In this document: in pieces, positions 1 to 64,000 of the stretch
Layout of the letters: the number at the start of each line of letters is the position of its first letter
Position numbering within the stretch: the first letter of the stretch is position 1
NCBI RefSeq assembly: GCF_028807635.1
Contig: NZ_JARBAX010000001.1
Location: 3,638,501 to 3,702,500, forward strand
Reading direction: 5' to 3'
Length of the DNA: 64,000 bases
Source: Streptomyces spiramyceticus
Lineage (GTDB): Bacteria > Actinomycetota > Actinomycetes > Streptomycetales > Streptomycetaceae
Notes under the pieces: model-generated
The model's input: only the letters and a program-made list of their open reading frames with translations
Database searches by the model: none
Told to the model about the DNA's origin: nothing
Translations under genes and position numbers: made by a program

Positions 1-784
1 CGTGTGCGGCGATCGCGGAGACGGCGGCGGTGGCGGCGTCGCGCTCGCGGGCGGGCGGCGGGGCGGCGCCCGCGCCGGCGGATGCCGCCAGTACGTGGCC
101 GAGGAACCGCTTGCGGGAAGCGGCGACGAGCAGGGGGCGGCCCAGGGCGCGCAGGTCGGCGAGGTGGGCGACCAGGGCCAGGTCGTGCTCGGCCTGCTTG
201 GCGAAGCCGAGCCCGGGGTCGATGACGACGCGCTCGGGGGCGATGCCGCCGCCGACCACGGCTTCCATGCGCGCGTGCAGCTCGGACACGACCTCGCCGA
301 CCACATCGGCGTACACCGCGCGGCTGTTCATTCGGTCGCTGAAGCCGCGCCAGTGCATGACGACGAAGGGCGCTCCGGCCGCCGCGACCGCAGGGATCAT
401 GGCGGGGTCGGCGAGACCGCCGCTCACGTCGTTGACCAGGACCGCGCCCGCCGCGATCGCCTGCTCGGCGACGGCGGCGCGCATGGTGTCGACGGAGACG
501 GTGACGCCCTCGGAGGCGAGGCCGCGCACCACGGGGATGACCCGCTTCAGCTCTTCGTCGGCGTCGACGCGGGAGGCGCCGGGGCGGGTCGACTCGCCCC
601 CGACGTCGATCAGGTCGGCGCCCTCGGCGACGAGTTCGAGACCGCGCTTGACCGCGGCGGTCGTGTCGAACCAGCGCCCGCCGTCGGAGAAGGAATCGGG
701 CGTCACATTGACGACCCCCATCACCGCACAGCGGTCCCAGTCCGGCAGACCCTCGATCCGGCCACGCTCGCGCAACGTACTCAT
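1..784 (-). CDS. folP: Dihydropteroate synthase (3' end beyond window)
   Basis: Joins 6-hydroxymethyl-dihydropterin pyrophosphate to p-aminobenzoate in cytosolic folate synthesis; the target of sulfonamides. The minus strand opens at ATG 784 and reads without a stop to base 1, so roughly the first 261 codons are present and perhaps 25-30 C-terminal residues are missing. Visible family motifs are the N-terminal MGVVNVTPDSFSDGG loop, the DVGGESTRPG loop, the NDVSGG strand and, near the window edge, DPGLGF followed by ASRKRF. Other folate genes (folB, folK) would be expected further left. It is followed upstream by a MarR gene on the same strand with a small gap, so the two may not be functionally linked. 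The call is secure. Confidence 0.97.
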   Translation of the reverse strand, partial: MSTLRERGRIEGLPDWDRCAVMGVVNVTPDSFSDGGRWFDTTAAVKRGLELVAEGADLIDVGGESTRPGASRVDADEELKRVIPVVRGLASEGVTVSVDTMRAAVAEQAIAAGAVLVNDVSGGLADPAMIPAVAAAGAPFVVMHWRGFSDRMNSRAVYADVVGEVVSELHARMEAVVGGGIAPERVVIDPGLGFAKQAEHDLALVAHLADLRALGRPLLVAASRKRFLGHVLAASAGAGAAPPPARERDAATAAVSAIAAH

Positions 785-800
785 GCGTCCAGCCTAGGCG

Positions 801-1262
801 TCAGGCGGCCGGGCCCGAACCGCCTGAACCGCGTAGACCGCGTGAACCGCTGAAGACACGGCCGAGGAGCTCGTACAGCGTGGCGCGTTCCTCGTCGCCG
901 AGGGCGTCGATCGCGGCGTGCGTGGTGTGCATGCGGGCGCGGATGGCGTCGACGGTCTCCTCGCCGGCCTCGGTGAGGGCGACGTTCTTCACGCGGCGGT
1001 CGGTGGGGCTGACCTCGCGGCGTACGAGCTCGCGCTTCTCCAGGCGGTCGACGATCCCGGTGATGTTGGACGCGTCGCAGGCCAGCGTGGTCGCCAGTGA
1101 GCGCATCGAGGCAGGGGAGGCGCGCAGGACGCCGAGGGTTTTGGCCTGGCTGGCGGTGAGGCCCGCGTCGGCGGCGGCGAGGGAGAAGTCGCCGTAGTAG
1201 CCGCTGAAGGACTCGGCGAGCCGCTCCATGAGCTGGGCCTTGGTGGGGATGGTCTCTGTCAC
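801..1262 (-). CDS. MarR-family transcriptional regulator
   Basis: A 153-residue winged-helix protein, a typical MarR length, starting at GTG 1262. The DNA-binding core lies around residues 35-100 (LTASQAKTLGVL, then DASNITGIVDRLEKRELV as recognition helix, then a beta-wing containing DRRVKNVALTEAG). It has one cysteine, Cys62, immediately before the recognition helix; in redox-sensing MarR proteins a single Cys can be the switch, but that is inference here. The gene is divergent from a zinc-less quinone oxidoreductase-like gene, and the gap contains two TTGA-N5-TCAA sites, which argues for autoregulation and control of that neighbour. The C-terminal tail is Gly/Ser rich and encoded by short imperfect tandem repeats (about 820-850). 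Confidence 0.93.
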   Translation of the reverse strand: MTETIPTKAQLMERLAESFSGYYGDFSLAAADAGLTASQAKTLGVLRASPASMRSLATTLACDASNITGIVDRLEKRELVRREVSPTDRRVKNVALTEAGEETVDAIRARMHTTHAAIDALGDEERATLYELLGRVFSGSRGLRGSGGSGPAA

Positions 1263-1285
1263 GTTGCCAGCCTATCAACCAAAGC

Positions 1286-1340
1286 TTGACTATCTCAATC
1301 ATTGAGGTCTACGGTCTAAAGCGTTACTTGATGTACTCAA
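1286..1340. promoter_or_regulatory. Paired TTGA-N5-TCAA operators for the MarR regulator
   Basis: Two inverted repeats of the same form, at 1286-1298 and 1328-1340, sit between the divergent MarR and oxidoreductase genes. Their centres (1292 and 1334) are 42 bp apart, close to four helical turns, so two dimers would bind the same DNA face. A third palindrome, CTCAAT-C-ATTGAG (1294-1306), overlaps the first site. The AT-rich composition stands out from the surroundings. Assignment to the adjacent MarR protein is inference from position and motif form. Confidence 0.7.
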
Positions 1341-1359
1341 GCATTTTGGGAGCAGCGCG

Positions 1360-2286
1360 ATGAAGGCCATCACCTACCGCACCTACGGCGGCCCGGACGT
1401 CCTCGAATACGGCGATGCGCCGGACCCCAAGCTCGGCCCCGACGCCGTGCTCGTCCGGGTCAGGGCGGCCTCCGTCAACCCTGTCGACTGGAAGATCCAG
1501 GCGGGCTACCTCGAATCCGCGCTCGACGCGGTCTTCCCCGTGATCCCGGGCTGGGACGTCGCAGGCGTCGTCGAGCAGACGGGCGTCGGCGTGACCGAGT
1601 TCGCGCCCGGCGACGAGGTCATCGGATACGTCCGCGAGGACTTCGTCTCGCGCGGCACCTTCGCCGAGTACGTCGCCGCACCCGTGCGCACCCTGGCCCG
1701 CAAGCCGGCGAACCTCACCTTCGAGGAGGCGGCCGGGCTTCCGCTGGCCGGCCTCACGGCGTACCAGGCGCTCACCCGCCACCTCGGCGTCACCGAGGGC
1801 GACACACTGCTGGTGCACGCGGCGGCCGGGGGCGTCGGTTCGCTGGCGGTGCAGATCGCCCGCGCCTTCGGCGTCCGGGTCATCGGCACGGCGAGCGAGC
1901 GCAACCACGACTACCTGCGGTCCCTGGGCGCCACCCCCGTGACGTACGGCGAAGGGCTCGCCGACCGCGTCAAGGCGCTCGCGCCCGGCGGCGTGGACGC
2001 CGTGCTCGACCTGGTCGGCGGCGAGGCGCTGAAGGTCTCGCCGGGGCTGCTCGCTCCCGGTGGCCGACTGGCGTCCGTCGCGGACGGCGCGGTCCTGGGG
2101 CTCGGCGGCAGCTATGTCTTCGTACGCCCCGACACCGCCGACCTGACGGCGCTGACCGAGCTGGCCGAGCGCGGTGCGCTGGCCGTCGAGGTCGCCGCGG
2201 TCTTCCCGCTGGAGCAGACCGCCGACGCGTTGCGGCTGAGCATGGAGGGCCACACCCGCGGCAAGATCGCGATCAGCATCGGCTGA
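1360..2286 (+). CDS. Zinc-independent quinone oxidoreductase-like MDR protein
   Basis: A 308-residue member of the medium-chain dehydrogenase/reductase superfamily, quinone oxidoreductase branch, using NADPH to reduce quinones or enones. The N-terminal GroES-like half has SVNPVDWKIQAGY and PGWDVAGVV; the nucleotide-binding half has AAAGGVGSLAVQIARAFG (about residues 152-169). No structural-zinc cysteine cluster is visible, as expected for this branch. ATG 1360 follows GGGAGCAGCG. The gene is divergent from the MarR regulator across two matching operators, the usual arrangement for a derepressible detoxification enzyme. The physiological substrate cannot be read from sequence. Confidence 0.9.
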   Translation: MKAITYRTYGGPDVLEYGDAPDPKLGPDAVLVRVRAASVNPVDWKIQAGYLESALDAVFPVIPGWDVAGVVEQTGVGVTEFAPGDEVIGYVREDFVSRGTFAEYVAAPVRTLARKPANLTFEEAAGLPLAGLTAYQALTRHLGVTEGDTLLVHAAAGGVGSLAVQIARAFGVRVIGTASERNHDYLRSLGATPVTYGEGLADRVKALAPGGVDAVLDLVGGEALKVSPGLLAPGGRLASVADGAVLGLGGSYVFVRPDTADLTALTELAERGALAVEVAAVFPLEQTADALRLSMEGHTRGKIAISIG

Positions 2287-2310
2287 TCCCGGACGGCGAG
2301 TCGTGCGGGC

Positions 2311-4152
2311 TCAGGCGGCCGACTGCCCGGCCTCGCGCGCCCGCACCTGGTCGAGGTGCGCGCACGGGCGCGGCTGCCTGGCCGACGCGCGGCGGGAGGC
2401 GAACGGGCGGGGCAGGGCCAGTGTCACGAAGCCCTCCGCCTGCATCGCCGCGAAGCCGATGCGCGGCAGGTCGCGGGTGGTGCGGAAGACCACGAAACGC
2501 GGCTCCCAGCGCGGCCTGAACTTGGCGTTGAACTTGTACAGCGACTCGATCTGGAACCACCGGGACAGGAAGACGAGCAGCCCGCGCCAGATGCGGAGCA
2601 CCGGTCCCGCGCCGATCTTCTCCCCGCGGGCGAGCGCCGAGCGGAACATCGCGAAGTTGAGCGAGACGCGGGTCACGCCCAGCTGGGGTGCGGCCTGGAG
2701 AGCGGCGACGATCAGCAGTTCGTTCATGCCGGGGTCGGCGGAGCGGTCGCGGCGCATCAGGTCGAGGGACATGCCGTCCGTACCCCACGGGACGAAGTGG
2801 AGTACGGCCTTCAGGTCGCCGTACGGGGAATCCGCGTCGGCGGTGTTGTGGGCGGTGGCGATCACGCAGTCTCCGTCGCCGGGTTCGCCGATGCGGCCGA
2901 GCGCCATGGAGAAGCCGCGCTCGGTGTCGGTGCCGCGCCAGTCGGCGGCGGCCCGCCGGATGCGGTCCAACTCGGCTTCGCCGAGGTCACGGACGCGTCG
3001 TACCCGGGTTTCGTAACCACCGCGCTCGATGCGCTTGACCATCTGGCGTACGTTCCGCATGGCGCGCCCGGCGAGGGAGAAATCCGGCACGTCCACCACC
3101 GCTTCGTCCCCGAGCTCCAGCGCGTCGAGTCCGGTCTCGCGGGTCCACACTTCGCCGCCGGTCTCGCTGCAGCCCATGACGGCCGGGGTCCAGGAGTGGG
3201 CCTTGGCCTCGTCCATGAAGCGCTCGATGGCGCCCGGCCAGGCCTCCACGTCGCCGATCGGGTCGCCGCTGGCGAGCATCACGCCGGATACGACGCGGTA
3301 GGTGACGGCGGCCTTGCCGCTGGGGGAGAAGACGACGGCCTTGTCGTGGCGGAGCGCGAAGTGGCCGAGGGAGTCGCGGCCGCCGTGCTTGGCCAGCAGC
3401 TCGCGCAGGCGGTGCTCGTCGTCGGGGGTGAGGCGAGCGGCCGGGTGCTCGGGGCGCAGGGCCAGGTAGATCGTGGTGACGGCGGTGAGCAGGCCGAGGG
3501 CGCCGAGCGAGTAGCCGACGGTCCAGGAGACCCGGCCCGCGTAGTCGACAGGGCCCTCGAAGCCGAAGAGCCCGTACAGGACGTGCTCAAGCCGGTCGGC
3601 GACGCTCGGATTACCGACGACCTTCGCCGGGTGCGAGCTGACGATGACCAGGCCCAGGCCGAGGGAACCGGCGCCGAGGAGAACGAAGTTCGCCACCGCC
3701 TTCCAGCGGCTCCGCGGGTCGGGCAGCGCTGCGAACTCGCCGCGGTGACGCAGCAGAAGGACCAGCAGCGCGAGCGAGATCACCACGCCGATGACCGAAT
3801 GCCGGTACGTGAACTGCGCCGCGGCACCGGCGGGCAGCAGCACCACGGCGGCCCGCCAGGCGCGGCGCTTGTGGCGCTTGAGGGCGTGCGCGAGAAGCAG
3901 CAGCAGTACGCCCGCACTGATCGCGAGGGCGGCCGCGAACGGGCCGAGAGCCCCGGGCAGCACCTCGGCGGCGGCGTGCATCCGGCTGTGCCGGAAGCGC
4001 GGGAAGACACCGGCGGCGATGTCCAGGAGGCCTACGAGGGCGCAGGCCGTACCGACCAGGGAGGGCACCGACTCGGGTCGTGGACCGCTCAGGATCCGCC
4101 GTACTCGATTCGGAACCGCTCCCGATTTATCCCCATCTAGCCTGATAGACAT
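2311..4152 (-). CDS. MprF/LysX-type phosphatidylglycerol aminoacyltransferase (DUF2156)
   Basis: A 613-residue membrane protein predicted to transfer an amino acid from aminoacyl-tRNA to phosphatidylglycerol or a related lipid, lowering surface negative charge. About six hydrophobic segments lie in residues 30-232 (for example 33-49, 70-90, 119-134, 155-172, 210-232), a shorter membrane part than classic MprF. The cytosolic C-terminal DUF2156 double-GNAT domain spans about 245-590, with DPIGD, RQMVKRIERGGY, the GMSLDLMRRD region and YKFNAKFRPRWEPR near the end, all typical. There is no lysyl-tRNA synthetase domain, so it depends on host tRNA charging. ATG 4152 is divergent from a membrane-anchored hydrolase. 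The amino acid and the lipid are unknown. Confidence 0.88.
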   Translation of the reverse strand: MSIRLDGDKSGAVPNRVRRILSGPRPESVPSLVGTACALVGLLDIAAGVFPRFRHSRMHAAAEVLPGALGPFAAALAISAGVLLLLLAHALKRHKRRAWRAAVVLLPAGAAAQFTYRHSVIGVVISLALLVLLLRHRGEFAALPDPRSRWKAVANFVLLGAGSLGLGLVIVSSHPAKVVGNPSVADRLEHVLYGLFGFEGPVDYAGRVSWTVGYSLGALGLLTAVTTIYLALRPEHPAARLTPDDEHRLRELLAKHGGRDSLGHFALRHDKAVVFSPSGKAAVTYRVVSGVMLASGDPIGDVEAWPGAIERFMDEAKAHSWTPAVMGCSETGGEVWTRETGLDALELGDEAVVDVPDFSLAGRAMRNVRQMVKRIERGGYETRVRRVRDLGEAELDRIRRAAADWRGTDTERGFSMALGRIGEPGDGDCVIATAHNTADADSPYGDLKAVLHFVPWGTDGMSLDLMRRDRSADPGMNELLIVAALQAAPQLGVTRVSLNFAMFRSALARGEKIGAGPVLRIWRGLLVFLSRWFQIESLYKFNAKFRPRWEPRFVVFRTTRDLPRIGFAAMQAEGFVTLALPRPFASRRASARQPRPCAHLDQVRAREAGQSAA

Positions 4153-4290
4153 CGCTTCCCGTGGCTCCGCGAAAGATTCTCTGTCCGTGGGCCGAAGCGC
4201 CGGACAATTTGCGCTCTCTAGGACGGCGCATCAGCGGTGCGGGTTCACTCGCTCACCGGAAATTCTGAGGCAGAAAGCTCGATCGTCATC

Positions 4291-5403
4291 ATGGGTCTCA
4301 CCAGCAATAAGGTTCTGGCGCTCGCCGTCCTTCTGGCGGTGGCGCTGTTCGTCGCCACGATCTGGCTCTGGCCGCGTCTGGCCGGGCGCAACGTGCGCTC
4401 CGTACTGGGCCGTGTCGGGCTGCTGTTCGCAACCCAGTTGATGCTGTTCGCCTCCGTGGGACTGGCGGCCAACAAGTCCTTCCTCTTTTACGGCTCCTGG
4501 GCCGACCTTTTCGGCCAGGAGACCGAAATGGGAGTGGTCGTCGACCACTCGGCCGGCGCGAAGCACCTCAAAGTCGTAGGGACGCAGGGTGTTGACGTGC
4601 CGGGCGGTCACAAGCCGGCAACGGGAGGCCAGATACAGAAGGTCGTCATAGCGGGGGAGAAGTCGAAGATAGAGGGCCCCGCTTACGTCTATCTGCCACC
4701 GGAGTACTTCCAACCACGTTACGCCGGGAGGAACTTCCCCGCGTCCGTGGTGCTCACCGGCTATCCGGGTACAGCGGAGAACCTCCTCAAGGGACTGCGC
4801 TATCCGGCGACGGCGTACACGCAGGCGGCGGCGGGCAACATGCAGCCGATGATCCTGGTGATGATGCGGCCCACCGTCGCGCCGCCCCGCGACACCGAAT
4901 GCGTGGACGTACCGGGCGGCCCGCAGACCGAGACCTTCTTCGCCAAGGACCTGCCCAAGGCGATATCCGAGTCCTACAGGGTGGGCACAAAGCCGCGGAA
5001 CTGGGGCTTCATGGGGAACTCCACCGGCGGCTACTGCGCCCTGAAAATCGCCATCCACCACCCCGGAACCTTCGGTGCGGGAGCGGGCATGTCCGCGTAC
5101 TACAAGGCGGCCGAAGACGCGACGACAGGGGACCTCTTCCACGGCAACAGGAATGAGGCGAACCGGGCCGACCTGCTGTGGAGTCTTGACCACCTGAAGC
5201 CGTCGAAGTCGTCCTTCCTTGTGACCAGTTCAAGGGAGGGCGAAGGCAATCTGCAGGGCACCCGGCTTTTCATCGAGAAGGTGAAGCCGCCCGCCCGGGT
5301 CTCGTCGATCACCCTGGACAGCGGCGGCCACAACTTCGGCACCTGGCGGCGCGAAATAGCGCCCGCCCTGGAGTGGATCAGCGGCAGGCTCAGGGCGAAC
5401 TGA
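4291..5403 (+). CDS. Membrane-anchored alpha/beta-hydrolase (esterase D / mycolyltransferase-like)
   Basis: Starting at ATG 4291 the protein has 370 residues; a GTG at 4237 would add 18 but precedes no clear signal. Two N-terminal membrane segments (about residues 8-28 and 37-60) precede an esterase fold that is probably extracytoplasmic. The nucleophile elbow is GNSTGG (Ser244), in the pattern of esterase D and antigen-85 proteins, and a candidate catalytic His lies in SGGHNFG near the C-terminus. It is divergent from the lipid aminoacyltransferase gene. In other bacteria (for example Pseudomonas and Corynebacterium) aminoacyl-lipid synthases are partnered by an esterase that removes the amino acid, so this may be the matching hydrolase. 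That role is inference. It overlaps the convergent ABC ATPase gene by 14 bp at the stop codons. Confidence 0.8.
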   Translation: MGLTSNKVLALAVLLAVALFVATIWLWPRLAGRNVRSVLGRVGLLFATQLMLFASVGLAANKSFLFYGSWADLFGQETEMGVVVDHSAGAKHLKVVGTQGVDVPGGHKPATGGQIQKVVIAGEKSKIEGPAYVYLPPEYFQPRYAGRNFPASVVLTGYPGTAENLLKGLRYPATAYTQAAAGNMQPMILVMMRPTVAPPRDTECVDVPGGPQTETFFAKDLPKAISESYRVGTKPRNWGFMGNSTGGYCALKIAIHHPGTFGAGAGMSAYYKAAEDATTGDLFHGNRNEANRADLLWSLDHLKPSKSSFLVTSSREGEGNLQGTRLFIEKVKPPARVSSITLDSGGHNFGTWRREIAPALEWISGRLRAN

Positions 5404-6556
5404 CGGACTCCACTTCCACCGCTGTACGGGGAAGGGCCTGGGCGTCGGCGTCGATGGAACGGCGCAGTGCCTCATGGAGACGGGCCGGGGTGAGTACGCC
5501 GAGGAAACGTCCGGCACTGTCCTTGTCGATGACCGCGATCCAGCCCGCGTCGTGCTGGAGCATTGTGGAGAAGGCCTGCTTGAGCGAGGCGCCGACGGGC
5601 AGCCACGCCTCCATGCGGCGGGCGTGTTCGCGTACGGTCCCGGTGGCCGTCCGGGCCTGCTCGGCGGAGATCCAGCCGTGCAGGTCGTCCTCGCTGTCCA
5701 GGACGACGGCCCAGCGAGCGCCTTCGGCCGTCAGTGCGGCGGCTGCCTTCTTGACCGGGTCGTCGAGGTGCACGACGGGCGGCTGTTCCAGGTCACCGGG
5801 CTCTATGGGCGTGACGGAGAGGCGCTTGAGGCCCCGGTCGGCGCCGACGAAGTCCGCGACGTAGGGGGTGGCGGGCATGCCCAGTACGGCCGCCGGGGCG
5901 TCGAACTGCTCGATCCTGCCCTGCCCGTAGACGGCGATGCGGTCACCGAGACGGACGGCCTCCTCGATGTCATGAGTGACGAAGAGGACGGTCTTGCGCA
6001 CCTGCGACTGGAGCCTCAGGAACTCGTTCTGGAGATGCTCGCGCACGACCGGGTCGACCGCGCCGAACGGCTCGTCCATCAGAAGCACGGGCGGGTCCGC
6101 GGCCAGGGCCCTTGCCACGCCGACGCGTTGGCGCTGGCCGCCGGAGAGCTGGTCGGGGTAGCGGTCGCCGTGCACGGACGGGTCGAGGCCGACCAGATCG
6201 AGGAGCTCGGCGGCGCGCTCGCGGGCTTTGGAGCGCTTGACGCCGAGGAGGTGGGGGACGGTCGCGGTGTTCTCCAGAACCGTCTTGTGGGGGAAGAGGC
6301 CGACTTGCTGGATGACATAGCCGATGCGGCGGCGCAGCTGAACGGGATCGATGGCGGATATGTCGGCCCCGTCGAGGAATATCCGGCCCTCGGTCGGCTC
6401 GATCAGCCGGTTCACCATTTTCATGGTGGTGGTCTTGCCGCAGCCGGACGGCCCGACGAGCGTGACCAGTTCGCCCTCCGCGACTTCGAAGGAGAGGTCG
6501 TCGACGGCGGTGGTGCCATCGGCGTACCGCTTGGTGACGTGCTCGAATCGGATCAT
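5390..6556 (-). CDS. ProV/OpuCA-type ABC transporter ATPase with CBS domains
   Basis: ATP-hydrolysing subunit of a quaternary-amine (glycine betaine/choline/carnitine) importer. The start is ATG 6556, preceded by GGGGGAA, giving 388 residues. The ABC domain (about 1-240) has Walker A GPSGCGKTT, signature LSGGQRQR and Walker B LLMDEPFGAVD. The C-terminal half (about 260-375) holds two divergent CBS motifs, which in OpuA-type proteins sense ionic strength or nucleotides. It is transcribed away from the permease/lipoprotein genes across a 180-bp gap, an uncommon split for a system usually in one operon. A small inverted repeat, ATGTC-GTCA-GACAT (6691-6704), lies in that gap. Confidence 0.93.
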   Translation of the reverse strand: MIRFEHVTKRYADGTTAVDDLSFEVAEGELVTLVGPSGCGKTTTMKMVNRLIEPTEGRIFLDGADISAIDPVQLRRRIGYVIQQVGLFPHKTVLENTATVPHLLGVKRSKARERAAELLDLVGLDPSVHGDRYPDQLSGGQRQRVGVARALAADPPVLLMDEPFGAVDPVVREHLQNEFLRLQSQVRKTVLFVTHDIEEAVRLGDRIAVYGQGRIEQFDAPAAVLGMPATPYVADFVGADRGLKRLSVTPIEPGDLEQPPVVHLDDPVKKAAAALTAEGARWAVVLDSEDDLHGWISAEQARTATGTVREHARRMEAWLPVGASLKQAFSTMLQHDAGWIAVIDKDSAGRFLGVLTPARLHEALRRSIDADAQALPRTAVEVESVSSP

Positions 6557-6735
6557 GGTTCCCCCATTGTTGCCCGTGTGACGCGCTGTCACTTTTCCGG
6601 GGGGCGACCCCCATGCCCCCGCCCCGTGTTGCTGGAATGTGGCGGCCCTCGGCGATTGTCAGTGGCCGAGGATATGGTCGTGAGACGTGAATGTCGTCAG
6701 ACATGAGTTCGGGGACTCGGGGGAGGCGGGGACGC

Positions 6736-7488
6736 ATGAGCGGCCAGAGCTGTCTGACGGCGAACGACTGGATTTGCGGGGAGTATGTGCGTTCCCGCGG
6801 CCAGGAGCTGACCGATGCGACCGTGCAGCATGTGTGGATCACCGCGCTTTCGGTGGTGCTCGGGCTGCTGATCGCCTTCCCGCTGGCCTTGCTCGCGCGC
6901 GGGCAAGGCGGTCGCCGCAGCAGGCTCGCGGGTCCGATTCTGGGCCTGACGACCGTCCTCTACACGGTCCCTTCGCTGGCGATGTTCTCGCTGCTGTTGC
7001 CCCTGTTCGGGCTTTCGGCGGCCGTGGTGGTCACGGGTCTCGTGCTCTATTCGCTGACCGTGCTCGTACGGAACATCCTGGCCGGGCTGGAAGCCGTGCC
7101 CGCCGAAGCGCGGGAGGCCGCGCAGGGCATGGGGTACGCGCCGGCGCGACTGCTGTGGGAGGTCGAACTGCCTTTGGCACTGCCCGCCTTGCTGGCCGGG
7201 GTGCGGATCGCGACGGTGTCGACGGTCGCCCTGACGACGGTCGGCGCGATCGTGGGGTACGGCGGGCTGGGGACGCTGATCGTGGACGGCCTCGACTCCC
7301 TCTTCAAGGCGCAGGTGCTCACCGCTTCGGTGATCTGCGTGCTGCTGGCTGTGGTGGCCGACCTGCTGCTGCTCTGGCTGCAGCGGGCGCTGACCCCGTG
7401 GACCCGGGTGCGTACGCCCCGAATACGCACCGGCCGTGCGGCGGCCGCCCGTGCCGGCCGTGCTGCCCGTACCGCGAAGGCCGGTTGA
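6736..7488 (+). CDS. ABC transporter permease (ProW/OpuCB-like)
   Basis: One of two membrane subunits of the quaternary-amine importer. ATG 6736 follows a strong GGAGGCGGGG and is preferred over an ATG at 6691; this gives 250 residues. About five to six membrane segments are visible, and the cytoplasmic EAA coupling loop is clear (EAREAAQGMGYAPARLLWEVELPLALPALLAG). The strand GAIVGYGGLGTLIVDG is typical of OpuC permeases. The C-terminus is a basic Arg/Ala-rich tail encoded by repetitive DNA. It is followed after 3 bp by the second permease. Confidence 0.92.
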   Translation: MSGQSCLTANDWICGEYVRSRGQELTDATVQHVWITALSVVLGLLIAFPLALLARGQGGRRSRLAGPILGLTTVLYTVPSLAMFSLLLPLFGLSAAVVVTGLVLYSLTVLVRNILAGLEAVPAEAREAAQGMGYAPARLLWEVELPLALPALLAGVRIATVSTVALTTVGAIVGYGGLGTLIVDGLDSLFKAQVLTASVICVLLAVVADLLLLWLQRALTPWTRVRTPRIRTGRAAAARAGRAARTAKAG

Positions 7489-7491
7489 TCC

Positions 7492-8181
7492 ATGGGAGTG
7501 ATCGGGAACGCCTTCGCCTGGCTGACGACCGCCGTCAACTGGCAGGGCGAGAGCGGCGTCTGGAACCGACTCGGTGAGCATCTGTACTTCAGCGGCGTGT
7601 GCCTGTTGCTGTCGTGTCTGATCGCGCTGCCGGTCGCGCTCTGGCTCGGCCACCTCGGCCGGGGCGGAGCACTCGCCATCAACCTCTCCAATGTGGGGCG
7701 GGCGATTCCCACCCTCGCGGTTCTGATTCTGCTGACGCTCACACCACTGGGCAGGCAGGGCGACCTGCCGACGATCACCGCGCTCGTGCTGTTCGCGGTG
7801 CCGCCGCTGCTGACCAATGCGTACATCGGCATGCGGGAAGTGGACCGGGCGGTTGTGGAGGCCGCGCGCGGGATGGGCATGTCGGGGCGCCAGCTCTTCC
7901 TGCGGGTCGAACTGCCACTCGCGTACCCGCTGGTCATGACGGGGCTGAGGTCGGCGGCCGTCCAGGTCGTCGCCACGGCGACGCTCGCCGCGATGGCGGG
8001 CGAGGGCGGCCTCGGACGGATCATCACGGCCGGCTTCAACACGTACAACACCCCGCAGGTGGTGGCGGGCGCGCTGCTCGTGGCGGGGCTCGCGCTGCTG
8101 GTCGAGGGCGTACTGGTGGCGGCGGACCGGTTGCTCGACCCGGTGCGCCGGCGAGCCGCCGGGGCGCAGAAGACAGCCTGA
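7492..8181 (+). CDS. ABC transporter permease (ProW/OpuCD-like)
   Basis: Second membrane subunit of the importer, 229 residues, with five to six hydrophobic helices and the coupling loop EAARGMGMSGRQLFLRVELPLAYPLVMTG. It begins three bases after the first permease stops, so the two are probably translationally linked and form a heterodimer. Downstream comes a pure pyrimidine spacer and then the substrate-binding lipoprotein gene in the same orientation. Confidence 0.92.
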   Translation: MGVIGNAFAWLTTAVNWQGESGVWNRLGEHLYFSGVCLLLSCLIALPVALWLGHLGRGGALAINLSNVGRAIPTLAVLILLTLTPLGRQGDLPTITALVLFAVPPLLTNAYIGMREVDRAVVEAARGMGMSGRQLFLRVELPLAYPLVMTGLRSAAVQVVATATLAAMAGEGGLGRIITAGFNTYNTPQVVAGALLVAGLALLVEGVLVAADRLLDPVRRRAAGAQKTA

Positions 8182-8186
8182 CGATG

Positions 8187-8234
8187 CCTCTCTCCTCTTC
8201 CTTCCCTTTTCCCTCCTTTCTCCCTTTTCTCCTT
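8187..8234 (+). repeat. 48-nt uninterrupted pyrimidine tract between permease and binding-protein genes
   Basis: Every base from 8187 to 8234 on the plus strand is C or T, in near-repeating CT3 / C3T4 / CT2 blocks. It separates the second permease from the substrate-binding lipoprotein. So long a strand asymmetry is not expected by chance in this genome. Possible roles are triplex-forming DNA, an unstructured mRNA spacer or a processing site that uncouples lipoprotein expression from the permeases. No function can be assigned from sequence alone. Confidence 0.9.
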
Positions 8235-8248
8235 GGATGGTGAACCTC

Positions 8249-9211
8249 ATGAGCAGGACTTCGCGCACAGCGGGTGCGGTACTGGCCGTGATCGCACTGG
8301 CCGGCGGCCTGGCCGCGTGCGGCGGCGAGAGTTTGGAGAAGGGCAAGGGCGGTGAGGCGGGCAAGAACGGCTCGCTGGTGGTCGGTTCGGCCGGATTCAC
8401 CGAGTCCAAGGTGCTGGCCGAGCTGTACTCGCAGCTTCTCTCCGACGCCGGATACGACACGTCGATCAAGACGGTGGAGAACCGCGAGCTGTACGAACCC
8501 GCCCTGGAGAAGGGCGAGATCGACGTCGTACCGGAATACGCCGCTACGCTTGCGGAATTCCTGAACGCAAAGGCCAACGGCCCCAAGGCGCCGGAGAAGA
8601 ATCCGGTCGCGTCCAGCGATGTGACCGCCACCTTCAATGCGCTGGAGAAGCTCGCGGAGCCGCGCGGGCTCAAGGCGCTGCCGGCAGGCGAGGCCGTCGA
8701 CCAGAACGCCTTCGCGGTGAGCAAGGAATACGCCGAGAAGAACAAGCTCAAGACGCTTTCCGACCTCGGCGAGTCCAAGCTCGGGGTGAAGATCGCCGCA
8801 GGCGACGAATGCACGGTCCGGCCCTTCTGTGCACCGGGCCTGAAGAAGGAGTACGGGATCGACGTGAAGGGCGTCGACCCCAAGGGCGTAGGGACTCCGC
8901 AGGCCAAGCAGGCCGTCAAGGACGGCGCCGATCAGCTGGTGCTGACCACGACGACGGACGCGACGCTGGAGGGCTTCGGGCTCGTACTCCTGGAGGACGA
9001 CAAGAAGCTCCAGAACGCGGACAACGTACTGCCCGTCGTCAATGCGAAGGACGCCGGATCGCAGGAGATAGCCGACGCTCTCGGCAAGCTCACGAAGGTG
9101 CTGACGACGGATGATCTGGTCGATCTGAACCGCAAGATCGACGCGGAACGGGTGAAGCCCGCCGACGCTGCGAAGGCGTATCTGGAGTCCAAGGGCCTGA
9201 TCAAGAAGTAG
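8249..9211 (+). CDS. Glycine betaine/choline-type ABC substrate-binding lipoprotein
   Basis: Captures the osmolyte outside the membrane and delivers it to the two permeases. The preferred start is ATG 8249 (an ATG at 8237 would add four residues), giving a lipoprotein signal peptide with lipobox LAAC and lipidated Cys24. The mature part matches the OpuAC/ProX fold: GSAGFTESKVLAELYSQ near the start, IDVVPEYAATLAEF, and the late TTTTDATLEGFGLVLLEDD segment. Total length is 320 residues. The ligand is inferred from the family; choline, betaine or carnitine are all possible. Confidence 0.92.
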   Translation: MSRTSRTAGAVLAVIALAGGLAACGGESLEKGKGGEAGKNGSLVVGSAGFTESKVLAELYSQLLSDAGYDTSIKTVENRELYEPALEKGEIDVVPEYAATLAEFLNAKANGPKAPEKNPVASSDVTATFNALEKLAEPRGLKALPAGEAVDQNAFAVSKEYAEKNKLKTLSDLGESKLGVKIAAGDECTVRPFCAPGLKKEYGIDVKGVDPKGVGTPQAKQAVKDGADQLVLTTTTDATLEGFGLVLLEDDKKLQNADNVLPVVNAKDAGSQEIADALGKLTKVLTTDDLVDLNRKIDAERVKPADAAKAYLESKGLIKK

Positions 9212-9232
9212 CCCCGGTAAGCAAATGGGTAA

Positions 9233-9258
9233 CCGCCCGGGAACAGATTGCCGGGCGG
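9233..9258 (+). terminator. Rho-independent-type hairpin after the ABC importer operon
   Basis: Perfect 8-bp stem CCGCCCGG (9233-9240) and CCGGGCGG (9251-9258) around a 10-nt loop, 22 bp after the lipoprotein stop codon. There is no U-run, as is common in Streptomyces terminators. Confidence 0.65.
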
Positions 9259-9296
9259 GGCCCCATCCATCGTCCATGCACGGTAAATTTCAGGCC

Positions 9297-10271
9297 ATGC
9301 CACGTGGACGCCACCGCCATTCCCCACCCCTGCACAGGATCCTTCCGCCTTCCGCGGTCGCCGGCGCATCGATAATCAGCGCCGCCGGTGCGTGGTTGTT
9401 CGCGGAACCGGTGGTGCTGCGCGGCTTGGTCGCCGTCGCGGCCGCTGCCGCGGTCACCGGCGCGGTCATGATGCGCAGTTGGGACCGTTCGGCGGGGCGG
9501 AGAGTCGCCGAGCTGACACGGGCGCGGGCGAGCGACGAGTGGAAGACCGAGGAGCGAATAGCCGATCTGGAGTCCGACCTCGACGAATCGCGTGCTCTGC
9601 GGACCAGGCTCGACGCGAAGCTGCGCGCCAAGCGGGTCGAGCTGGCCGCGCTGCGGGGCGAGCACGCGGCGCTGCTGCGCCGGTACGCGACCGCCGAGAC
9701 GGAGCGGGCGAGCGCGCTGGAGGGCCGGAGGCTGCTGGCGATAGAGGCGGCGTCTCCTGCGAAGGCGCTGCCCGCGGCGAGCAGTACGCCGACGCCGTCC
9801 GCGTACCTGCGGGCCACCATGGCGCTGGACAACCTGTCGCGCAACGCGGCGAAGCAGCAGGCGCGGGAACCGCGGGGACCCGGTGGGGTGGAGCAGCCGG
9901 AGGGGAAGCACGTGGCGGCCGCCGGTACCGATGCCGTGTCCGGGAGCTCCCCGGAACACGCGCGGCCGTCGTCCGCCATCGTCACGCGCCCCGTCGCGTC
10001 CGCTTCCGCGGTCGTCCCGTACGACGCCGCGCAGAACCGTCGTGCGTCGCGCACGGAGGGCGGCTTCGACTTCTTCGGCACACAGAAGCCGGGCCCGGCG
10101 GCGATCGAAGCCGTCGAGAAGGAAGACCTCGCGGACGTGGTGGGCGAGGAGGCGCTGGCGGCGGCGAGCAGGGCGTCGGGGACGCGGGTGGTCGGCCAGG
10201 TCATCGACCTGACGGCCCACGACGAAACGGAACAGCTCAGCGTGGCGGAGCTGCGCAGCGCGATCTCATAG
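9297..10271 (+). CDS. Conserved actinobacterial membrane-anchored coiled-coil protein, unknown function
   Basis: Starting at ATG 9297 (MPRGRHRHSPP) the protein has 324 residues; earlier starts are possible. A basic N-terminus is followed by two adjacent hydrophobic segments (about residues 15-33 and 37-54), then a charged heptad-like coiled coil (about 60-135, rich in RVAEL, RLDAKLRAKRVEL, LLRRYATAE). The C-terminal half is low complexity with PxxA stretches and a final short conserved motif around VIDLTAHDETEQLSVAELRSAI. I do not recognise a catalytic domain. The layout suggests a membrane-tethered scaffold. It is convergent with a response-regulator gene. Confidence 0.75.
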   Translation: MPRGRHRHSPPLHRILPPSAVAGASIISAAGAWLFAEPVVLRGLVAVAAAAAVTGAVMMRSWDRSAGRRVAELTRARASDEWKTEERIADLESDLDESRALRTRLDAKLRAKRVELAALRGEHAALLRRYATAETERASALEGRRLLAIEAASPAKALPAASSTPTPSAYLRATMALDNLSRNAAKQQAREPRGPGGVEQPEGKHVAAAGTDAVSGSSPEHARPSSAIVTRPVASASAVVPYDAAQNRRASRTEGGFDFFGTQKPGPAAIEAVEKEDLADVVGEEALAAASRASGTRVVGQVIDLTAHDETEQLSVAELRSAIS

Positions 10272-10306
10272 GTGCCGGTGCCGGTGTGGGTGCGAGGTGG
10301 GACGAC

Positions 10307-10329
10307 GGGTGCCTGCGGCGCTGTTCCCC
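10307..10329. repeat. Dispersed intergenic repeat, copy 1
   Basis: This 23-nt stretch reappears inverted at 47362-47385 with a single-base indel, about 37 kb away. Both copies lie between convergently transcribed genes. Just before it, GGTGCC-type hexamers repeat at 10271-10295. It may belong to a common palindromic intergenic element of Streptomyces. Confidence 0.6.
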
Positions 10330-10383
10330 CGCCCGCCCCTTCCCGGCTGTGACGTTTGCGGCTGCCGCCGCGTGGGGGCCTGA

Positions 10384-11076
10384 CTAACCCGCGGCCAGGC
10401 CACCGCCGCCGCCCGCCCGGACCAGTCCGGACTCGTACGCCAGTACCACCACCTGGACGCGATCCCGCAGGTTCAGCTTCGTCAGGATGCGGCCCACGTG
10501 CGTCTTGACCGTGGCCTCCGACAGGACCAGCCGTGCCGCGATCTCCCCGTTCGACAGCCCCTGCGCGACGAGCAGCATCACCTCGCGCTCACGGTCCGTC
10601 AGCCGCCCCAGCGCGCTGTTGACGGCTTGCGTCTCCTTGCCCGTGCTGGGCAGCAGCGGCGAGAAGCGGTCCAGCAGGCGCCGCGTCGTCGACGGCGCCA
10701 CGACCGCGTCGCCGCTGTGCACCGAGCGGATCGCGGCCAGCAGTTCGCCCGGCGGCACGTCCTTCAGCATGAAGCCGCTCGCCCCCGCCTTCAGCCCGGA
10801 GAAGGCGTACTCGTCCAGGTCGAACGTGGTCAGGATGAGGACCTTCGGCGCATCCGGCTCCGCGCAGATCCGCCGCGTCGCCTCGACCCCGTCCAGTTTC
10901 GGCATGCGTACGTCCATCAGGACCACGTCCACCGCCGCCGAGCGCAAGACCTCGATCGCCTCCGCCCCGTCGCCCGCCTCGGCGACCACCTCCATGTCCG
11001 GCTGAGCGGCCAGGACCATCCGGAAGCCGGTGCGCAGCAGCATCTGGTCGTCTACGAGCATCACGCGGATGGACAT
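10384..11076 (-). CDS. NarL/FixJ-family response regulator
   Basis: A 230-residue two-component regulator. The receiver domain (1-120) has the acidic pocket VDDQ (Asp9, Asp10) and phospho-acceptor Asp55 in VVLMDVRMPK, plus the conserved Lys in MLKDVPPGE. The C-terminal LuxR-type helix-turn-helix (about 150-215) has LTDREREVMLLVAQGLSNGEIA and the recognition helix LSEATVKTHVGRIL. It lies downstream of its cognate histidine kinase on the same strand, separated by a 76-bp spacer containing a 15-bp tandem duplication. The stimulus and regulon are unknown. Confidence 0.95.
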   Translation of the reverse strand: MSIRVMLVDDQMLLRTGFRMVLAAQPDMEVVAEAGDGAEAIEVLRSAAVDVVLMDVRMPKLDGVEATRRICAEPDAPKVLILTTFDLDEYAFSGLKAGASGFMLKDVPPGELLAAIRSVHSGDAVVAPSTTRRLLDRFSPLLPSTGKETQAVNSALGRLTDREREVMLLVAQGLSNGEIAARLVLSEATVKTHVGRILTKLNLRDRVQVVVLAYESGLVRAGGGGGLAAG

Positions 11077-11093
11077 GGAGAGGGTGACCTTTC

Positions 11094-11123
11094 GTCAGGC
11101 ACTCGGAAGTCAGGCACTCGGAA
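11094..11123. repeat. Perfect tandem duplication of a 15-bp unit between kinase and regulator genes
   Basis: GTCAGGCACTCGGAA occurs at 11094-11108 and again immediately at 11109-11123. It lies in the spacer upstream of the response-regulator gene (minus strand), close to where its ribosome-binding site must be. It may be a slippage product or a doubled binding site. Confidence 0.9.
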
Positions 11124-11152
11124 GAAATGGGCGGGTCGGTGGGCCGGGCGGA

Positions 11153-12355
11153 TCAGTGGGCCGGTTTCAAGGGAAGCAGTGCGCTGATCCGGAAGCCGCC
11201 GCCCGGCCGCGGCCCCGCGTCCAGCGTGCCGCCGACCATACCCACGCGCTCCCGCATGCCGATCAGCCCGTGACCCTGCCCGTCGGCCCCGCCGTCCTCG
11301 TACAGCTCGTGCGCCGCGCCCCGCCCGTCGTCCTCGACAAGCAGGCCGAGCCCGTCGTCGAAGTAGACCAGGCGTACGCTCGCGCCCGCGTCGGGACCGC
11401 CGTGCTTGCGCGTATTGGTGAGGGCTTCCTGCACGATGCGGTACGCCGTGAGCTCCACGCCGCTGGGCAGCGGCCGGGGCGTGCCCTCGACCTTGAAGTC
11501 GACGGTCAGCCCCGCGGTCCGTACCTGCTCGACGAGGTCCTCGATCTGCTCGACGTCGGGCTGCGGCACGTACTCGCCGCTCACCGCCTGCTCGCCGGTT
11601 CGCAGCACGCCCAGGAGGCGCCGCATCTCGGCGAGCGCCTGGCGCCCGGTCGTCGAGATGGTTTCCAGTGCCTGTTTGGCCTGGGCGGGGGAGGCGTCCA
11701 GGACGTACGCCGCGCCGTCCGCCTGCACCACCATCACCGAGACGTTGTGCGCGACGACATCGTGCAGCTCGCGGGCGATACGGGCCCGCTCGGCGGCGAC
11801 CGCCACCTTCGACTGCGCCTCGCGTTCCTTCTCCAGGCGCGCGGCGCGCTCCTCCAGCTCCGCGAAATACGCACGCCGGGTCCGCATCGAATCGCCCAGA
11901 ACCCATGCCAGTGCGAACGGCAGCGCCATGACGATCGAGAAGAAGATGGCCGGAAGGACCGTGCCGTCCTTGTCGGCCGGCCAGCGCAGTTGCGCCAGCG
12001 GAGCAGCGGCCAGGCCGCCGACGAGCGCGACGCGCGAGACCCAGCGTGGCCCGTCGCTCGCGGCGACGGTGTAGATGATGACGAGCATGGCCCAGTCGGC
12101 CGGGTTGACCTCGACGTCGAACGCGAGCTGGGCGACGCCCATCATGATCGCCAGCAGCAGCATTTTCTGCGGCGCGCGGCGGCGCAGCGCCACCACGAGA
12201 CAGAGCAGCGTAACGATCGGGATGGCCGCGATCCGCGGCTCGGTGCCCATCGTCGCCTGGACGGCCCACAGCATGGAGAACCCGAAGAGCATCACAGCCC
12301 AGAAGCTGTCGACGCTCGTCGGGTGTCTGCGGATGAAGTCGTAGAGGCGTTGCAC
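11153..12355 (-). CDS. HisKA_3-type sensor histidine kinase
   Basis: The likely start is GTG 12355 (MQRLYDFIRRHP), giving 400 residues; a TTG at 12379 would add eight. Four to six hydrophobic segments fill residues 15-155 with little extracellular material, suggesting sensing within or near the membrane. A short coiled coil leads to the dimerisation/phosphorylation site RELHDVVAH, with His198 as phospho-acceptor. The HATPase domain ends the protein (NTRKHGG, DDGRG, GHGLIGMRERV). It autophosphorylates and passes phosphate to the NarL-type regulator immediately downstream. It is divergent from the MidA-like methyltransferase gene. Confidence 0.93.
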   Translation of the reverse strand: MQRLYDFIRRHPTSVDSFWAVMLFGFSMLWAVQATMGTEPRIAAIPIVTLLCLVVALRRRAPQKMLLLAIMMGVAQLAFDVEVNPADWAMLVIIYTVAASDGPRWVSRVALVGGLAAAPLAQLRWPADKDGTVLPAIFFSIVMALPFALAWVLGDSMRTRRAYFAELEERAARLEKEREAQSKVAVAAERARIARELHDVVAHNVSVMVVQADGAAYVLDASPAQAKQALETISTTGRQALAEMRRLLGVLRTGEQAVSGEYVPQPDVEQIEDLVEQVRTAGLTVDFKVEGTPRPLPSGVELTAYRIVQEALTNTRKHGGPDAGASVRLVYFDDGLGLLVEDDGRGAAHELYEDGGADGQGHGLIGMRERVGMVGGTLDAGPRPGGGFRISALLPLKPAH

Positions 12356-12451
12356 GTAACCCAGCGTAGGGAAACCCAATAGGTGCAGGGGTCAACCGGA
12401 GGAGCGATCCGGTGGACCGGAGCCTACTCCCCAAGGTGGAGACTTGGTGCC

Positions 12452-13807
12452 GTGACGGATGAGTGGCAGGGGTGGCGGGAAGCGACGGAGGCCGCGCTGT
12501 ACGGGCCCGAAGGGTTCTACGTACGCCCCGGAGGGCCTGGTCCGGCAGGCCATTTCCGTACGTCGGTGCACGCGTCCCCGCTCTTCGCTTCGGCCGTCGC
12601 GCAGCTGCTGACGGAGGTCGACGACGCACTGGGGCAGCCGGACGAGCTGGCGCTGGTCGACATCGGCGCGGGCCGGGGTGAGCTGCTGACCGGCGTGCTG
12701 ACGGCGCTGCCGCCGGGCCTCTCGGCGCGGGTGCGGCCGTACGCGGTGGAACGGGCGCCCCGCCCGGCGGACCTGGACCCCCGCGTCGAGTGGCGGGCCG
12801 AGCCGCCGTCGGGCGTGAGCGGGCTGCTGTTCGCGAACGAGTGGCTGGACAACGTGCCGGTGGACGTCGCGGAGACGGACGCGGAGGGTACGGCGCGATA
12901 CGTGCTCGTACGGGCGACGGACGGCGAGGAACGTCTGGGCGATGAGGTGACGGGCGCGGACGCGGAGTGGCTGACGCGGTGGTGGCCGCTGGGGGCGGGT
13001 GCGGGTGCGGGTGCGGGCGCGGGCGCGGATGCGGACATGGGCGCGGGCGTGGATGCCGGCGCGGGGCCCGGCCAGGGCCCGTGGCAGGCGTACGAGACAG
13101 ATCCTGCTGAGGCCGCAGGACAGGGGCCGGGGCACGAGGCCATACGTGCGGAGCTGGGCCGGAAGCGCGGGGCGCGGCCCCTGCAGCCGGCTGGGCCGGA
13201 CCAAGGGCACGAGGCGGAGTCTGCGCAGCCTGCGGGCCTGTCGCAGGGGTACGAGGCAGACGCTGCGGAGGCCATAGGTCCGGGCGGGGGGTACATGGCC
13301 GAGCCCGCGCCGCCCGTCGGGTCGGCGCAGTGGGCCGCCGCCGGGCTGCGGGCCGAGATTGGGCGGCCCCGGGACCTCGCGTGGGCCGCCGCCGTTGCGA
13401 CGCTCGACGCGGGGCTCGCGGTTGCCGTGGACTACGCCCACTCCCGCGCGGCACGCCCGCCGTTCGGCTCGCTGACCGGGTTCCGTACGGGGCGCGAGGT
13501 ACGCCCCGTACCCGACGGAAGCTGCGACATCACCGCCCACGTGGCGCTGGACGCGTGCGCGCTTCCGGGGGCGGAACTGCTGACGCAGCGCGAGGCCCTG
13601 CACCGCCTCGGCGTAACGGCCGCGCGCCCACCGCTCGCACTGGCGAGTACGGATCCGGCGGCGTACGTACGGGCGCTCGCGTCGACGGGTGAAGCCGCCG
13701 AGCTGACGGCACGGGGCGGCCTGGGGGACTTCGGCTGGCTGATGCAGTGGGTGCCTTTCCCACCCGCCCGTCCGTCCAACGGGGGCAGGAGTGGGGGACG
13801 CCCCTAG
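12452..13807 (+). CDS. MidA/NDUFAF7-family SAM-dependent methyltransferase (COG1565) with repetitive insert
   Basis: GTG 12452, preceded by AAGGTGGAG, gives a 451-residue protein. The family motifs are clear: N-terminal [11 protein letters not shown], the SAM-binding strand [11 protein letters not shown], the signature [13 protein letters not shown] (family form N-E-x-x-D-x-x-P-V) and, in the C-terminal part, VDYAHSR...[11 protein letters not shown] and [10 protein letters not shown]. In mitochondria this family (NDUFAF7) dimethylates an arginine of the complex I subunit NDUFS2, the NuoD homologue. Here the gene sits immediately upstream of nuoD. An insert of about 110 residues (12991-13320), beginning with (GA)n and continuing as imperfect Q-G-x-E-A repeats, splits the domain and is not a family feature. 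The C-terminal codons run into a palindromic GC-rich sequence. Confidence 0.88.
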
Positions 13808-13925
13808 TGGCCGGCGCACCGCCGTCGGCGCCCGCGGCCGGCGCCGCGTCTGCGGGCGGGCTGCGGAAATGGCTTCCGCAGGAGCCCCCGCCCGCCCCGT
13901 ACGGCCCACGGGGGATACTGGCCGC

Positions 13926-15068
13926 ATGACGGAGACCACGGTCGGCATCGGCGGCGCGGCGGAGAGCACCGACATGGTGCTCAACATCGGCCCCCAGCAT
14001 CCCTCCACCCACGGCGTCCTCCGCCTCCGCCTGGTCCTCGACGGCGAGCGCATCCAGCACGCGGAGCCGGTGATCGGCTACATGCACCGGGGCGCGGAGA
14101 AGCTCTTCGAGGCGCGTGACTACCGCCAGATCGTGATGCTCGCGAACCGCCACGACTGGCTGTCCGCCTTCTCGAACGAGCTCGGCGTCGTCATGGCCGT
14201 CGAGCGGATGCTCGGCATGGAGGTCCCGGAGCGAGCGGTCTGGACCCGTACGCTTCTCGCCGAGCTCAACCGGGTCCTCAACCACCTGATGTTCCTCGGG
14301 TCGTACCCCCTTGAACTGGGCGGAATCACCCCGGTCTTCTACGCGTTCCGAGAGCGCGAGGAGCTCCAGGCCGTCATGGAGGAGGTCTCCGGCGGCCGCA
14401 TGCACTACATGTTCAACCGGGTCGGCGGCCTCAAGGAGGACCTGCCCGCAGGCTGGCTCGGCCGCGCCCGCGAGACCATCGCGGACGTCCGCTCCCGGAT
14501 GGACGTCTACGACAACCTCGTCCTCGGCAACGAGATCTTCCGGGGCCGTACGCGCGGGGTCGGCATCCTCTCGGCGGAGGCCGTGCACGCGTACGGCGTC
14601 AGCGGCCCCATCGCCCGTGCCTCCGGCGTCGACTTCGACCTGCGGCGCGACGAGCCGTACCTCGCGTACGGCGAACTCCAGGACACCCTCAAGGTCGCCA
14701 CCAGGACCGAGGGCGACTGCCTGGCCCGCTTCGAGATCCTCCTCGACCAGACACACAACGCGCTGGACATCGCGGATGCCTGCCTCGACCGGATGGCCGA
14801 CCTGCCGCCCGGTCCGATCAACCAGCGGCTGCCGAAGGTACTGAAGGCCCCGGAGGGCCACACGTACGCCTGGACCGAGAACCCGCTCGGCATCAACGGG
14901 TACTACCTGGTGTCGAAGGGCGAGAAGACGCCGTACCGCCTGAAGCTGCGCTCCGCGTCGTTCAACAACATCCAGGCGCTGACGGAGCTGCTGCCGGGGA
15001 CGCTGGTCGCGGACATGGTCGCGATCCTCGGATCGCTGTTCTTCGTCGTCGGCGACATCGACAAGTAG
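13926..15068 (+). CDS. nuoD2: Isolated NADH-quinone oxidoreductase subunit D paralogue (NuoD2)
   Basis: ATG 13926 gives 380 residues, full length for NuoD without a NuoC fusion. Family landmarks are [13 protein letters not shown] (His29, equivalent to quinone-site His38 of Thermus Nqo4), HRGAEK (Arg55), [20 protein letters not shown] and the C-terminus VGDIDK. No other nuo gene is nearby. Two positions at the quinone site differ from canonical NuoD: Trp78 replaces the quinone-binding tyrosine (Tyr87 in Thermus) and Glu130 replaces the conserved aspartate of LDLGAxTP. It may replace or supplement the NuoD of the main complex I, or serve another hydrogenase-like complex. It follows the MidA-like gene on the same strand after a 118-bp gap and ends 2 bp from the stop of the convergent DUF899 gene. 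Confidence 0.92.
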
Positions 15069-15070
15069 CC

Positions 15071-15808
15071 CTACAGGTAGTCCTGGTAGTCCAGCTGCTC
15101 GTCCCAGTCGGTTCCGCGCCCGTCCGGTGTGAGGTCGAACAGGTTCCAGAGCGGCTCGATGGTGCCGACATGGCGGGGACCCTGACTGGGATCGTCGGTG
15201 GGCGCGTAGAGCAGCTCCGAGCCCCAGAAGTGGCGGATCTCCTCGCCGTCGCGCCGGAAGACGTTGAGCATCGGCATCGACACGCCCTCCGCCGTCTCGG
15301 CGAGATAGTCACGCCGGTACGTATTGCCTGCCGCGGACAGCAGGCGCAGCCGTCGCCAGCCGCGCTCCTCGGCGAACGCGAGAAGCCGGGGCAGCGGCGC
15401 CTTCGCCACGACCGCGAAGTTGACGCGCTGGGTGACGTGCTCGACGGCGCCGTCGAGCTGATCGAGGATCGCCGTGCACGACGGGCAAGGCCCTTCCTCG
15501 CGCTTCAGCTGCGCTGTGCGCCTCGTCCTGGGGCCCGGCCGGTCGTCACCGGGGTCGCGCGGGAACATGAAGCCGTAGATCACCAGCGAGTCCTTGCCCG
15601 GCGCGAACAGCTCCGAGAGCCGCACATCGGCCGGAGCGCCGTCGGCCCCGGCTCCCTGGAAGACGTAGTCCTCGGGAACCAGCCCGCCAGGAGGCAGCTT
15701 GCGCCTCGCGGCAGCCACCGCCTCGGTGGCACGGCGCAGCGAGACCTCCTGCAGGAGCAGCCGATCGCGCGCGGCACGGTACTCGGCCGACTCGCCCGGA
15801 AATGTCAT
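15071..15808 (-). CDS. DUF899 thioredoxin-like family protein
   Basis: A 245-residue cytosolic protein of the DUF899 family, a thioredoxin-fold group with no settled function. Typical features are LPPGGLVPEDYVFQG, LVIYGFMFPRD, the CPSC motif (EGPCPSCTAILDQLD) in the place of a redox-active CxxC, and a C-terminal WNLFDLTPDGRG. ATG 15808. A degenerate ArsR-type regulator lies immediately upstream on the same strand and probably once controlled it; DUF899 genes are often next to ArsR regulators. The catalytic role is unproven. Confidence 0.88.
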   Translation of the reverse strand: MTFPGESAEYRAARDRLLLQEVSLRRATEAVAAARRKLPPGGLVPEDYVFQGAGADGAPADVRLSELFAPGKDSLVIYGFMFPRDPGDDRPGPRTRRTAQLKREEGPCPSCTAILDQLDGAVEHVTQRVNFAVVAKAPLPRLLAFAEERGWRRLRLLSAAGNTYRRDYLAETAEGVSMPMLNVFRRDGEEIRHFWGSELLYAPTDDPSQGPRHVGTIEPLWNLFDLTPDGRGTDWDEQLDYQDYL

Positions 15809-15812
15809 GCCT

Positions 15813-16530
15813 CCAGCGTGCGGTGTGCGGTGGTCCGGTGCCAGCCGACGCGCGAGACGACGCGTGGTCGAGCGGGCGCCCCAGTTGGTGCATGACGTAC
15901 CGTCCGCGCCGCTGCATCGTCACCAGGCCCGCCTTCTTCAGCACCGTCAGGTGCCGTGACATCTCGGGGGCGCCGACCGGATAGTGGATCACCGGACGCC
16001 AGCCCAGCGCGTGCAGGACCGACAAGTGCGGCCAGCCGAAGCTGGACGGGACGAAGGTGAGCCCCGCGCCGACGGCCGGATCCATGGCGCTGGTGCGCCC
16101 CTCGGCCGGCTTGTCCGCGTGGATACGGGTCCGGGCGCCGCCCCCCCGCACTGCCGCATCGCTCCTCCAGCGACAGCGCGGGAGACACCGCGTACAGCGC
16201 CTCGGCGAGGCCCTTGTGCCGCAGCACCTCGCCCTTGTGCCGGGCGTCGGCGGCAAGTTGGACCCGTATACGCCGCCACGTGTCGGCGAAGAACGCCTGG
16301 TCGCAGTCTTCGAAGAGCCGCCGCAGCCAGGCCCGCACGGACGTCGGGTCGTCGAGCAGCCGGGCCGCGAAGTCGGTCTGCTTCGGCCCGCGTGCGGCGG
16401 CCAGCTCCAGCGCGCGCTCGCGCATCGCGGGGTGTGCGGTGAGCGGTGGCCGGGGTAGGGGAACAGCGTGCGGCGCGGTCGCCGCCCACAGGCTGTGGAC
16501 AGCGCGGCGGGTGCGCGAAACGCTGGCGTA
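15813..16530 (-). pseudogene. Decayed ArsR/DUF5937-type winged-helix regulator
   Basis: Reading on the minus strand, one frame gives a plausible N-terminal domain from ATG 16425 (RERALELAAARGPK, VRAWLRRLFEDCDQAFF, EALYAVSPALSLEERC), possibly extending upstream to about 16530. At a run of seven C (16141-16147 on the plus strand) coherent sequence moves to another frame (FVPSSFGWPHLSVLHALGW, then APEMSRHLTVLKKAGLVT, RRGRYVMHQL). Two further faults are visible. Between HYPV and APEMSRH most of the first winged-helix half is absent, about 50 residues compared with relatives as I remember them. After MHQL the expected tail again changes frame. One indel could be a sequencing error, but several lesions argue for a true pseudogene. 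It lies upstream of DUF899 in the same orientation. Confidence 0.7.
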
Positions 16531-16587
16531 GCATGACGAGAAATCGTCCGGTACCCGCCGCGGACTGGAACGGAAGGCCGTCCCCGC

Positions 16588-17517
16588 GTGAATGTGAACG
16601 CACCACACGAGCCCCTGGATGCCAGGGACCGACCAGCCCGCCTCACCGTCGGCGTGGTCGGAGCCGGCAGGGTCGGCCCGGCCCTCGCCGCCGCCCTGCG
16701 ACTGGCGGGGCACCGCCCGGTCGCCGTCTCCGGCGTCTCGGACGCGTCCGTGCGCAGAGCCGCCACGCTCCTGCCCGGCGTTCCGCTGGTCACCCCCGCC
16801 GACGTAATGGCCCGCGCCGAACTGGTGCTGCTGACGGTCCCCGACGACGCACTGCCGGGTCTCGTGGAAGGTCTCGCGGAGACCGGCGCGGTCCGCCCGG
16901 GGCAGCTGATCGTGCACACCTCCGGCCGGTACGGAACCGGGGTCCTCGCACCCGCCCTGCGCGCCGGCGCGCTGCCGCTCGCCCTGCACCCCGCGATGAC
17001 CTTCACCGGCACCTCCGTGGACGTCCAGCGGCTGGCCGGCTGCTCCTTCGGTGTCACCGCGCCCGACGAGCTGCGGCTGGCCGCCGAGGCCCTGGTCATC
17101 GAGATGGGCGGCGAGCCCGAGTGGATCGCGGAGGAGTCCCGTCCGCTCTACCACGCCGCCCTGGCGCTGGGCGCGAACCACCTGGTCACCCTGGTGGCCC
17201 AGTCGATGGAGCTGCTCCGTGAGGCGGGCGTCGACGCCCCCGACCGGATGCTCGGCCCGCTGCTCGGTGCCGCCCTCGACAACGCCCTGCGCTCCGGCGA
17301 CGCGGCGCTCACAGGCCCTGTCGCGCGCGGCGACGCCGGCACCGTGGCCGCGCACGTCGCCGAGCTGCGCAAGCACGCGCCGCACGCCGTGTCCGGATAC
17401 CTCGCAATGGCCCGTACGACCGCGGACCGCGCCCTCGCGCACGGCCTGCTCAAGCCGGAGCTGGCCGAGGACCTGCTGGGCGTACTGGCGGAGCAGGACG
17501 AAGGGGAGGTCCGATGA
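16588..17517 (+). CDS. Rossmann-fold / DUF2520 protein linked to pantothenate synthesis
   Basis: A 309-residue protein starting at GTG 16588. The N-terminal dinucleotide-binding segment is [17 protein letters not shown] (about residues 16-32). The remainder matches the DUF2520 arrangement: [18 protein letters not shown], then a helical C-terminal domain around [16 protein letters not shown]. The overall design resembles ketopantoate reductase or F420-dependent oxidoreductases. It overlaps panC by 4 bp (ATGA), and the same pairing occurs in Mycobacterium (Rv3603c-panC). A role in ketopantoate reduction or another step of CoA precursor supply is a reasonable inference but unproven. Confidence 0.85.
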
Positions 17518-18575
17518 GTGCCTTCGAGCTGGTCCCCACGCGCGAAGACCTCCGTTACGTTCTCGACCATTTCGGTGCCCCCGGCCGTACCGCCGTCGTC
17601 ATGACCATGGGCGCCCTGCACGAGGGCCACGCGACGCTGATCCGGGCCGCGCGCAAGCACGTCGGACCCAAGGGCTTTGTCGTCGTCACCGTCTTCGTCA
17701 ACCCCCTCCAGTTCGGTGTGGGCGAGGACCTCGACCGCTACCCCCGCACCCTCGACGCCGACCTCGCTCTTGCCGAACAGGCAGGCGCGGACGTCGTCTT
17801 CGCCCCCTCGGCCGACGAGGTCTACCCGGGCGGAGAACCGCAGGTCCGTATCGCCGCGGGCCCGATGGGCGAGCGCCTCGAAGGAGCGTCCCGCCCGGGG
17901 CACTTCGACGGCATGCTGACCGTCGTCGCGAAGTTGCTGCACCTGACGACACCCGACGCCGCCTTCTTCGGGCAGAAGGACGTTCAGCAGCTGGCCCTTA
18001 TCCGCCGCATGGCCCAGGACCTCAACTTCCCGGTGGAGATCGTCGGCGTACCGACGGTCCGTGAGGAAGACGGCCTGGCCCTGTCCAGCCGCAACCGGTA
18101 CCTGTCGCCCCAGGAGCGCCGCACCGCGCTCGCCCTCTCCGGGGCCCTGTTCGCCGCCCGTGACCGGCTCGCCGCCCAGGAGGCCCTGCAGGCCCGCGCG
18201 TCGGCCCAGACGATGCCGCCGACGCCCCAGCGCGTGGCCGGGCTCGCCGCGGTCGGCGAGACGCGGGCCGCGGCCGACGCGTACGCCGTGTCGCAGGCCG
18301 GCCAGCCGGACCTGAGCGGCCCCGCTGCCGTCCGCGCGGCGGCGGCCGCCGTCCTGGACGCGGCCACGCGCCTCGACCCCCCGCTCGACCTCGACTACAT
18401 GGCCCTGGTCGACCCGTCCGATTTCACCGAGGTCCCCGACACCTACCGCGGCGACGCGGTCCTCGCGGTGGCCGCCAAGGTCGGCGCGACGCGCCTGATC
18501 GACAACATTCCGCTGACCTTCGTCCACGAAATCCGCGAGACCCGCGAGACCCGCGAGCAGGGAGCCTCGGCATGA
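17514..18575 (+). CDS. panC: Pantothenate synthetase
   Basis: Condenses pantoate and beta-alanine with ATP cleavage to AMP in the cytosol. Motifs include [18 protein letters not shown] (ATP-binding HIGH-like), [12 protein letters not shown], the [14 protein letters not shown] strand and [12 protein letters not shown]. At 353 residues it is longer than most PanC (about 280-310), because of an Ala-rich insert around residues 220-265 and a C-terminal RETRETRE tail encoded by 9-bp repeats. It overlaps the upstream DUF2520 gene by 4 bp and nadB by 4 bp. The panD gene for beta-alanine is not in this window. Confidence 0.96.
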
Positions 18576-20308
18576 CCCGCACCGGTATACGGCTGAACGC
18601 CCCCGCCCCCGGCTGGTCCATCGACGCCGACGTCGTGGTCGTCGGCTCCGGCGTCGCCGGCCTGACGGCGGCGCTCCGCTGCACCGCGGCCGGTCTGCGT
18701 ACCGTCGTCGTCACCAAGGCCCGCCTGGACGACGGCTCCACGCGCTGGGCACAGGGCGGCATAGCCGCCGCGCTGGGCGAGGGCGACACCCCCGAGCAGC
18801 ACCTGGACGACACGCTCGTCGCGGGCGCGGGCCTGTGCGACGAGGAGGCGGTACGGGCCCTGGTCACCGAGGGCCCCGACGCCGTACGCAGGCTGATCGA
18901 AACCGGCGCGCAGTTCGACACCACGGCCGGCGGGGACATCGCCCTCACCCGCGAGGGCGGCCACCACCGCCGCCGTATCGCGCACGCGGGCGGCGACGCC
19001 ACGGGCGCCGAGATCTCCCGTGCGCTGGTTGAAGCCGTACGCTCCGCCTCGCTCCGTACGATCGAGAACGCCCTGGTCCTGGACCTGCTGACGGACGTCG
19101 ACGGCCGTACCGCCGGCGTCACTCTGCACGTCATGGGCGAGGGCCAGCACGACGGCGTCGGCGCGGTCCGCGCCCCGGCCGTCGTCCTCGCCACCGGCGG
19201 CATGGGCCAGGTCTTCTCGGCCACCACCAACCCGTCCGTCTCGACGGGCGACGGCGTCGCGCTGGCGCTGCGCGCGGGCGCCGAGGTCTCGGACCTCGAA
19301 TTCGTCCAGTTCCACCCGACCGTGCTCTTCCTGGGCGCGGACGCGGAGGGCCAGCAGCCGCTGGTCTCGGAAGCGGTACGGGGCGAGGGCGCCCATCTCG
19401 TCGACGCCGACGGCGTGCGCTTCATGGCGGGCCGGCACGAGCTCGCCGAACTGGCGCCCCGGGACATCGTCGCCAAGGCGATCATGCGCCGCATCCGCGA
19501 GCAGGGCGCCGAGCACATGTACCTGGACGCCCGGCACTTCGGCGCCGACATGTGGGAGGCGCGCTTCCCCACCATCCTGGCGGCCTGCCGCTCGCACGGC
19601 ATCGACCCGGTCACCCAGCCCATCCCGGTCGCCCCCGCGGCCCACTACGCGTCCGGCGGCGTACGGACCGACCTCCACGGCCGTACGACGGTGCCCGGCC
19701 TGTACGCCTGCGGCGAGGTCGCCTGCACGGGCGTGCACGGCGCGAACCGCCTGGCGTCCAACTCCCTCCTGGAGGGCCTCGTCTTCGCGGAACGCATCGC
19801 GGAGGACATCGCGGCCGCCCCCGCCTCGCCCGGCCCCGCCGTGCAGAACGAAGAGGCACCCGGCCCTCTCCTCGACCCTGCGACCCGCATCGAGATCCAG
19901 CGGGTCATGACGGCCGGCGCCGGCGTGCTCCGCTCCGCCGAGAGCCTCGACCACGCGGCCGATGCCCTGGAAGCCCTGTACCGCGCGGCGGCCCTCGAAG
20001 CCGACGGCGCCAAGGACGCCGAGCCCGGCGTCGACGCCTGGGAGGCCACCAACCTGCTCCTCGTATCGCGCGTCCTGGTGGCCGCCGCCCGGGAGCGCGA
20101 GGAGACCCGCGGCTGCCACTGGCGCGAGGACCGGCCGGACCGCGACGACGACGCCTGGCGCAAGCACCTCGTCGTTCGGCTGACCCCCGACCGCACCCTC
20201 GCGGTGCGCCGCACCGACTCCGCCTCATTCCCGCCCGTACGCCCCGCACGCCCCGCACGCCCCGCACGTCCCGCACGCCGCCCCGCACACGCTCAGAGGG
20301 AGCAGTAA
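18572..20308 (+). CDS. nadB: L-aspartate oxidase
   Basis: FAD enzyme oxidising L-aspartate to iminoaspartate, the first step of de novo NAD synthesis. FAD binding is shown by [18 protein letters not shown] near residue 17; other fumarate-reductase-superfamily motifs are [36 protein letters not shown] and [30 protein letters not shown]. It has 578 residues, and the last 25 or so form a Pro/Ala/Arg repeat tail (RPARPARPA) from a 9-bp tandem repeat. The start overlaps panC by 4 bp and nadC begins two bases after the stop. Quinolinate synthase (nadA) is not in this window. Confidence 0.96.
20241..20276 (+). repeat. Four tandem 9-bp units at the 3' end of nadB
   Basis: GCCCCGCAC repeats three times exactly (20241-20267), followed by a one-mismatch copy (GTCCCGCAC, 20268-20276), and after GCC another copy. 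It encodes the RPA-type tail of NadB. A shorter 9-bp duplication of the same style ends panC (about 18536-18560). Confidence 0.85.
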
Positions 20309-20310
20309 CC

Positions 20311-21297
20311 GTGAGTACGCCCGACAACCCCAAGCTCCTGCCGACCGCCTCCGGAGGCTGCGGCGACTCCTGCGGCTGCGGGGAGACGTACGAACTCGAC
20401 ACCAGCGAGTGCGCCCTCGACCCGGGCCTCGTCCAGCTCCTCGTCGAAGCGGGCCTGGACCCCGTCGAGGTCGAGGAGATCGCGAACGTCGCCCTCGGCG
20501 AGGACCTCGCCCACGGCGTGGACGTGACGACCGTCGCGACCGTCCCCGAGGACGCCGTCGCGACCGGCGACTTCACGGCGCGCGAGGCGGGCGTCGTCGC
20601 CGGTCTGCGCGTCGCCGAAGCGGTCCTCTCCATCGTCTGCACGGACGAGTTCGAGGTCGAGCGGCACGTCGAGGACGGCGACCGCGTCGAAGCCGGCCAG
20701 AAGCTGATCAGCGTCACCACCCGGACCCGCGACCTGCTCAGCGGCGAGCGCAGCGCGCTCAACCTGCTGTGCCGCCTCTCCGGCATCGCGACCGCGACCC
20801 GCGCATGGGCCGACGTACTCGAAGGCACCGGCGCCAAGGTCCGCGACACCCGCAAGACGACGCCCGGCCTGCGCTCCCTGGAGAAGTTCGCGGTCCGCTG
20901 CGGCGGCGGCGTCAACCACCGCATGTCCCTGTCGGACGCGGCGCTGGTCAAGGACAACCACGTGGTCGCGGCGGGCGGGGTGGCCGAGGCGTTCACGCTC
21001 GTACGCAAGCAGTTCCCGGAGGTCCCGATCGAGGTCGAGGTCGACACCCTGGCCCAGGCCACCGAGGTCCTGGACGCGGGCGCCGACCTGATCCTGCTGG
21101 ACAACTTCACCCCGGAGCAGACGGCGGAGGCGGTGGCCCTGGTGAACGGCCGCGCGGCCCTCGAATCGTCCGGCCGCCTCACCCTCGACACGGCCCGGGC
21201 GTACGCCGAGACGGGCGTCGACTACCTCGCCGTCGGGGCGCTCACGCACTCCTCCCCGATCCTCGACATCGGCCTCGACCTCCGCGAGGCGAAGTAA
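20311..21297 (+). CDS. nadC: Nicotinate-nucleotide pyrophosphorylase (quinolinate phosphoribosyltransferase)
   Basis: Converts quinolinate and PRPP to nicotinate mononucleotide. GTG 20311, with AGAGGGAG upstream, gives 328 residues. Conserved segments are LLCRLSGIATATRAW, the active-site RDTRKTTPGLRSLEKFAVRCGGGVNHR block, VKDNHV and IEVEVDTLAQATE, and the late LDNFTPEQTAEAV. Before the catalytic domain is an unusual leader rich in Gly and Cys (GGCGDSCGCGE) of unknown purpose. It lies between nadB and coaX in the same operon, 2 bp after nadB and 3 bp before coaX. Confidence 0.96.
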   Translation: MSTPDNPKLLPTASGGCGDSCGCGETYELDTSECALDPGLVQLLVEAGLDPVEVEEIANVALGEDLAHGVDVTTVATVPEDAVATGDFTAREAGVVAGLRVAEAVLSIVCTDEFEVERHVEDGDRVEAGQKLISVTTRTRDLLSGERSALNLLCRLSGIATATRAWADVLEGTGAKVRDTRKTTPGLRSLEKFAVRCGGGVNHRMSLSDAALVKDNHVVAAGGVAEAFTLVRKQFPEVPIEVEVDTLAQATEVLDAGADLILLDNFTPEQTAEAVALVNGRAALESSGRLTLDTARAYAETGVDYLAVGALTHSSPILDIGLDLREAK

Positions 21298-21300
21298 CCC

Positions 21301-22107
21301 ATGCTGCTCACCATCGACGCCGGCAACACCCACACGGTCCTCGGTCTGTTCGACGGCGAGGAGATCGTCGAGCACTGGCGCATCTCGACCGACGCCCGCC
21401 GCACCGCGGACGAACTCGCCGTGCTCTTCCAGGGTCTGATGGGCATGCACCCGCTGCTCGGCGACGAACTGGGCGACGGCATCGAGGGCATCGCGATCTG
21501 CTCCACCGTCCCGTCCGTCCTGCACGAACTGCGCGAGGTGACCCGCCGCTACTACGGCGACGTCCCGGCCGTGCTCGTCGAGCCGGGCATCAAGACGGGT
21601 GTGCCGATCCTGATGGACAACCCCAAGGAGGTCGGCGCGGACCGCATCGTCAACGCGGTCGCGGCGGTCGAGCTCTACGGCGGACCGGCGATCGTCGTCG
21701 ACTTCGGTACGGCGACGACCTTCGACGCCGTATCGGCGCGTGGTGAGTACGCGGGCGGCGTCATCGCGCCCGGCATCGAGATCTCCGTCGACGCGCTCGG
21801 CGTCAAGGGCGCCCAGCTCCGCAAGATCGAGCTGGCCCGGCCGCGCAGCGTGATCGGCAAGAACACGGTCGAGGCCATGCAGGCCGGCATCGTGTACGGC
21901 TTCGCGGGCCAGGTCGACGGTGTCGCGCAGCGCATGGCGCGCGAGCTCGCGGGCCCGGACGGCGACCCGGCCGACGTGACCGTCATCGCCACGGGCGGTC
22001 TGGCGCCGATGGTGCTCGGCGAGTCCTCGGAGATCGACGAGCACGAGCCGTGGCTGACGCTGATCGGGCTGCGCCTGGTGTACGAGCGGAACGTGGCACG
22101 GATGTAG
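21301..22107 (+). CDS. coaX: Type III pantothenate kinase
   Basis: Phosphorylates pantothenate, the committed step of CoA synthesis. It has 268 residues. The ASKHA phosphate-binding motif opens the protein (LLTIDAGNTHTVLGLFDG), followed by the pantothenate-site region VGADRIVNAVAA, then VVDFGTATTFDAVS and GGVIAPGIEIS. The C-terminal VIATGGLAPMV motif is also typical. It is the last gene of the panC-nadB-nadC-coaX run and is followed by a strong hairpin. Confidence 0.95.
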   Translation: MLLTIDAGNTHTVLGLFDGEEIVEHWRISTDARRTADELAVLFQGLMGMHPLLGDELGDGIEGIAICSTVPSVLHELREVTRRYYGDVPAVLVEPGIKTGVPILMDNPKEVGADRIVNAVAAVELYGGPAIVVDFGTATTFDAVSARGEYAGGVIAPGIEISVDALGVKGAQLRKIELARPRSVIGKNTVEAMQAGIVYGFAGQVDGVAQRMARELAGPDGDPADVTVIATGGLAPMVLGESSEIDEHEPWLTLIGLRLVYERNVARM

Positions 22108-22151
22108 CGCCGATGCGGTGCGGATGCGGTGCGTCGTACGGGCAGCGCGCC

Positions 22152-22193
22152 CCGTACGACGGACCGGCCCGCAGGGCGGCCCGGTCCGTACGG
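22152..22193 (+). terminator. Large hairpin after coaX
   Basis: Outer arms CCGTACG (22152-22158) and CGTACGG (22187-22193) enclose ACGGACCGG...CCGGTCCGT, making a long GC-rich stem 45 bp after the coaX stop. It is the probable terminator of the pantothenate/NAD operon. Confidence 0.7.
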
Positions 22194-22267
22194 CGACCCG
22201 GCCCGTCCGCCGCGCCGCCGTACAACCATTAAACCGATTTTGTCCGTTTCTTGCGTATTGTCACTAC

Positions 22268-22906
22268 ATGCCCACGCCATACGGATCCCGTGGCGGCATG
22301 GCGTTCGGCGCTGACGAGCTGCGTGTGCTCCGACGCGCCCTCGCTGTCGCCCTCCATCCCGCGTCACTGTCCGATGAGGACGTCCAGGACTGCCTGCGCC
22401 TCGCCGACTCCCTGGACGAGGCGGTCCGCGAGGCGGGCCGGCTGCGCGCGTTCCTCCTCGCCGACCTCGCCCGCTACCGCGAGGCTCTCCCCGGGGCTGC
22501 CGCCGGCTATCTGGAGCTGCTCCAGGACGCCCTGGCCGCCGGATACGGGCCGACCTCCGACGACCTCGCGGCCCTGCGTACGCTCCGCGACATGCCGGGC
22601 GCCGCCGCACTCCTCGACCGCTGCCGGGACGTCGCCGAAGAGTCGGTACGGGCCCGCCTGGCCGGCCGGAGCCCCGCACCCGCGCCTCGAACCCGGCTGC
22701 TGTCGCTCGTGGGCGGCAGGGCCACGGCCTCCCATGCCGACGATCCGCCGCAACCCCGGAAGGGCGACGGCCCGCCGCAGCCGGGGAAACCCGCGCCGAA
22801 GCCCGGCCCCCGTGGTCCCGGGGACCGTCCGATGCCGAAGCCGTCCGAGGTCTTTCCGCCACGCCGTCGCCCCGTGCCCCCGCCGGAACAGAGGGCGGCG
22901 GGGTAG
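22268..22906 (+). CDS. Conserved Streptomyces protein of unknown function
   Basis: From ATG 22268 (MPTPYGSRGGM) the protein has 212 residues; ATG 22298 is an alternative. The N-terminal 130 residues are helical and charged ([65 protein letters not shown]), while the C-terminal 70 are Pro-rich and probably disordered, ending in RRRPVPPPEQR. No catalytic motif is visible. It is followed after 14 bp by a small membrane protein, so they may be co-expressed. Confidence 0.75.
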   Translation: MPTPYGSRGGMAFGADELRVLRRALAVALHPASLSDEDVQDCLRLADSLDEAVREAGRLRAFLLADLARYREALPGAAAGYLELLQDALAAGYGPTSDDLAALRTLRDMPGAAALLDRCRDVAEESVRARLAGRSPAPAPRTRLLSLVGGRATASHADDPPQPRKGDGPPQPGKPAPKPGPRGPGDRPMPKPSEVFPPRRRPVPPPEQRAAG

Positions 22907-22920
22907 CTACTCTGGACGGC

Positions 22921-23106
22921 ATGGACTACGTTTCCGCGCTTCTGCCCCCCGTGGTGATGGCCGTGTTCTTCATCGCCCTGGTCACGACGATCGTCAAGTC
23001 GCAGGGTGGCTCCAACAAGGCCAAGGAAGACGCGGCCGTGGACGCCGCCCTCTCCCGCGCCGAGTCGGCGCAGCAGACCCGGACGCCCGAGGCGGGCCAG
23101 GCCTGA
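22921..23106 (+). CDS. Small single-pass membrane protein
   Basis: A 61-residue protein with a hydrophobic segment at about residues 5-24 (SALLPPVVMAVFFIALVTTI) and a short charged cytosolic tail rich in Lys, Glu and Ala. ATG 22921 lies 14 bp after the preceding gene and the GGCGGGG before that stop could serve as ribosome-binding site. It is followed by a strong intrinsic terminator. No family function is recognised. Confidence 0.7.
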   Translation: MDYVSALLPPVVMAVFFIALVTTIVKSQGGSNKAKEDAAVDAALSRAESAQQTRTPEAGQA

Positions 23107-23179
23107 CGGCACTCTCTTCGCGAGGCTCACGACAGGCTCACGACGCGGCTTGCTGTGAGGCTCGCGAAGGCGCTGCGTG

Positions 23180-23217
23180 AGGGCGTACGACTCATTCCGA
23201 GCCGTACGCCCTTTTTG
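23180..23217 (+). terminator. Intrinsic terminator with U-run
   Basis: Stem AGGGCGTACG (23180-23189) pairs with CGTACGCCCT (23203-23212), followed by a run of T (23212-23216). This is the most canonical intrinsic terminator in the window and separates the small membrane gene from the BlaI-type gene. Confidence 0.85.
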
Positions 23218-23265
23218 CTGCGCAAATACCTGCCATTACTGGAAATCTCCCACTATGGTGGCGCT

Positions 23266-23709
23266 GTGCCTCGCCAATTGGGAGAGCTGGAAGACGCCGT
23301 CATGACGCGCGTGTGGCAGTGGAACCGACCGGTCACCGTCCGGGAAGTCCTGGAAGACCTTCAGAAGGAACGGTCCATCGCCTACACGACGGTCATGACC
23401 GTAATGGACAATCTCCATCAGAAGGGCTGGGTGCGCAGGGAAGTCGAGGGCCGCGCCTATCGATATACGGCGGTCTCCACTCGCGCCGCATACTCGGCCG
23501 CACTGATGAACGAAGCCTGGTCCACGAGTGACAACCCAGCAGCGGCCCTGGTCGCCTTCTTCGGCATGATGTCGGCGGAACAGCGCGATGCTCTGGAGGA
23601 CGCGATGCGTGTCGTCGGTCAGCGCACCGATCCCGCCGATGCCGCATCTCCCGCAGAGGGCGCATCTTCCGCAGAGGGCGACGAGAGCGCGGACGACACG
23701 GAGCGATAG
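23266..23709 (+). CDS. BlaI/MecI/CopY-family transcriptional repressor
   Basis: The preferred start is GTG 23266 (PRQLGELEDAVM), giving 147 residues, because the family begins at this point; upstream codons lie in the leader. The winged helix covers residues 1-85 (ELEDAVMTRVWQWNRPVTVREVLEDLQ, YTTVMTVMDNLHQKGWVRRE, GRAYRYTAVSTRAAY) and a helical dimerisation region follows. The C-terminal 25 residues are acidic and repetitive (AEGASSAEGDESAD). No BlaR-type sensor protease is adjacent, so the signal is unknown. Confidence 0.88.
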   Translation: MPRQLGELEDAVMTRVWQWNRPVTVREVLEDLQKERSIAYTTVMTVMDNLHQKGWVRREVEGRAYRYTAVSTRAAYSAALMNEAWSTSDNPAAALVAFFGMMSAEQRDALEDAMRVVGQRTDPADAASPAEGASSAEGDESADDTER

Positions 23710-23718
23710 CGTCGCGGT

Positions 23719-24261
23719 ATGCCCTCAGAGCCTCCCGCGCTTCCCAATGCCGCTGCAAAAGCCATCACCGTACGGCGGGCAAGGACCAGTGATGTGCCAA
23801 CGATCCGCAACCTTGTGGACACGTACGCACAGAAGCGGATCCTGCTCGACAAAGCGAACGTGACGCTTTACGAGGACATCCAGGAGTTCTGGGTCGCCGA
23901 ACGCGACGAGGACGCGGCCGTTGTCGGCTGCGGCGCTCTGCATGTGATGTGGGAAGACCTCGCGGAAGTACGAACTCTCGCGGTCGATCCGGCCTTCAAG
24001 GGCGCCGGAGTCGGGCATCAAGTGCTTGGCCAGCTGCTCCAGACAGCGCGCTGGCTCGGTGTGCGCCGGGTTTTCTGTCTCACCTTCGAAGTCGAGTTCT
24101 TCATCAAGCACGGCTTCGTGGAGATCGGTGAGGCTCCTGTCGACGGAGATGTCTACAGCGAGCTCCTGCGTTCCTATGACGAGGGTGTAGCGGAGTTCCT
24201 CGGTCTCGAACGGGTGAAGCCGAACACCTTGGGCAACAGCCGGATGCTTCTGCACCTGTGA
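23719..24261 (+). CDS. GNAT amino-acid N-acetyltransferase
   Basis: A 180-residue GCN5-related acetyltransferase. The acetyl-CoA loop follows the strand VRTLAVDPAFKGAGVGHQVLGQLL (about residues 84-107), and the fold closes with VRRVFCLTFEVEFFIKHGFVEIG. This matches stand-alone N-acetylglutamate synthases of actinobacteria, which acetylate glutamate for arginine synthesis; the specific substrate is inferred. It starts at ATG 23719, 9 bp after the BlaI-type gene, and probably shares its transcript. Confidence 0.85.
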   Translation: MPSEPPALPNAAAKAITVRRARTSDVPTIRNLVDTYAQKRILLDKANVTLYEDIQEFWVAERDEDAAVVGCGALHVMWEDLAEVRTLAVDPAFKGAGVGHQVLGQLLQTARWLGVRRVFCLTFEVEFFIKHGFVEIGEAPVDGDVYSELLRSYDEGVAEFLGLERVKPNTLGNSRMLLHL

Positions 24262-24407
24262 TCTTCTGAAGCCGTTGGAACACCCTATGTCCGAAACGCG
24301 CACGTTTCCCGTGTTGATGAGGTACTGAACCTCGACCGGGGGTTTGTGTTTTCCAGAGAAAAGCGGTTTCCTTTCCGCGTACTGCATTTTCGATGAAAGG
24401 AAATCCG

Positions 24408-24743
24408 GTGGCACAGAAGGTTCAGGTCCTTCTTGTCGATGACCTCGACGGCGGCGAGGCGGACGAGACGGTGACGTTCGCTCTGGATGGCAAGACCTAC
24501 GAGATCGACCTCACCACCGCGAACGCGGACAAGCTCCGTGGTCTGCTCGACCCGTACGCCAAGAGCGGCCGACGCACCGGCGGCCGCGCGGCTTCCGGCC
24601 GCGGCAAGGCGCGCGCTGCCGCTGGTGGCAACCAGAACACCGCCGAGATCCGTAAGTGGGCCAAGGCGAACGGTTACAACGTGAATGACCGTGGCCGCGT
24701 CCCGGCAGACATCCGTGAGGCCTACGAGAAGGCCAACGGCTGA
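24408..24743 (+). CDS. lsr2: Lsr2 nucleoid-associated xenogeneic silencer
   Basis: A 111-residue DNA-bridging protein that coats AT-rich DNA and silences acquired genes and secondary-metabolite clusters. GTG 24408, 7 bp after GAAAGGA, is preferred over ATG 24393. The N-terminal dimerisation domain is AQKVQVLLVDDLDGGEADETV to about residue 55; a basic Gly/Ala linker follows; the C-terminal DNA-binding domain carries IRKWAKANGYNVNDRGRVPADI with the minor-groove RGR motif. Streptomyces usually also has a second paralogue (LsrL) elsewhere. It is transcribed on its own after a 146-bp gap and its end overlaps the next, convergent gene by 22 bp. Confidence 0.97.
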   Translation: MAQKVQVLLVDDLDGGEADETVTFALDGKTYEIDLTTANADKLRGLLDPYAKSGRRTGGRAASGRGKARAAAGGNQNTAEIRKWAKANGYNVNDRGRVPADIREAYEKANG

Positions 24744-25342
24744 GCATTCGCGTCAGCGAAATTCGAGTGCAACAACCGGGCCCGGTGGCATTCAGTTGCC
24801 GCCGTGCCCACGAGTCGTACGAGATCGGGTGTTTCCGCACAGCACCCGAGTCCGGCGAATGCCGGCAGCATCGGCTCGACCTCGTGCCGCGGCTCGGGGG
24901 GTCGCAGCCACATGGCGGCCCCCTGCGAGCTTGTCCATCCGGGCGGTGTGGGCGCGGCCATCCGCCCGCCCGCCCCGATCGCGCGCAGATCCAGGGCGAC
25001 GCCGCCCCACTCCAGCCAGTCGAGGAGCCCGGGCAGCTCCTCTGCGCTCCCCGCGGCGACCAGCAGCCGCATGCGCCGCCCGAGGAGCGCAACGGGCCCT
25101 GTGAGGCCGCTCAGGCGCCGCAGGACGGCAAATCCCGCGTCGGACGGCAGTTCCAGTACGTCGAAGCGCAGGCCCGTCAGAAGCTGCACCGGGCCCTGCG
25201 CCGGAAGTCCCTCCGCCGTGGCCCAGTTCGCCGTGGCCCAGCCGAGCTCGTGCTCGTACCACTGCGCGATCGACTGCGCGATGCCGTTCGCGAACGGCAT
25301 CGGCGTGCGCGGGAGCGGGACCTGACTCGGGGGGGTCGCCAT
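24722..25342 (-). CDS. Conserved actinobacterial protein next to lsr2, unknown function
   Basis: Starting at ATG 25342 (MATPPSQVPLPRTP), with CCGGAG upstream, the protein has 206 residues. It shows IAQWYEHELGWATANW, LLTGLRFDVLELPSDAG, RMRLLVAAGSAEELPGLLDWLEWG and a late CHRARLL motif. The opening pattern (a helix with W near GLRFDV and a hydrophobic strand) recalls the N-terminal part of bifunctional primase-polymerase proteins, but no catalytic residues of that fold are evident, so I do not assign it. It is convergent with lsr2, overlapping by 22 bp. Confidence 0.7.
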   Translation of the reverse strand: MATPPSQVPLPRTPMPFANGIAQSIAQWYEHELGWATANWATAEGLPAQGPVQLLTGLRFDVLELPSDAGFAVLRRLSGLTGPVALLGRRMRLLVAAGSAEELPGLLDWLEWGGVALDLRAIGAGGRMAAPTPPGWTSSQGAAMWLRPPEPRHEVEPMLPAFAGLGCCAETPDLVRLVGTAATECHRARLLHSNFADANAQPLAFS

Positions 25343-25448
25343 GTCCGGACCAACTCCGGAAACACTTCGCGAGTTACGCTTCGTATGCACATGACTGCGC
25401 TCTGTTGATGCTCGGAGGGCGTGCGAGCGTATTCGGTCGCGCAAGGAT

Positions 25449-25462
25449 GTTCGCCCGTAGCG
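25449..25462 (+). promoter_or_regulatory. ClgR-type operator upstream of clpC
   Basis: The sequence GTTCGC-CCGTA-GCG matches exactly the GTTCGC-N5-GCG motif described for the Streptomyces Clp/Lon regulator ClgR. It lies 333 bp before the clpC start, so a distal promoter is implied. clgR itself is not in this window. Confidence 0.7.
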
Positions 25463-25773
25463 GAGGGAACCGGTGTGCGCTGCATGGAGTGTCAGTGCTT
25501 GCGGGTAAGACATTCCTAGTGGGAAGGGGCGACACGCTGGTCGAGCCGTCTCACGTTCGCCATCGGCGTACTGAATGAACGGGTATCTGCTTGGCCTGCG
25601 GGAACATCGTCTCGCACCATCAGGTTGGAGCAGTAGACAGCTGTTCCGGCAGTGAGGTTTCCCCGCAAGGGCGGGGTGATCCGGACGGATGTCGGCAGTT
25701 GGAATGAGCTGTCCCGTCCCACGGGACTAGCATGCGGAAGGACTGGGAGGGGACCGACCCCTCACTGCCCGAC

Positions 25774-25787
25774 CGCTCTGAGGAGCG
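25774..25787 (+). promoter_or_regulatory. Hairpin sequestering the clpC ribosome-binding site
   Basis: CGCTC (25774-25778) can pair with GAGCG (25783-25787) around TGAG. The GAGGAG that serves the ATG at 25795 lies in the loop and 3' arm. A 5-bp stem is modest but could tune or thermally gate initiation of this stress gene. Confidence 0.45.
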
Positions 25788-25794
25788 ATTAACG

Positions 25795-28323
<2,529 letters not shown>

Positions 28324-28341
28324 CAGCGCTCTGAGCGCCTG

Positions 28342-28384
28342 AAGGGGCTGCCCCGGAACCGTATGGGTTCCGGGGCAGCCCCTT
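28342..28384 (+). terminator. Perfect 19-bp stem terminator of clpC
   Basis: Arms 28342-28360 and 28366-28384 are perfectly complementary (AAGGGGCTGCCCC...GGGGCAGCCCCTT) around a five-base loop, followed by TTTT. A strong factor-independent terminator 18 bp after the clpC stop. Confidence 0.93.
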
Positions 28385-28394
28385 TTGCTGTCCG

Positions 28395-28455
28395 CCTGTC
28401 GGCCCTGTCGGCCCTGTCGGCCTGTCCGCGTCGGCTTCAGCCTTCAGCCTTCAGC
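28395..28455. repeat. Tandem 9-bp and 7-bp repeats between clpC and dacB
   Basis: CCTGTCGGC occurs three times head to tail (28395-28421), then CTTCAGC three times (28435-28455). The last unit covers the dacB stop codon (28451-28453). These look like slippage-generated microsatellites. Confidence 0.85.
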
Positions 28456-30049
28456 AGCGGGCCGGCTTGCGCCAGGAGCATTCGAGGTCGCCGGCGGGGG
28501 TGGCGTTTCGCTGGAGGCTGGGGCGTACGAGCTGGGTGTCGGTCTTGGTGGACTTCGCGAGGGTGATCACGATCGCGTCCTCGATGCTCTTCACCGAGGA
28601 GGCCAGGTAGTTGTTCAGGACGATGCTGTAGACGAGCTCGCGGCCGCCCGCGTCCGTGACGTACCCGGACAGGGCGGAGGCGCCGGTCAGGGAGCCGGTT
28701 TTGGCTCGGGTATTGAGGGCGGCGGGGGTGTTGCACATGCGGGAGCGGAGGGTGCCGCCGATGGCGCGGTCCGGGTTGCAGGCGACGGGGAGGGAGGCGT
28801 ACCAGTCGGCGTACCAGGGGGCGGTGCGTACGGACAGGAGGAGCTTGGCGAGCTGGGCGGCGGAGATGTTGTTCATGCGGGAGAGGCCGGAGCCGTCCAC
28901 CTGGCGGAGCTTGGAGGCGTCCACGCCTTCCTTGGTGAGCTGGGTGGCGATGGCGGCGAGGCCGGCGTTCCAGGTGCCTTTGCCGCCCGTCTCGTAGCCG
29001 ATGGTCTTGGTGAGGGCCTCGGCGTGCATGTTGTTCGACAGCTTCATGAAGGGCCGCATGAGCTCTTTCAGGGGCATGGATGTGTGGGTTGCGAGGGGCT
29101 TGGCGTTGCCGGGGGTGGGGCGGCCGTGGCTCGTGGGGCGTGTGATGCGTACGCCGTGGGCCCTCAGGGCGTCGGAGAAGACCTCTGCGGCGTAGCCGGT
29201 CGGCTCCCAGACGCTGATCCACTCCTTGGTGGGGTTCGCGCCGACGGGGATGTTGCCGGTGACGGCGATGGTGTTGGAGCCGTGTTCGCGTTCGACGGTG
29301 AGGGTGTCGGGCTGCCCGGCCGGGACCGTGGTGGCGCGGACGTCGATGTCGACGTAGTCGGTGCGCGGCGTGAGGGTGGTGACCGGGCGGTCGCCCGGAT
29401 TCGCGCCGGGGGACGCCGTGACGACGACCGTGCCCGAGTCGTAGTCGGTGTCGGGGGCGACGGTGAGCGCGGAGATCTGCGCCGAGTAGTACGCGGACTC
29501 GTCGTCGGCGGCCCATGAGCGGCCGAGGCGCTGGGTGTCGAAGCGGGTGTCGTCGGCGATGAGGCGGCCGGTGACGCGCTTGATGCCGGACTCGGCGACG
29601 GTGGCGGCAAGTTGCTCGTAGTCCTCGGCGAGCATGGTGGGGTCGCCGGTGCCGCGCAGATACAGGTCACCGACGAGTACGGAGCCCTGTCGGCTGCCGG
29701 TGGTCAGGACGTCCGTGCGGTAGCGGTACTCGGGGCCCAGCAGGGCCATGGCGGCGATGGACGTGGGCAGTTTGGTGTTCGACGCCGGCATCAGGCGGTC
29801 GGCGCCGTCGCGCTGGTAGAGGGTCTCGCCGGTGGCCGCGTCGGCGACCACGACGCCTGCGGCTCCGCCGTCGAGGCGGGGGTCGGTGAGGATCGTGTCG
29901 ATGGCGCCCTTGATGCCGGTGTCGGAGGGGCCGGCTCCGGCGGGTGAGCTCCAGGTGAGTGTGCAGGCGAGGCCTACGGCCACGGGCCAGACCCAGACGT
30001 GCGTACGGCGCTTCGCGCGAATCACAGGTCGAATCACAGGTCTACTCAT
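28451..30049 (-). CDS. dacB: D-alanyl-D-alanine carboxypeptidase/endopeptidase (PBP4, S13 family)
   Basis: Low-molecular-mass penicillin-binding protein trimming or cleaving peptidoglycan peptides outside the membrane. ATG 30049; 532 residues. A basic N-terminus and hydrophobic signal segment (about residues 18-40, ending AGA) direct export. The three penicilloyl-serine motifs are SNTK (active serine in LMPASNTKLP), SRMN (in GSGLSRMNN) and KTG (in RAKTGSLTG). The large insert between the first two motifs is typical of S13. It is monocistronic in appearance and lies downstream of the NACHT gene on the same strand with a 73-bp gap. Confidence 0.93.
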   Translation of the reverse strand: MSRPVIRPVIRAKRRTHVWVWPVAVGLACTLTWSSPAGAGPSDTGIKGAIDTILTDPRLDGGAAGVVVADAATGETLYQRDGADRLMPASNTKLPTSIAAMALLGPEYRYRTDVLTTGSRQGSVLVGDLYLRGTGDPTMLAEDYEQLAATVAESGIKRVTGRLIADDTRFDTQRLGRSWAADDESAYYSAQISALTVAPDTDYDSGTVVVTASPGANPGDRPVTTLTPRTDYVDIDVRATTVPAGQPDTLTVEREHGSNTIAVTGNIPVGANPTKEWISVWEPTGYAAEVFSDALRAHGVRITRPTSHGRPTPGNAKPLATHTSMPLKELMRPFMKLSNNMHAEALTKTIGYETGGKGTWNAGLAAIATQLTKEGVDASKLRQVDGSGLSRMNNISAAQLAKLLLSVRTAPWYADWYASLPVACNPDRAIGGTLRSRMCNTPAALNTRAKTGSLTGASALSGYVTDAGGRELVYSIVLNNYLASSVKSIEDAIVITLAKSTKTDTQLVRPSLQRNATPAGDLECSWRKPARC

Positions 30050-30122
30050 GGCACAGGAGCATCCCTGACGGAGGCGCTCGTCGGAAGGACGCCTGCGCCG
30101 ACGGCTGACGCGGCGTCAACTG

Positions 30123-33100
30123 TCAGCCGGTGAAGCCCCGTCTCCGCCCCAGGACCCTGACCCGCCCGGGGAGCTGCTCGACGCCCCGGACGGCCGTGAG
30201 CGAGAACAGCTCGATGTACTGGAGCGAGGTAAGGGCAGCCAGCGACGCGACATCGCACTCGTCCGTGGGACCGCTGACCATCAGTGAGGTGAGGCTGGGA
30301 AACAGTTCGGGCACCATGTCGAGCGCCGACTGGGAGAACGGGCCGAGGAGCGTGAGCCGCTCCACGTTCGCCAGGCTGCCCGAGAAGGGAGCCAGCGCGA
30401 GCGATTCCCCGCTCACGCGCAAGGCGCTTATCCGGGGGAGCCGGCTGATGACGGCCCACTCCTCCGCGCTCCGGGGACTGCTCGCAGGGCCGAGCGAGAC
30501 GTCCTTCAGGGCGCTGTGCCTGCCGAGGCCCCGGAGGCCGTCCTCCGGGCGGACCATGTCGACGAGGTCGAGCGTCCTCAGCGGCGCCCGGGCAGGGAGA
30601 TCGGACGTGGACCAGGCAAGCCCTCCGCCCAGGGTGAGGATTTCCAGCCGGTCCATCCTCGACAGGGCGCCCAGGTCGGCGCCCGGGGCCATGTCCAGTA
30701 CGGCCGTGCGCAGAGGGAGGCGGCAGATCCCGGTGAGGTTCGTCAGCCGGGGGCAGCCCGCGACGGTCAGATGGGTGAGACCGCTCTGGCCGCGCAGGAA
30801 CGACACGTCCCGCAGGTCGGGATTCTCGCGGATCCTGGCCCTGGTGAGCTCCGCCGCGTCTGTGTAGGCGCGCAGCGCGGACGGCGAGATGGGGCCTCTC
30901 GCGTCGAGCATCGGCCGGGGGCCGAGGGTGCGCAGGGCGTCGAGTTGTTCGTCCGTCCGGGCGGTGAAGTACAGGCCGGTCGGGTCGATCCGGGAGATGA
31001 CCTCGGCGGCGTACTGCTGGGTGTGGAACCGGTCCCAGGACCAGATGAGCTGCGCGCGGACCCGTTCCGCCTGATGCCCGCAGAAGCGGGCGAGGAACGG
31101 AATTGCTCGCTCCGACGCCACATGGGACGCGGCGATGACGACATGCTCGGCGGCCTCCTCGTCGAGCCGCTCCGGTCCGTCGAGCAGGTCCAGGATCATC
31201 GGGCCGACCGCTGCCAGTTCGCGGGCCGCCTCGGCGCTGCGCGGTGGAATGAGGGCCTCCGTGCGGCGTTCGACCTCCTGGCGTACGGCGAGGGAGAGCT
31301 CGGTGGCGTCTTCGAGGCAGGCCGCCGCCAGGAGGTGGACGCGGGTCCGTGCGGCGTCGTCCGGATTCTCGTCGCCGTACGAGAGGAGGTCGCCGAAGAA
31401 CTCCACGCGCTCGCGCGGTCGCGCGTGGGCGACCGCCATCCGGATCACGTCCTCCCACTGGTCGTTCGCGGCATGGCGTACGAGCATCCCGAAGTCGCCC
31501 TCCTCGACGGCCGCCCTCGCGCCGAGGAAGTCCTGGAAGGTGCGGTGGATGAAGTCGACGGTTCCGGGGGCCTGTTCGCGCAGCAGCCCGCTGCGGTGCA
31601 GGAAGTGGTCGAACACCGCCTTCGCCTCACCGAGCTCGGCCACTTCGGGCAGTGCGGGCAGTGCGTCCGCGATGATGCTCTCCGCCCGCGAACGGTCCAT
31701 TTCGGTGCGGCCGTTGCGGATCAGCCAGTACGCGAGCCGCTGCAGCAGCTGGATCTGCGGTTCCTCGCGGAGCTCCGGCAGCCCCATGTTGCGCTCGCGG
31801 TCGCGGCGTACGAGCAGCATCGAGAGGGCCGCCGTATAGAGGTCCTTGCGGCCGTGCGGCAGGAAGCCGTGGCGGTCGCGGTGCAGCGCGCAGATCATCC
31901 CGCACATCAGCGGGTTGGTCGCGAGCCGCCCCAGGTCCGGCTTGGCGCGCACCGCTTCGAGCAGCTGCTTCTCGTAGGCGAGGAGGGCGGTGTCCTCGTC
32001 CTCGGAGCCGGTACGGGCCGCGCTGTGCCAGCGCTTGATGAAGGCCGCGACGTCGGCGGGCCGCATGGGGGACAGGGCGAGCTCGGTGAAGTCCTCGTCG
32101 CCGAGCCAGTCCTCCCGTACGGCCGAGGGGCGGGACGTGACCAGCCAGCGGTTGCCGGGGTACGCGTCGATGAGGTCGCTCAGCCAGCCACGGGTACGGG
32201 AGCGCTCGGCATCCGGGATCTCGTCGATGCCGTCGACGAGGACCAGGCCGCGGCGGGCGTTCAGTACGCGGGTCTCCCAGCCGGCGGGCTGCTCCCCGGC
32301 GAGCGGCGAGCCGACAGCGGCCAGGAAGTCCCTGGGGGCGGGGAGGCGCTCGCCGTGGCGGGTCAGGGTGCGCAGGGGCAGGACGAAGGGGATGCGGTCG
32401 TAGAGGTACGCCATGCGGTCGTCGAGGTCCTGGCGGGCGGCGGAGACGGCGAGCCACTGGACGAGCGTGGTCTTGCCCGAGCCGGCCTCGCCGCGGAGCA
32501 GGACGCGGTCGTGTTCGGCGAGTGCCTGGTCGGCGGGGCGCGGTTCGAAGACGGTGTCGAGGCTGCCGGACATCAGGCGGGAGCCGCCGCCGATCCCGCC
32601 GACGTAGTCCCGGAGCGTCTGGACCGTCGTGTCCCCGCGGATGGGGCCGACGGCCGTCGCCTCCAGGCTGAGATACGCCGCGTCCAGCGGCCACTTCCCC
32701 GGTGAGTTGCTGAGGTCGATCCCGAAGATCGTCAGCTTGCTGTGCTTCTTCGCCACGTATGCCAGATAGCGCTGCTCGAACGCCACGTCCTCCGCCCCCG
32801 GCAGCGGCCGGCGGGAGATGAGCTCGTCGACCTTCGCGATCAGCTCGGCCTGGCGGCGGCTCTGTGCGACGAGGGTCGCCGCGACGAAGGTCGACCGCTG
32901 GGTGAAGAAGTTCAGGATGTGCAGGCAGGTGGCGTCGAGGAGGCGCTCGTAGAAGTACGTCGCGTCGCTGGACAGCTGCCGCTCCGGGCGGTCGTCGGCA
33001 CGGCGCAGTTCGCGGGCCAGGGCGGTGTGGCCCAGTTCGACGGCCTCGACGTCGCTGAGGGTGAGGTCTCCGAGGGCGTACAGCGTGCTGGTCAGGGCGT

Positions 33101-33356
33101 CGGTGACGGCCCGCTCCTCGTCTGCGGGCAGCGGCCGCTCGCCCGTACGGAGGGCCTGTCTGACCAGCTCGGCGGCCAGTTTGCGGAGGTCGTTCTCGCC
33201 CAGGGTGCGCTTCTCGCCCCTGAAGGAGACGTAGCCGGCGAGCCGGACGGGCTTGTCGACCAGCCCGGCGCCCGGGCCCTCGCTCACGAAGAGCTTCTTG
33301 ACCAGTGGTGCGACGGCGCTCGACACGAGCCGGGCGCCGATGCTTACGGGATCCAC
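30123..33356 (-). CDS. NACHT-domain STAND NTPase with LRR-like C-terminus
   Basis: A 1077-residue protein starting at GTG 33356, preceded by AGGGGGA. In order: an N-terminal helical domain (about 1-215) of the type found before NACHT in Streptomyces (NNH7-like, by recollection); the NACHT NTPase with Walker A GEAGSGKTT (289-297), Walker B LVLVDGIDE (371-379) and sensor LVTSRP (405-410); a winged/helical region (about 480-640) with DFIHRTFQDFLGARA; and a C-terminal stretch (about 830-1060) of irregular leucine-rich repeats (LTHLTVAGCPRLTNL, LRTLDLVDM, LTSLMVSG). No signal peptide or membrane segment. Bacterial NACHT proteins include anti-phage NLR relatives, so immunity is possible, but a housekeeping or signalling role cannot be excluded. 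It is divergent from an M23 peptidase gene. Confidence 0.88.
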   Translation of the reverse strand: MDPVSIGARLVSSAVAPLVKKLFVSEGPGAGLVDKPVRLAGYVSFRGEKRTLGENDLRKLAAELVRQALRTGERPLPADEERAVTDALTSTLYALGDLTLSDVEAVELGHTALARELRRADDRPERQLSSDATYFYERLLDATCLHILNFFTQRSTFVAATLVAQSRRQAELIAKVDELISRRPLPGAEDVAFEQRYLAYVAKKHSKLTIFGIDLSNSPGKWPLDAAYLSLEATAVGPIRGDTTVQTLRDYVGGIGGGSRLMSGSLDTVFEPRPADQALAEHDRVLLRGEAGSGKTTLVQWLAVSAARQDLDDRMAYLYDRIPFVLPLRTLTRHGERLPAPRDFLAAVGSPLAGEQPAGWETRVLNARRGLVLVDGIDEIPDAERSRTRGWLSDLIDAYPGNRWLVTSRPSAVREDWLGDEDFTELALSPMRPADVAAFIKRWHSAARTGSEDEDTALLAYEKQLLEAVRAKPDLGRLATNPLMCGMICALHRDRHGFLPHGRKDLYTAALSMLLVRRDRERNMGLPELREEPQIQLLQRLAYWLIRNGRTEMDRSRAESIIADALPALPEVAELGEAKAVFDHFLHRSGLLREQAPGTVDFIHRTFQDFLGARAAVEEGDFGMLVRHAANDQWEDVIRMAVAHARPRERVEFFGDLLSYGDENPDDAARTRVHLLAAACLEDATELSLAVRQEVERRTEALIPPRSAEAARELAAVGPMILDLLDGPERLDEEAAEHVVIAASHVASERAIPFLARFCGHQAERVRAQLIWSWDRFHTQQYAAEVISRIDPTGLYFTARTDEQLDALRTLGPRPMLDARGPISPSALRAYTDAAELTRARIRENPDLRDVSFLRGQSGLTHLTVAGCPRLTNLTGICRLPLRTAVLDMAPGADLGALSRMDRLEILTLGGGLAWSTSDLPARAPLRTLDLVDMVRPEDGLRGLGRHSALKDVSLGPASSPRSAEEWAVISRLPRISALRVSGESLALAPFSGSLANVERLTLLGPFSQSALDMVPELFPSLTSLMVSGPTDECDVASLAALTSLQYIELFSLTAVRGVEQLPGRVRVLGRRRGFTG

Positions 33357-33787
33357 GTGCCGTCCCCCTGAGGCCTGTGCTGTCCGAGTGGATCAGCCTA
33401 GCGAGGGGTCTGGCGGTGACAAGGCGCACAGGCCGCGAGTGGCCTACGAAACCGAATAGTGGATGTGTTCCAGCCGGGGTGAGGGACTTTCGTCCCGGCG
33501 GCCGGGGGACCTTCGGACCGCTTACCGGCGAGGGTCCGAGACCTGGCTTTATAGCCGGTTTCATCAGCTCTGGCTTGGGTTTAAACCGGGAAACAGGGGG
33601 TTTATTGCAGCTTATATGCCCACCTGGCGGAAGGGGTAGACGGCCGTCAAGAGCCGAAAAGAAGATGTCGCACATACGGCCCGTGGTAGTAGATAGCCCA
33701 TTTTGGGCAGGGCGGGAGCACGGGTTACCAAGGTGGAGCAAGCCCGGCGACCAGCCGGGTTCATTCACGCCCGGAGGTTCCCCCCGT
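33357..33787 (+). other. 431-bp divergent promoter/leader between NACHT and M23 genes
   Basis: No gene is supported. The region is less GC-rich than its flanks and rich in potential structure: a GGTTTAAACC palindrome (33578-33587), GCCCA-TTT-TGGGC (33696-33708), and hairpin AGCCCGGC-GACCA-GCCGGGT (33741-33760) just before the M23 ribosome-binding site. An upstream CGGGTT (33721-33726) can pair alternatively with AGCCCG of that hairpin. I compared it by eye with the c-di-AMP (ydaO) riboswitch and did not find its conserved core. Confidence 0.55.
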
Positions 33788-34489
33788 ATGCAGAAGCGCG
33801 ACATGTTCTCCCGAATCGGCTCCTCGTCCGCCCGTAGCCGCCGCACCGCCCTCGTGGTCGCCGGACTCGGAGCGTCGATGGTGCTCGGAACGGCAGGCGT
33901 GGCGTTCGCCGCCGAGGGGACCGCGGCCACGGCCGTCAAGCAGCAGGCCGAAGCGCAGGCCAAGGCGGCCGTAAACGCGAAGAAGGCCGCCGAGCAGGCC
34001 AAGGCCAAGGCCAAGGCCGACGCCAAGGCGAAGGCGGCGAAGGCCAAGAAGGCCATGGCGAAGAAGGCCGCGTCCTGGCAGCAGCCCCTCGACCACTACG
34101 CGCTGAGTGCGACGTACGGCAAGGGCGGCGGCATGTGGGCCAGCAAGCACTCCGGCCAGGACTTCGCCGTGCCCACCGGCACCGCGGTCGAGGCCGTGCA
34201 CGGCGGCACCGTCGTGAAGTCCGGTCCCAACGGCGCCGGCGACGGCCCGGCGTACGGCAACGCGATCGTGGTCAAGCACGACAACAACACGTACTCGCAG
34301 TACGCCCACCTGTCGCGCGTCGATGTGAAGCCCGGCCAGACGGTCAAGACGGGTCAGCGCATCGCGCTCTCCGGCAACACCGGCAATTCGAGCGGCCCGC
34401 ACCTGCACTTCGAGGTCCGTACGACACCGAACTACGGCACCGCGATCAACCCGGTGAGCTTCCTCCGCGCCGAGGGCGTCAGCCTGTAA
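33788..34489 (+). CDS. Secreted M23 (LytM-type) peptidoglycan endopeptidase
   Basis: ATG 33788 after GGAGGTTCCCCCCGT gives 233 residues. A signal peptide (about 1-41, cleaving after VAFAA) precedes a Lys/Ala-rich helical spacer (about 42-95) formed of KAKAKADAKAKAAKA-type repeats, which could bind acidic wall polymers. The LytM domain carries the zinc ligands in SKHSGQDFAVP (HxxxD) and GPHLHFEV (HxH), so it should be an active metallo-endopeptidase acting on cross-bridges. The long leader suggests post-transcriptional control, as is known for several Streptomyces wall hydrolases. Its stop overlaps the convergent TetR gene by 11 bp. Confidence 0.94.
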   Translation: MQKRDMFSRIGSSSARSRRTALVVAGLGASMVLGTAGVAFAAEGTAATAVKQQAEAQAKAAVNAKKAAEQAKAKAKADAKAKAAKAKKAMAKKAASWQQPLDHYALSATYGKGGGMWASKHSGQDFAVPTGTAVEAVHGGTVVKSGPNGAGDGPAYGNAIVVKHDNNTYSQYAHLSRVDVKPGQTVKTGQRIALSGNTGNSSGPHLHFEVRTTPNYGTAINPVSFLRAEGVSL

Positions 34490-35051
34490 CACCCGGAGCC
34501 TGGCCGTGCGCCCGGCTCACCAGATCGACGGCGACTTCGAGGACGGCCCTGCGCTTCTCCTCGGGGTCGCCTTCGACGTCCTTGAGTACGAACATCCCCG
34601 CATGCATCGTGAAGAGTGCGCTGATGCAGCGGACCTGGTCGGTCAGTGCCGCGTCCGGCTCCTTGATCAGGTCGAGCATCACGAGCATGCGCTCCTTGAA
34701 GGTCTCGCCGATGCTCAGGTCGCGCATCGTCGCCTGGTTCTCCTGCATGAAGCGGAAGAGCGGAGCGGCTGCGGTCAGTGCCTCGCTGTAGCGGGTGAGG
34801 ATTTCCTTCTTCGTGTCGAGCGAGTGCGGCTGCTTCTGCCCCCACTCGATCAGCTCGTCCATGGGCCTGGTCAGGTCCTGGAAGAGGCTGACGATGATGT
34901 CTTCCTTGGTCTTGAAGTGGTAGTAGAGCGCCGCCTTCGTGACATCGAGCCGCTCGGCGATCTCCCGCAGCGAGGTCTTCTCGTATCCCTGCTCGGCGAA
35001 GAGTTCAAGCGCGACGTCCTGGATGCGCTGGCGAGTGTTGCCTCTGGACAC
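34479..35051 (-). CDS. TetR-family repressor of the adjacent exporter
   Basis: A 190-residue regulator starting at GTG 35051. The helix-turn-helix is at residues 5-50 (RQRIQDVALELFAEQGYEKTSLREIAERLDVTKAALYYHFKTKEDI), and a helical ligand-binding domain follows. It is divergent from an MFS drug exporter gene, with near-identical inverted elements in the 106-bp gap. By analogy with other TetR-exporter pairs it represses both genes until a transported compound binds. The ligand is unknown. Confidence 0.94.
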   Translation of the reverse strand: MSRGNTRQRIQDVALELFAEQGYEKTSLREIAERLDVTKAALYYHFKTKEDIIVSLFQDLTRPMDELIEWGQKQPHSLDTKKEILTRYSEALTAAAPLFRFMQENQATMRDLSIGETFKERMLVMLDLIKEPDAALTDQVRCISALFTMHAGMFVLKDVEGDPEEKRRAVLEVAVDLVSRAHGQAPGVTG

Positions 35052-35068
35052 GTTGAACTCCCAATAAA

Positions 35069-35138
35069 ACTTACTTGACGCCCGGCTAGTCAGGGTCTAC
35101 TTTCCCATTGTAGTCAACTTGCCGGGCGGCAAGTAAGT
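35069..35138. promoter_or_regulatory. Inverted 18-bp operators between TetR and MFS genes
   Basis: The 18-bp element at 35069-35086 (ACTTACTTGACGCCCGGC) recurs inverted at 35121-35138 with one mismatch, 34 bp apart. The right copy overlaps a near-perfect palindrome ACTTGCC-GGGC-GGCAAGT (35117-35134). One site per divergent promoter is the simplest reading. Confidence 0.8.
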
Positions 35139-35157
35139 AACAGGGGAGCTGGAAAAC

Positions 35158-36801
35158 ATGGGCAACGGGGCGAGCGGGAAACCGGGGCTGGAAAAGGTGA
35201 CGCCCGAGCAAGCGGCGGAGCAAGGAGTGGCGCAAGGAGCGGAGCAAGGAGCGGCGCCACAGCCGCGCAGCGTGCGGGTGGTGCTGCTCGCGCTGATGAT
35301 CGCGATGCTCCTCGCCATGCTCGACAACATGATCATCGGCACCGCGATGCCGACCATCGTGGGGGAGCTCGGCGGCCTGGAGCATCTCTCCTGGGTCGTT
35401 ACGTCGTACACCCTGGCCACCGCCGCCTCGACGCCGATCTGGGGGAAGCTCGGCGACCTCTACGGGCGCAAGGGCATCTTCCTCACCTCGATCGTCGTCT
35501 TCCTCGTCGGCTCCGTGCTCAGCGGAATGGCCCAGGACATGGGCCAGCTCATCGGCTTCCGTGCCATTCAGGGACTGGGCGCAGGCGGCCTGATGGTCGG
35601 CGTCATGGCGATCATCGGCGACCTGATCCCGCCCCGCGAGCGCGGCAAGTACCAGGGCATGATGGCCGGCGTCATGGCGCTCGCCATGATCGGCGGACCG
35701 CTCGTCGGCGGCACCATCACCGACCACCTGGGCTGGCGCTGGAGCTTCTACATCAACCTGCCGCTGGGCGCGATCGCCCTGGCGATGGTCACCGCCGTAC
35801 TGCACCTGCCGAAGAAGGAGCGGTCGACGGCGCGCGTCGACTATCTGGGCGCGGGGCTGCTGACCGTCGGAATCACGGCGATCGTGCTGGTCACGACCTG
35901 GGGCGGTACGGAGTACGCCTGGTCGTCGACGATCATCATGGAGCTCATCGCGGTCGGTGTCGCCGCACTCGCGGGCTTCCTCTTCGTCGAGTCCAAGGCC
36001 GCCGAGCCGATCATGCCGCTGCACATCTTCCGCAACCGCAACTTCACGCTCATGTCGGTGATCGGCTTCCTCACCGGCTTCGTGATGTTCGGCGCGGTGC
36101 TCTTCCTGCCGCTGTACCAGCAGTCCGTGCAGGGTGCTTCGGCGACCAACTCCGGTCTGCTCCTGCTGCCGATGCTGATGTCGATGATGGTCGTCTCGCT
36201 CGTCGCGGGCCGGATGACCACCAACAACGGCAAGTACAAGATCTTCCCGATCCTGGGCGGCGGGCTGATGGTCGCCGGGCTGCTCCTGCTCGCGCAGATG
36301 GACACGGAGACGCCCCGGCTGACCTCGGGCATCTACATGGCGGTACTCGGCGCGGGCATGGGCTTCCTGATGCAGATCACCATGCTGGTGGCGCAGAACA
36401 GCGTCGAGATGAAGGACATGGGCGTCGCCTCCTCGTCGACCACCCTCTTCCGTACGCTCGGCAGCTCCTTCGGCGTCTCGATCATGGGCGCGCTCTTCAC
36501 CAGCCGGGTCCAGGACGCGATGGCCGAACGGGGCGGGGCCGGCGTGACCCAGCAGTCGGCGACGCTGGACGCGGCGAGCCTGGCGAAGCTGCCTGAGCAG
36601 GTGCGCGAGGCGTACCAGTTCGCGGTGGCCTCCGGCACGCATGCGGCGTTCCTGCTGGGCGGGGCGATCGCGGTGATCGGGTTCGTGGCTGCCTTCTTCG
36701 TGAAGGAAGTGCCGCTGCGGGGAGCCGGGCCGCAGCCGGCTGAGGAGGGTACGGAGGGTGCGGATGCCACTGAGCCGGAGATGGTGAAGGGATCCGCCTG
36801 A
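35158..36801 (+). CDS. DHA2-family (EmrB/QacA) MFS multidrug exporter
   Basis: A 547-residue proton-coupled drug exporter with 14 predicted membrane helices. Motif A appears after helix 2 as GKLGDLYGRKG, and motif C-like glycines follow (GGPLVGGTITDHLGWRWSFYINLPLG). The first 40 residues are a Gln/Gly/Ala-rich repeat (EQGVAQGAEQGAAPQP) encoded by imperfect tandem repeats, and the C-terminus is acidic. It is divergent from its TetR regulator and closed by a hairpin with a TTCG loop. The substrate is unknown. Confidence 0.94.
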   Translation: MGNGASGKPGLEKVTPEQAAEQGVAQGAEQGAAPQPRSVRVVLLALMIAMLLAMLDNMIIGTAMPTIVGELGGLEHLSWVVTSYTLATAASTPIWGKLGDLYGRKGIFLTSIVVFLVGSVLSGMAQDMGQLIGFRAIQGLGAGGLMVGVMAIIGDLIPPRERGKYQGMMAGVMALAMIGGPLVGGTITDHLGWRWSFYINLPLGAIALAMVTAVLHLPKKERSTARVDYLGAGLLTVGITAIVLVTTWGGTEYAWSSTIIMELIAVGVAALAGFLFVESKAAEPIMPLHIFRNRNFTLMSVIGFLTGFVMFGAVLFLPLYQQSVQGASATNSGLLLLPMLMSMMVVSLVAGRMTTNNGKYKIFPILGGGLMVAGLLLLAQMDTETPRLTSGIYMAVLGAGMGFLMQITMLVAQNSVEMKDMGVASSSTTLFRTLGSSFGVSIMGALFTSRVQDAMAERGGAGVTQQSATLDAASLAKLPEQVREAYQFAVASGTHAAFLLGGAIAVIGFVAAFFVKEVPLRGAGPQPAEEGTEGADATEPEMVKGSA

Positions 36802-36852
36802 CCGGATCCCGCCCCACCCACACCGACCTGACCTGGGGACACTCCCCTTGAC

Positions 36853-36886
36853 CTCCGGCCCCCGGCGTTCGCGCCGGGGGCCGGAG
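36853..36886 (+). terminator. 15-bp stem, TTCG-loop terminator after the MFS gene
   Basis: Arms 36853-36867 and 36872-36886 pair perfectly around the stable tetraloop TTCG (36868-36871). It lies about 50 bp after the MFS stop codon. Confidence 0.85.
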
Positions 36887-36965
36887 TGCGTACTTCTGGA
36901 GAAGCGGGGTGAGCGTCCGCTGCCTACGGTGACTGTGCAGGACACGCCCTCCCGAGGAGCTCTCC

Positions 36966-37412
36966 ATGATCAAGGGACTTGCCATATCCACCGTCTGGGT
37001 CCTGAACCAGGACCGGGCCAAGGAGTTCTACACCGAGAAGCTGGGACTCGAAGCCCGTACGGACATGACCCTGGGCAAAAGCGGGACGCGCTGGCTGACC
37101 GTCGGGTCCAAGGACCAGCCCGACGTAATGCTGACGCTCATGGTCCCCGGGCCGCCGGCCATGGACCCCGTGTCCGCCGAGGCGATACGGAGACTGGTCT
37201 CGGAGGGGGCTCTGGGAGCCGGTGTACTGACCACCGACGACATCCACGGCGACTACGCGACCCTCAAGGCGCGCGGGGTGGAGTTCGTGCAGGCGCCGCA
37301 GGAGCGGCCGTACGGCACGGAAGCCATCTTCAGGGACGACTCGGGGAACTGGTTCTCGTTCACCCAGGCGCGGGCGGGCGGCTTCGACGGAGAGATGGAC
37401 CCGGCCTGCTGA
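36966..37412 (+). CDS. VOC superfamily (glyoxalase/bleomycin-resistance-like) protein
   Basis: A 148-residue protein with two beta-alpha-beta-beta-beta modules: ISTVWVLNQDRAKEFYTEKLGLEARTD at the start and GVLTTDDIHGDYATLKARGVEFVQ in the second half, followed by GTEAIFRDDSGNWFSF. Such proteins bind a metal and either isomerise, cleave or sequester small molecules. The first-module metal ligand is not obvious. It is convergent with cseC and has no informative partner; substrate unknown. Confidence 0.85.
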   Translation: MIKGLAISTVWVLNQDRAKEFYTEKLGLEARTDMTLGKSGTRWLTVGSKDQPDVMLTLMVPGPPAMDPVSAEAIRRLVSEGALGAGVLTTDDIHGDYATLKARGVEFVQAPQERPYGTEAIFRDDSGNWFSFTQARAGGFDGEMDPAC

Positions 37413-37441
37413 GGCATGGGGATTGCTACGGCCCGGTGCCG

Positions 37442-38746
37442 CTACTGCGGCCGCGCCACGTCGTCCGGCAGCCGGACCATCGGGAAGCTCCCCGTCGTCG
37501 TCGGCGCGTGCTCGGGCAGCCACAGCACCGCGATCGCCCCGCCGTCCTTGTGGGCGTTGCGGAAGGTGAGGCGTGCGCCGAGTACGCGCGCCTGGCCGGC
37601 CGCGATCGTCAGGCCCAGGCCGTGGCCGTGCCCCGCCCGGTCGGTGCTGCCCGTACGGAACCGGCTCGGGCCGTCCTTGAGCAGCTCCTCGGGGAAACCG
37701 GGGCCCTGGTCGCGGACCCGCACGACCCGGCCCTCGACCGTGACCTCGAAGGGGGCCTTGCCGTGCTTGGCGGCGTTGCCGAGGAGGTTGCCGAGGATGC
37801 GTTCCAGGCGGCGCGGATCGGTGTTCACCCATGATTCGTGCACCACGTTCACCACCGCGTCCGGGTGCAGCAGCGCGACCCGGCGGCTGACGAACTCGCC
37901 CAGCGCGATCTCCTGGAGCTCGGCCCGCTCCGCCGCACTGTCGAGGCGTGCCACCTCCAGGACGTCCTCGACGAGCGTCCGCATCGCCTGAGCCCGGTCC
38001 CGCACGAGCTCGGTGGGGCGGCCGGGCGGCAGCAGCTCGGCCGCAGTGAGCAGCCCGGTCACGGGGGTACGCAGCTCGTGCGCGATGTCGGCGGTGACCC
38101 GCCGTTCCGCTTCGAGCCGCTCCTGGAGGGCGTCCGTCATGGCGTCGACGGCGCGCGCGAGCTCGTCGGTCTCGTCGCGTACGACGCCGCCGACGGCATC
38201 CCGGACGCGTACGTCCGTATTGCCCTGCGCGACCTTGCCGGCCGCCGTGGCCGCCTTGCGCAGGCGCCGGGAGAGCTGGCCGCCGATCAGTACGCCGAGT
38301 GCGCAGCCGCCGAAGACGACCGAGACCGAGCCGATGACCAGGGCGCGGTCGAGGTCGTCCATGATGGCGGCGCTGCGGTCGGTGAACCGGGTGTGCAGCG
38401 AGAGGACGTCCCCGTTTTCGAGGGGGGCGGCGGCCCATACGTCGGGTACGCCGCTGTGGCCGTCCGTGACAAATGTGGCGCGGCGGCTGTTGGCCATGCT
38501 CGCCTTGAGCTCCCGGGGGAGGGCGGGGTCGTTGAGCTTGGTGCCGAATCTGGCGTCGCCGGACGACTCGTACCAACGCTGCGCGAACTGGAGCCGTTCA
38601 ATCTGTACGTCGCGGGCGTTGTCGAGCATCGAGACGCGGGCGGCGTTGTGCACGACGAGGCTCAGCGCGACCGCGATGAGGGCGCCGACGGCGGCGATCG
38701 CGATGCTGATCTTCCACCGGACGCCGGTGCGCAGGGCGAGGCGCAT
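37442..38746 (-). CDS. cseC: CseC sensor histidine kinase of the SigE envelope-stress system
   Basis: A 434-residue membrane kinase. Two membrane helices (about 13-33 and 136-156) flank an extracytoplasmic sensor domain of roughly 100 residues; a HAMP linker follows (RLRKAATAAGKVAQGNTDVRV). The phospho-acceptor is His223 in TADIAHELRTP, and the ATPase domain has NLLGNAAKHG and GPGFPEE and GHGLGLTIA. It is the last gene of sigE-cseA-cseB-cseC and overlaps none, being 3 bp after cseB. In S. coelicolor CseC detects cell-wall damage and activates CseB. The identity rests on domain type and operon order. Confidence 0.93.
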   Translation of the reverse strand: MRLALRTGVRWKISIAIAAVGALIAVALSLVVHNAARVSMLDNARDVQIERLQFAQRWYESSGDARFGTKLNDPALPRELKASMANSRRATFVTDGHSGVPDVWAAAPLENGDVLSLHTRFTDRSAAIMDDLDRALVIGSVSVVFGGCALGVLIGGQLSRRLRKAATAAGKVAQGNTDVRVRDAVGGVVRDETDELARAVDAMTDALQERLEAERRVTADIAHELRTPVTGLLTAAELLPPGRPTELVRDRAQAMRTLVEDVLEVARLDSAAERAELQEIALGEFVSRRVALLHPDAVVNVVHESWVNTDPRRLERILGNLLGNAAKHGKAPFEVTVEGRVVRVRDQGPGFPEELLKDGPSRFRTGSTDRAGHGHGLGLTIAAGQARVLGARLTFRNAHKDGGAIAVLWLPEHAPTTTGSFPMVRLPDDVARPQ

Positions 38747-38749
38747 GCT

Positions 38750-39454
38750 CTACGCCTTCAACTTGTAGCCGAAGCCCCGCACGGTTTCGATGCGGTCCTG
38801 GCCGATCTTGGTGCGCAGTCGCTGCACGTGGACGTCCACGACACGGGTGTCCCCGCCCCACCCGTAGTCCCAGACCCGCTCCAGCAGCTTGTCGCGCGAC
38901 AGGACCGTCCCGGGCGCCGACGAGAACTCCAGCAGCAGCCGCATCTCCGTCGGTGTCAGCCCCACCGGAAGGCCGCCCTTGCGGACCTCCATGCCCTCTC
39001 TGTCGACCTCCAGGTCGCCGAAGACGAGCGGCCCGCCGTCCGTCCCGTCGTCCCCGCCGTGGCCCCCGCCCGCCGGCCCGCCCGCGTGACCGAAGCGCCG
39101 CAGCACCGCGCGGATGCGCGCGACGAGCACCGCACCGTCGAACGGCTTCGTCACGTAGTCGTCGGCCCCGGCCTCCAGGCCCAGTACGACGTCGATCGAG
39201 TCGGCCCGCGCCGACAGCATGATCACCGGAACGGTCGATTCGTCCCTGATGCGCCGGCACAGGCTCACACCGTCGAGCCCGGGCACCATCACGTCGAGCA
39301 GCGCGATGTCCGGCTGGTTGCTGCGGAAGGCCGCCAGACCCGAAAGCCCGTCGGGCATGGCGGTGACCACGAAACCGTCGCGTTCGAGCGCAAGCTGCGT
39401 GGCCTCACGGATGACGTCGTCGTCCTCCACAAACAGGACATGGGTCTCGGCCAT
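38750..39454 (-). CDS. cseB: CseB response regulator (OmpR/PhoB type)
   Basis: A 234-residue regulator whose phosphorylated form activates the sigE promoter. The receiver has acidic residues EDDD (9-13) and Asp54 in IALLDVMVPG; TKPFDGAVLVARIRAVLRRF ends the domain. The winged-helix output domain has TPTEMRLLLEFSSAPGTVLSRDKLLERVW and the wing with VDVHVQRLRTKIG. A Gly/His-rich linker (GHAGGPAGGGHGGDDG) joins the two. It lies between cseA and cseC. Confidence 0.95.
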   Translation of the reverse strand: MAETHVLFVEDDDVIREATQLALERDGFVVTAMPDGLSGLAAFRSNQPDIALLDVMVPGLDGVSLCRRIRDESTVPVIMLSARADSIDVVLGLEAGADDYVTKPFDGAVLVARIRAVLRRFGHAGGPAGGGHGGDDGTDGGPLVFGDLEVDREGMEVRKGGLPVGLTPTEMRLLLEFSSAPGTVLSRDKLLERVWDYGWGGDTRVVDVHVQRLRTKIGQDRIETVRGFGYKLKA

Positions 39455-39513
39455 CCGCTGCTCTCAACTCTCTCGTTCTCGCGGTCGCGGTCTTGATCTC
39501 GGTGTCGGCCGTC

Positions 39514-40182
39514 TCAGCTCTCCGGCGGGGGTGTGGGCAGGGGCTCGGTGCCGCCCGCGTCGCCCTCCCCGCCGACCGAACGGCTGAAGTCGTTGTGCAC
39601 CTGGTCGTGCACCGTGAACTTGGTCCCCGACCAGCGGTACGTGATCACTTCTTCGCCGGAGGGATACGCCATCGGGTCGTTCTTCCCGTAGACCGGCTTG
39701 GTCAGTACCAGGTCGCCGCGGTCGATCTCCGCGTACACCGCGGGCGCCTCGGCCGCGAAGACATTCTCGTACCTGTCACCGTCCTCGCGGTACACATACG
39801 TCCCGACGCCCACGGCATCCCCGCACGTCATCACATTCACCACGACGTCGTTTCCGGGTCCGCCGGTCAGCTTCCCGTACGACGTGTCCACCGGGTACTC
39901 GTCCCTCACGCAGGGCCGCAGGTCCTGCTTGACCGTGTCGCTGACCTTGGGGTCGTCCTGTATCAGCGCCACCGGGTCCACCCGCTTGGCGGCCGGGGGC
40001 GTCGTGCCGCCCTCCGAGGGCGTCGCCCTGACCACCGGATCCGTCCGCGCCGGACCCGCGTCGCGCGCGCCCGTACCCCCCGCGTCGCACGCCACTACAA
40101 GCAGGCCGACGGCGGCGACGCCGGCCATTGCCGTGCCACTCGCCGCCACCGTGAACCTGCTGCCCCTGCCTAGGCCGCGCAC
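39514..40182 (-). CDS. cseA: CseA lipoprotein, negative modulator of SigE signalling
   Basis: A 222-residue lipoprotein starting at GTG 40182, inside the end of sigE (13-bp overlap). A hydrophobic signal segment leads to lipobox VVAC, with lipid-modified Cys32. The mature domain has VALIQDDPKVSDTVKQDL and CVRDEYPVDTSYG, plus a late VITYRWSGTKFTVHDQV. The C-terminal tail is acidic and Pro-rich. In S. coelicolor loss of CseA raises sigE promoter activity, so it is thought to dampen CseC. No enzymatic motif. Confidence 0.93.
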   Translation of the reverse strand: MRGLGRGSRFTVAASGTAMAGVAAVGLLVVACDAGGTGARDAGPARTDPVVRATPSEGGTTPPAAKRVDPVALIQDDPKVSDTVKQDLRPCVRDEYPVDTSYGKLTGGPGNDVVVNVMTCGDAVGVGTYVYREDGDRYENVFAAEAPAVYAEIDRGDLVLTKPVYGKNDPMAYPSGEEVITYRWSGTKFTVHDQVHNDFSRSVGGEGDAGGTEPLPTPPPES

Positions 40183-40727
40183 CGCTCCCGCCCCCGTTCG
40201 TCACCCTGCTCCGCACGCTCGAAGGCGCGTGCGTCCAGTTCCCGGCTCTCCAGCTCCTGCCGGAGACGTGCCAGCGCCCTGTGCAGCGTGCTCTTGACCG
40301 TACCTGCCGACATACCGAGCGCCGCAGCCGTCTCTTCGGTGCTCATCTGCTCCCAGTGTCGCAGCACGACTACGCTGCGCTGCTTCGGTGCCAGCACTCC
40401 GAGTATGTCCATGAGCAGCGCGCGGTCGGCGCGCTGGTCGCTGCCGTCCTCGACGCTGGCGTCCGGCAGCTGCTCGGTGGGCACCTCTTCGAGCTTGCGG
40501 GCCCGCCACCACTCGGTCCTCGTGTTGATCATTACGCGGCGCAGGTAGGCGTCGGCGAGCGACTTGTCGGCAATGCCGTCCCAGCGGCCGTACGTCCGTA
40601 CCAGCGCGGTCTGGAGGAGGTCCTGCGCGTCCACCGGGTCGGGGACCAGACGCCTGGCGCTCCGCAGCAGAGCATCCTGCCGAGTGCGTACGTACTCTTC
40701 GAATTCGAGCACCTCGCCGTGCGCCAT
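40170..40727 (-). CDS. sigE: ECF sigma factor SigE
   Basis: A 185-residue extracytoplasmic-function sigma factor controlling cell-envelope stress genes. Region 2 is FEEYVRTRQDALLRSARRLVPDPVDAQDLLQTALVRTYGRW to about residue 75, and region 4 is APKQRSVVVLRHWEQMSTEETAAALGMSAGTVKSTLHRALARLR. ATG 40727. It has no adjacent anti-sigma factor; control is transcriptional through CseB/CseC, which lie downstream in the same operon. Sequence and operon structure agree closely with S. coelicolor SigE. Confidence 0.97.
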   Translation of the reverse strand: MAHGEVLEFEEYVRTRQDALLRSARRLVPDPVDAQDLLQTALVRTYGRWDGIADKSLADAYLRRVMINTRTEWWRARKLEEVPTEQLPDASVEDGSDQRADRALLMDILGVLAPKQRSVVVLRHWEQMSTEETAAALGMSAGTVKSTLHRALARLRQELESRELDARAFERAEQGDERGRERCAA

Positions 40728-40866
40728 TAGAACCGCCTCCGTCCCGCTGCAAAACCCCGTGTGTCCCGCTTACGTCGACGAAGTTACGGAGGCGTTGTCA
40801 CGGCACTGTGCGGGCCAGCCCTCGGCAGGCGCACGGCTGTCCATCGGTTGTGTAACGGAGATGTGC

Positions 40867-41763
40867 TCAAGCCAGGGGGAGCCGGTAGACACCGCTGGCC
40901 AGGGGCTCGACGAGCCCGTCGGCGACCAGCCCGTCCAGCGCACGCGCCCGCTGTACGGGTTCGTCCCACACCGCGTCGAGCGCGGCCTGCGGAACCGGCC
41001 CTGCCGCTTCCCGGAGTACGGCGAGGAGCTTGCCGCGCACCTGACGGTCCGTACCCGCGTACGTCTGACCGCGCCGAGGCGGCCCGTCGTGCGCCGGCCT
41101 GCCCGCCAGCCGCCACGCGCACTGCCCGGAGACCGGGCAGCTCCCGCAGTCGGGGCTCTTGGCGGTGCATACCAGCGCGCCGAGCTCCATCGAGGCGGCC
41201 GCCCAACGGGCCGCTCTCGCCTCTTCGTCGGGCAGCAGGGAGCGGGCGAGCCTGCGCTCGGCGGCGGTGGTGGCGTTCGGCGGGTATTGGACGCCGGTGA
41301 CCGTACGGGCGAAGACGCGGCGCACATTCGTGTCGAGCACCGCGTGCCGCTGCCCGTACGCGAAGGAGGCGACGGCCGCGGCCGTGTACTCGCCGACCCC
41401 GGGCAGGGCCAGGAGCTCGGCGTGGTCGCTCGGTACATCGCCACCGTGCCGCTCCGTGATCGCCACGGCCGCGCCGTGCAGCCGCAGCGCGCGGCGCGGA
41501 TAGCCGAGGCGGCCCCAGGCGCGGACCGCTTCGCCGGGGGCGTCGGCGGCCAGGTCGGCGGGGCGCGGCCAGCGGGCCAGCCACTGCTCGTACACCGGCA
41601 GCACACGGCTGACCGGCGTCTGCTGGAGCATGAACTCGCTGACCATCACGCCCCAGGCGCCGGCCTCGGGGCGGCGCCAGGGAAGGTCACGGGCATGCGT
41701 GTCGAACCACGCGATGACGGGGGCGTGAAGGGCGGTGGCGGTGGTGTCGCTTGTCGCAGTCAT
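40867..41763 (-). CDS. mutY: A/G-specific adenine glycosylase
   Basis: Removes adenine mispaired with 8-oxoguanine. A 298-residue protein with the helix-hairpin-helix LPGVGEYTAAAVASFAYG and catalytic-site segment (ending LDTNVRRVFAR), and the [4Fe-4S] cluster C-x6-C-x2-C-x5-C (CTAKSPDCGSCPVSGQC). The C-terminal part is short and lacks a clear full MutT-like domain that recognises 8-oxoG in longer MutY, as in many actinobacterial enzymes. It lies upstream of sigE on the same strand with a 139-bp gap. In M. tuberculosis mutY is also near disA and radA. Confidence 0.94.
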   Translation of the reverse strand: MTATSDTTATALHAPVIAWFDTHARDLPWRRPEAGAWGVMVSEFMLQQTPVSRVLPVYEQWLARWPRPADLAADAPGEAVRAWGRLGYPRRALRLHGAAVAITERHGGDVPSDHAELLALPGVGEYTAAAVASFAYGQRHAVLDTNVRRVFARTVTGVQYPPNATTAAERRLARSLLPDEEARAARWAAASMELGALVCTAKSPDCGSCPVSGQCAWRLAGRPAHDGPPRRGQTYAGTDRQVRGKLLAVLREAAGPVPQAALDAVWDEPVQRARALDGLVADGLVEPLASGVYRLPLA

Positions 41764-41887
41764 GGCACCGCCGATCCTTCCACGACCTGACGGATGCCAG
41801 GGATCCGGAATGATGATCGTGAAAAGTTGGGGTCAGGAGCGGCGGGTGGGGCAGGAGTTCGCCCCGATCTCTCGTACAGTTTGCGCC

Positions 41888-42724
41888 GTGGGATCTATGC
41901 GCAATCCAGTCGGGCCGCTTCCCTCCTCCATTTACTGGCGCCGGAGGGCAGTCGCGCTGTCCGTGCTGGCGCTGCTCGCGCTGGTGATCCTATGGGTCGT
42001 CATGTCCGGCGGTGGCGACGGCGGCAAGCAGAAGAACGCCGGTGGCGGCGCCACTCCCGCACCGTCCATCACACCCGGCCCCGCTTCCTCCGGTCCCGCC
42101 ATCAGTGAAGACCCCGGCGGCCGCGACGAGCCGGGCGAAACCGGCAGCGACGACGGCGGCAGCGACAACGGCGGCGGCAGTGGCGGCGGAGACGACGGCG
42201 GTACGGACGCGGGCAGCGACGGCGGCGGCTCGGGTGACAGCGGCGACGGCGACGGTGGCGACACCGGATCGGGCAGCGGCGGTGGCAGCGGTGGTGGCGG
42301 AGCCGCTCAGCGCGTACAAGCCGGATCCCGCCTCCCCAACTGCAATGCGTCCACCGTCGAGTTGTCCCTGCGCAGCATCAAGAACGAGTACGAGCCGGGC
42401 GAGACGCCGAAGTTCGAGGTGATCGCGGAGAACCGCTCCGGGGCCGCCTGCAAGATCGACTTCGGGCCGAAGACCGCCGTGCTGACGATCACCGACGACG
42501 ACAACAACACGGTGTGGTCCTCCAAGGACTGCCCCGAGGGCCCCGGCAGCCTGCTGTTCCGCGTCCCGGCGCACAGCACCGTCAGGCACGCTGTGGAGTG
42601 GGACCGCAAGGAGAGCGCGCCGCAGTGCGCCACGCCGCCCGCGGCGGCCGTCGGCGACGGGACGTACCTGCTGGAGATGGCGGGCGCGAAGTCGCCGGCC
42701 ACCTTCACGCTGAAGAAGGACTGA
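41888..42724 (+). CDS. Single-pass membrane or secreted protein with low-complexity linker and beta domain
   Basis: GTG 41888 (GSMRNPVGPLPSSIYWRRR) gives 278 residues; ATG 41897 is an alternative. A basic N-terminus and one hydrophobic helix (about residues 20-40) are followed by an extreme Gly/Asp/Ser linker (about 45-140) and a C-terminal domain of about 130 residues with four spaced cysteines (LPNCNAST, AACKIDFG, KDCPEG, PQCATPP). The pattern of that domain (EYEPGETPKFEVIAENRSGAACKIDFG) resembles an Ig-like or DUF4232-like beta-sandwich. Function unknown; it is divergent from mutY and convergent with disA. Confidence 0.8.
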   Translation: MGSMRNPVGPLPSSIYWRRRAVALSVLALLALVILWVVMSGGGDGGKQKNAGGGATPAPSITPGPASSGPAISEDPGGRDEPGETGSDDGGSDNGGGSGGGDDGGTDAGSDGGGSGDSGDGDGGDTGSGSGGGSGGGGAAQRVQAGSRLPNCNASTVELSLRSIKNEYEPGETPKFEVIAENRSGAACKIDFGPKTAVLTITDDDNNTVWSSKDCPEGPGSLLFRVPAHSTVRHAVEWDRKESAPQCATPPAAAVGDGTYLLEMAGAKSPATFTLKKD

Positions 42725-42735
42725 AGGAGCTGAAA

Positions 42736-42776
42736 GAGAAGCGCGGTACGCCCCGTCCGGGCGTACCGCGCTTCTC
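42736..42776. terminator. Perfect 18-bp bidirectional terminator between 41888 gene and disA
   Basis: Arms 42736-42753 (GAGAAGCGCGGTACGCCC) and 42759-42776 pair perfectly around CGTCC. It lies between two convergent genes, 12 bp from each side, so it can serve both. Confidence 0.9.
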
Positions 42777-42788
42777 GTGTCAGGTGGG

Positions 42789-43913
42789 TCAGACGTAGCG
42801 TTCCAGGATCGACGACTCCGCCAGTCTGGACAGCCCCTCGCGCACCGACCGCGCCCGCGCCTCGCCGACACCGTCGACCGTCTGGAGGTCGTCGACGCTC
42901 GCGGCGAGCAGCTTCTGGAGGCCGCCGAAGTGCTCGACGAGCCGCTCGATGATGGCGCCGGGAAGCCGCGGGACCTTGGCGAGCAGCCGGTAACCGCGCG
43001 GCGAGACCGCCGCGTCCAGTGTCTCGGGGGAGCCGCTGTAGCCCAGAGCCCGTGCCACGACCGGCAGTTCGAGCAGCTCGGTGTGCGGCAGCGCGTCCAG
43101 ATCGGTCAGCGCCTCGTCGACCGTGCGGGAACGCTTCGCCGTCGGCTCCGGAACGTAGTCCCGTACAACCAGCTCACGCTCCGGCTCGACGCCCGCGATC
43201 AACTCGTCCAGCTGCAGAGAGAGGAGGCGCCCGTCGGTGCCGAGCTCCACCACGTACTCGGCGATCTCGGTGGCGATACGGCGCACCATCTCCAGCCGCT
43301 GCGCCACCGCCGTTACGTCGCGGACCGTCACCAGGTCCTCGATCTCCAGCGCGGACAGCGTGCCCGCGACCTCGTCGAGGCGGAGCTTGTAGCGCTCCAG
43401 GGTGGCCAGTGCCTGGTTGGCCCGGGAGAGGATCGTCGCGGACTCCTCCAGGACCCGGCGCTCCCCGTCGACGTACAGCGCGATCAGGCGCATGGACTGG
43501 GAGACCGAGACGACCGGGAAGTTGCACTGCTTGGAGACGCGGTCCGCCGTGCGGTGGCGGGTGCCGGTCTCTTCGGTCGGGATGGACGCGTCCGGGACGA
43601 GCTGGACGCCGGCCCGGAGGATCTTGGTGATGTCCTTGTCGAGGATGAGCGCACCGTCGAGCTTGCACAGCTCGCGGAGTCTGGTCGCGGTGAATTCCAC
43701 ATCCAGCACGAATCCGCCGGTACACATGGATTCGACGGTTTTGTCCATACCGAGGACGATGAGGCCGCCGGTGTTGCCGCGCAGGATGCGCTCCAGGCCG
43801 TCGCGCAGTCCCTTGCCGGGCGCGACAGCGCTCAGCGAGGCGCGCATCAGCGCTTCGGTGCCCGAGCCTTGGCCGGACTTTCCGGATGCTGCTGCCCGGT
43901 CGATGGCTGCCAC
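42789..43913 (-). CDS. disA: DisA diadenylate cyclase / DNA-integrity scanner
   Basis: Makes the second messenger c-di-AMP from two ATP and pauses at branched DNA. GTG 43913, preceded by GGAGGAG, gives 374 residues. The N-terminal DAC domain (about 15-155) has the active-site motifs KLDGALILD (DGA) and [11 protein letters not shown] (RHR). A long helical spine follows and the C-terminal helix-hairpin-helix DNA-binding domain has [22 protein letters not shown]. It sits just downstream of radA on the same strand, 90 bp after it, a conserved pairing; RadA/Sms inhibits DisA in Bacillus. c-di-AMP controls osmolyte transport and wall turnover, themes present elsewhere in this window. Confidence 0.96.
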
Positions 43914-44003
43914 TGCACTCCTCCGGTCACGGGGTTGCGGTGCCCTGGGGGCACTGAACTTCGCCTCGCGTACTCGTACGGGTGGGCGAGACCAGGGCAA
44001 AGT

Positions 44004-45419
44004 CTACCGGCGCTGTTCGTCGCCTTGGGGGGCCTGTGCGCGAGACCGGCGCGGAAGGACCCTGAGGGCGTCTCCCATGTCGGCCACTTCGATGACGTTC
44101 ATGCCTGCCGGGACCTTGCCCGGGTCGCTCGGTACGAGGGCGTGCGTGAAGCCCAGACGGTGCGCTTCGGCCAGCCTGCGCTGGACCCCGGTGACCCGTC
44201 TGACCTCGCCCGCGAGGCCCACCTCGCCGATCGCCACAAGATTCTTCGGCAGCGGGGTGTCGCTGGCCGCGCTGGCCAGCGCCAGCGCGATCGCGAGGTC
44301 GGCGGCGGGCTCCGAGAGCTTCACACCGCCCACCGTCGCGCTGTAGATGTCGCGCTTGCCGAGCGCCGTGATCCGCCCGCGCTGTTCGAGCACGGCGAGC
44401 ATCATCGACACGCGCGAGGTCTCCAGGCCCGAGGTGGTACGCCGGGGGGACGGGATCTGCGAGTCGACGGTCAGCGCCTGCACCTCGGCGACGAGCGGGC
44501 GGCGCCCTTCGAGGGTGACCGTCAGGCAGGTGCCGGGGACGGACTCGGCGCGACGGGTGAGGAACAGGCCCGAGGGGTCGGCGAGGCCGGTGATGCCCTC
44601 GTCGTGCAGCTCGAAACAGCCGACCTCGTCGGTCGCGCCGTAACGGTTCTTGACGCCTCGCACGAGTCGCAGGCGCGCGTGCCGGTCGCCCTCGAAGGAC
44701 AGCACGACGTCGACGAGGTGCTCCAGCAGACGCGGGCCCGCGATCGCGCCGTCCTTCGTGACGTGGCCGACCAGGAGCGTCGACATGCCGCGCTCCTTGG
44801 AGGCCCGGATGAGCGCCCCCGCGACCTCGCGGACCTGGGCCATGCCGCCGGGCGCGCCGTCGATCTCGGGCGAAGCGACGGTCTGTACGGAGTCGAGGAC
44901 AAGCAGGGACGGCTTGACGGCGTCGAGGTGGCCGAGGACGGCGGAGAGGTCGGTCTCGGCGGCGAGGAAGAGGTGGTCGCTGAGCGCACTGATCCGGTCG
45001 GCGCGCAGGCGCACCTGGCTCGCGGACTCCTCCGCCGTGACATACAGCGTCCGATGGTCGTCGCTCGCCGCCTTGGCGGCCACGTCCAGGAGCAGGGTCG
45101 ATTTGCCGACACCGGGCTCGCCCGCGAGCAGCACGACGGCGCCGGGCACGAGCCCGCCGCCGAGCACGCGGTCCAACTCGTCGACGCCGGTGGAGCGGGC
45201 GGTGGCCGTGCGACCGTCGACCTGGCCGATGGGGAGGGCGGCGGAGCTTACGCGGCCGACCGCGGTCGTCCGTACGGCGGGCGTGCCGGTCTCCTCGATC
45301 GTGCCCCAGGCCTGGCATTCGGGGCAGCGGCCGAGCCACTTGGCGGTCGTCCATCCGCATTCGGTGCAGCGGTAGGACGGCCGGTCCTTCGCGGATGAAC
45401 GAGATGTACGGGCAGCCAT
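44004..45419 (-). CDS. radA: DNA repair protein RadA (Sms)
   Basis: A 471-residue RecA-like branch-migration ATPase, from ATG 45419. In order: zinc finger CTECGWTTAKWLGRCPEC (residues about 18-35), RecA core with Walker A GEPGVGKST and Walker B LLVLDSV, the RadA-specific KNRYG motif, and a C-terminal Lon-protease-like domain (GVKLSEPAADLAIALALASAASDTPLP). It processes recombination intermediates. It is followed by disA on the same strand and divergent from a sigma-factor-like gene. Confidence 0.96.
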   Translation of the reverse strand: MAARTSRSSAKDRPSYRCTECGWTTAKWLGRCPECQAWGTIEETGTPAVRTTAVGRVSSAALPIGQVDGRTATARSTGVDELDRVLGGGLVPGAVVLLAGEPGVGKSTLLLDVAAKAASDDHRTLYVTAEESASQVRLRADRISALSDHLFLAAETDLSAVLGHLDAVKPSLLVLDSVQTVASPEIDGAPGGMAQVREVAGALIRASKERGMSTLLVGHVTKDGAIAGPRLLEHLVDVVLSFEGDRHARLRLVRGVKNRYGATDEVGCFELHDEGITGLADPSGLFLTRRAESVPGTCLTVTLEGRRPLVAEVQALTVDSQIPSPRRTTSGLETSRVSMMLAVLEQRGRITALGKRDIYSATVGGVKLSEPAADLAIALALASAASDTPLPKNLVAIGEVGLAGEVRRVTGVQRRLAEAHRLGFTHALVPSDPGKVPAGMNVIEVADMGDALRVLPRRSRAQAPQGDEQRR

Positions 45420-45616
45420 GGTGGTGACCGTACAGGTGAAGTCCGACAACGCCGACCGCGCTGCCCAGTGGCCCCCGCGCCTCCCCTGCACTCACCTCCC
45501 GCCCTGTCTACGGAATTCCCCGTTCCTGTCCCCTTTCGAGGGACGTGTTCACCCGTACGGGTTAAAAGTGCGCAAGGGGTACAAGGCGGCATGCCTCCAC
45601 TGCCTACGGTCGCCGA

Positions 45617-47332
45617 GTGACAAGCAGCAGGCTGGAACCCCCCACGCACACCACCGGCGCACCCCGGGCGCACAGTCGTGCGCCCCGGCCGACGCTTGTG
45701 CAGACACCGCCCGCGCGTTACGAGCCGTATCTGGACGGTCTGTTCACCTATTGCCTGTCCGTCCTCTGCGACCACGACGCGGCGACCGCGGTGCTCGGCG
45801 GCGTACTGGCCATCTCCGAACGCCATTACGGCCGTTGTCCGGCCCGGGAGCCGGAGCGCAAGGCGTGGCTGTACGCGCTGGCGCGCTGGGCCTGTCTGCG
45901 CAGGCTCGCCGAGCAGAAGCGGCGCCGGCAGGGGGCACACACGGGGCATCGCCCCCCCGCCGCTGCCCCCGGTCCAGTGGCCGACGTGCCCGAGGAGACG
46001 GCCGAGCGCAGGCGGCGCGAACTGTCCCTGCTGGCCTGGCCCGAGGCCGCCGGCACCACCCCGGAGCAGCGCGACGCCCTGGAGCTCGCCGTACGCCACC
46101 GGCTCGGCCCGCGTGAGGTCGCCGCGGTCCTGGGCATGGAGTACCCGGCGGCCCGCGAACTGCTGGCCGCGGCGGCCTGCGAGGTCGAGCGGACCCGGGC
46201 CGCACTCACCGTGGTCGAGAGCGGCGGCTGCCCGATCGTCGCCCGGCTGACCGGCGACAACCAGGTACTGCTGGGCGCGGCCCTGCGGCGCGAGCTCGTA
46301 CGGCACGTGGACGACTGCCCGCGCTGCCGTCGCGCCGCCGAGCGGGCCGAGGCGGGCGGTCCGTGGCCGGGTACCGTCGCCGCGCCTGCCGCGCTGCCGG
46401 TGGTGGAGGCGCCCCGGGCGGCGGCGTACGTGGCGATGACGAGCGCACCGAGGGCGCGCGGGACCGGGCCGAGGTTCGACCGCGACGGTTTCCCGCTGGA
46501 CCCCAAGGACCACGCGGCGCGGCGCGACCGGCTGCGGACCAGGGCGCTCACGACGACGGTGGTGGCGACGGTCGTCGCCGCCCCCGTGTTCGCGCTCTGG
46601 GCGGCGTACCGGGGAGCGCCGCTCACCGGCGAGAGCGAGGGCGGTGCGACGGTCACCGCGAGCGAGGCGGACGGGCCCGGCGGCCTGGACGGCGACATGA
46701 AGGACGGCCGCGACGGCTCCGCGTACGACGCCTACGAAAACGCGGGCAACGCCCGCACGACCCCCGACACGCGTTTCACCGAGGGCAGCCGGTCGCCGGA
46801 CGTATCGGTCGAGGTCATCGGCGGCGGTACGCCGATGCCGGGCACGGACCAGTCCGGGCCGGCGCGGCTGTCGGTGGAGGCGCGCGCGGCGGGCAGCACG
46901 ACGGTGGTCACGCTCCGGGCGACGGGCGGGAGCGAGCGGGTTGCGTGGTCGGCGTGGACGGACGTGCCCTGGCTCTACCTGAGCCAGTCGACGGGCACGC
47001 TGGCTCCCGGAGAATCGATCACCCTGTACGTGTCCGTGGACCATGAGCGGGAGCCGGCCGGGCGGTGGCGGGCGCGGATCGGCGTGAACCCGTCGGGTGC
47101 GGTGATCGCGGTGCACGGGCAGGGCCGCCCTCGCCCGAAGCCCCCGTCGCCGCCGTCGACACCGCCACCCTCCCAGCACCCCACGACGCCGCCCGCGTCC
47201 CCGTCCCCGACACCCACGGCCCCGACGACACCCCCGCCGTCCCCGACGCCTGCGCCGACGGACCCGACGACGCCGCCACCGTCGGAGGACCCGACCCCGA
47301 CGGAGTCGACATCGCAGCCGGCGCCGGGCTGA
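45617..47332 (+). CDS. Degenerate sigma factor fused to anti-sigma zinc motif, membrane helix and BACON-like extracellular domain
   Basis: GTG 45617 gives 571 residues. Residues 34-100 follow the sigma-70 region 2 layout (YEPYLDGLFTYCLSVL, AWLYALARWACLRRLAEQKRRR) but lack the acidic A-E-D-L core; residues 146-195 resemble region 4 (TTPEQRDALELAVRHRLGPREVAAVLGMEYPAARELL). Residues 230-237 give H-V-D-D-C-P-R-C, the HxxxCxxC signature of zinc-containing anti-sigma factors. A membrane helix is at about 311-329. The outside part has a BACON-like beta domain (about 400-480; WTDVPWLYLSQSTGTLAPGESITLYVSVD) and a Pro/Thr-rich stalk of more than 70 residues, probably glycosylated or wall-spanning. It is divergent from radA. 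Whether it still binds RNA polymerase is unknown. Confidence 0.8.
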   Translation: MTSSRLEPPTHTTGAPRAHSRAPRPTLVQTPPARYEPYLDGLFTYCLSVLCDHDAATAVLGGVLAISERHYGRCPAREPERKAWLYALARWACLRRLAEQKRRRQGAHTGHRPPAAAPGPVADVPEETAERRRRELSLLAWPEAAGTTPEQRDALELAVRHRLGPREVAAVLGMEYPAARELLAAAACEVERTRAALTVVESGGCPIVARLTGDNQVLLGAALRRELVRHVDDCPRCRRAAERAEAGGPWPGTVAAPAALPVVEAPRAAAYVAMTSAPRARGTGPRFDRDGFPLDPKDHAARRDRLRTRALTTTVVATVVAAPVFALWAAYRGAPLTGESEGGATVTASEADGPGGLDGDMKDGRDGSAYDAYENAGNARTTPDTRFTEGSRSPDVSVEVIGGGTPMPGTDQSGPARLSVEARAAGSTTVVTLRATGGSERVAWSAWTDVPWLYLSQSTGTLAPGESITLYVSVDHEREPAGRWRARIGVNPSGAVIAVHGQGRPRPKPPSPPSTPPPSQHPTTPPASPSPTPTAPTTPPPSPTPAPTDPTTPPPSEDPTPTESTSQPAPG

Positions 47333-47340
47333 GGGCGGTT

Positions 47341-47385
47341 TGTTCCCCGACCGCGCGGGGAGGGGAACAGCGCCGCAGGCAACCC
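47341..47385. repeat. Dispersed intergenic repeat copy 2 with hairpin
   Basis: TGTTCCCC (47341-47348) pairs with GGGGAACA (47362-47369). The segment 47362-47385 is the reverse complement of 10307-10329 apart from a one-base indel. It lies between convergent genes and could terminate both transcripts. The rest of the 155-bp gap shows nothing else. Confidence 0.65.
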
Positions 47386-47487
47386 GCACGCACCACCGCG
47401 CTCCGCCCACGCCCCCGGTGGACGGAGTCCACCGCAGCCGGTCGAAGCCCGGAAGGCCCGCCAGGGCCGAGCGGTGCGAGAGCGGCG

Positions 47488-48378
47488 TTAAGAGGGGTCG
47501 GCCGGATGCGGAGCCATCGGAAGCAGCGACGACAGTCGCTCCTTGCACAGCTCCACCAGCCGCCCGTAAGCCTCCTTGCCCATGAGCTCCGTGAGCTCCG
47601 GCGCGTACGAGACGTACACCGGCTCCCCCGCCCCGTGCGCCGACGTCGCCGACGTGCACCACCAGTGCAGGTCGTGGCCGCCCGCCCCCCAGCCCCGCCG
47701 GTCGTACTCGCCGATCGAGATCTGCAGGATGCGCGTGTCGTCGGGGCGGTCGATCCAGTCGTACGTACGCCGGACCGGCAGCTGCCAGCACACGTCCGGC
47801 TTCGTCTCCAGCGGCTCCTTGCCCTCCTTCAGGGCGAGGATGTGCAGCGAGCAGCCCGCGCCGCCCGCGAAACCCGGGCGGTTCTGGAAGATGCAGGAGC
47901 CGTCCCAGCGGCGCGTCTGGCGTTCGCCGTCTTCGTCGGTCTGGGTCCAGCCCGACTCCGTACCGACGTCGTGGAACTGCCACACATCCGGCGTGAGGCG
48001 TGCCACATGGCCCGCGACCCGCTTTTCGTCGTCCTCGTCGGAGAAGTGCGCGCCCAGCGTGCAGCAGCCGTCGTCCGCACGGCCCGCCTGGATGCCCTGG
48101 CAGCCGCTGCCGAAGATGCAGCTCCAGCGCGATGTCAGCCACGTCAGGTCGCAGCGGAAGATCTGTTCGTCGTCGGCGGGATCGGGGAACTCCACCCAGG
48201 CGCGGGCGAAGTCCAGCCCGCCCCGCTCGTCGTCCCGGACATCTCGGACGACCGGAATGTTCGGGGCAGTACGGACATCCTGAGCCGCCTCGACGGCCTC
48301 GGCCGACGCGGTGGTCTTCGTCTTCTTCTTCGGCTGCTTCGTGGCTTTGCCCGGCTTCGCCTTTTTCGTCTTCGGCAC
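47488..48378 (-). CDS. Conserved cysteine-rich actinobacterial protein
   Basis: A 296-residue protein starting at GTG 48378. A Lys-rich N-terminus ([19 protein letters not shown]) precedes a compact domain with many conserved cysteines: [50 protein letters not shown] and HWWCTS. The spacing suggests a metal or Fe-S site, similar in idea to YkgJ/DUF3109-type zinc- or iron-binding domains, but I cannot assign it firmly. It is divergent from the Ppx/GppA gene with only 41 bp between. Confidence 0.75.
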
Positions 48379-48419
48379 GAGGGCAAGGGTAAGCGCGCAG
48401 CCGCAGTAGCGTTCCGCAT

Positions 48420-49352
48420 ATGAGACTCGGAGTCCTCGACGTGGGTTCGAACACGGTTCATCTGCTGGTGGTCGACGCCCACCCCGGCGCCCGCCCCCTG
48501 CCCGCCCACTCGCACAAGGCCGAGCTTCGCCTCGCCGAACTTCTCGACGCGGACGGAGCCATCGGCGCCGAGGGCATCGACCGCCTCGTCGCCACGGTCG
48601 GCGACGCCCTCCAGGCCGCCGAGGACAAGGGCTGCGAGGACGTTCTGCCCTTCGCCACCTCCGCCGTGCGCGAGGCGAGCAACGCCGACGAGGTGCTGGC
48701 CAGGGTCAGGCGCGAGACCGGTGTCGATCTTCAGGTGCTCAGCGGCGACGACGAGGCGCGGCTCACATTTCTCGCCGCACGCCGCTGGTTCGGCTGGTCG
48801 GCCGGGAAGCTGCTGGTCCTGGACATCGGCGGCGGGTCGCTGGAGATCGCGTACGGGATCGACGAGGAGCCCGACGCCGTGGTGTCGCTGCCGCTCGGGG
48901 CGGGCCGCCTGACCGCGGGCTGGCTGCCGGGCGATCCGCCCGACCCGCAGGACGTGAAGGCGCTGCGTCGCCATGTACGCGCCCAGATCGCCCGTACGGT
49001 CGGCGAATTCAGCCGCTTCGGCACTCCCGACCACGTCGTGGCGACCTCCAAGACCTTCAAGCAGCTGGCGCGCATCGCCGGGGCGGCACGCTCCGGCGAG
49101 GGGCAGTACGTACAGCGGGATCTGAGTCGCAAATCACTGGAGGAGTGGGTGCCGAAGCTGGCCGCGATGCCCGCCGTCCAGCGTGCCGCCCTGCCCGGCG
49201 TCTCGGACGCACGCGCCGCGCAACTGCTGGCAGGGGCCCTGGTCGCGGAGGGCGCGATGGACCTTTTCGGGGTCGACGAGCTGGAAATCTGCCCGTGGGC
49301 GCTGCGCGAAGGCGTCATCCTGCGGCGCCTGGACCACATGCCGACGACGTGA
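48420..49352 (+). CDS. Ppx/GppA-family phosphatase (exopolyphosphatase-like)
   Basis: A 310-residue ASKHA-fold enzyme that hydrolyses polyphosphate or (p)ppGpp-type nucleotides. Phosphate 1 motif is [17 protein letters not shown] at the N-terminus; [35 protein letters not shown] and the phosphate 2 motif [16 protein letters not shown] follow. It has the short two-domain form without the C-terminal HD domain of E. coli Ppx. ATG 48420. Substrate choice between polyP and pppGpp cannot be decided here. Confidence 0.92.
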
Positions 49353-49478
49353 CGTCATGGTGACGGCGACACCATGACGCACTTCATGACGAACACGCCG
49401 ACGATCACGACAAGGAACACGACAACGACGCGCTGACCGCCTGACACCCACCCGGGGGCGGCCCGTACGCTGTCCCTC

Positions 49479-50297
49479 GTGGCAGATCCAGTGGTGCGCA
49501 TCCCGGATGCGAAGGTCGCACTGTCCACGGCGTCCGTGTATCCGGAGTCGACGGCGACGGCCTTCGAGATCGCGGCACGCCTCGGCTACGACGGCGTCGA
49601 GATCATGGTGTGGACGGACCCCGTCAGCCAGGACATCGAGGCGCTGCGCAGACTCTCCGACTACCACGGCGTGCCGATCCTGGCCGTCCACGCGCCCTGT
49701 CTGCTCATCACGCAGCGCGTCTGGTCCACGGACCCGTGGGCGAAGCTCCAGCGGGCGCAGGCGGCCGCCGAGAAGCTCGGTGCGTCGGCCGTGGTCGTAC
49801 ACCCGCCCTTCCGCTGGCAGCGGCAGTACGCCCGCGATTTCGTCACCGGGATCTGGCGCATGGCGAACGAGACGGACGTCCGCTTCGCCGTCGAGAACAT
49901 GTACCCCTGGCGCTACAAGGACCGCGAGATGCTGGCGTACGCCCCCGAGTGGGACGTGACCAAGGACGACTACCGGCACTTCACCGTCGACCTGTCGCAC
50001 ACCGCGACCGCCCGTACCGACACCCTCGCCATGATCGACCGTATGGGCGACCGTCTCGGCCACGTCCACCTCGCGGACGGCAAGGGCTCGGCGAAGGACG
50101 AGCACCTGGTGCCGGGGCGCGGCAACCAGCCCTGCGCCCAAGTCCTGGAGCGGCTCGCGGGCAGCGGCTTCGACGGCCATGTCGTCATCGAGGTCAACAC
50201 CCGGCGGGCGATGTCCTCGGCCGAACGGGAGGCCGACCTCGCCGAGGCCCTCGCCTTCACCCGTCTGCACCTCGCGTCCCGGGTGCCCCAGCAGTGA
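49479..50297 (+). CDS. Sugar phosphate isomerase/epimerase (xylose-isomerase-like TIM barrel)
   Basis: A 272-residue AP-endonuclease-2-superfamily protein starting at GTG 49479. Barrel landmarks are [89 protein letters not shown] and VVIEVNTR, with the metal-binding Glu/His pattern of IolE/xylose isomerases. It overlaps the following TetR gene by 4 bp, so the two are co-expressed. The substrate is unknown. Confidence 0.88.
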
Positions 50298-50905
50298 GCG
50301 ACGCGGCGCCGCGACGGCGCGGCCGCCCACGCCGTTCGCCGGACGACGCGGGGCCGGGAGCGCGCGAGCGGATCCTCCAGGCAGCCCGCGACGAATTCGC
50401 CGAGCGCGGCTACGACAAGACGTCCGTGCGCGGCATCGCGAAGGCGGCGGGCGTCGACGCGGCGCTCGTCCACCACTACTTCGGCACGAAGGACGACGTC
50501 TTCGCCGCCGCCATCGAGATGTCCTTCGAGCCCGCGCTGGTGTTGCCCGCTGTCCTCGGCCAGGGCAAGGACGGCATCGGGGAGCGGCTGGCCCGCTACT
50601 TCATCGGCGTATGGGAGAACCCGGCGACCAGGGCGCCGCTGCTCGCGGTCGTCCGGTCGGCGCTGACGAACGAGACGGCGGCGAAGGTGCTGCGTACGTT
50701 CGTACTGCGCCGTCTGCTCGAACGGATCGCAGCGGAGCTCGACGTGCCGGATCCGACCTTCCGGGCGGAGCTCGCCGCCTCGCACATGGTGGGCATCGCG
50801 ATTCTGCGGTACGTCATCAAGGCGGAGCCGCTGGCGTCGGTGGACCCGGAGAAGATCATCGAGATGGTGGCGCCGACGCTCCAGCGGTATCTCACCGAGG
50901 CGTGA
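50294..50905 (+). CDS. TetR-family regulator co-transcribed with the isomerase
   Basis: GTG 50294 overlaps the isomerase stop (GTGA) and gives 203 residues. After a basic tail ([12 protein letters not shown]) comes the helix-turn-helix [48 protein letters not shown], then a TetR_C helical domain ([18 protein letters not shown]). Translational coupling to the sugar isomerase is unusual for a repressor and suggests it controls its own operon or a distant target. The ligand is unknown. Confidence 0.92.
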
Positions 50906-51009
50906 CCGAAGGCTGAGCAGGCCGTCCCGGATACCGGACATGCTGTCCAGATCCTGGATCCGAGGCGTACGCTCGGAGTAAGTCTCATCTGCCTAAGGAG
51001 CGAGCGACG

Positions 51010-52860
51010 ATGCCCGAGCTGAGGTCCCGCACAGTCACCCACGGCCGCAACATGGCGGGCGCGCGCGCCCTTATGCGGGCGTCGGGCGTAGCGAGCGGTG
51101 ACATCGGCAAGCCGATCATCGCTGTCGCCAACTCGTTCACCGAGTTCGTCCCCGGGCACACGCACCTCGCACCGGTCGGCCGGATCGTGAGTGACGCGAT
51201 CCTGGCGGCGGGCGCCGTGCCGCGCGAGTTCAACACGATCGCGGTCGACGACGGCATTGCGATGGGCCACGCCGGAATGCTGTACTCGCTGCCCTCCCGC
51301 GACCTGATCGCGGACAGCGTCGAGTACATGGTCGAGGCGCACTGCGCCGACGCGCTGATCTGCATCTCCAACTGCGACAAGATCACGCCGGGCATGCTGA
51401 TGGCCGCACTGCGCCTCAACATCCCGGTCGTCTTCGTCTCCGGCGGCCCGATGGAGGCCGGTCAGGCCACCCTCGTCGACGGCACGGTCCGCAAGCTCGA
51501 CCTGATCGACGCTATGGTGGACGCGGCGAACGACTCCGTGTCCGACGCCGACGTGCTCCGTATCGAGGAGAACGCCTGCCCGACCTGCGGCTCGTGTTCC
51601 GGCATGTTCACCGCCAACTCGATGAACTGCCTGACCGAGGCCATCGGCCTCTCCCTGCCGGGCAACGGCTCGGTGCTCGCCACGCACACCGCCCGCAAGG
51701 GGCTGTACGAGGACGCGGCCCGTACGGTCGTCGAGATCACCAAGCGCTACTACGAGCAGGACGACGAGTCGGTCCTGCCGCGCAACATCGCCACCCGCGC
51801 GGCCTTCGACAACGCCATGGCCCTCGACATCGCCATGGGCGGCTCGACCAACACGATCCTGCACCTGCTGGCCGCCGCACAGGAGGCCGGGCTCGACTAC
51901 GACCTCAAGGACATCGACGCGGTCTCGCGCCGGGTGCCCTGCCTGTCCAAGGTCGCGCCGAACGTCGCCCCCGGCGGCACGTACTACATGGAAGACATCC
52001 ACCGCGCCGGCGGCATCCCCGCCATCCTCGGTGAGCTCTACCGCGCAGGCATGCTGAACGAGGACGTCCACACCGTCCACTCGCCCGGCATCAAGGAGTG
52101 GCTGGAGGCCTGGGACGTGCGCGGCGGCTCCCCGTCCGCCGAGGCCGTCGAGCTGTGGCACGCGGCGCCCGGATGCGTCCGGTCGGCGACCGCGTTCTCC
52201 CAGTCGGAGCGCTGGGACACCCTCGACACGGACGCGGCGGGCGGCTGCATCCGTGACGCGGAGCACGCGTACTCGAAGGACGGCGGACTGGCCGTCCTCA
52301 AGGGCAATCTTGCCGAGGACGGCTGTGTCGTGAAGACGGCCGGTGTCGACGAGTCGATCTGGACCTTCGAGGGACCGGCCGTCGTCTGCGAGTCGCAGGA
52401 CGAGGCCGTCGACAAGATCCTCCGTAAGGAGATCAAGGAGGGCGACGTCGTCGTCATCCGTTACGAGGGCCCGCGCGGCGGCCCCGGCATGCAGGAGATG
52501 CTCTACCCGACGTCCTTCCTGAAGGGCCGCGGTCTCGGCAAGGTCTGCGCGCTGGTGACGGACGGCCGGTTCTCCGGCGGTACGTCGGGCCTGTCCATCG
52601 GCCACGCCTCGCCCGAGGCGGCCTCGGGCGGCACGATCGCGCTCGTCGAGGACGGCGACCGCATCCGTATCGACATCCCGAACCGTTCGATCGAACTCCT
52701 CGTCTCCGACGAGGAACTGGCGGCCCGTCGCGAGGCTCTGAACGGTGTGTACGCGCCGAAGAACCGCGACCGTCAGGTGTCGGCCGCTCTGCGGGCGTAC
52801 GCGGCGATGGCGACCAGCGCGGACAAGGGCGCGGTGCGCGACGTCTCGATGCTCGGCTAG
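51010..52860 (+). CDS. ilvD: Dihydroxy-acid dehydratase
   Basis: Fourth enzyme of valine and isoleucine synthesis, dehydrating 2,3-dihydroxy acids to 2-oxo acids. A 616-residue protein starting at ATG 51010 after AAGGAGCGAG. Iron-sulfur ligands are visible at [11 protein letters not shown] (Cys122) and the CPTCGSC cluster (190-196); other marks are [28 protein letters not shown] and the C-terminal [23 protein letters not shown]. It is monocistronic with a strong terminator downstream. Confidence 0.98.
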
Positions 52861-52923
52861 GGGGACACCCCCTAGGGCTCGATGCTCGGCCAGGGCCGGG
52901 ACTTTCTTGCTGGGACGTTTTTG

Positions 52924-52958
52924 AAGGGAGGGACGGGTGCGAAGCCCGTCCCTCCCTT
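52924..52958 (+). terminator. 14-bp stem terminator after ilvD
   Basis: AAGGGAGGGACGGG (52924-52937) pairs perfectly with CCCGTCCCTCCCTT (52945-52958) around TGCGAAG, followed by TTCTTG. It lies between ilvD and the convergent kinase gene and may serve both. Confidence 0.88.
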
Positions 52959-52998
52959 TCTTGCTGTTCACCGGCACTGCTGTTCACCGGCTCTTGCT

Positions 52999-55206
52999 TC
53001 ACCAGCGCGCCGGGTCTCCGTCGTCCACGGCGAAGACCGACCCGTCGGGCGCGGTCGCGAAGACCTTGCCCGCGGCCGCAGTCGGGGCAGGCAGGGTGGT
53101 GGCGAAGGTGTCGGGCGCCTCGGCCATACGGGGCCTTGTCTGGCCGAGCAGCCTTCCGTCGGCGGCGTCCACCGCCAGCAGCCGCCCGTCGGCCGCCGTC
53201 AGGTAGACACGGCCGGCGGTCGCGACCGGCCGTGATGCGTGGCTGACCGATGTCTCGAGCCGCCACTGCTGAGCCTGCTGTGCACTCGCGGTGCGGCGGG
53301 TGTCCACGGCGACGAGGGAGCCGCCTGCGCCGAAGATGTACGCCGTGTCGCCGCGTACAGCCGCCTGCGCCTGGTCGACGGGCGCCAGAAGGGGGATGCG
53401 GCGGGCGGTACGGGCCGTGGTGTCGAGGCGTACGACAGCGCGGGTGAGGCTGGCGGTGTCGTAGGACAGCAGGAACAGCGACCCGTCGGACGCGCCGACG
53501 GGAGTGAGCATCCCGTTCAGGCGCTGCGTCCAGAGCGCGGAGCCGTTGTCGGGGTCGACCGCGACGACTGTGCTCGTCGTGCCGTCCGCCGAGGGGGTGA
53601 CGGCGAAGACGGGACCCTTGTGGCGGGGCGACGACGACATCCACTGGGTGCCGGGTACGCCGTGGCGCCGGGTCCAGCGCGTTTTCCCCGTGGCGCTGTT
53701 GACGGCTTCCTCTGTCCCGTCCGCGGTCACGAGGAGAACCGACTTCCGGGTGTGCAGGACGACGGGGTGGGCGGACGCGTCGACGCTCCAACGGGCATCG
53801 CCGGACTTCGGATCGAGAGCCTCCAGGCGTTCCCCGCCGGGTGCCACCACATGCAGCAGCCCTCCGGAGAGTACGGGCGCGGTGTCGTCCCAGGCCGGCT
53901 CGGAGGGGGCGCCGGTCTTCTTCGACCAGGCGACGGTGCCGTCGGCGGCGTTCAGGCGGGAGGCGCTGATGCCGGGGGCGTTGCAGTAGAGGGAGCTGTC
54001 CGCGTACGAACAGGAGGCGGCACTGCTCGCGCCGCCACCGCCGCCCTGAAGGGAGACCTGCCAGGGCCGCGAGCCTTCGCCGGTCCCGGACCTCTGCGCG
54101 GCGGGGGAGGGGTCGGGGTGGCGGCCGTCGTCGGCGGTCAGGGCGCGTACGCCGAACGCCCCGCCCACGACAAGGGATGCCAGCGCGACGGCGAGGACGG
54201 CCCGCCGGACGACGCGCCGACGGATACGCACGGGGCTGCCCGGCTGCGGCGCCGCCTCCCGCTGAGCTTCCACCTCACTCCGCTGTACCGGCACTCTCTC
54301 CGGCCCCCTCACCGTCCCCTCCACCCGGCTGGGCGTCCGCTGCGCGGGTATGAAGGCCTGGGTGTCGTCTCCGGTCCGGTACGCGGCGGAGCGCAGCGCC
54401 GTCATCAGCGCGTCCGGGGTGGGCCGGTCGGCGGGGTCCTTCGCGAGGCAGCGGGCGAAGAGCGGGGCGAGGGCCTCCGGTACGCCCGTCAGGTCCGGCT
54501 CGTCATGGACCACCTGGTACGCCACGATGTACGGGCTGTCGGAGTCGAACGGCCCGCTGCCGGTCGCCGCGTGAACGAGTACGGAGCCCATCGCGAACAC
54601 ATCGGCGGCGGGGCCGACTTCGCGCGGACGCTGGAACTGCTCGGGCGCCATGAAGGGCGGCGTACCGATCAGCTTGCCCGTTTCCGTACGCAGATCGCTG
54701 TCCGACGGCCGGGAGATGCCGAAGTCGATGACCTTGGGCCCGTCGGCGGCCAGCAGCACATTGCTCGGCTTGAGATCGCGGTGCACCACACCGGCGCGGT
54801 GGATGTCGCGCAGCGACTCGGCGAGTCCGGCGCCGAGCCTCAGCAACTCCTCGGTGCCCAACGGGCCGTTCCGTTTGACGCGCTCGGCGAGGGTCGGCCC
54901 CTCGATGAAGAGAGTGGCCATCCAGGGGCGTTCGGCGTCGGTGTCGGCGTCCACGACGGGCGCGGTGAAGGCACCGCTCACCCGGCGGGCAGCGGCGACC
55001 TCTTGCCTGAAGCGGGCCCGGAACTCGGGATCTGTGGCGAAGTCGGCGTGCACCACCTTGACGGCAAGCCGCAACCCCGAGGCGGACGTAGCCAGATGGA
55101 CGACGCCCATGCCGCCCGAGCCCAGCACCGACTCCAGCCGATACTGCCCGGCATATTCCGGATGCTCCGCTTCCGGTCCTGTCCCGGTTCTGCGCAGCGG
55201 CGGCAT
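52999..55206 (-). CDS. Membrane Ser/Thr protein kinase with PQQ-like beta-propeller sensor
   Basis: A 735-residue Hanks-type kinase, ATG 55206. The catalytic domain (about 22-275) has the glycine loop LGSGGMGVVHLA, Lys50, HRDLKPSN (142-149), DFG (161-163) and GTPPFMAPEQF. A juxtamembrane linker leads to one membrane helix (335-355). The extracellular half (about 380-735) has repeating blades of the PQQ-binding-like propeller (DGTVAWSKKTGAPSEP, DPKSGDARWSVDA, DPDNGSALWTQRLNG, AADGRLLAVDAADGRLLGQTRP). Such propellers probably bind ligands or wall material rather than PQQ. It is divergent from a small SH3b protein gene. Substrates are unknown. Confidence 0.94.
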   Translation of the reverse strand: MPPLRRTGTGPEAEHPEYAGQYRLESVLGSGGMGVVHLATSASGLRLAVKVVHADFATDPEFRARFRQEVAAARRVSGAFTAPVVDADTDAERPWMATLFIEGPTLAERVKRNGPLGTEELLRLGAGLAESLRDIHRAGVVHRDLKPSNVLLAADGPKVIDFGISRPSDSDLRTETGKLIGTPPFMAPEQFQRPREVGPAADVFAMGSVLVHAATGSGPFDSDSPYIVAYQVVHDEPDLTGVPEALAPLFARCLAKDPADRPTPDALMTALRSAAYRTGDDTQAFIPAQRTPSRVEGTVRGPERVPVQRSEVEAQREAAPQPGSPVRIRRRVVRRAVLAVALASLVVGGAFGVRALTADDGRHPDPSPAAQRSGTGEGSRPWQVSLQGGGGGASSAASCSYADSSLYCNAPGISASRLNAADGTVAWSKKTGAPSEPAWDDTAPVLSGGLLHVVAPGGERLEALDPKSGDARWSVDASAHPVVLHTRKSVLLVTADGTEEAVNSATGKTRWTRRHGVPGTQWMSSSPRHKGPVFAVTPSADGTTSTVVAVDPDNGSALWTQRLNGMLTPVGASDGSLFLLSYDTASLTRAVVRLDTTARTARRIPLLAPVDQAQAAVRGDTAYIFGAGGSLVAVDTRRTASAQQAQQWRLETSVSHASRPVATAGRVYLTAADGRLLAVDAADGRLLGQTRPRMAEAPDTFATTLPAPTAAAGKVFATAPDGSVFAVDDGDPARW

Positions 55207-55334
55207 CGTCCACCCCCGTGTGTGTTCGTCCGCAAGCGCGACGCACGGAGCCTAGTCGATGATGCGTGCGATGTCGGTGCGGGTTGCTAGCCTGCGCGGC
55301 GTACGGAGAACGAACATCAACGGGGGAGACCGAA

Positions 55335-55661
55335 ATGGCCACAGAAGAGACCACAGAAGAGACCACAAAGCCCGCGCAGACCGCCGAGGCGACGGCGACG
55401 GCAGGCACGCTGGCGGTCCGGTACCCGGTGGCACCGGGCTACAGGGTGAACGTCCGAAGCGGCCCGGGCACGAACTACAGGATCGTGAAGGTCCTCCCGT
55501 ACGGCGCCACTGTGCCGATCAACTGCCAGTGCCCCGGCACGTGGGTGACCGGCCCGTACGGCACGACAAATCTCTGGTCCAACATCGCGAGCGGCCAGTT
55601 CGTCTCGGACGCGTACATCAAGACGGGCAGCGACGGTTACGTGGCACCGCGCTGCTCCTGA
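55335..55661 (+). CDS. Small bacterial SH3-domain protein without signal peptide
   Basis: ATG 55335 after GGGGGAGACCGAA gives 108 residues. The first 33 residues are Thr/Glu/Ala-rich and disordered (ATEETTEETTKPAQTAEATAT), followed by an SH3_3 domain (GYRVNVRSGPGTNYRIVKVLPYGATV, then CQCPGTWV, TTNLWSNIASGQFVSDAYIKTG). SH3b domains usually bind wall peptides outside the cell, yet no secretion signal is present from this start; a longer upstream start (55266) contains a short Cys/Leu stretch but is unconvincing. It lies between the kinase gene and a small membrane protein gene. Confidence 0.8.
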   Translation: MATEETTEETTKPAQTAEATATAGTLAVRYPVAPGYRVNVRSGPGTNYRIVKVLPYGATVPINCQCPGTWVTGPYGTTNLWSNIASGQFVSDAYIKTGSDGYVAPRCS

Positions 55662-55689
55662 CGCGCGGGCGCAGGGGATAATCGCCCGC

Positions 55690-56193
55690 GTGAGCGAGCC
55701 CACCAGGAACACACCCCCCACCCCCACCCCCACCCCCACTCCCATCCGCTTCTTCGGCACGACGTGGGTGAGCCACGACAACGGCTACGGGCTGCGCCGC
55801 GCCGGGGTGGCGGTGGGCTCACTGGCAGCAGCGGCGGCCGGCTGTTTCGTGCTGCGCTTCGCCTACGAGGGCCTGGCGATCGCGGACGTCGGCGGCTTCG
55901 TCAACGTCCTGCTCGTCGCGATGTTCGCGATCTGCAGCGCAGTCGCGTTCCGCCGCACGTGGGAGGGCTACACCCGCCGCCCGGACCCGACGACAGAGGC
56001 AACGCTCCGCAGCCTGAAGGGCATCGGCTTCGTCGGCGTACTCCTCGCCTACTTCTTCCGCTCACTGACGGAGGCCCCGGGCGAGAAGCTGCACCGCACG
56101 GAGTACGAGACGGCCGTAACCCAGTACGAACGCCGCCGAGGCACACGCACGGGCAACCCGGCAGCCCGCAAGAAGAACCCGAAGCGAAGGTAG
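55690..56193 (+). CDS. Small multi-pass membrane protein, unknown function
   Basis: GTG 55690 gives 167 residues. After a Thr/Pro repeat (PPTPTPTPTPIRF) come three hydrophobic segments (about 38-58, 65-86 and 112-125), then a charged, Arg/Lys-rich C-terminus. The repeat comes from tandem CCCCCA units. The gene begins 29 bp after the SH3b gene and may be co-transcribed with it. It is followed by a perfect 18-bp palindrome. Confidence 0.7.
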   Translation: MSEPTRNTPPTPTPTPTPIRFFGTTWVSHDNGYGLRRAGVAVGSLAAAAAGCFVLRFAYEGLAIADVGGFVNVLLVAMFAICSAVAFRRTWEGYTRRPDPTTEATLRSLKGIGFVGVLLAYFFRSLTEAPGEKLHRTEYETAVTQYERRRGTRTGNPAARKKNPKRR

Positions 56194-56566
56194 CCGGAGC
56201 CCCCGCCCCCGGAACGCCGGCCCGCGGGCCGGCCGGGGCCGAGCTGAATCCAGATCCCCGGACCAGATCCCCGGACCAGATCCCCGGACCAGATCTTTGG
56301 ACCTCCGCACGGGCCCCCGGGCGAGGGTCCTCTGGGGCGCCGGTGGAGCCCGGCGGTGCGGCCGTTGCGGGCCTGGGGCTTGGAGGCCTGCCCGCAGTTC
56401 CGGGAAGGGGGCAGGTAGGGAAAGCCCAGCGCAGCGCCCCCGCGCCGCCGCCTAGACCACCCTTCACCTCTTCTCTTCCGCCAGGGCAACCCCACCACAA
56501 GCACCCGCGCCCCGGGAAAGAGCCAAACCCAGGCGCCACCCGCTCCCACGCCGCAGGATGAGGCCT
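56194..56566 (+). other. 373-bp GC-rich spacer with palindrome and tandem repeats
   Basis: No gene is supported. An 18-bp perfect palindrome (GCCGGCCCGCGGGCCGGC, 56216-56233) lies 22 bp after the upstream stop and can act as a terminator. The tandem 13-bp repeat at 56250-56301 follows. The remainder is purine/pyrimidine-biased GC-rich DNA with no clear promoter. Confidence 0.6.
56250..56301 (+). repeat. Tandem 13-bp repeat, three perfect and one imperfect copies
   Basis: The unit CCAGATCCCCGGA occurs at 56250-56262, 56263-56275 and 56276-56288, and as CCAGATCTTTGGA at 56289-56301. The period (13 bp) and location between genes suggest replication slippage; copy number may vary among strains. 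Confidence 0.92.
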
Positions 56567-57331
56567 ATGGCCACCCACGACTTCGCGCTCTCCTTCGACA
56601 CCGTCGCCGCCGAGTACGCCGCCGCCCGCCCCGGCTACCCGCCCGCCCTCTTCAACGCCGTTGAGGAGTTGACGGGCCGCCCCTTTCCCGGGGCCCGCAC
56701 CCTCGACATCGGTGCCGGCACCGGCATAGCCACTCGCCTCCTGCGCGACCGTGGCGCCCGTGTCACCGCCGTAGAGCCGGGGCCCGGCATGGCCGCCCAA
56801 CTGCGGCAGTCACTGCCGGATGTACCTCTCGTACGCGCCGACGGCAACGCCCTCCCCTTCGCCGCAGCCACCGCCGACCTCATCACGTACGCCCAGTCCT
56901 GGCACTGGACCGACCAGGCCCGCTCCGTCCCGGAAGCCCTGCGCGTGCTCAGGCCGGGCGGGGCCCTTGCCGTCTGGTGGAACGTCCCCGACCCGGATAC
57001 CGAGTGGACCGCCGCACAGGAGGCGCGACTCGCCCGGGTCCTCCCCGGCTACCACGGCCACGGCATCACCGACGAGGCCGTGGCCATCATCAAGCGCCAT
57101 GCCCCGACGCCCCTCGACCCTGTCTTCCGCCGCCTTCACTGGGCGCGTCGCATCCCGCTGGACACGCACCTCGCCCATCTGGGCAGCCGCTCGTACTTTG
57201 CGGTGATGGGCAAGTCGGCCGCGGCGCCGGTCCTGGCCGCCGAACGGGCCGAGCTCCTCACACTCTTCCCCGACGGCATCGTCGAAGAGGCGTACGCACT
57301 GGACCTGACAGTGGCCCGAACCTCCCACTGA
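56567..57331 (+). CDS. Class I SAM-dependent methyltransferase (Methyltransf_11)
   Basis: ATG 56567 gives 254 residues. SAM-binding motifs are TLDIGAGTGIATRLL (motif I), VTAVEPGPGMAAQL (post-I), VRADGNALPFAAATADLITYAQSWHW and LRVLRPGGALAVWWN. The N-terminal FDTVAAEYAAARPGYP is common in the family, whose members act on diverse small molecules. No neighbour gives the substrate. It is convergent with the SulP gene, 32 bp apart. Confidence 0.9.
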   Translation: MATHDFALSFDTVAAEYAAARPGYPPALFNAVEELTGRPFPGARTLDIGAGTGIATRLLRDRGARVTAVEPGPGMAAQLRQSLPDVPLVRADGNALPFAAATADLITYAQSWHWTDQARSVPEALRVLRPGGALAVWWNVPDPDTEWTAAQEARLARVLPGYHGHGITDEAVAIIKRHAPTPLDPVFRRLHWARRIPLDTHLAHLGSRSYFAVMGKSAAAPVLAAERAELLTLFPDGIVEEAYALDLTVARTSH

Positions 57332-57363
57332 CCGCGCTCCCACCACCTACCGCACCCCGGCCG

Positions 57364-58950
57364 TCAGGCCACGAGCGTCGAAGCCGCCCCGTCGTCCTCG
57401 CCGTCCCCCGACGCGGCATCCCCACCGGCATCCCCACCGGCACCGGCACCGGCACCGGCATGGGCACCAACACCCGCATGCCCCGTACGCGCCCCTCGCC
57501 TCCGCTCCGCCCACCCCTCCAGTGCCGCCGCGCACGCGTGGTCCACGTGCCGCAGGCCGCCCAGGTTCAGCTGTACGGGGCGGTCGTGCGGCAGGGCCTC
57601 CAGTGCGTCCATCAGCTTCGGCAGCCGCAGGAACGTCGCGTTCCCCAACACCCGCACCCGCAACCCCTCCTCCGCCCCCAGATCCTCCGTCTCCACATGC
57701 ACATGGCTGGTGTCCCACGCGGTTTTCGCGACGGCCAGCAGCAGCCCGACCAGTACCCCTTCGAAGAGGTTCGTCGCCACGATCGCGCCGGTCGTCACCG
57801 CCAGCACAACCGCCTCACCGCGGTGCTCACGCCACAGCGGCACCAATTCCCGTACGGGAATGAGCTTCCAGCCCGCGTGCACGAGGATCCCGGCCAGCGC
57901 CGCCACCGGAATCACGCCGAGCGCCGCGGGCACCGCCGCCGCGAACACCAGCAGCCACACGCCGTGCAGCACCCGCGAAGCCTTGGTGCGCCCGCCCGCC
58001 CGCACATTCGCGGCGCTGCGCACGATGACGGCGGTCATCGGCAGCGCACCCAGCACCCCGCACACCGCGTTGCCCGCGCCCTGCGCCATCAGTTCCTTGT
58101 CGTAATCCGTGCGCGGCCCGTTGTGCAGGCGGTCCACGGCGGTCGCGCTGAACAACGACTCGGCGGAGGCGATCAGCGCGAAGGCCAGCACCGTCCCGAC
58201 GGCCCCGAACTCCGCGAGCCGCACGAACGAGGCCGCGTCCGGCGGCTGCACGGCATCCAGCAGCCCCTGCACCTCCACGCGCCGTACGGGAAGGTCCAGC
58301 AACGCGGTCACCCCAGACGCGAGCCCGACAGCCACAAGCGGCGCAGGCACTACGCGCACCACCCGCACCACGCGAACTGCCCGCACCACACCAGCCACCC
58401 GCGCCAGGCCCAGCCACTTCGGCCACAACACCAGCACCAAGACGGTCCCCAACCCCAGGGCGAGCGCTTCGGGACGGGCCGAACCACTGAACAGCAGCCC
58501 CGGCAGCCCGGCGATCTTCGCCACCCCGCCCGCAGGCGCCACCGCATCGGCCATCGCGTAGACCTGCCCGGTCACGAGCACCAGCCCGATCCCGGCGAGC
58601 ATCCCCTGTACGACGGCCACGGAAATCGCCCGGAACCACCGCCCGAGCCGGAGCGCCCCCATCGCCAACTGCATCAGCCCGGCGGCCAGGACAAGAACCC
58701 CCAACGCGCCGACGCCGTAACGCTGCACGGCTTCGTACACGAGGACGGTGAGCCCGGCGGCCGGGCCGCTGACGTTCAGGCTGCTGCCGGGCAGCGCCCC
58801 GGCGACGAGCCCGCCGACGATGCCGGTGATCAGGCCGAGCTCGGCCGGTACGCCGGACGCGACGGCGACGCCCACGCACAGCGGCAGGGCGACGAGGAAG
58901 ACGACAAGGGAAGCGGTGAAGTCGGCTCGGGGTAAGGACAGACGACGCAA
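57364..58950 (-). CDS. SulP-family inorganic anion transporter
   Basis: The best start is TTG 58950, with GGAGG five bases upstream, giving 528 residues; a further upstream TTG (58998) lacks such a site. About 11-14 membrane helices carry SulP marks: LVALPLCVGVAVASGVPAELGLITGIVGGLVAGALPGS near the N-terminus and AGNAVCGVLGALPMTAVIVRSAAN. A cytosolic STAS-like domain follows (VRVLGNATFLRLPKLMDALEALP, LNLGGLRHVDHACAAALEGWAERR), and a Gly/Ala-rich tail. Members move sulfate, bicarbonate or other anions. A repetitive V-R-V-V-R-V-V stretch (about residue 190) comes from short DNA repeats. No carbonic anhydrase is adjacent. Confidence 0.9.
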   Translation of the reverse strand: MRRLSLPRADFTASLVVFLVALPLCVGVAVASGVPAELGLITGIVGGLVAGALPGSSLNVSGPAAGLTVLVYEAVQRYGVGALGVLVLAAGLMQLAMGALRLGRWFRAISVAVVQGMLAGIGLVLVTGQVYAMADAVAPAGGVAKIAGLPGLLFSGSARPEALALGLGTVLVLVLWPKWLGLARVAGVVRAVRVVRVVRVVPAPLVAVGLASGVTALLDLPVRRVEVQGLLDAVQPPDAASFVRLAEFGAVGTVLAFALIASAESLFSATAVDRLHNGPRTDYDKELMAQGAGNAVCGVLGALPMTAVIVRSAANVRAGGRTKASRVLHGVWLLVFAAAVPAALGVIPVAALAGILVHAGWKLIPVRELVPLWREHRGEAVVLAVTTGAIVATNLFEGVLVGLLLAVAKTAWDTSHVHVETEDLGAEEGLRVRVLGNATFLRLPKLMDALEALPHDRPVQLNLGGLRHVDHACAAALEGWAERRRGARTGHAGVGAHAGAGAGAGGDAGGDAASGDGEDDGAASTLVA

Positions 58951-59183
58951 AAGGAACCTCCACAGACACCAAAACCCACGAAATCCCTTACTAGGCAAGG
59001 GAGTCGGACATCACAGGGCGTTCTGTTACGCATCGTCCCCGCCCGAAGCCATAAGTAAGCAGACGTTCCGCTTCCGCTTATGTCGGCGTCCTACGTGACC
59101 GGCTTACGCCGCCGACCTACGTCGTCGACCCCGACGCGCAGTCACTCCTCGGGCCCTTGACGCGGACCACCACCCGGAGGATT

Positions 59184-59201
59184 ATTCATCGCATGATGAA
59201 T
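59184..59201 (+). promoter_or_regulatory. Palindrome ATTCATC-GCAT-GATGAAT across the ABC exporter start codon
   Basis: A perfect 7-bp inverted repeat with a 4-bp spacer (59184-59190, 59195-59201) covers both candidate ATG codons (59193, 59196) of the ABC ATPase gene. Extended arms TTATTCATC/GATGAATTA match with one mismatch. It is strikingly AT-rich. It is the size of a TetR/MarR-type operator, or could fold in mRNA to hide the start. No regulator gene is adjacent. Confidence 0.7.
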
Positions 59202-59981
59202 TACGCCCCCGGGTCCGCCGCGACGACAGAGGGGGCTGCCGTGGCAGCCCGCGCCCTCACCGTTGTACGAGGCCCCCGCACCGTCCTCCGCGACCTCGAC
59301 TTCGCCGTACCCCGCGGCAGGATCACCGGCCTCCTGGGCCCCTCGGGCTGCGGCAAAACCACCCTCATGCGGGCCATCGTCGGCACCCAGGCCAAAGTCA
59401 CCGGCACACTCGAAGTCCTGGGCAGCCCGGCGGGCGCCGCCACCCTCCGCCCCCGCATCGGCTACGTGACCCAGGCACCCTCCGTCTACGCCGACCTGAC
59501 GGTCCGCCAGAACCTCGAATACTTCGCGGCCGTACTCCAGCCCGGCCGCAACCACCGCGACGCACGCCACGAGGCCGTCACCCGCGCCATCTCCGACGTC
59601 GACCTCACCTCCCACGAAACCGCCCTGGCCAGCAACCTCTCCGGCGGCCAGAGCAGCCGCGTGTCCCTGGCCGTCGCCCTCCTCGGTACGCCCGAACTCC
59701 TCGTACTCGACGAACCGACCGTCGGCCTCGACCCCGTACTCCGCCGCGACCTGTGGAACCTCTTCCACACCCTCGCGGACCGCGGCACCACGCTCCTCAT
59801 CTCCTCCCACGTGATGGACGAGGCCGAGCGCTGCCACCGCCTCCTCCTCATGCGCGAGGGCGAGATCCTGGCCGAGGAGACGCCCGACGCGCTCCGCACC
59901 CGCACCCGCTCCGCCACGGTCGAGGACGCCTTCCTCCGCCTGGTGGACGAGGCCAACGCCCGCCAGGAGAGCTCACGATGA
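59193..59981 (+). CDS. ABC-2 exporter ATPase subunit
   Basis: ATG 59193 (or 59196), with CGGAGG upstream, gives about 262 residues. Walker A is GPSGCGKTT, the signature is LSGGQSSRV, Walker B is LLVLDEPTVGLDP and the H-loop is SSHVMDEAERC, in the DrrA/NodI-type exporter subfamily. An AT-rich palindrome covers the start codon. Its last 4 bases overlap the permease gene. It probably pumps a drug, lipid or peptide outward; the substrate is unknown. Confidence 0.92.
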   Translation: MMNYAPGSAATTEGAAVAARALTVVRGPRTVLRDLDFAVPRGRITGLLGPSGCGKTTLMRAIVGTQAKVTGTLEVLGSPAGAATLRPRIGYVTQAPSVYADLTVRQNLEYFAAVLQPGRNHRDARHEAVTRAISDVDLTSHETALASNLSGGQSSRVSLAVALLGTPELLVLDEPTVGLDPVLRRDLWNLFHTLADRGTTLLISSHVMDEAERCHRLLLMREGEILAEETPDALRTRTRSATVEDAFLRLVDEANARQESSR

Positions 59982-60715
59982 ACGCGTCCCGCACCCTCGC
60001 CACCGCCGCCCGCGTCCTGGCTCAACTGCGCCACGACCCCCGCACGATCGCCCTGCTGCTCCTCATCCCGGTAGTGATGATCACGCTGCTCCGCTTCGTC
60101 TTCGACGCGAGCCCGCGGACCTTCGACAACATCGGCGCGTCACTGCTCGGCATCTTCCCGCTGATCACGATGTTCCTGGTGACATCCATCGCCACCCTGC
60201 GCGAACGCACATCGGGCACCCTCGAACGCCTCCTCGCCATGCCGTTGGGCAAAGCCGACCTGATCGCGGGCTACGCCCTGGCGTTCGGCGTACTTGCCAT
60301 CGTCCAGTCGGCCCTGGCCACAGGAATCTCCCTCTGGCTGCTGGACCTGGACGTCATCGGCTCCCCCTGGCTACTACTCCTGATCGCCCTGCTGGACGCG
60401 CTGCTCGGCACAGCACTCGGCCTCTTCGTCTCGGCCTTCGCGGCGTCGGAATTCCAGGCGGTCCAGTTCATGCCGGCGGTGATCTTCCCCCAGCTCCTGC
60501 TGTGCGGCCTGTTCACCCCGCGCGACGCGATGCACCCGGTACTGGAGGGCATCTCCAACGTCCTCCCCATGTCGTACGCGGTGGACGGCATGAACGAGGT
60601 CCTGCGCCACACGGACGTCACAGTCACCTTCATCCGCGACGCCACAGTCGTCGCGGCCTGCGCCCTGCTGGTCCTGACCCTGGGCGCGGCAACCCTCCGC
60701 CGCCGCACAACCTGA
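59978..60715 (+). CDS. ABC-2 exporter permease
   Basis: ATG 59978 overlaps the ATPase stop (ATGA). The 245 residues contain six predicted helices and ABC-2 family marks: LLLLIPVVMITLLRFVFD at the first helix, the RERTSGTLERLLAMPLGKADLIAGYALAF coupling region, and FMPAVIFPQLLLCGLFTPRDAMHPVLEGISNVLPMSYAVDGMNEVL. With the ATPase it forms a two-gene homodimeric exporter of the DrrAB type. Confidence 0.93.
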   Translation: MNASRTLATAARVLAQLRHDPRTIALLLLIPVVMITLLRFVFDASPRTFDNIGASLLGIFPLITMFLVTSIATLRERTSGTLERLLAMPLGKADLIAGYALAFGVLAIVQSALATGISLWLLDLDVIGSPWLLLLIALLDALLGTALGLFVSAFAASEFQAVQFMPAVIFPQLLLCGLFTPRDAMHPVLEGISNVLPMSYAVDGMNEVLRHTDVTVTFIRDATVVAACALLVLTLGAATLRRRTT

Positions 60716-60847
60716 ACCACCGGTCCGCCAACCGGACACCCCGCCCCACGACCCGCCCCCGGTGCGAAGATGTCCCAAGAACAGCCAAACACCCCCACGC
60801 ACCCCAAGCACCAAGCACACACGCACACCACCGGCGAGGTGACCCGC

Positions 60848-61657
60848 ATGACCCAGAAAGTCGCAGTCCTCGGCACCGGGAAAATCGGCGAGGCCCTGCT
60901 GAGCGGAATGATCCGCGCCGGCTGGCACCCCGCCGACCTCCTGGTCACGGCCCGCCGCGCCGAGCGCGCCGACGAGCTCCGCACCCGCTACGGCGTCGAG
61001 CCCGTCACCAACGCCGAAGCCGCCAAACGCGCCGACACCCTCATCCTCACGGTCAAGCCCCAGGACATGGGCAAGCTCCTCGACGAACTCGCGCCCCACG
61101 TCCCCGCCGACCGCCTCGTCATCAGCGGCGCCGCCGGCATCCCGACCGCCTACTTCGAAGAGCGCCTCGCCCCCAACACCCCCGTAGTCCGCGTCATGAC
61201 GAACACCCCCGCCCTCGTGGACGAGGCGATGTCCGTCATCTCGGCGGGCAGCCACGCCACCCCCGAGCACCTCGCCCACGCCGAGGAAATCTTCGGCGGC
61301 GTGGGCAAGACCCTCCGCGTCCCCGAGTCCCAGCAGGACGCGGCCACCGCCCTCTCCGGCTCGGGCCCGGCGTACTTCTACTACCTGGTCGAGGCGATGA
61401 CCGACGCAGGCATCCTCCTGGGCCTGCCCCGCGCCCAGGCCCACGACCTGATCGTCCAGGCAGCCATCGGCGCAGCCGTGATGCTCCGCGACAGCGGCGA
61501 ACACCCGGTGAAGCTCCGCGAGGCGGTCACATCCCCCGCCGGCACCACCATCAACGCGATCCGCGAGCTCGAGAACCACGGTGTACGAGCCGCACTCATC
61601 GCCGCCCTGGAAGCAGCCCGCGACCGCAGCCGCGAGCTGGCATCCGGCAACGGTTAG
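60848..61657 (+). CDS. proC: Pyrroline-5-carboxylate reductase
   Basis: Final enzyme of proline synthesis, reducing P5C with NADPH. ATG 60848 after GAGGTGAC gives 269 residues. The Rossmann motif is VAVLGTGKIGEALLSGM; other signatures are LTVKPQDMGKLLDEL, RVMTNTPALVDEAMSVIS, ALSGSGPAYFYYLVEAMTDAG and TSPAGTTINAIRELE. A single-gene unit; the region after it holds palindromic repeats. Confidence 0.97.
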   Translation: MTQKVAVLGTGKIGEALLSGMIRAGWHPADLLVTARRAERADELRTRYGVEPVTNAEAAKRADTLILTVKPQDMGKLLDELAPHVPADRLVISGAAGIPTAYFEERLAPNTPVVRVMTNTPALVDEAMSVISAGSHATPEHLAHAEEIFGGVGKTLRVPESQQDAATALSGSGPAYFYYLVEAMTDAGILLGLPRAQAHDLIVQAAIGAAVMLRDSGEHPVKLREAVTSPAGTTINAIRELENHGVRAALIAALEAARDRSRELASGNG

Positions 61658-61704
61658 GGAGTCTCCGGCGGATCATCCCTAATGGGCGGGGCCTGGCACG
61701 CACT

Positions 61705-61790
61705 CCCCCAAGGCCTTAATGGCCAGGGGGACCCCTCCGGCGTCGCAGGTCGGCGACTCCCCTGTTCTCGACTGCGCTCGAACAGGGGGA
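61705..61790. repeat. Two palindromic repetitive elements between convergent genes
   Basis: Element A (61705-61730) pairs CCCCC with GGGGG around an AAGGCC...GGCC core. Element B pairs TCCCCTGTTC (61758-61767) with GAACAGGGGG (61780-61789) around a loop with two TCGA sequences. Both are followed by (A)ACCCC. This CTCCCC-stem-GGGGGACCCC form is recurrent in Streptomyces intergenic DNA. They probably work as bidirectional terminators for proC and the hydrolase. Confidence 0.75.
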
Positions 61791-61850
61791 ACCCCATCGC
61801 GTCGACTCCCTCCTCCGCCTTGCAGCCGCACGCACCAAGCCCCGCTCACC

Positions 61851-61895
61851 AGCACCGAGAAGGCGCCGCCCCCCGAAGCACCGAGAAGGCGCCGC
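61851..61895. repeat. 19-bp direct repeat downstream of the isochorismatase gene
   Basis: AGCACCGAGAAGGCGCCGC occurs at 61851-61869 and 61877-61895, 26 bp apart, in the same convergent spacer as the palindromic elements. It contains the self-complementary GGCGCC. Nothing else is evident in this 270-bp gap. Confidence 0.85.
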
Positions 61896-61927
61896 ACCGA
61901 AGCCGGGCCTGATCCGCCGGACACGCC

Positions 61928-62536
61928 CTAGCCGGCCGAACCCACCCCGACGGCCCCCGCGGCCCGCACCAGCTCCTCCGTAGCGACCACCTTCGCGAAC
62001 CCACCGCCGTGCAGCGACACGGCGGTGGCCCGCGCCAGCTCGTCCGCGCTCAGCGCCCACCCCCAAGGCCCGACCGCATCGAAGGTGTACGTCGCGTCCA
62101 GCGCGAAGAAGACCTCGTACCCCAGGTTCCCGCCCATCCGCGCCGTGGTTTCCGCGCACATATTGGTCTGGATCCCGGCCACGACAATCTGGCCACTCCC
62201 CGCTCCCTTCAGCCACGCATCCAGATCCGGCACCCCGTAAAACGCGGAGTTCACACTCTTCGTCACCAGCAGCTCCGCCCCGTCCCCCTTTCCGCGCCGC
62301 TGCTCCACGTACTCCTTGAAGCCGTTCCCCTCGTGCCCCGCCCGCAGCGGTGACCCGGGCTTCGTCGAGTCATGCCGTACGAACACGACCGGCCGCCCCG
62401 TCGCCTGCCATACGTCGATCAGCGCGGCGATGTTGTCATCGGCCGCCGGATTGTTCCGAGTTCCCCAGTGCCCCTCCTCGTCGAACCCCTTCTGCACGTC
62501 GACAACCACCAGCGCTGCGTTCTCTGAGATCTCCAT
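61928..62536 (-). CDS. Isochorismatase-fold cysteine hydrolase
   Basis: A 202-residue enzyme, ATG 62536. The catalytic triad of the superfamily is visible as Asp13 (ALVVVDVQKGFD), Lys93 (LLVTKSVNSAFYG) and Cys127 (VAGIQTNMCAETTARMG). The cis-peptide region and length fit nicotinamidase/isochorismatase-like hydrolases. It is divergent from a GlxA-type regulator across a perfect 14-bp palindrome, so the regulator probably controls it. The substrate, perhaps an amide such as a nicotinamide or carbamoyl compound, is unknown. Confidence 0.9.
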   Translation of the reverse strand: MEISENAALVVVDVQKGFDEEGHWGTRNNPAADDNIAALIDVWQATGRPVVFVRHDSTKPGSPLRAGHEGNGFKEYVEQRRGKGDGAELLVTKSVNSAFYGVPDLDAWLKGAGSGQIVVAGIQTNMCAETTARMGGNLGYEVFFALDATYTFDAVGPWGWALSADELARATAVSLHGGGFAKVVATEELVRAAGAVGVGSAG

Positions 62537-62584
62537 GCCGACGATGCTGCCGCCCCACCACCGCCCGCCCCAGACCGGAGAAAG

Positions 62585-62598
62585 CCATCGATCGATGG
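62585..62598. promoter_or_regulatory. Perfect 14-bp palindrome between hydrolase and GlxA-type genes
   Basis: CCATCGATCGATGG at 62585-62598, centred in the 74-bp gap between the two divergent start codons. It is the natural candidate operator for the adjacent AraC/GlxA regulator, though those proteins often bind direct rather than inverted repeats. Confidence 0.65.
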
Positions 62599-62610
62599 TT
62601 TACTGCCAAG

Positions 62611-63615
62611 GTGACCTCCCCAGAGACCACCCGCATCGCGCTCCTCTCCTTCCCGGGCATTCGCGCCTTCGACGTCTCCGTCATCACCGAGGTCTGGGGC
62701 GTCGACCGCACCGACCGCGGCGTCCCCGCATTCGACCTGCGCCGAGTCGCCGCCGACCGCACCCCCGTCCCCATGCGCGGCGGCCTCACGCTCACCCCCG
62801 ACCGCACCCTCGACTGGCTCACCAACGCCGATCTGCTCGTAGTCCCCGGCCTCGACGACCACCTCACCCCGGCTCCGCCTCAGGTCCTGGACGCGCTACG
62901 CCGAGCCCACACCCGAGGAACCCCCATCGCCGCCCTGTGCGGCGGCGCCTTCACCCTCGCCCAGGCAGGTCTCCTCGACGGCCGCCGCGCCATCACCCAC
63001 TGGAACCTCGCGCACCTCCTCCGCACGCACCACCCCCTCGTCACCGTCGTCCCCGACGCCCTCTTCATCGAGGACGACAACATCTGGACCTCCGCAGGCA
63101 CCGCCGCCGGAATCGACCTGTGCCTGCACCTCGTCCGCACGGCGCACGGCGCCGAAGCCGCCGCAGCCATCGCCCGCTCGATGGTCACCGCCCCCTTCCG
63201 CACCGGCACCCAGGCCCAGTTCATCGAGCAGCCCACCCCCCGCGCCGACCGCGACGCCAACACCCTCGCCTACGTACGCGAATACGCCCTGCGGCACCTC
63301 GACGAACCGCTCACGGTCAACGACCTCGCGGCCCGCGCCGACATGTCCCCCCGTTCTTTCGCCCGGCACTTCTCCGCCACTACCGGCACGACCCCGCAGC
63401 GCTGGCTCATCACCCAGCGCCTCGCCGCCGCGCGGAAACTGCTGGAACGCACCGACCACCCCATCCCCGAAGTGGCCCGCCGCGCGGGCTTCGGCAGCGA
63501 GGTGACCATGCGCCAGCACTTCGCCGCCCACCTCGCAACCAGCCCGCGCGACTACCGCGCCGCGTTCCGCCGGCCTCAGACTCAGCCCGCCGGCAGCAGG
63601 CCGATGGCCCGGTAG
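62611..63615 (+). CDS. GlxA-family transcriptional regulator (DJ-1/PfpI plus AraC HTH)
   Basis: GTG 62611 gives 334 residues. The N-terminal DJ-1/PfpI-like domain (about 5-180) has IALLSFPGIRAFDVSVITEVWG and the nucleophile-elbow-like AALCGGAFTLAQAGLLDGRRAITHW, where the Cys may sense a ligand. The C-terminal AraC domain (about 210-320) has two helix-turn-helix units: LTVNDLAARADMSPRSFARHFSATTGTTPQRWL and IPEVARRAGFGSEVTMRQHFAAHLATSPRDYR. It is divergent from the isochorismatase-fold hydrolase, its likely target. Its 3' end overlaps the convergent trpS by 34 bp. Confidence 0.93.
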   Translation: MTSPETTRIALLSFPGIRAFDVSVITEVWGVDRTDRGVPAFDLRRVAADRTPVPMRGGLTLTPDRTLDWLTNADLLVVPGLDDHLTPAPPQVLDALRRAHTRGTPIAALCGGAFTLAQAGLLDGRRAITHWNLAHLLRTHHPLVTVVPDALFIEDDNIWTSAGTAAGIDLCLHLVRTAHGAEAAAAIARSMVTAPFRTGTQAQFIEQPTPRADRDANTLAYVREYALRHLDEPLTVNDLAARADMSPRSFARHFSATTGTTPQRWLITQRLAAARKLLERTDHPIPEVARRAGFGSEVTMRQHFAAHLATSPRDYRAAFRRPQTQPAGSRPMAR

Positions 63616-64000
63616 GCCTCATCCACCCTCGGCCGGGCCATCGCCCGAGCCCGCTCAGCCCCCTCCTTCAGCACCTGATCCACATACCCGGGGTCGGCCG
63701 CCAGCTCCGCGTGCCGCTCCCGCACCGGCCGCAGCAGCTCGACGACAGCCTCCGCGGTGTCCTTCTTCAATGCTCCGTACGACTCATATACACCGGCCAG
63801 CTCTTCCGGGTTCCCACTCTCACAAGCCGCGAGCACATCCAGCAGATTCGCGACCCCCGGCTTGGCCTCCCGGTCGTACTCGACCTCACGCCCGCTGTCG
63901 GTCACCGCCCGCATGATCTTCTTCCGCACCACCTCGGGCTCGTCGAGCAGATAGACGATCCCCGCGGTGGCCGCATGCGACTTCCCCATCTTGGAAGTGG
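63582..64000 (-). CDS. trpS: Tryptophanyl-tRNA synthetase (5' end beyond window)
   Basis: Charges tRNA-Trp in the cytosol. The last 139 or so codons are present: the class I KMSKS-type signature appears as TSKMGKS at the very edge, followed by VYLLDEPEVVRKKIMRAVTDSGREVEYD, PGVANLLDVLAACESG and the C-terminal ERARAMARPRVDEAYRAIGLLP. The stop codon (63582-63584) lies inside the end of the convergent GlxA-type gene. Full-length enzymes have about 335 residues, so about 60 percent lies to the right of the window. Confidence 0.96.
   Translation of the reverse strand, partial: TSKMGKSHAATAGIVYLLDEPEVVRKKIMRAVTDSGREVEYDREAKPGVANLLDVLAACESGNPEELAGVYESYGALKKDTAEAVVELLRPVRERHAELAADPGYVDQVLKEGAERARAMARPRVDEAYRAIGLLPAG

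Follow-up and report, generated by a model that had tools for sequence, protein, structure and literature searches.

The window analysed here is a stretch of 64,000 nucleotides from the 7.08 Mb genome of Streptomyces spiramyceticus. In it, two genes on the + strand, separated by a gap of 118 nt, encode a putative methyltransferase of the MidA/NDUFAF7 type and, downstream of it, a NuoD subunit of complex I. The features of the pair, in window coordinates, are as follows.

12452-13807, + strand: midA, 451 aa, GTG start, predicted NDUFAF7-type SAM-dependent methyltransferase (COG1565/PF02636; 51.5 bits to PF02636)
12665-12688, + strand: SAM-binding motif GAGRGELL, MidA residues 72-79, Gly74 and Gly76 being the same in all 19 MidAs aligned
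12836-12859, + strand: motif NEWLDNVP, MidA residues 129-136, with Glu130, Asp133 and Pro136 invariant in 19 MidAs
13004-13306, + strand: low-complexity insert, MidA residues 185-285, pLDDT <50, most of the aligned relatives lacking it or having a shorter one
13926-15068, + strand: nuoD2, 380 aa, ATG start, NuoD subunit (243 bits to PF00346)
14010-14012, + strand: His29 codon of NuoD2, equivalent by alignment to Thermus His38
14088-14090, + strand: Arg55 codon of NuoD2, equivalent by alignment to the dimethylated Arg85 of NDUFS2
14157-14159, + strand: Trp78 codon of NuoD2, aligned at the position of Thermus Nqo4 Tyr87

A search of the whole genome gave a single PF02636 match, the midA beside nuoD2, together with two NuoDs and two NuoBs. 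The nearest named relative of NuoD2 among the matches listed, from Streptomyces sp. ISL-98, is 99% identical. In Actinomycetes the midA-nuoD2 pair has a recurrent neighbourhood with folK/panC-like genes, the names of neighbouring genes being readings of the ORFs made without a family search. On the same reading, a divergent response regulator and sensor kinase lie just 5' of midA (window 10384-12382, - strand), and similar ORFs are also found close to midA or nuoD2 in several relatives.

MidA scores well above the PF02636 cut-off of 23.3 bits and had no match among the NCBIfam models. It carries both the GxGxG SAM motif and the NExLDxxP motif, with the key residues invariant in the 19 aligned members, and its GAGRGELL region aligns with the same region in 4f3n and 1zkd. 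A profile made from 19 relatives found three distinct sequences in the PDB at E <=0.001 (4f3n, 1zkd and 5ztz), all of them COG1565/DUF185/MidA proteins. The predicted model consists of a confident core, with pLDDT of at least 90 at 262 of the 451 residues, and a disordered insert. Foldseek matched this model to 4g67, 4f3n, 1zkd, 5zu0 and 5ztz (E 1e-15 to 3e-14, probability 1.00), and comparison with the COG1565/MidA crystal structures gave TM scores of 0.51-0.65 and rmsd values of 7-15, the disordered insert being counted in. By the available tests of sequence and predicted fold, MidA is a member of the COG1565 family. Its divergence is faster than that of NuoD2 (median identity 72% vs 92%), and both genes are under purifying selection, with median dN/dS values of 0.27 for midA and 0.10 for nuoD2 against 20 of the best 80 of 594 named loci. 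A decaying MidA was rejected on the dN/dS of 0.27.

NuoD2 exceeds the cut-offs of PF00346 (24 bits) and of NCBIfam NF004739 (383.5 bits, cut-off 360), and falls below that of TIGR01962 (390 bits, cut-off 459). It is thus a 49-kDa subunit by PF00346 and NF004739, and it also aligns with Thermus Nqo4. Identity as a hydrogenase large subunit was rejected, since the NiFeSe_Hases score of 19.9 bits is under the cut-off of 25.8 and the protein has two Cys and no CxxC. Arg55 aligns with the HRG of mitochondrial 49-kDa subunits and with the Thr of Thermus Nqo4. The positions and identities that the initial annotation had given for the two genes agree with the ORFs and the Pfam matches, and its description of intact family motifs in MidA and a conserved target arginine in NuoD2 is borne out by the residues invariant among the 19 MidAs and by the alignment at the NDUFS2 Arg85 site.

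His38 and Tyr87 in Thermus are quinone-site residues, Tyr87 of Nqo4 being presumably a quinone ligand. NuoD2 retains the His and has Trp for the Tyr, so that the pair is incomplete. The His29 site is mostly His, with Gln (L294, L295, L297), Thr (L296) or Asp in a few NuoDs. At the Trp78 position, 191 NuoD and NuoD-like proteins that were read have Trp in 153 cases, Tyr in 37 and Ala in one, and at the Arg55 site the same 191 have Arg in 174 and Thr in 17, the Thr proteins all being NuoD1. The proteins with Trp are all Arg-type; those with Tyr comprise 20 Arg-type and all 17 Thr-type proteins. The NuoD2-like proteins read have Trp throughout in place of the quinone-site Tyr87.

The main nuo operon encodes NuoD1, NuoB1 and a NuoF, the labels of its genes other than B, D and F being assigned by order and size. 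The target-site segment reads GYLHTGIEK in NuoD1 and GYMHRGAEK in NuoD2, so that the known target is present in NuoD2 and absent from NuoD1. The N2-proximal segment of the B subunit reads IVAGRVSQKM in NuoB1 and VVSGTVTDKM in NuoB2. NuoD1/NuoB1 are therefore Thr/Arg, as in Thermus, and NuoD2/NuoB2 are Arg/Thr, as in mitochondria. There are 94 readable loci with a single NuoD and a single NuoB, counted after 20 duplicate or overlapping loci had been dropped and with L177, which has two of each, excluded: 74 are Arg/Thr, 17 are Thr/Arg and three have Arg with Pro or Trp, and in none of the 94 is there Arg on both subunits or Thr on both. The 17 Thr-type NuoDs are the NuoD1 of this genome and those of 16 other genomes of the class, and the Thr-type NuoD1 genomes G418, G423 and G431 carry NuoD2 too.

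A second nuo operon lies ~190 kb from nuoD2, with the order A2 B2 C2 H2 I2 J2 K2 L2 M2 N2. A nuoD was looked for in this operon and not found, nuoC2 being followed directly by nuoH2. With reference sequences taken from the main operon, nuo2 genes A-C and H-N were recognised in the stretch (L082), A, I, J and K weakly at 61-69 bits, with D2 elsewhere; NuoF and NuoG gave no match in it. The initial annotation had called nuoD2 isolated, which holds for its position. It is not an orphan, a reading rejected because of this operon without any nuoD found, and NuoD2, instead of being a free paralogue, most likely serves the nuo2 complex as its D subunit. The distance between nuoD2 and nuo2 would suit a NuoD2 that stays outside the nuo2 complex, acting alone or exchanging into the main complex I, but such a role is highly improbable: a nuoD was looked for in the nuo2 operon and not found, the Thr of NuoB2 complements Arg55 while NuoB1 has Arg already, and NuoD2, NuoB2 and MidA are found together in 103 of the 117 genomes whose NuoD2 match reaches 56% identity or more (MidA in 114 and NuoB2-type in 104, G709 having been put in the NuoB2 list by hand at 62% identity).

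A survey of co-occurrence and adjacency, which the initial annotation had proposed as a check, bears directly on whether midA and nuoD2 belong together. Throughout it, NuoD2-type proteins were counted among the matches listed, down to E ~2e-75, and MidA at E <=3e-9. On this basis 150 of 394 class genomes have a NuoD2-type protein and 143 have MidA (160 if E 0.001 is used for the tally). Both are present in 134, NuoD2-type only in 16, MidA only in nine and neither in 235, the last class including genomes without any NuoD match (28 of the 394 had none). The two are discordant in 25 of the 394, and the Fisher p for their co-occurrence is 1.9e-74, uncorrected for kinship. Weak matches to the MidA profile in 17 more class genomes (E ~7e-6 to 8e-4) were excluded from MidA; a NuoD2-type protein was listed in none of these genomes. 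MidA is thus found in nine of the 244 genomes where no NuoD2-type was counted among the matches listed, or in 26 of 244 with the 17 weak matches. Of the 16 genomes with NuoD2-type only, 13 have relatives at 40-47% identity; in G408, G475 and G709 the identity is 66-73%, and these assemblies are 78, 77 and 93% complete. Among the nine with MidA only, G459, G415, G407, G483 and G397 are 72-93% complete and G453 is 94% complete, with NuoB2 present in G407 and G483, and the MidAs of G461, G527 and G661, from one genus with genomes 99-100% complete, are partial matches of ~95-109 bits.

Wherever MidA and a NuoD2-type protein (among the matches listed) are on the same contig, they lie within 15 kb of each other (128/128), and 60 pairs lie within 1 kb, distances being taken between match ends; in six further genomes the pair is on different contigs. 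The 60 close pairs have midA upstream on the same strand in 40, convergent in 18 and otherwise arranged in two. The best 80 of 594 named loci, 79 of them titled Streptomyces, have the Arg and the Trp in all, and MidA is present in every one, within the stretch in 77 and elsewhere in the genome in three. In these 77, midA is upstream of nuoD2 on the same strand in 32, downstream on the opposite strand in 35 and upstream on the opposite strand in 10, these classes being rough as they depend on ORF ends. The orientation variants amount to local inversions in which the two genes remain linked.

Five families picked for being mixed in this respect, with 140 genomes, show the same association, with both genes in 30, neither in 107, MidA only in three and NuoD2 only in none. 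In one genus (f7 g9), one genome has both and 11 have neither. Most of the discordant class genomes (22 of 25) lie outside the five picked families, for example in f77, f81, f102, f103, f105 and f106. Chance neighbours were rejected on the co-occurrence in the class together with the five-family counts. The initial annotation had held that the pairing would fail if adjacency were bound to this lineage and COG1565 proteins were as frequent without a NuoD paralogue; adjacency is wider than this, and MidA alone is rare. The gene-level support for a MidA-NuoD2 pairing is strong.

Across the phylum, PF02636 was found in 101 of 396 sampled genomes. The phylum loci were selected by MidA position, and so they show arrangements, not frequencies. 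In some other families midA lies 3' of an 11-gene nuo operon. Selecting other families for a same-strand MidA downstream gave 22 loci in which midA follows nuoN and no further nuo gene intervenes; the distance is <=250 nt in 17 of them and 0.8-6.6 kb in the other five, and NuoF and NuoG gave no match in these stretches. In 20 selected MidA-positive genomes, MidA and nuoD are on separate contigs. In f15, f50, f54 and f14, 18 loci were selected in which MidA shares the contig but is on the other strand; 17 of them have no nuoA-C or nuoH-N in the stretch, some of the stretches being short and L104 having NuoF/G-like matches further off. The surroundings of five of these 17 split loci (L106, L109, L111, L117 and L119) differ from those of the Actinomycetes loci. 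In a FastTree phylogeny of 179 NuoD sequences, the split NuoDs of f15, f50 and f54 and those of Actinomycetes form one clade with support of 1.0, so that the nuoD split was mostly one old event. The f14 split is ambiguous, because L113 has nuoC still beside nuoD.

Adjacency within Actinomycetes can be the inheritance of one old arrangement, and the linkage might then be inherited synteny and nothing else, with MidA acting on an unrelated substrate and the two genes kept or lost for other reasons. The recurring Actinomycetes neighbourhood of midA and nuoD2 would fit this, as would the single clade formed by the large split group in the NuoD tree. However, presence and absence track between the genera of a family and inside one genus (f7 g9), and the pair is found in other surroundings and 3' of nuo operons in other families, which makes synteny by itself a very unlikely explanation.

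The target arginine is not in itself a sign of a methyltransferase. Arg occupies the site in 39 of 39 phylum loci selected from genomes that gave no PF02636 match; just one of these loci has a piece of MidA, where its contig ends. The notion that Arg implies a writer was therefore rejected; Arg-type NuoD is common without MidA, and Arg alone predicts no writer. Among control genomes, PF02636 is present in Caulobacter, and also in Synechococcus and Haloferax, and was not found in E. coli or Thermus composti. According to the available part of Carroll 2013 (PMC3750175), the residue at this NuoD site is symmetric dimethyl-Arg65 in Paracoccus denitrificans Nqo4, an Arg left unmodified in E. coli, and a Thr in Thermus.

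These distributions leave room for a MidA that serves as an assembly chaperone for NuoD2, its methyltransferase activity lost or directed to another residue or subunit and Arg55 unmodified as in E. coli, where an Arg-type NuoD works in that state. Arg-type NuoDs without MidA in many lineages would agree with such a role, as would a change in the Streptomyces MidA rows, which read FRTSVHAS(P/A)LFA where L098 has FLTSPEVSPLFG, so that a Glu of some MidA members is lost. Against this, the SAM motif, NExLDxxP and the DxTxxV positions are retained, midA is under purifying selection and MidA is rare where only a Thr-type NuoD is expected. A purely chaperone-like MidA, or one with another target, is on this evidence unlikely.

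The preferred reading, with a probability of roughly 0.73, is that MidA dimethylates Arg55 of NuoD2 and is dedicated in this way to the assembly of the nuo2 complex, the reaction being ascribed by analogy with NDUFAF7. MidA would bind newly made NuoD2 and dimethylate Arg55, presumably in the symmetric form, and Arg55 would then come to lie beside cluster N2, carried by NuoB2. NuoD2 would combine with NuoA2-B2-C2-H2...N2, encoded ~190 kb off, to give an 11-subunit complex I without the N module, a composition suggested by the gene content and by the way in which Arg55 and the Thr of NuoB2 complement each other. MidA would not be needed by the main complex I, which has Arg on NuoB1 and Thr in NuoD1. 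Methylation of Arg55 would have its role in assembly. A dedicated writer-substrate couple apart from the main nuo operon, as originally suggested from the gene pair, gains support from the co-occurrence and from the Thr of NuoD1 and Arg of NuoB1, the reaction itself being argued from the family. Points that weigh against the preferred reading are the many Arg-type NuoDs without MidA, the 20 genomes with MidA and nuoD on separate contigs, the faster divergence of MidA, the partial MidA matches of G461, G527 and G661, the presence of PF02636 in Synechococcus and Haloferax, and the discordant class genomes outside the five picked families, which lower the confidence slightly.

A further idea is more tentative, at somewhat less than even odds. 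One cell may hold opposite solutions to the N2 arginine, one on NuoB1 and the other on a MidA-methylated NuoD2 with a Trp quinone site, and the relocation of nuoD together with its writer may make NuoD2 maturation the switch for nuo2 assembly.

In the human system, the pair is NDUFAF7 and Arg85 of NDUFS2 (Rhein 2013, PMC3829151, in the part available). The Streptomyces pair is like it in methyltransferase family and fold, in the HRG target segment and in the subunit concerned. It differs in being bacterial, in the linkage of the genes, in the presence of a second NuoD in the cell without the target Arg, and in a substrate that would belong to a complex I lacking the N module. Paracoccus Nqo4 is likewise a bacterial NuoD with the same site, dimethylated there; the enzyme in that case is alphaproteobacterial, and a paralogue pair is not discussed in the available part of that report. 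A second nuo cluster of Streptomyces, lacking the N module and with nuoD2 lying apart, has been described (PMC3765725, PMC8388888); the accessible portions of these papers make no mention of the methyltransferase, the Arg swap or the Trp replacement, and nuoC2 is unnamed in their nuo2 gene lists. Compared with the nuoABCDHIJKLMN complex I that lacks EFG, the gene set would be the same, the difference in Streptomyces being a nuoD that has left the operon and stands with midA. No treatment of a MidA-NuoD2 pair in actinobacteria was found in the open PMC literature, including by the names SCO3391 and SCO3392, which are presumably those of the S. coelicolor genes. MidA in Dictyostelium was reportedly the subject of work by Shahul Hameed in 2018.

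Arginine methylation of this kind has been studied mainly in mitochondria, and the present pair would extend it to Gram-positive bacteria. It also provides a built-in control, since one cell has a NuoD with the target residue and a NuoD without it, and one complex of the two should need the writer. The purpose of Arg85 methylation could thus be tested directly in a tractable bacterium that keeps its main complex I.

Some minor features of the nuo2 genes may be added. The nuoC2 gene (L036:1950-3080), between nuoB2 and nuoH2, has a long Ala/Pro-rich tail. NuoB2 (L036) reads PFAPGPRQ, compared with FRGSPRQ in NuoB1 and FRASPRQ in bovine PSST, and the arginine whose hydroxylation is known from mammals (PSST) seems, from this comparison, to be missing from NuoB2. 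Apart from that of the main operon, there is only one other 51-kDa match in the genome, a second NuoF-like domain at 1.80 Mb (G000:C1:1803332-1803817), ~2 Mb from nuo2.
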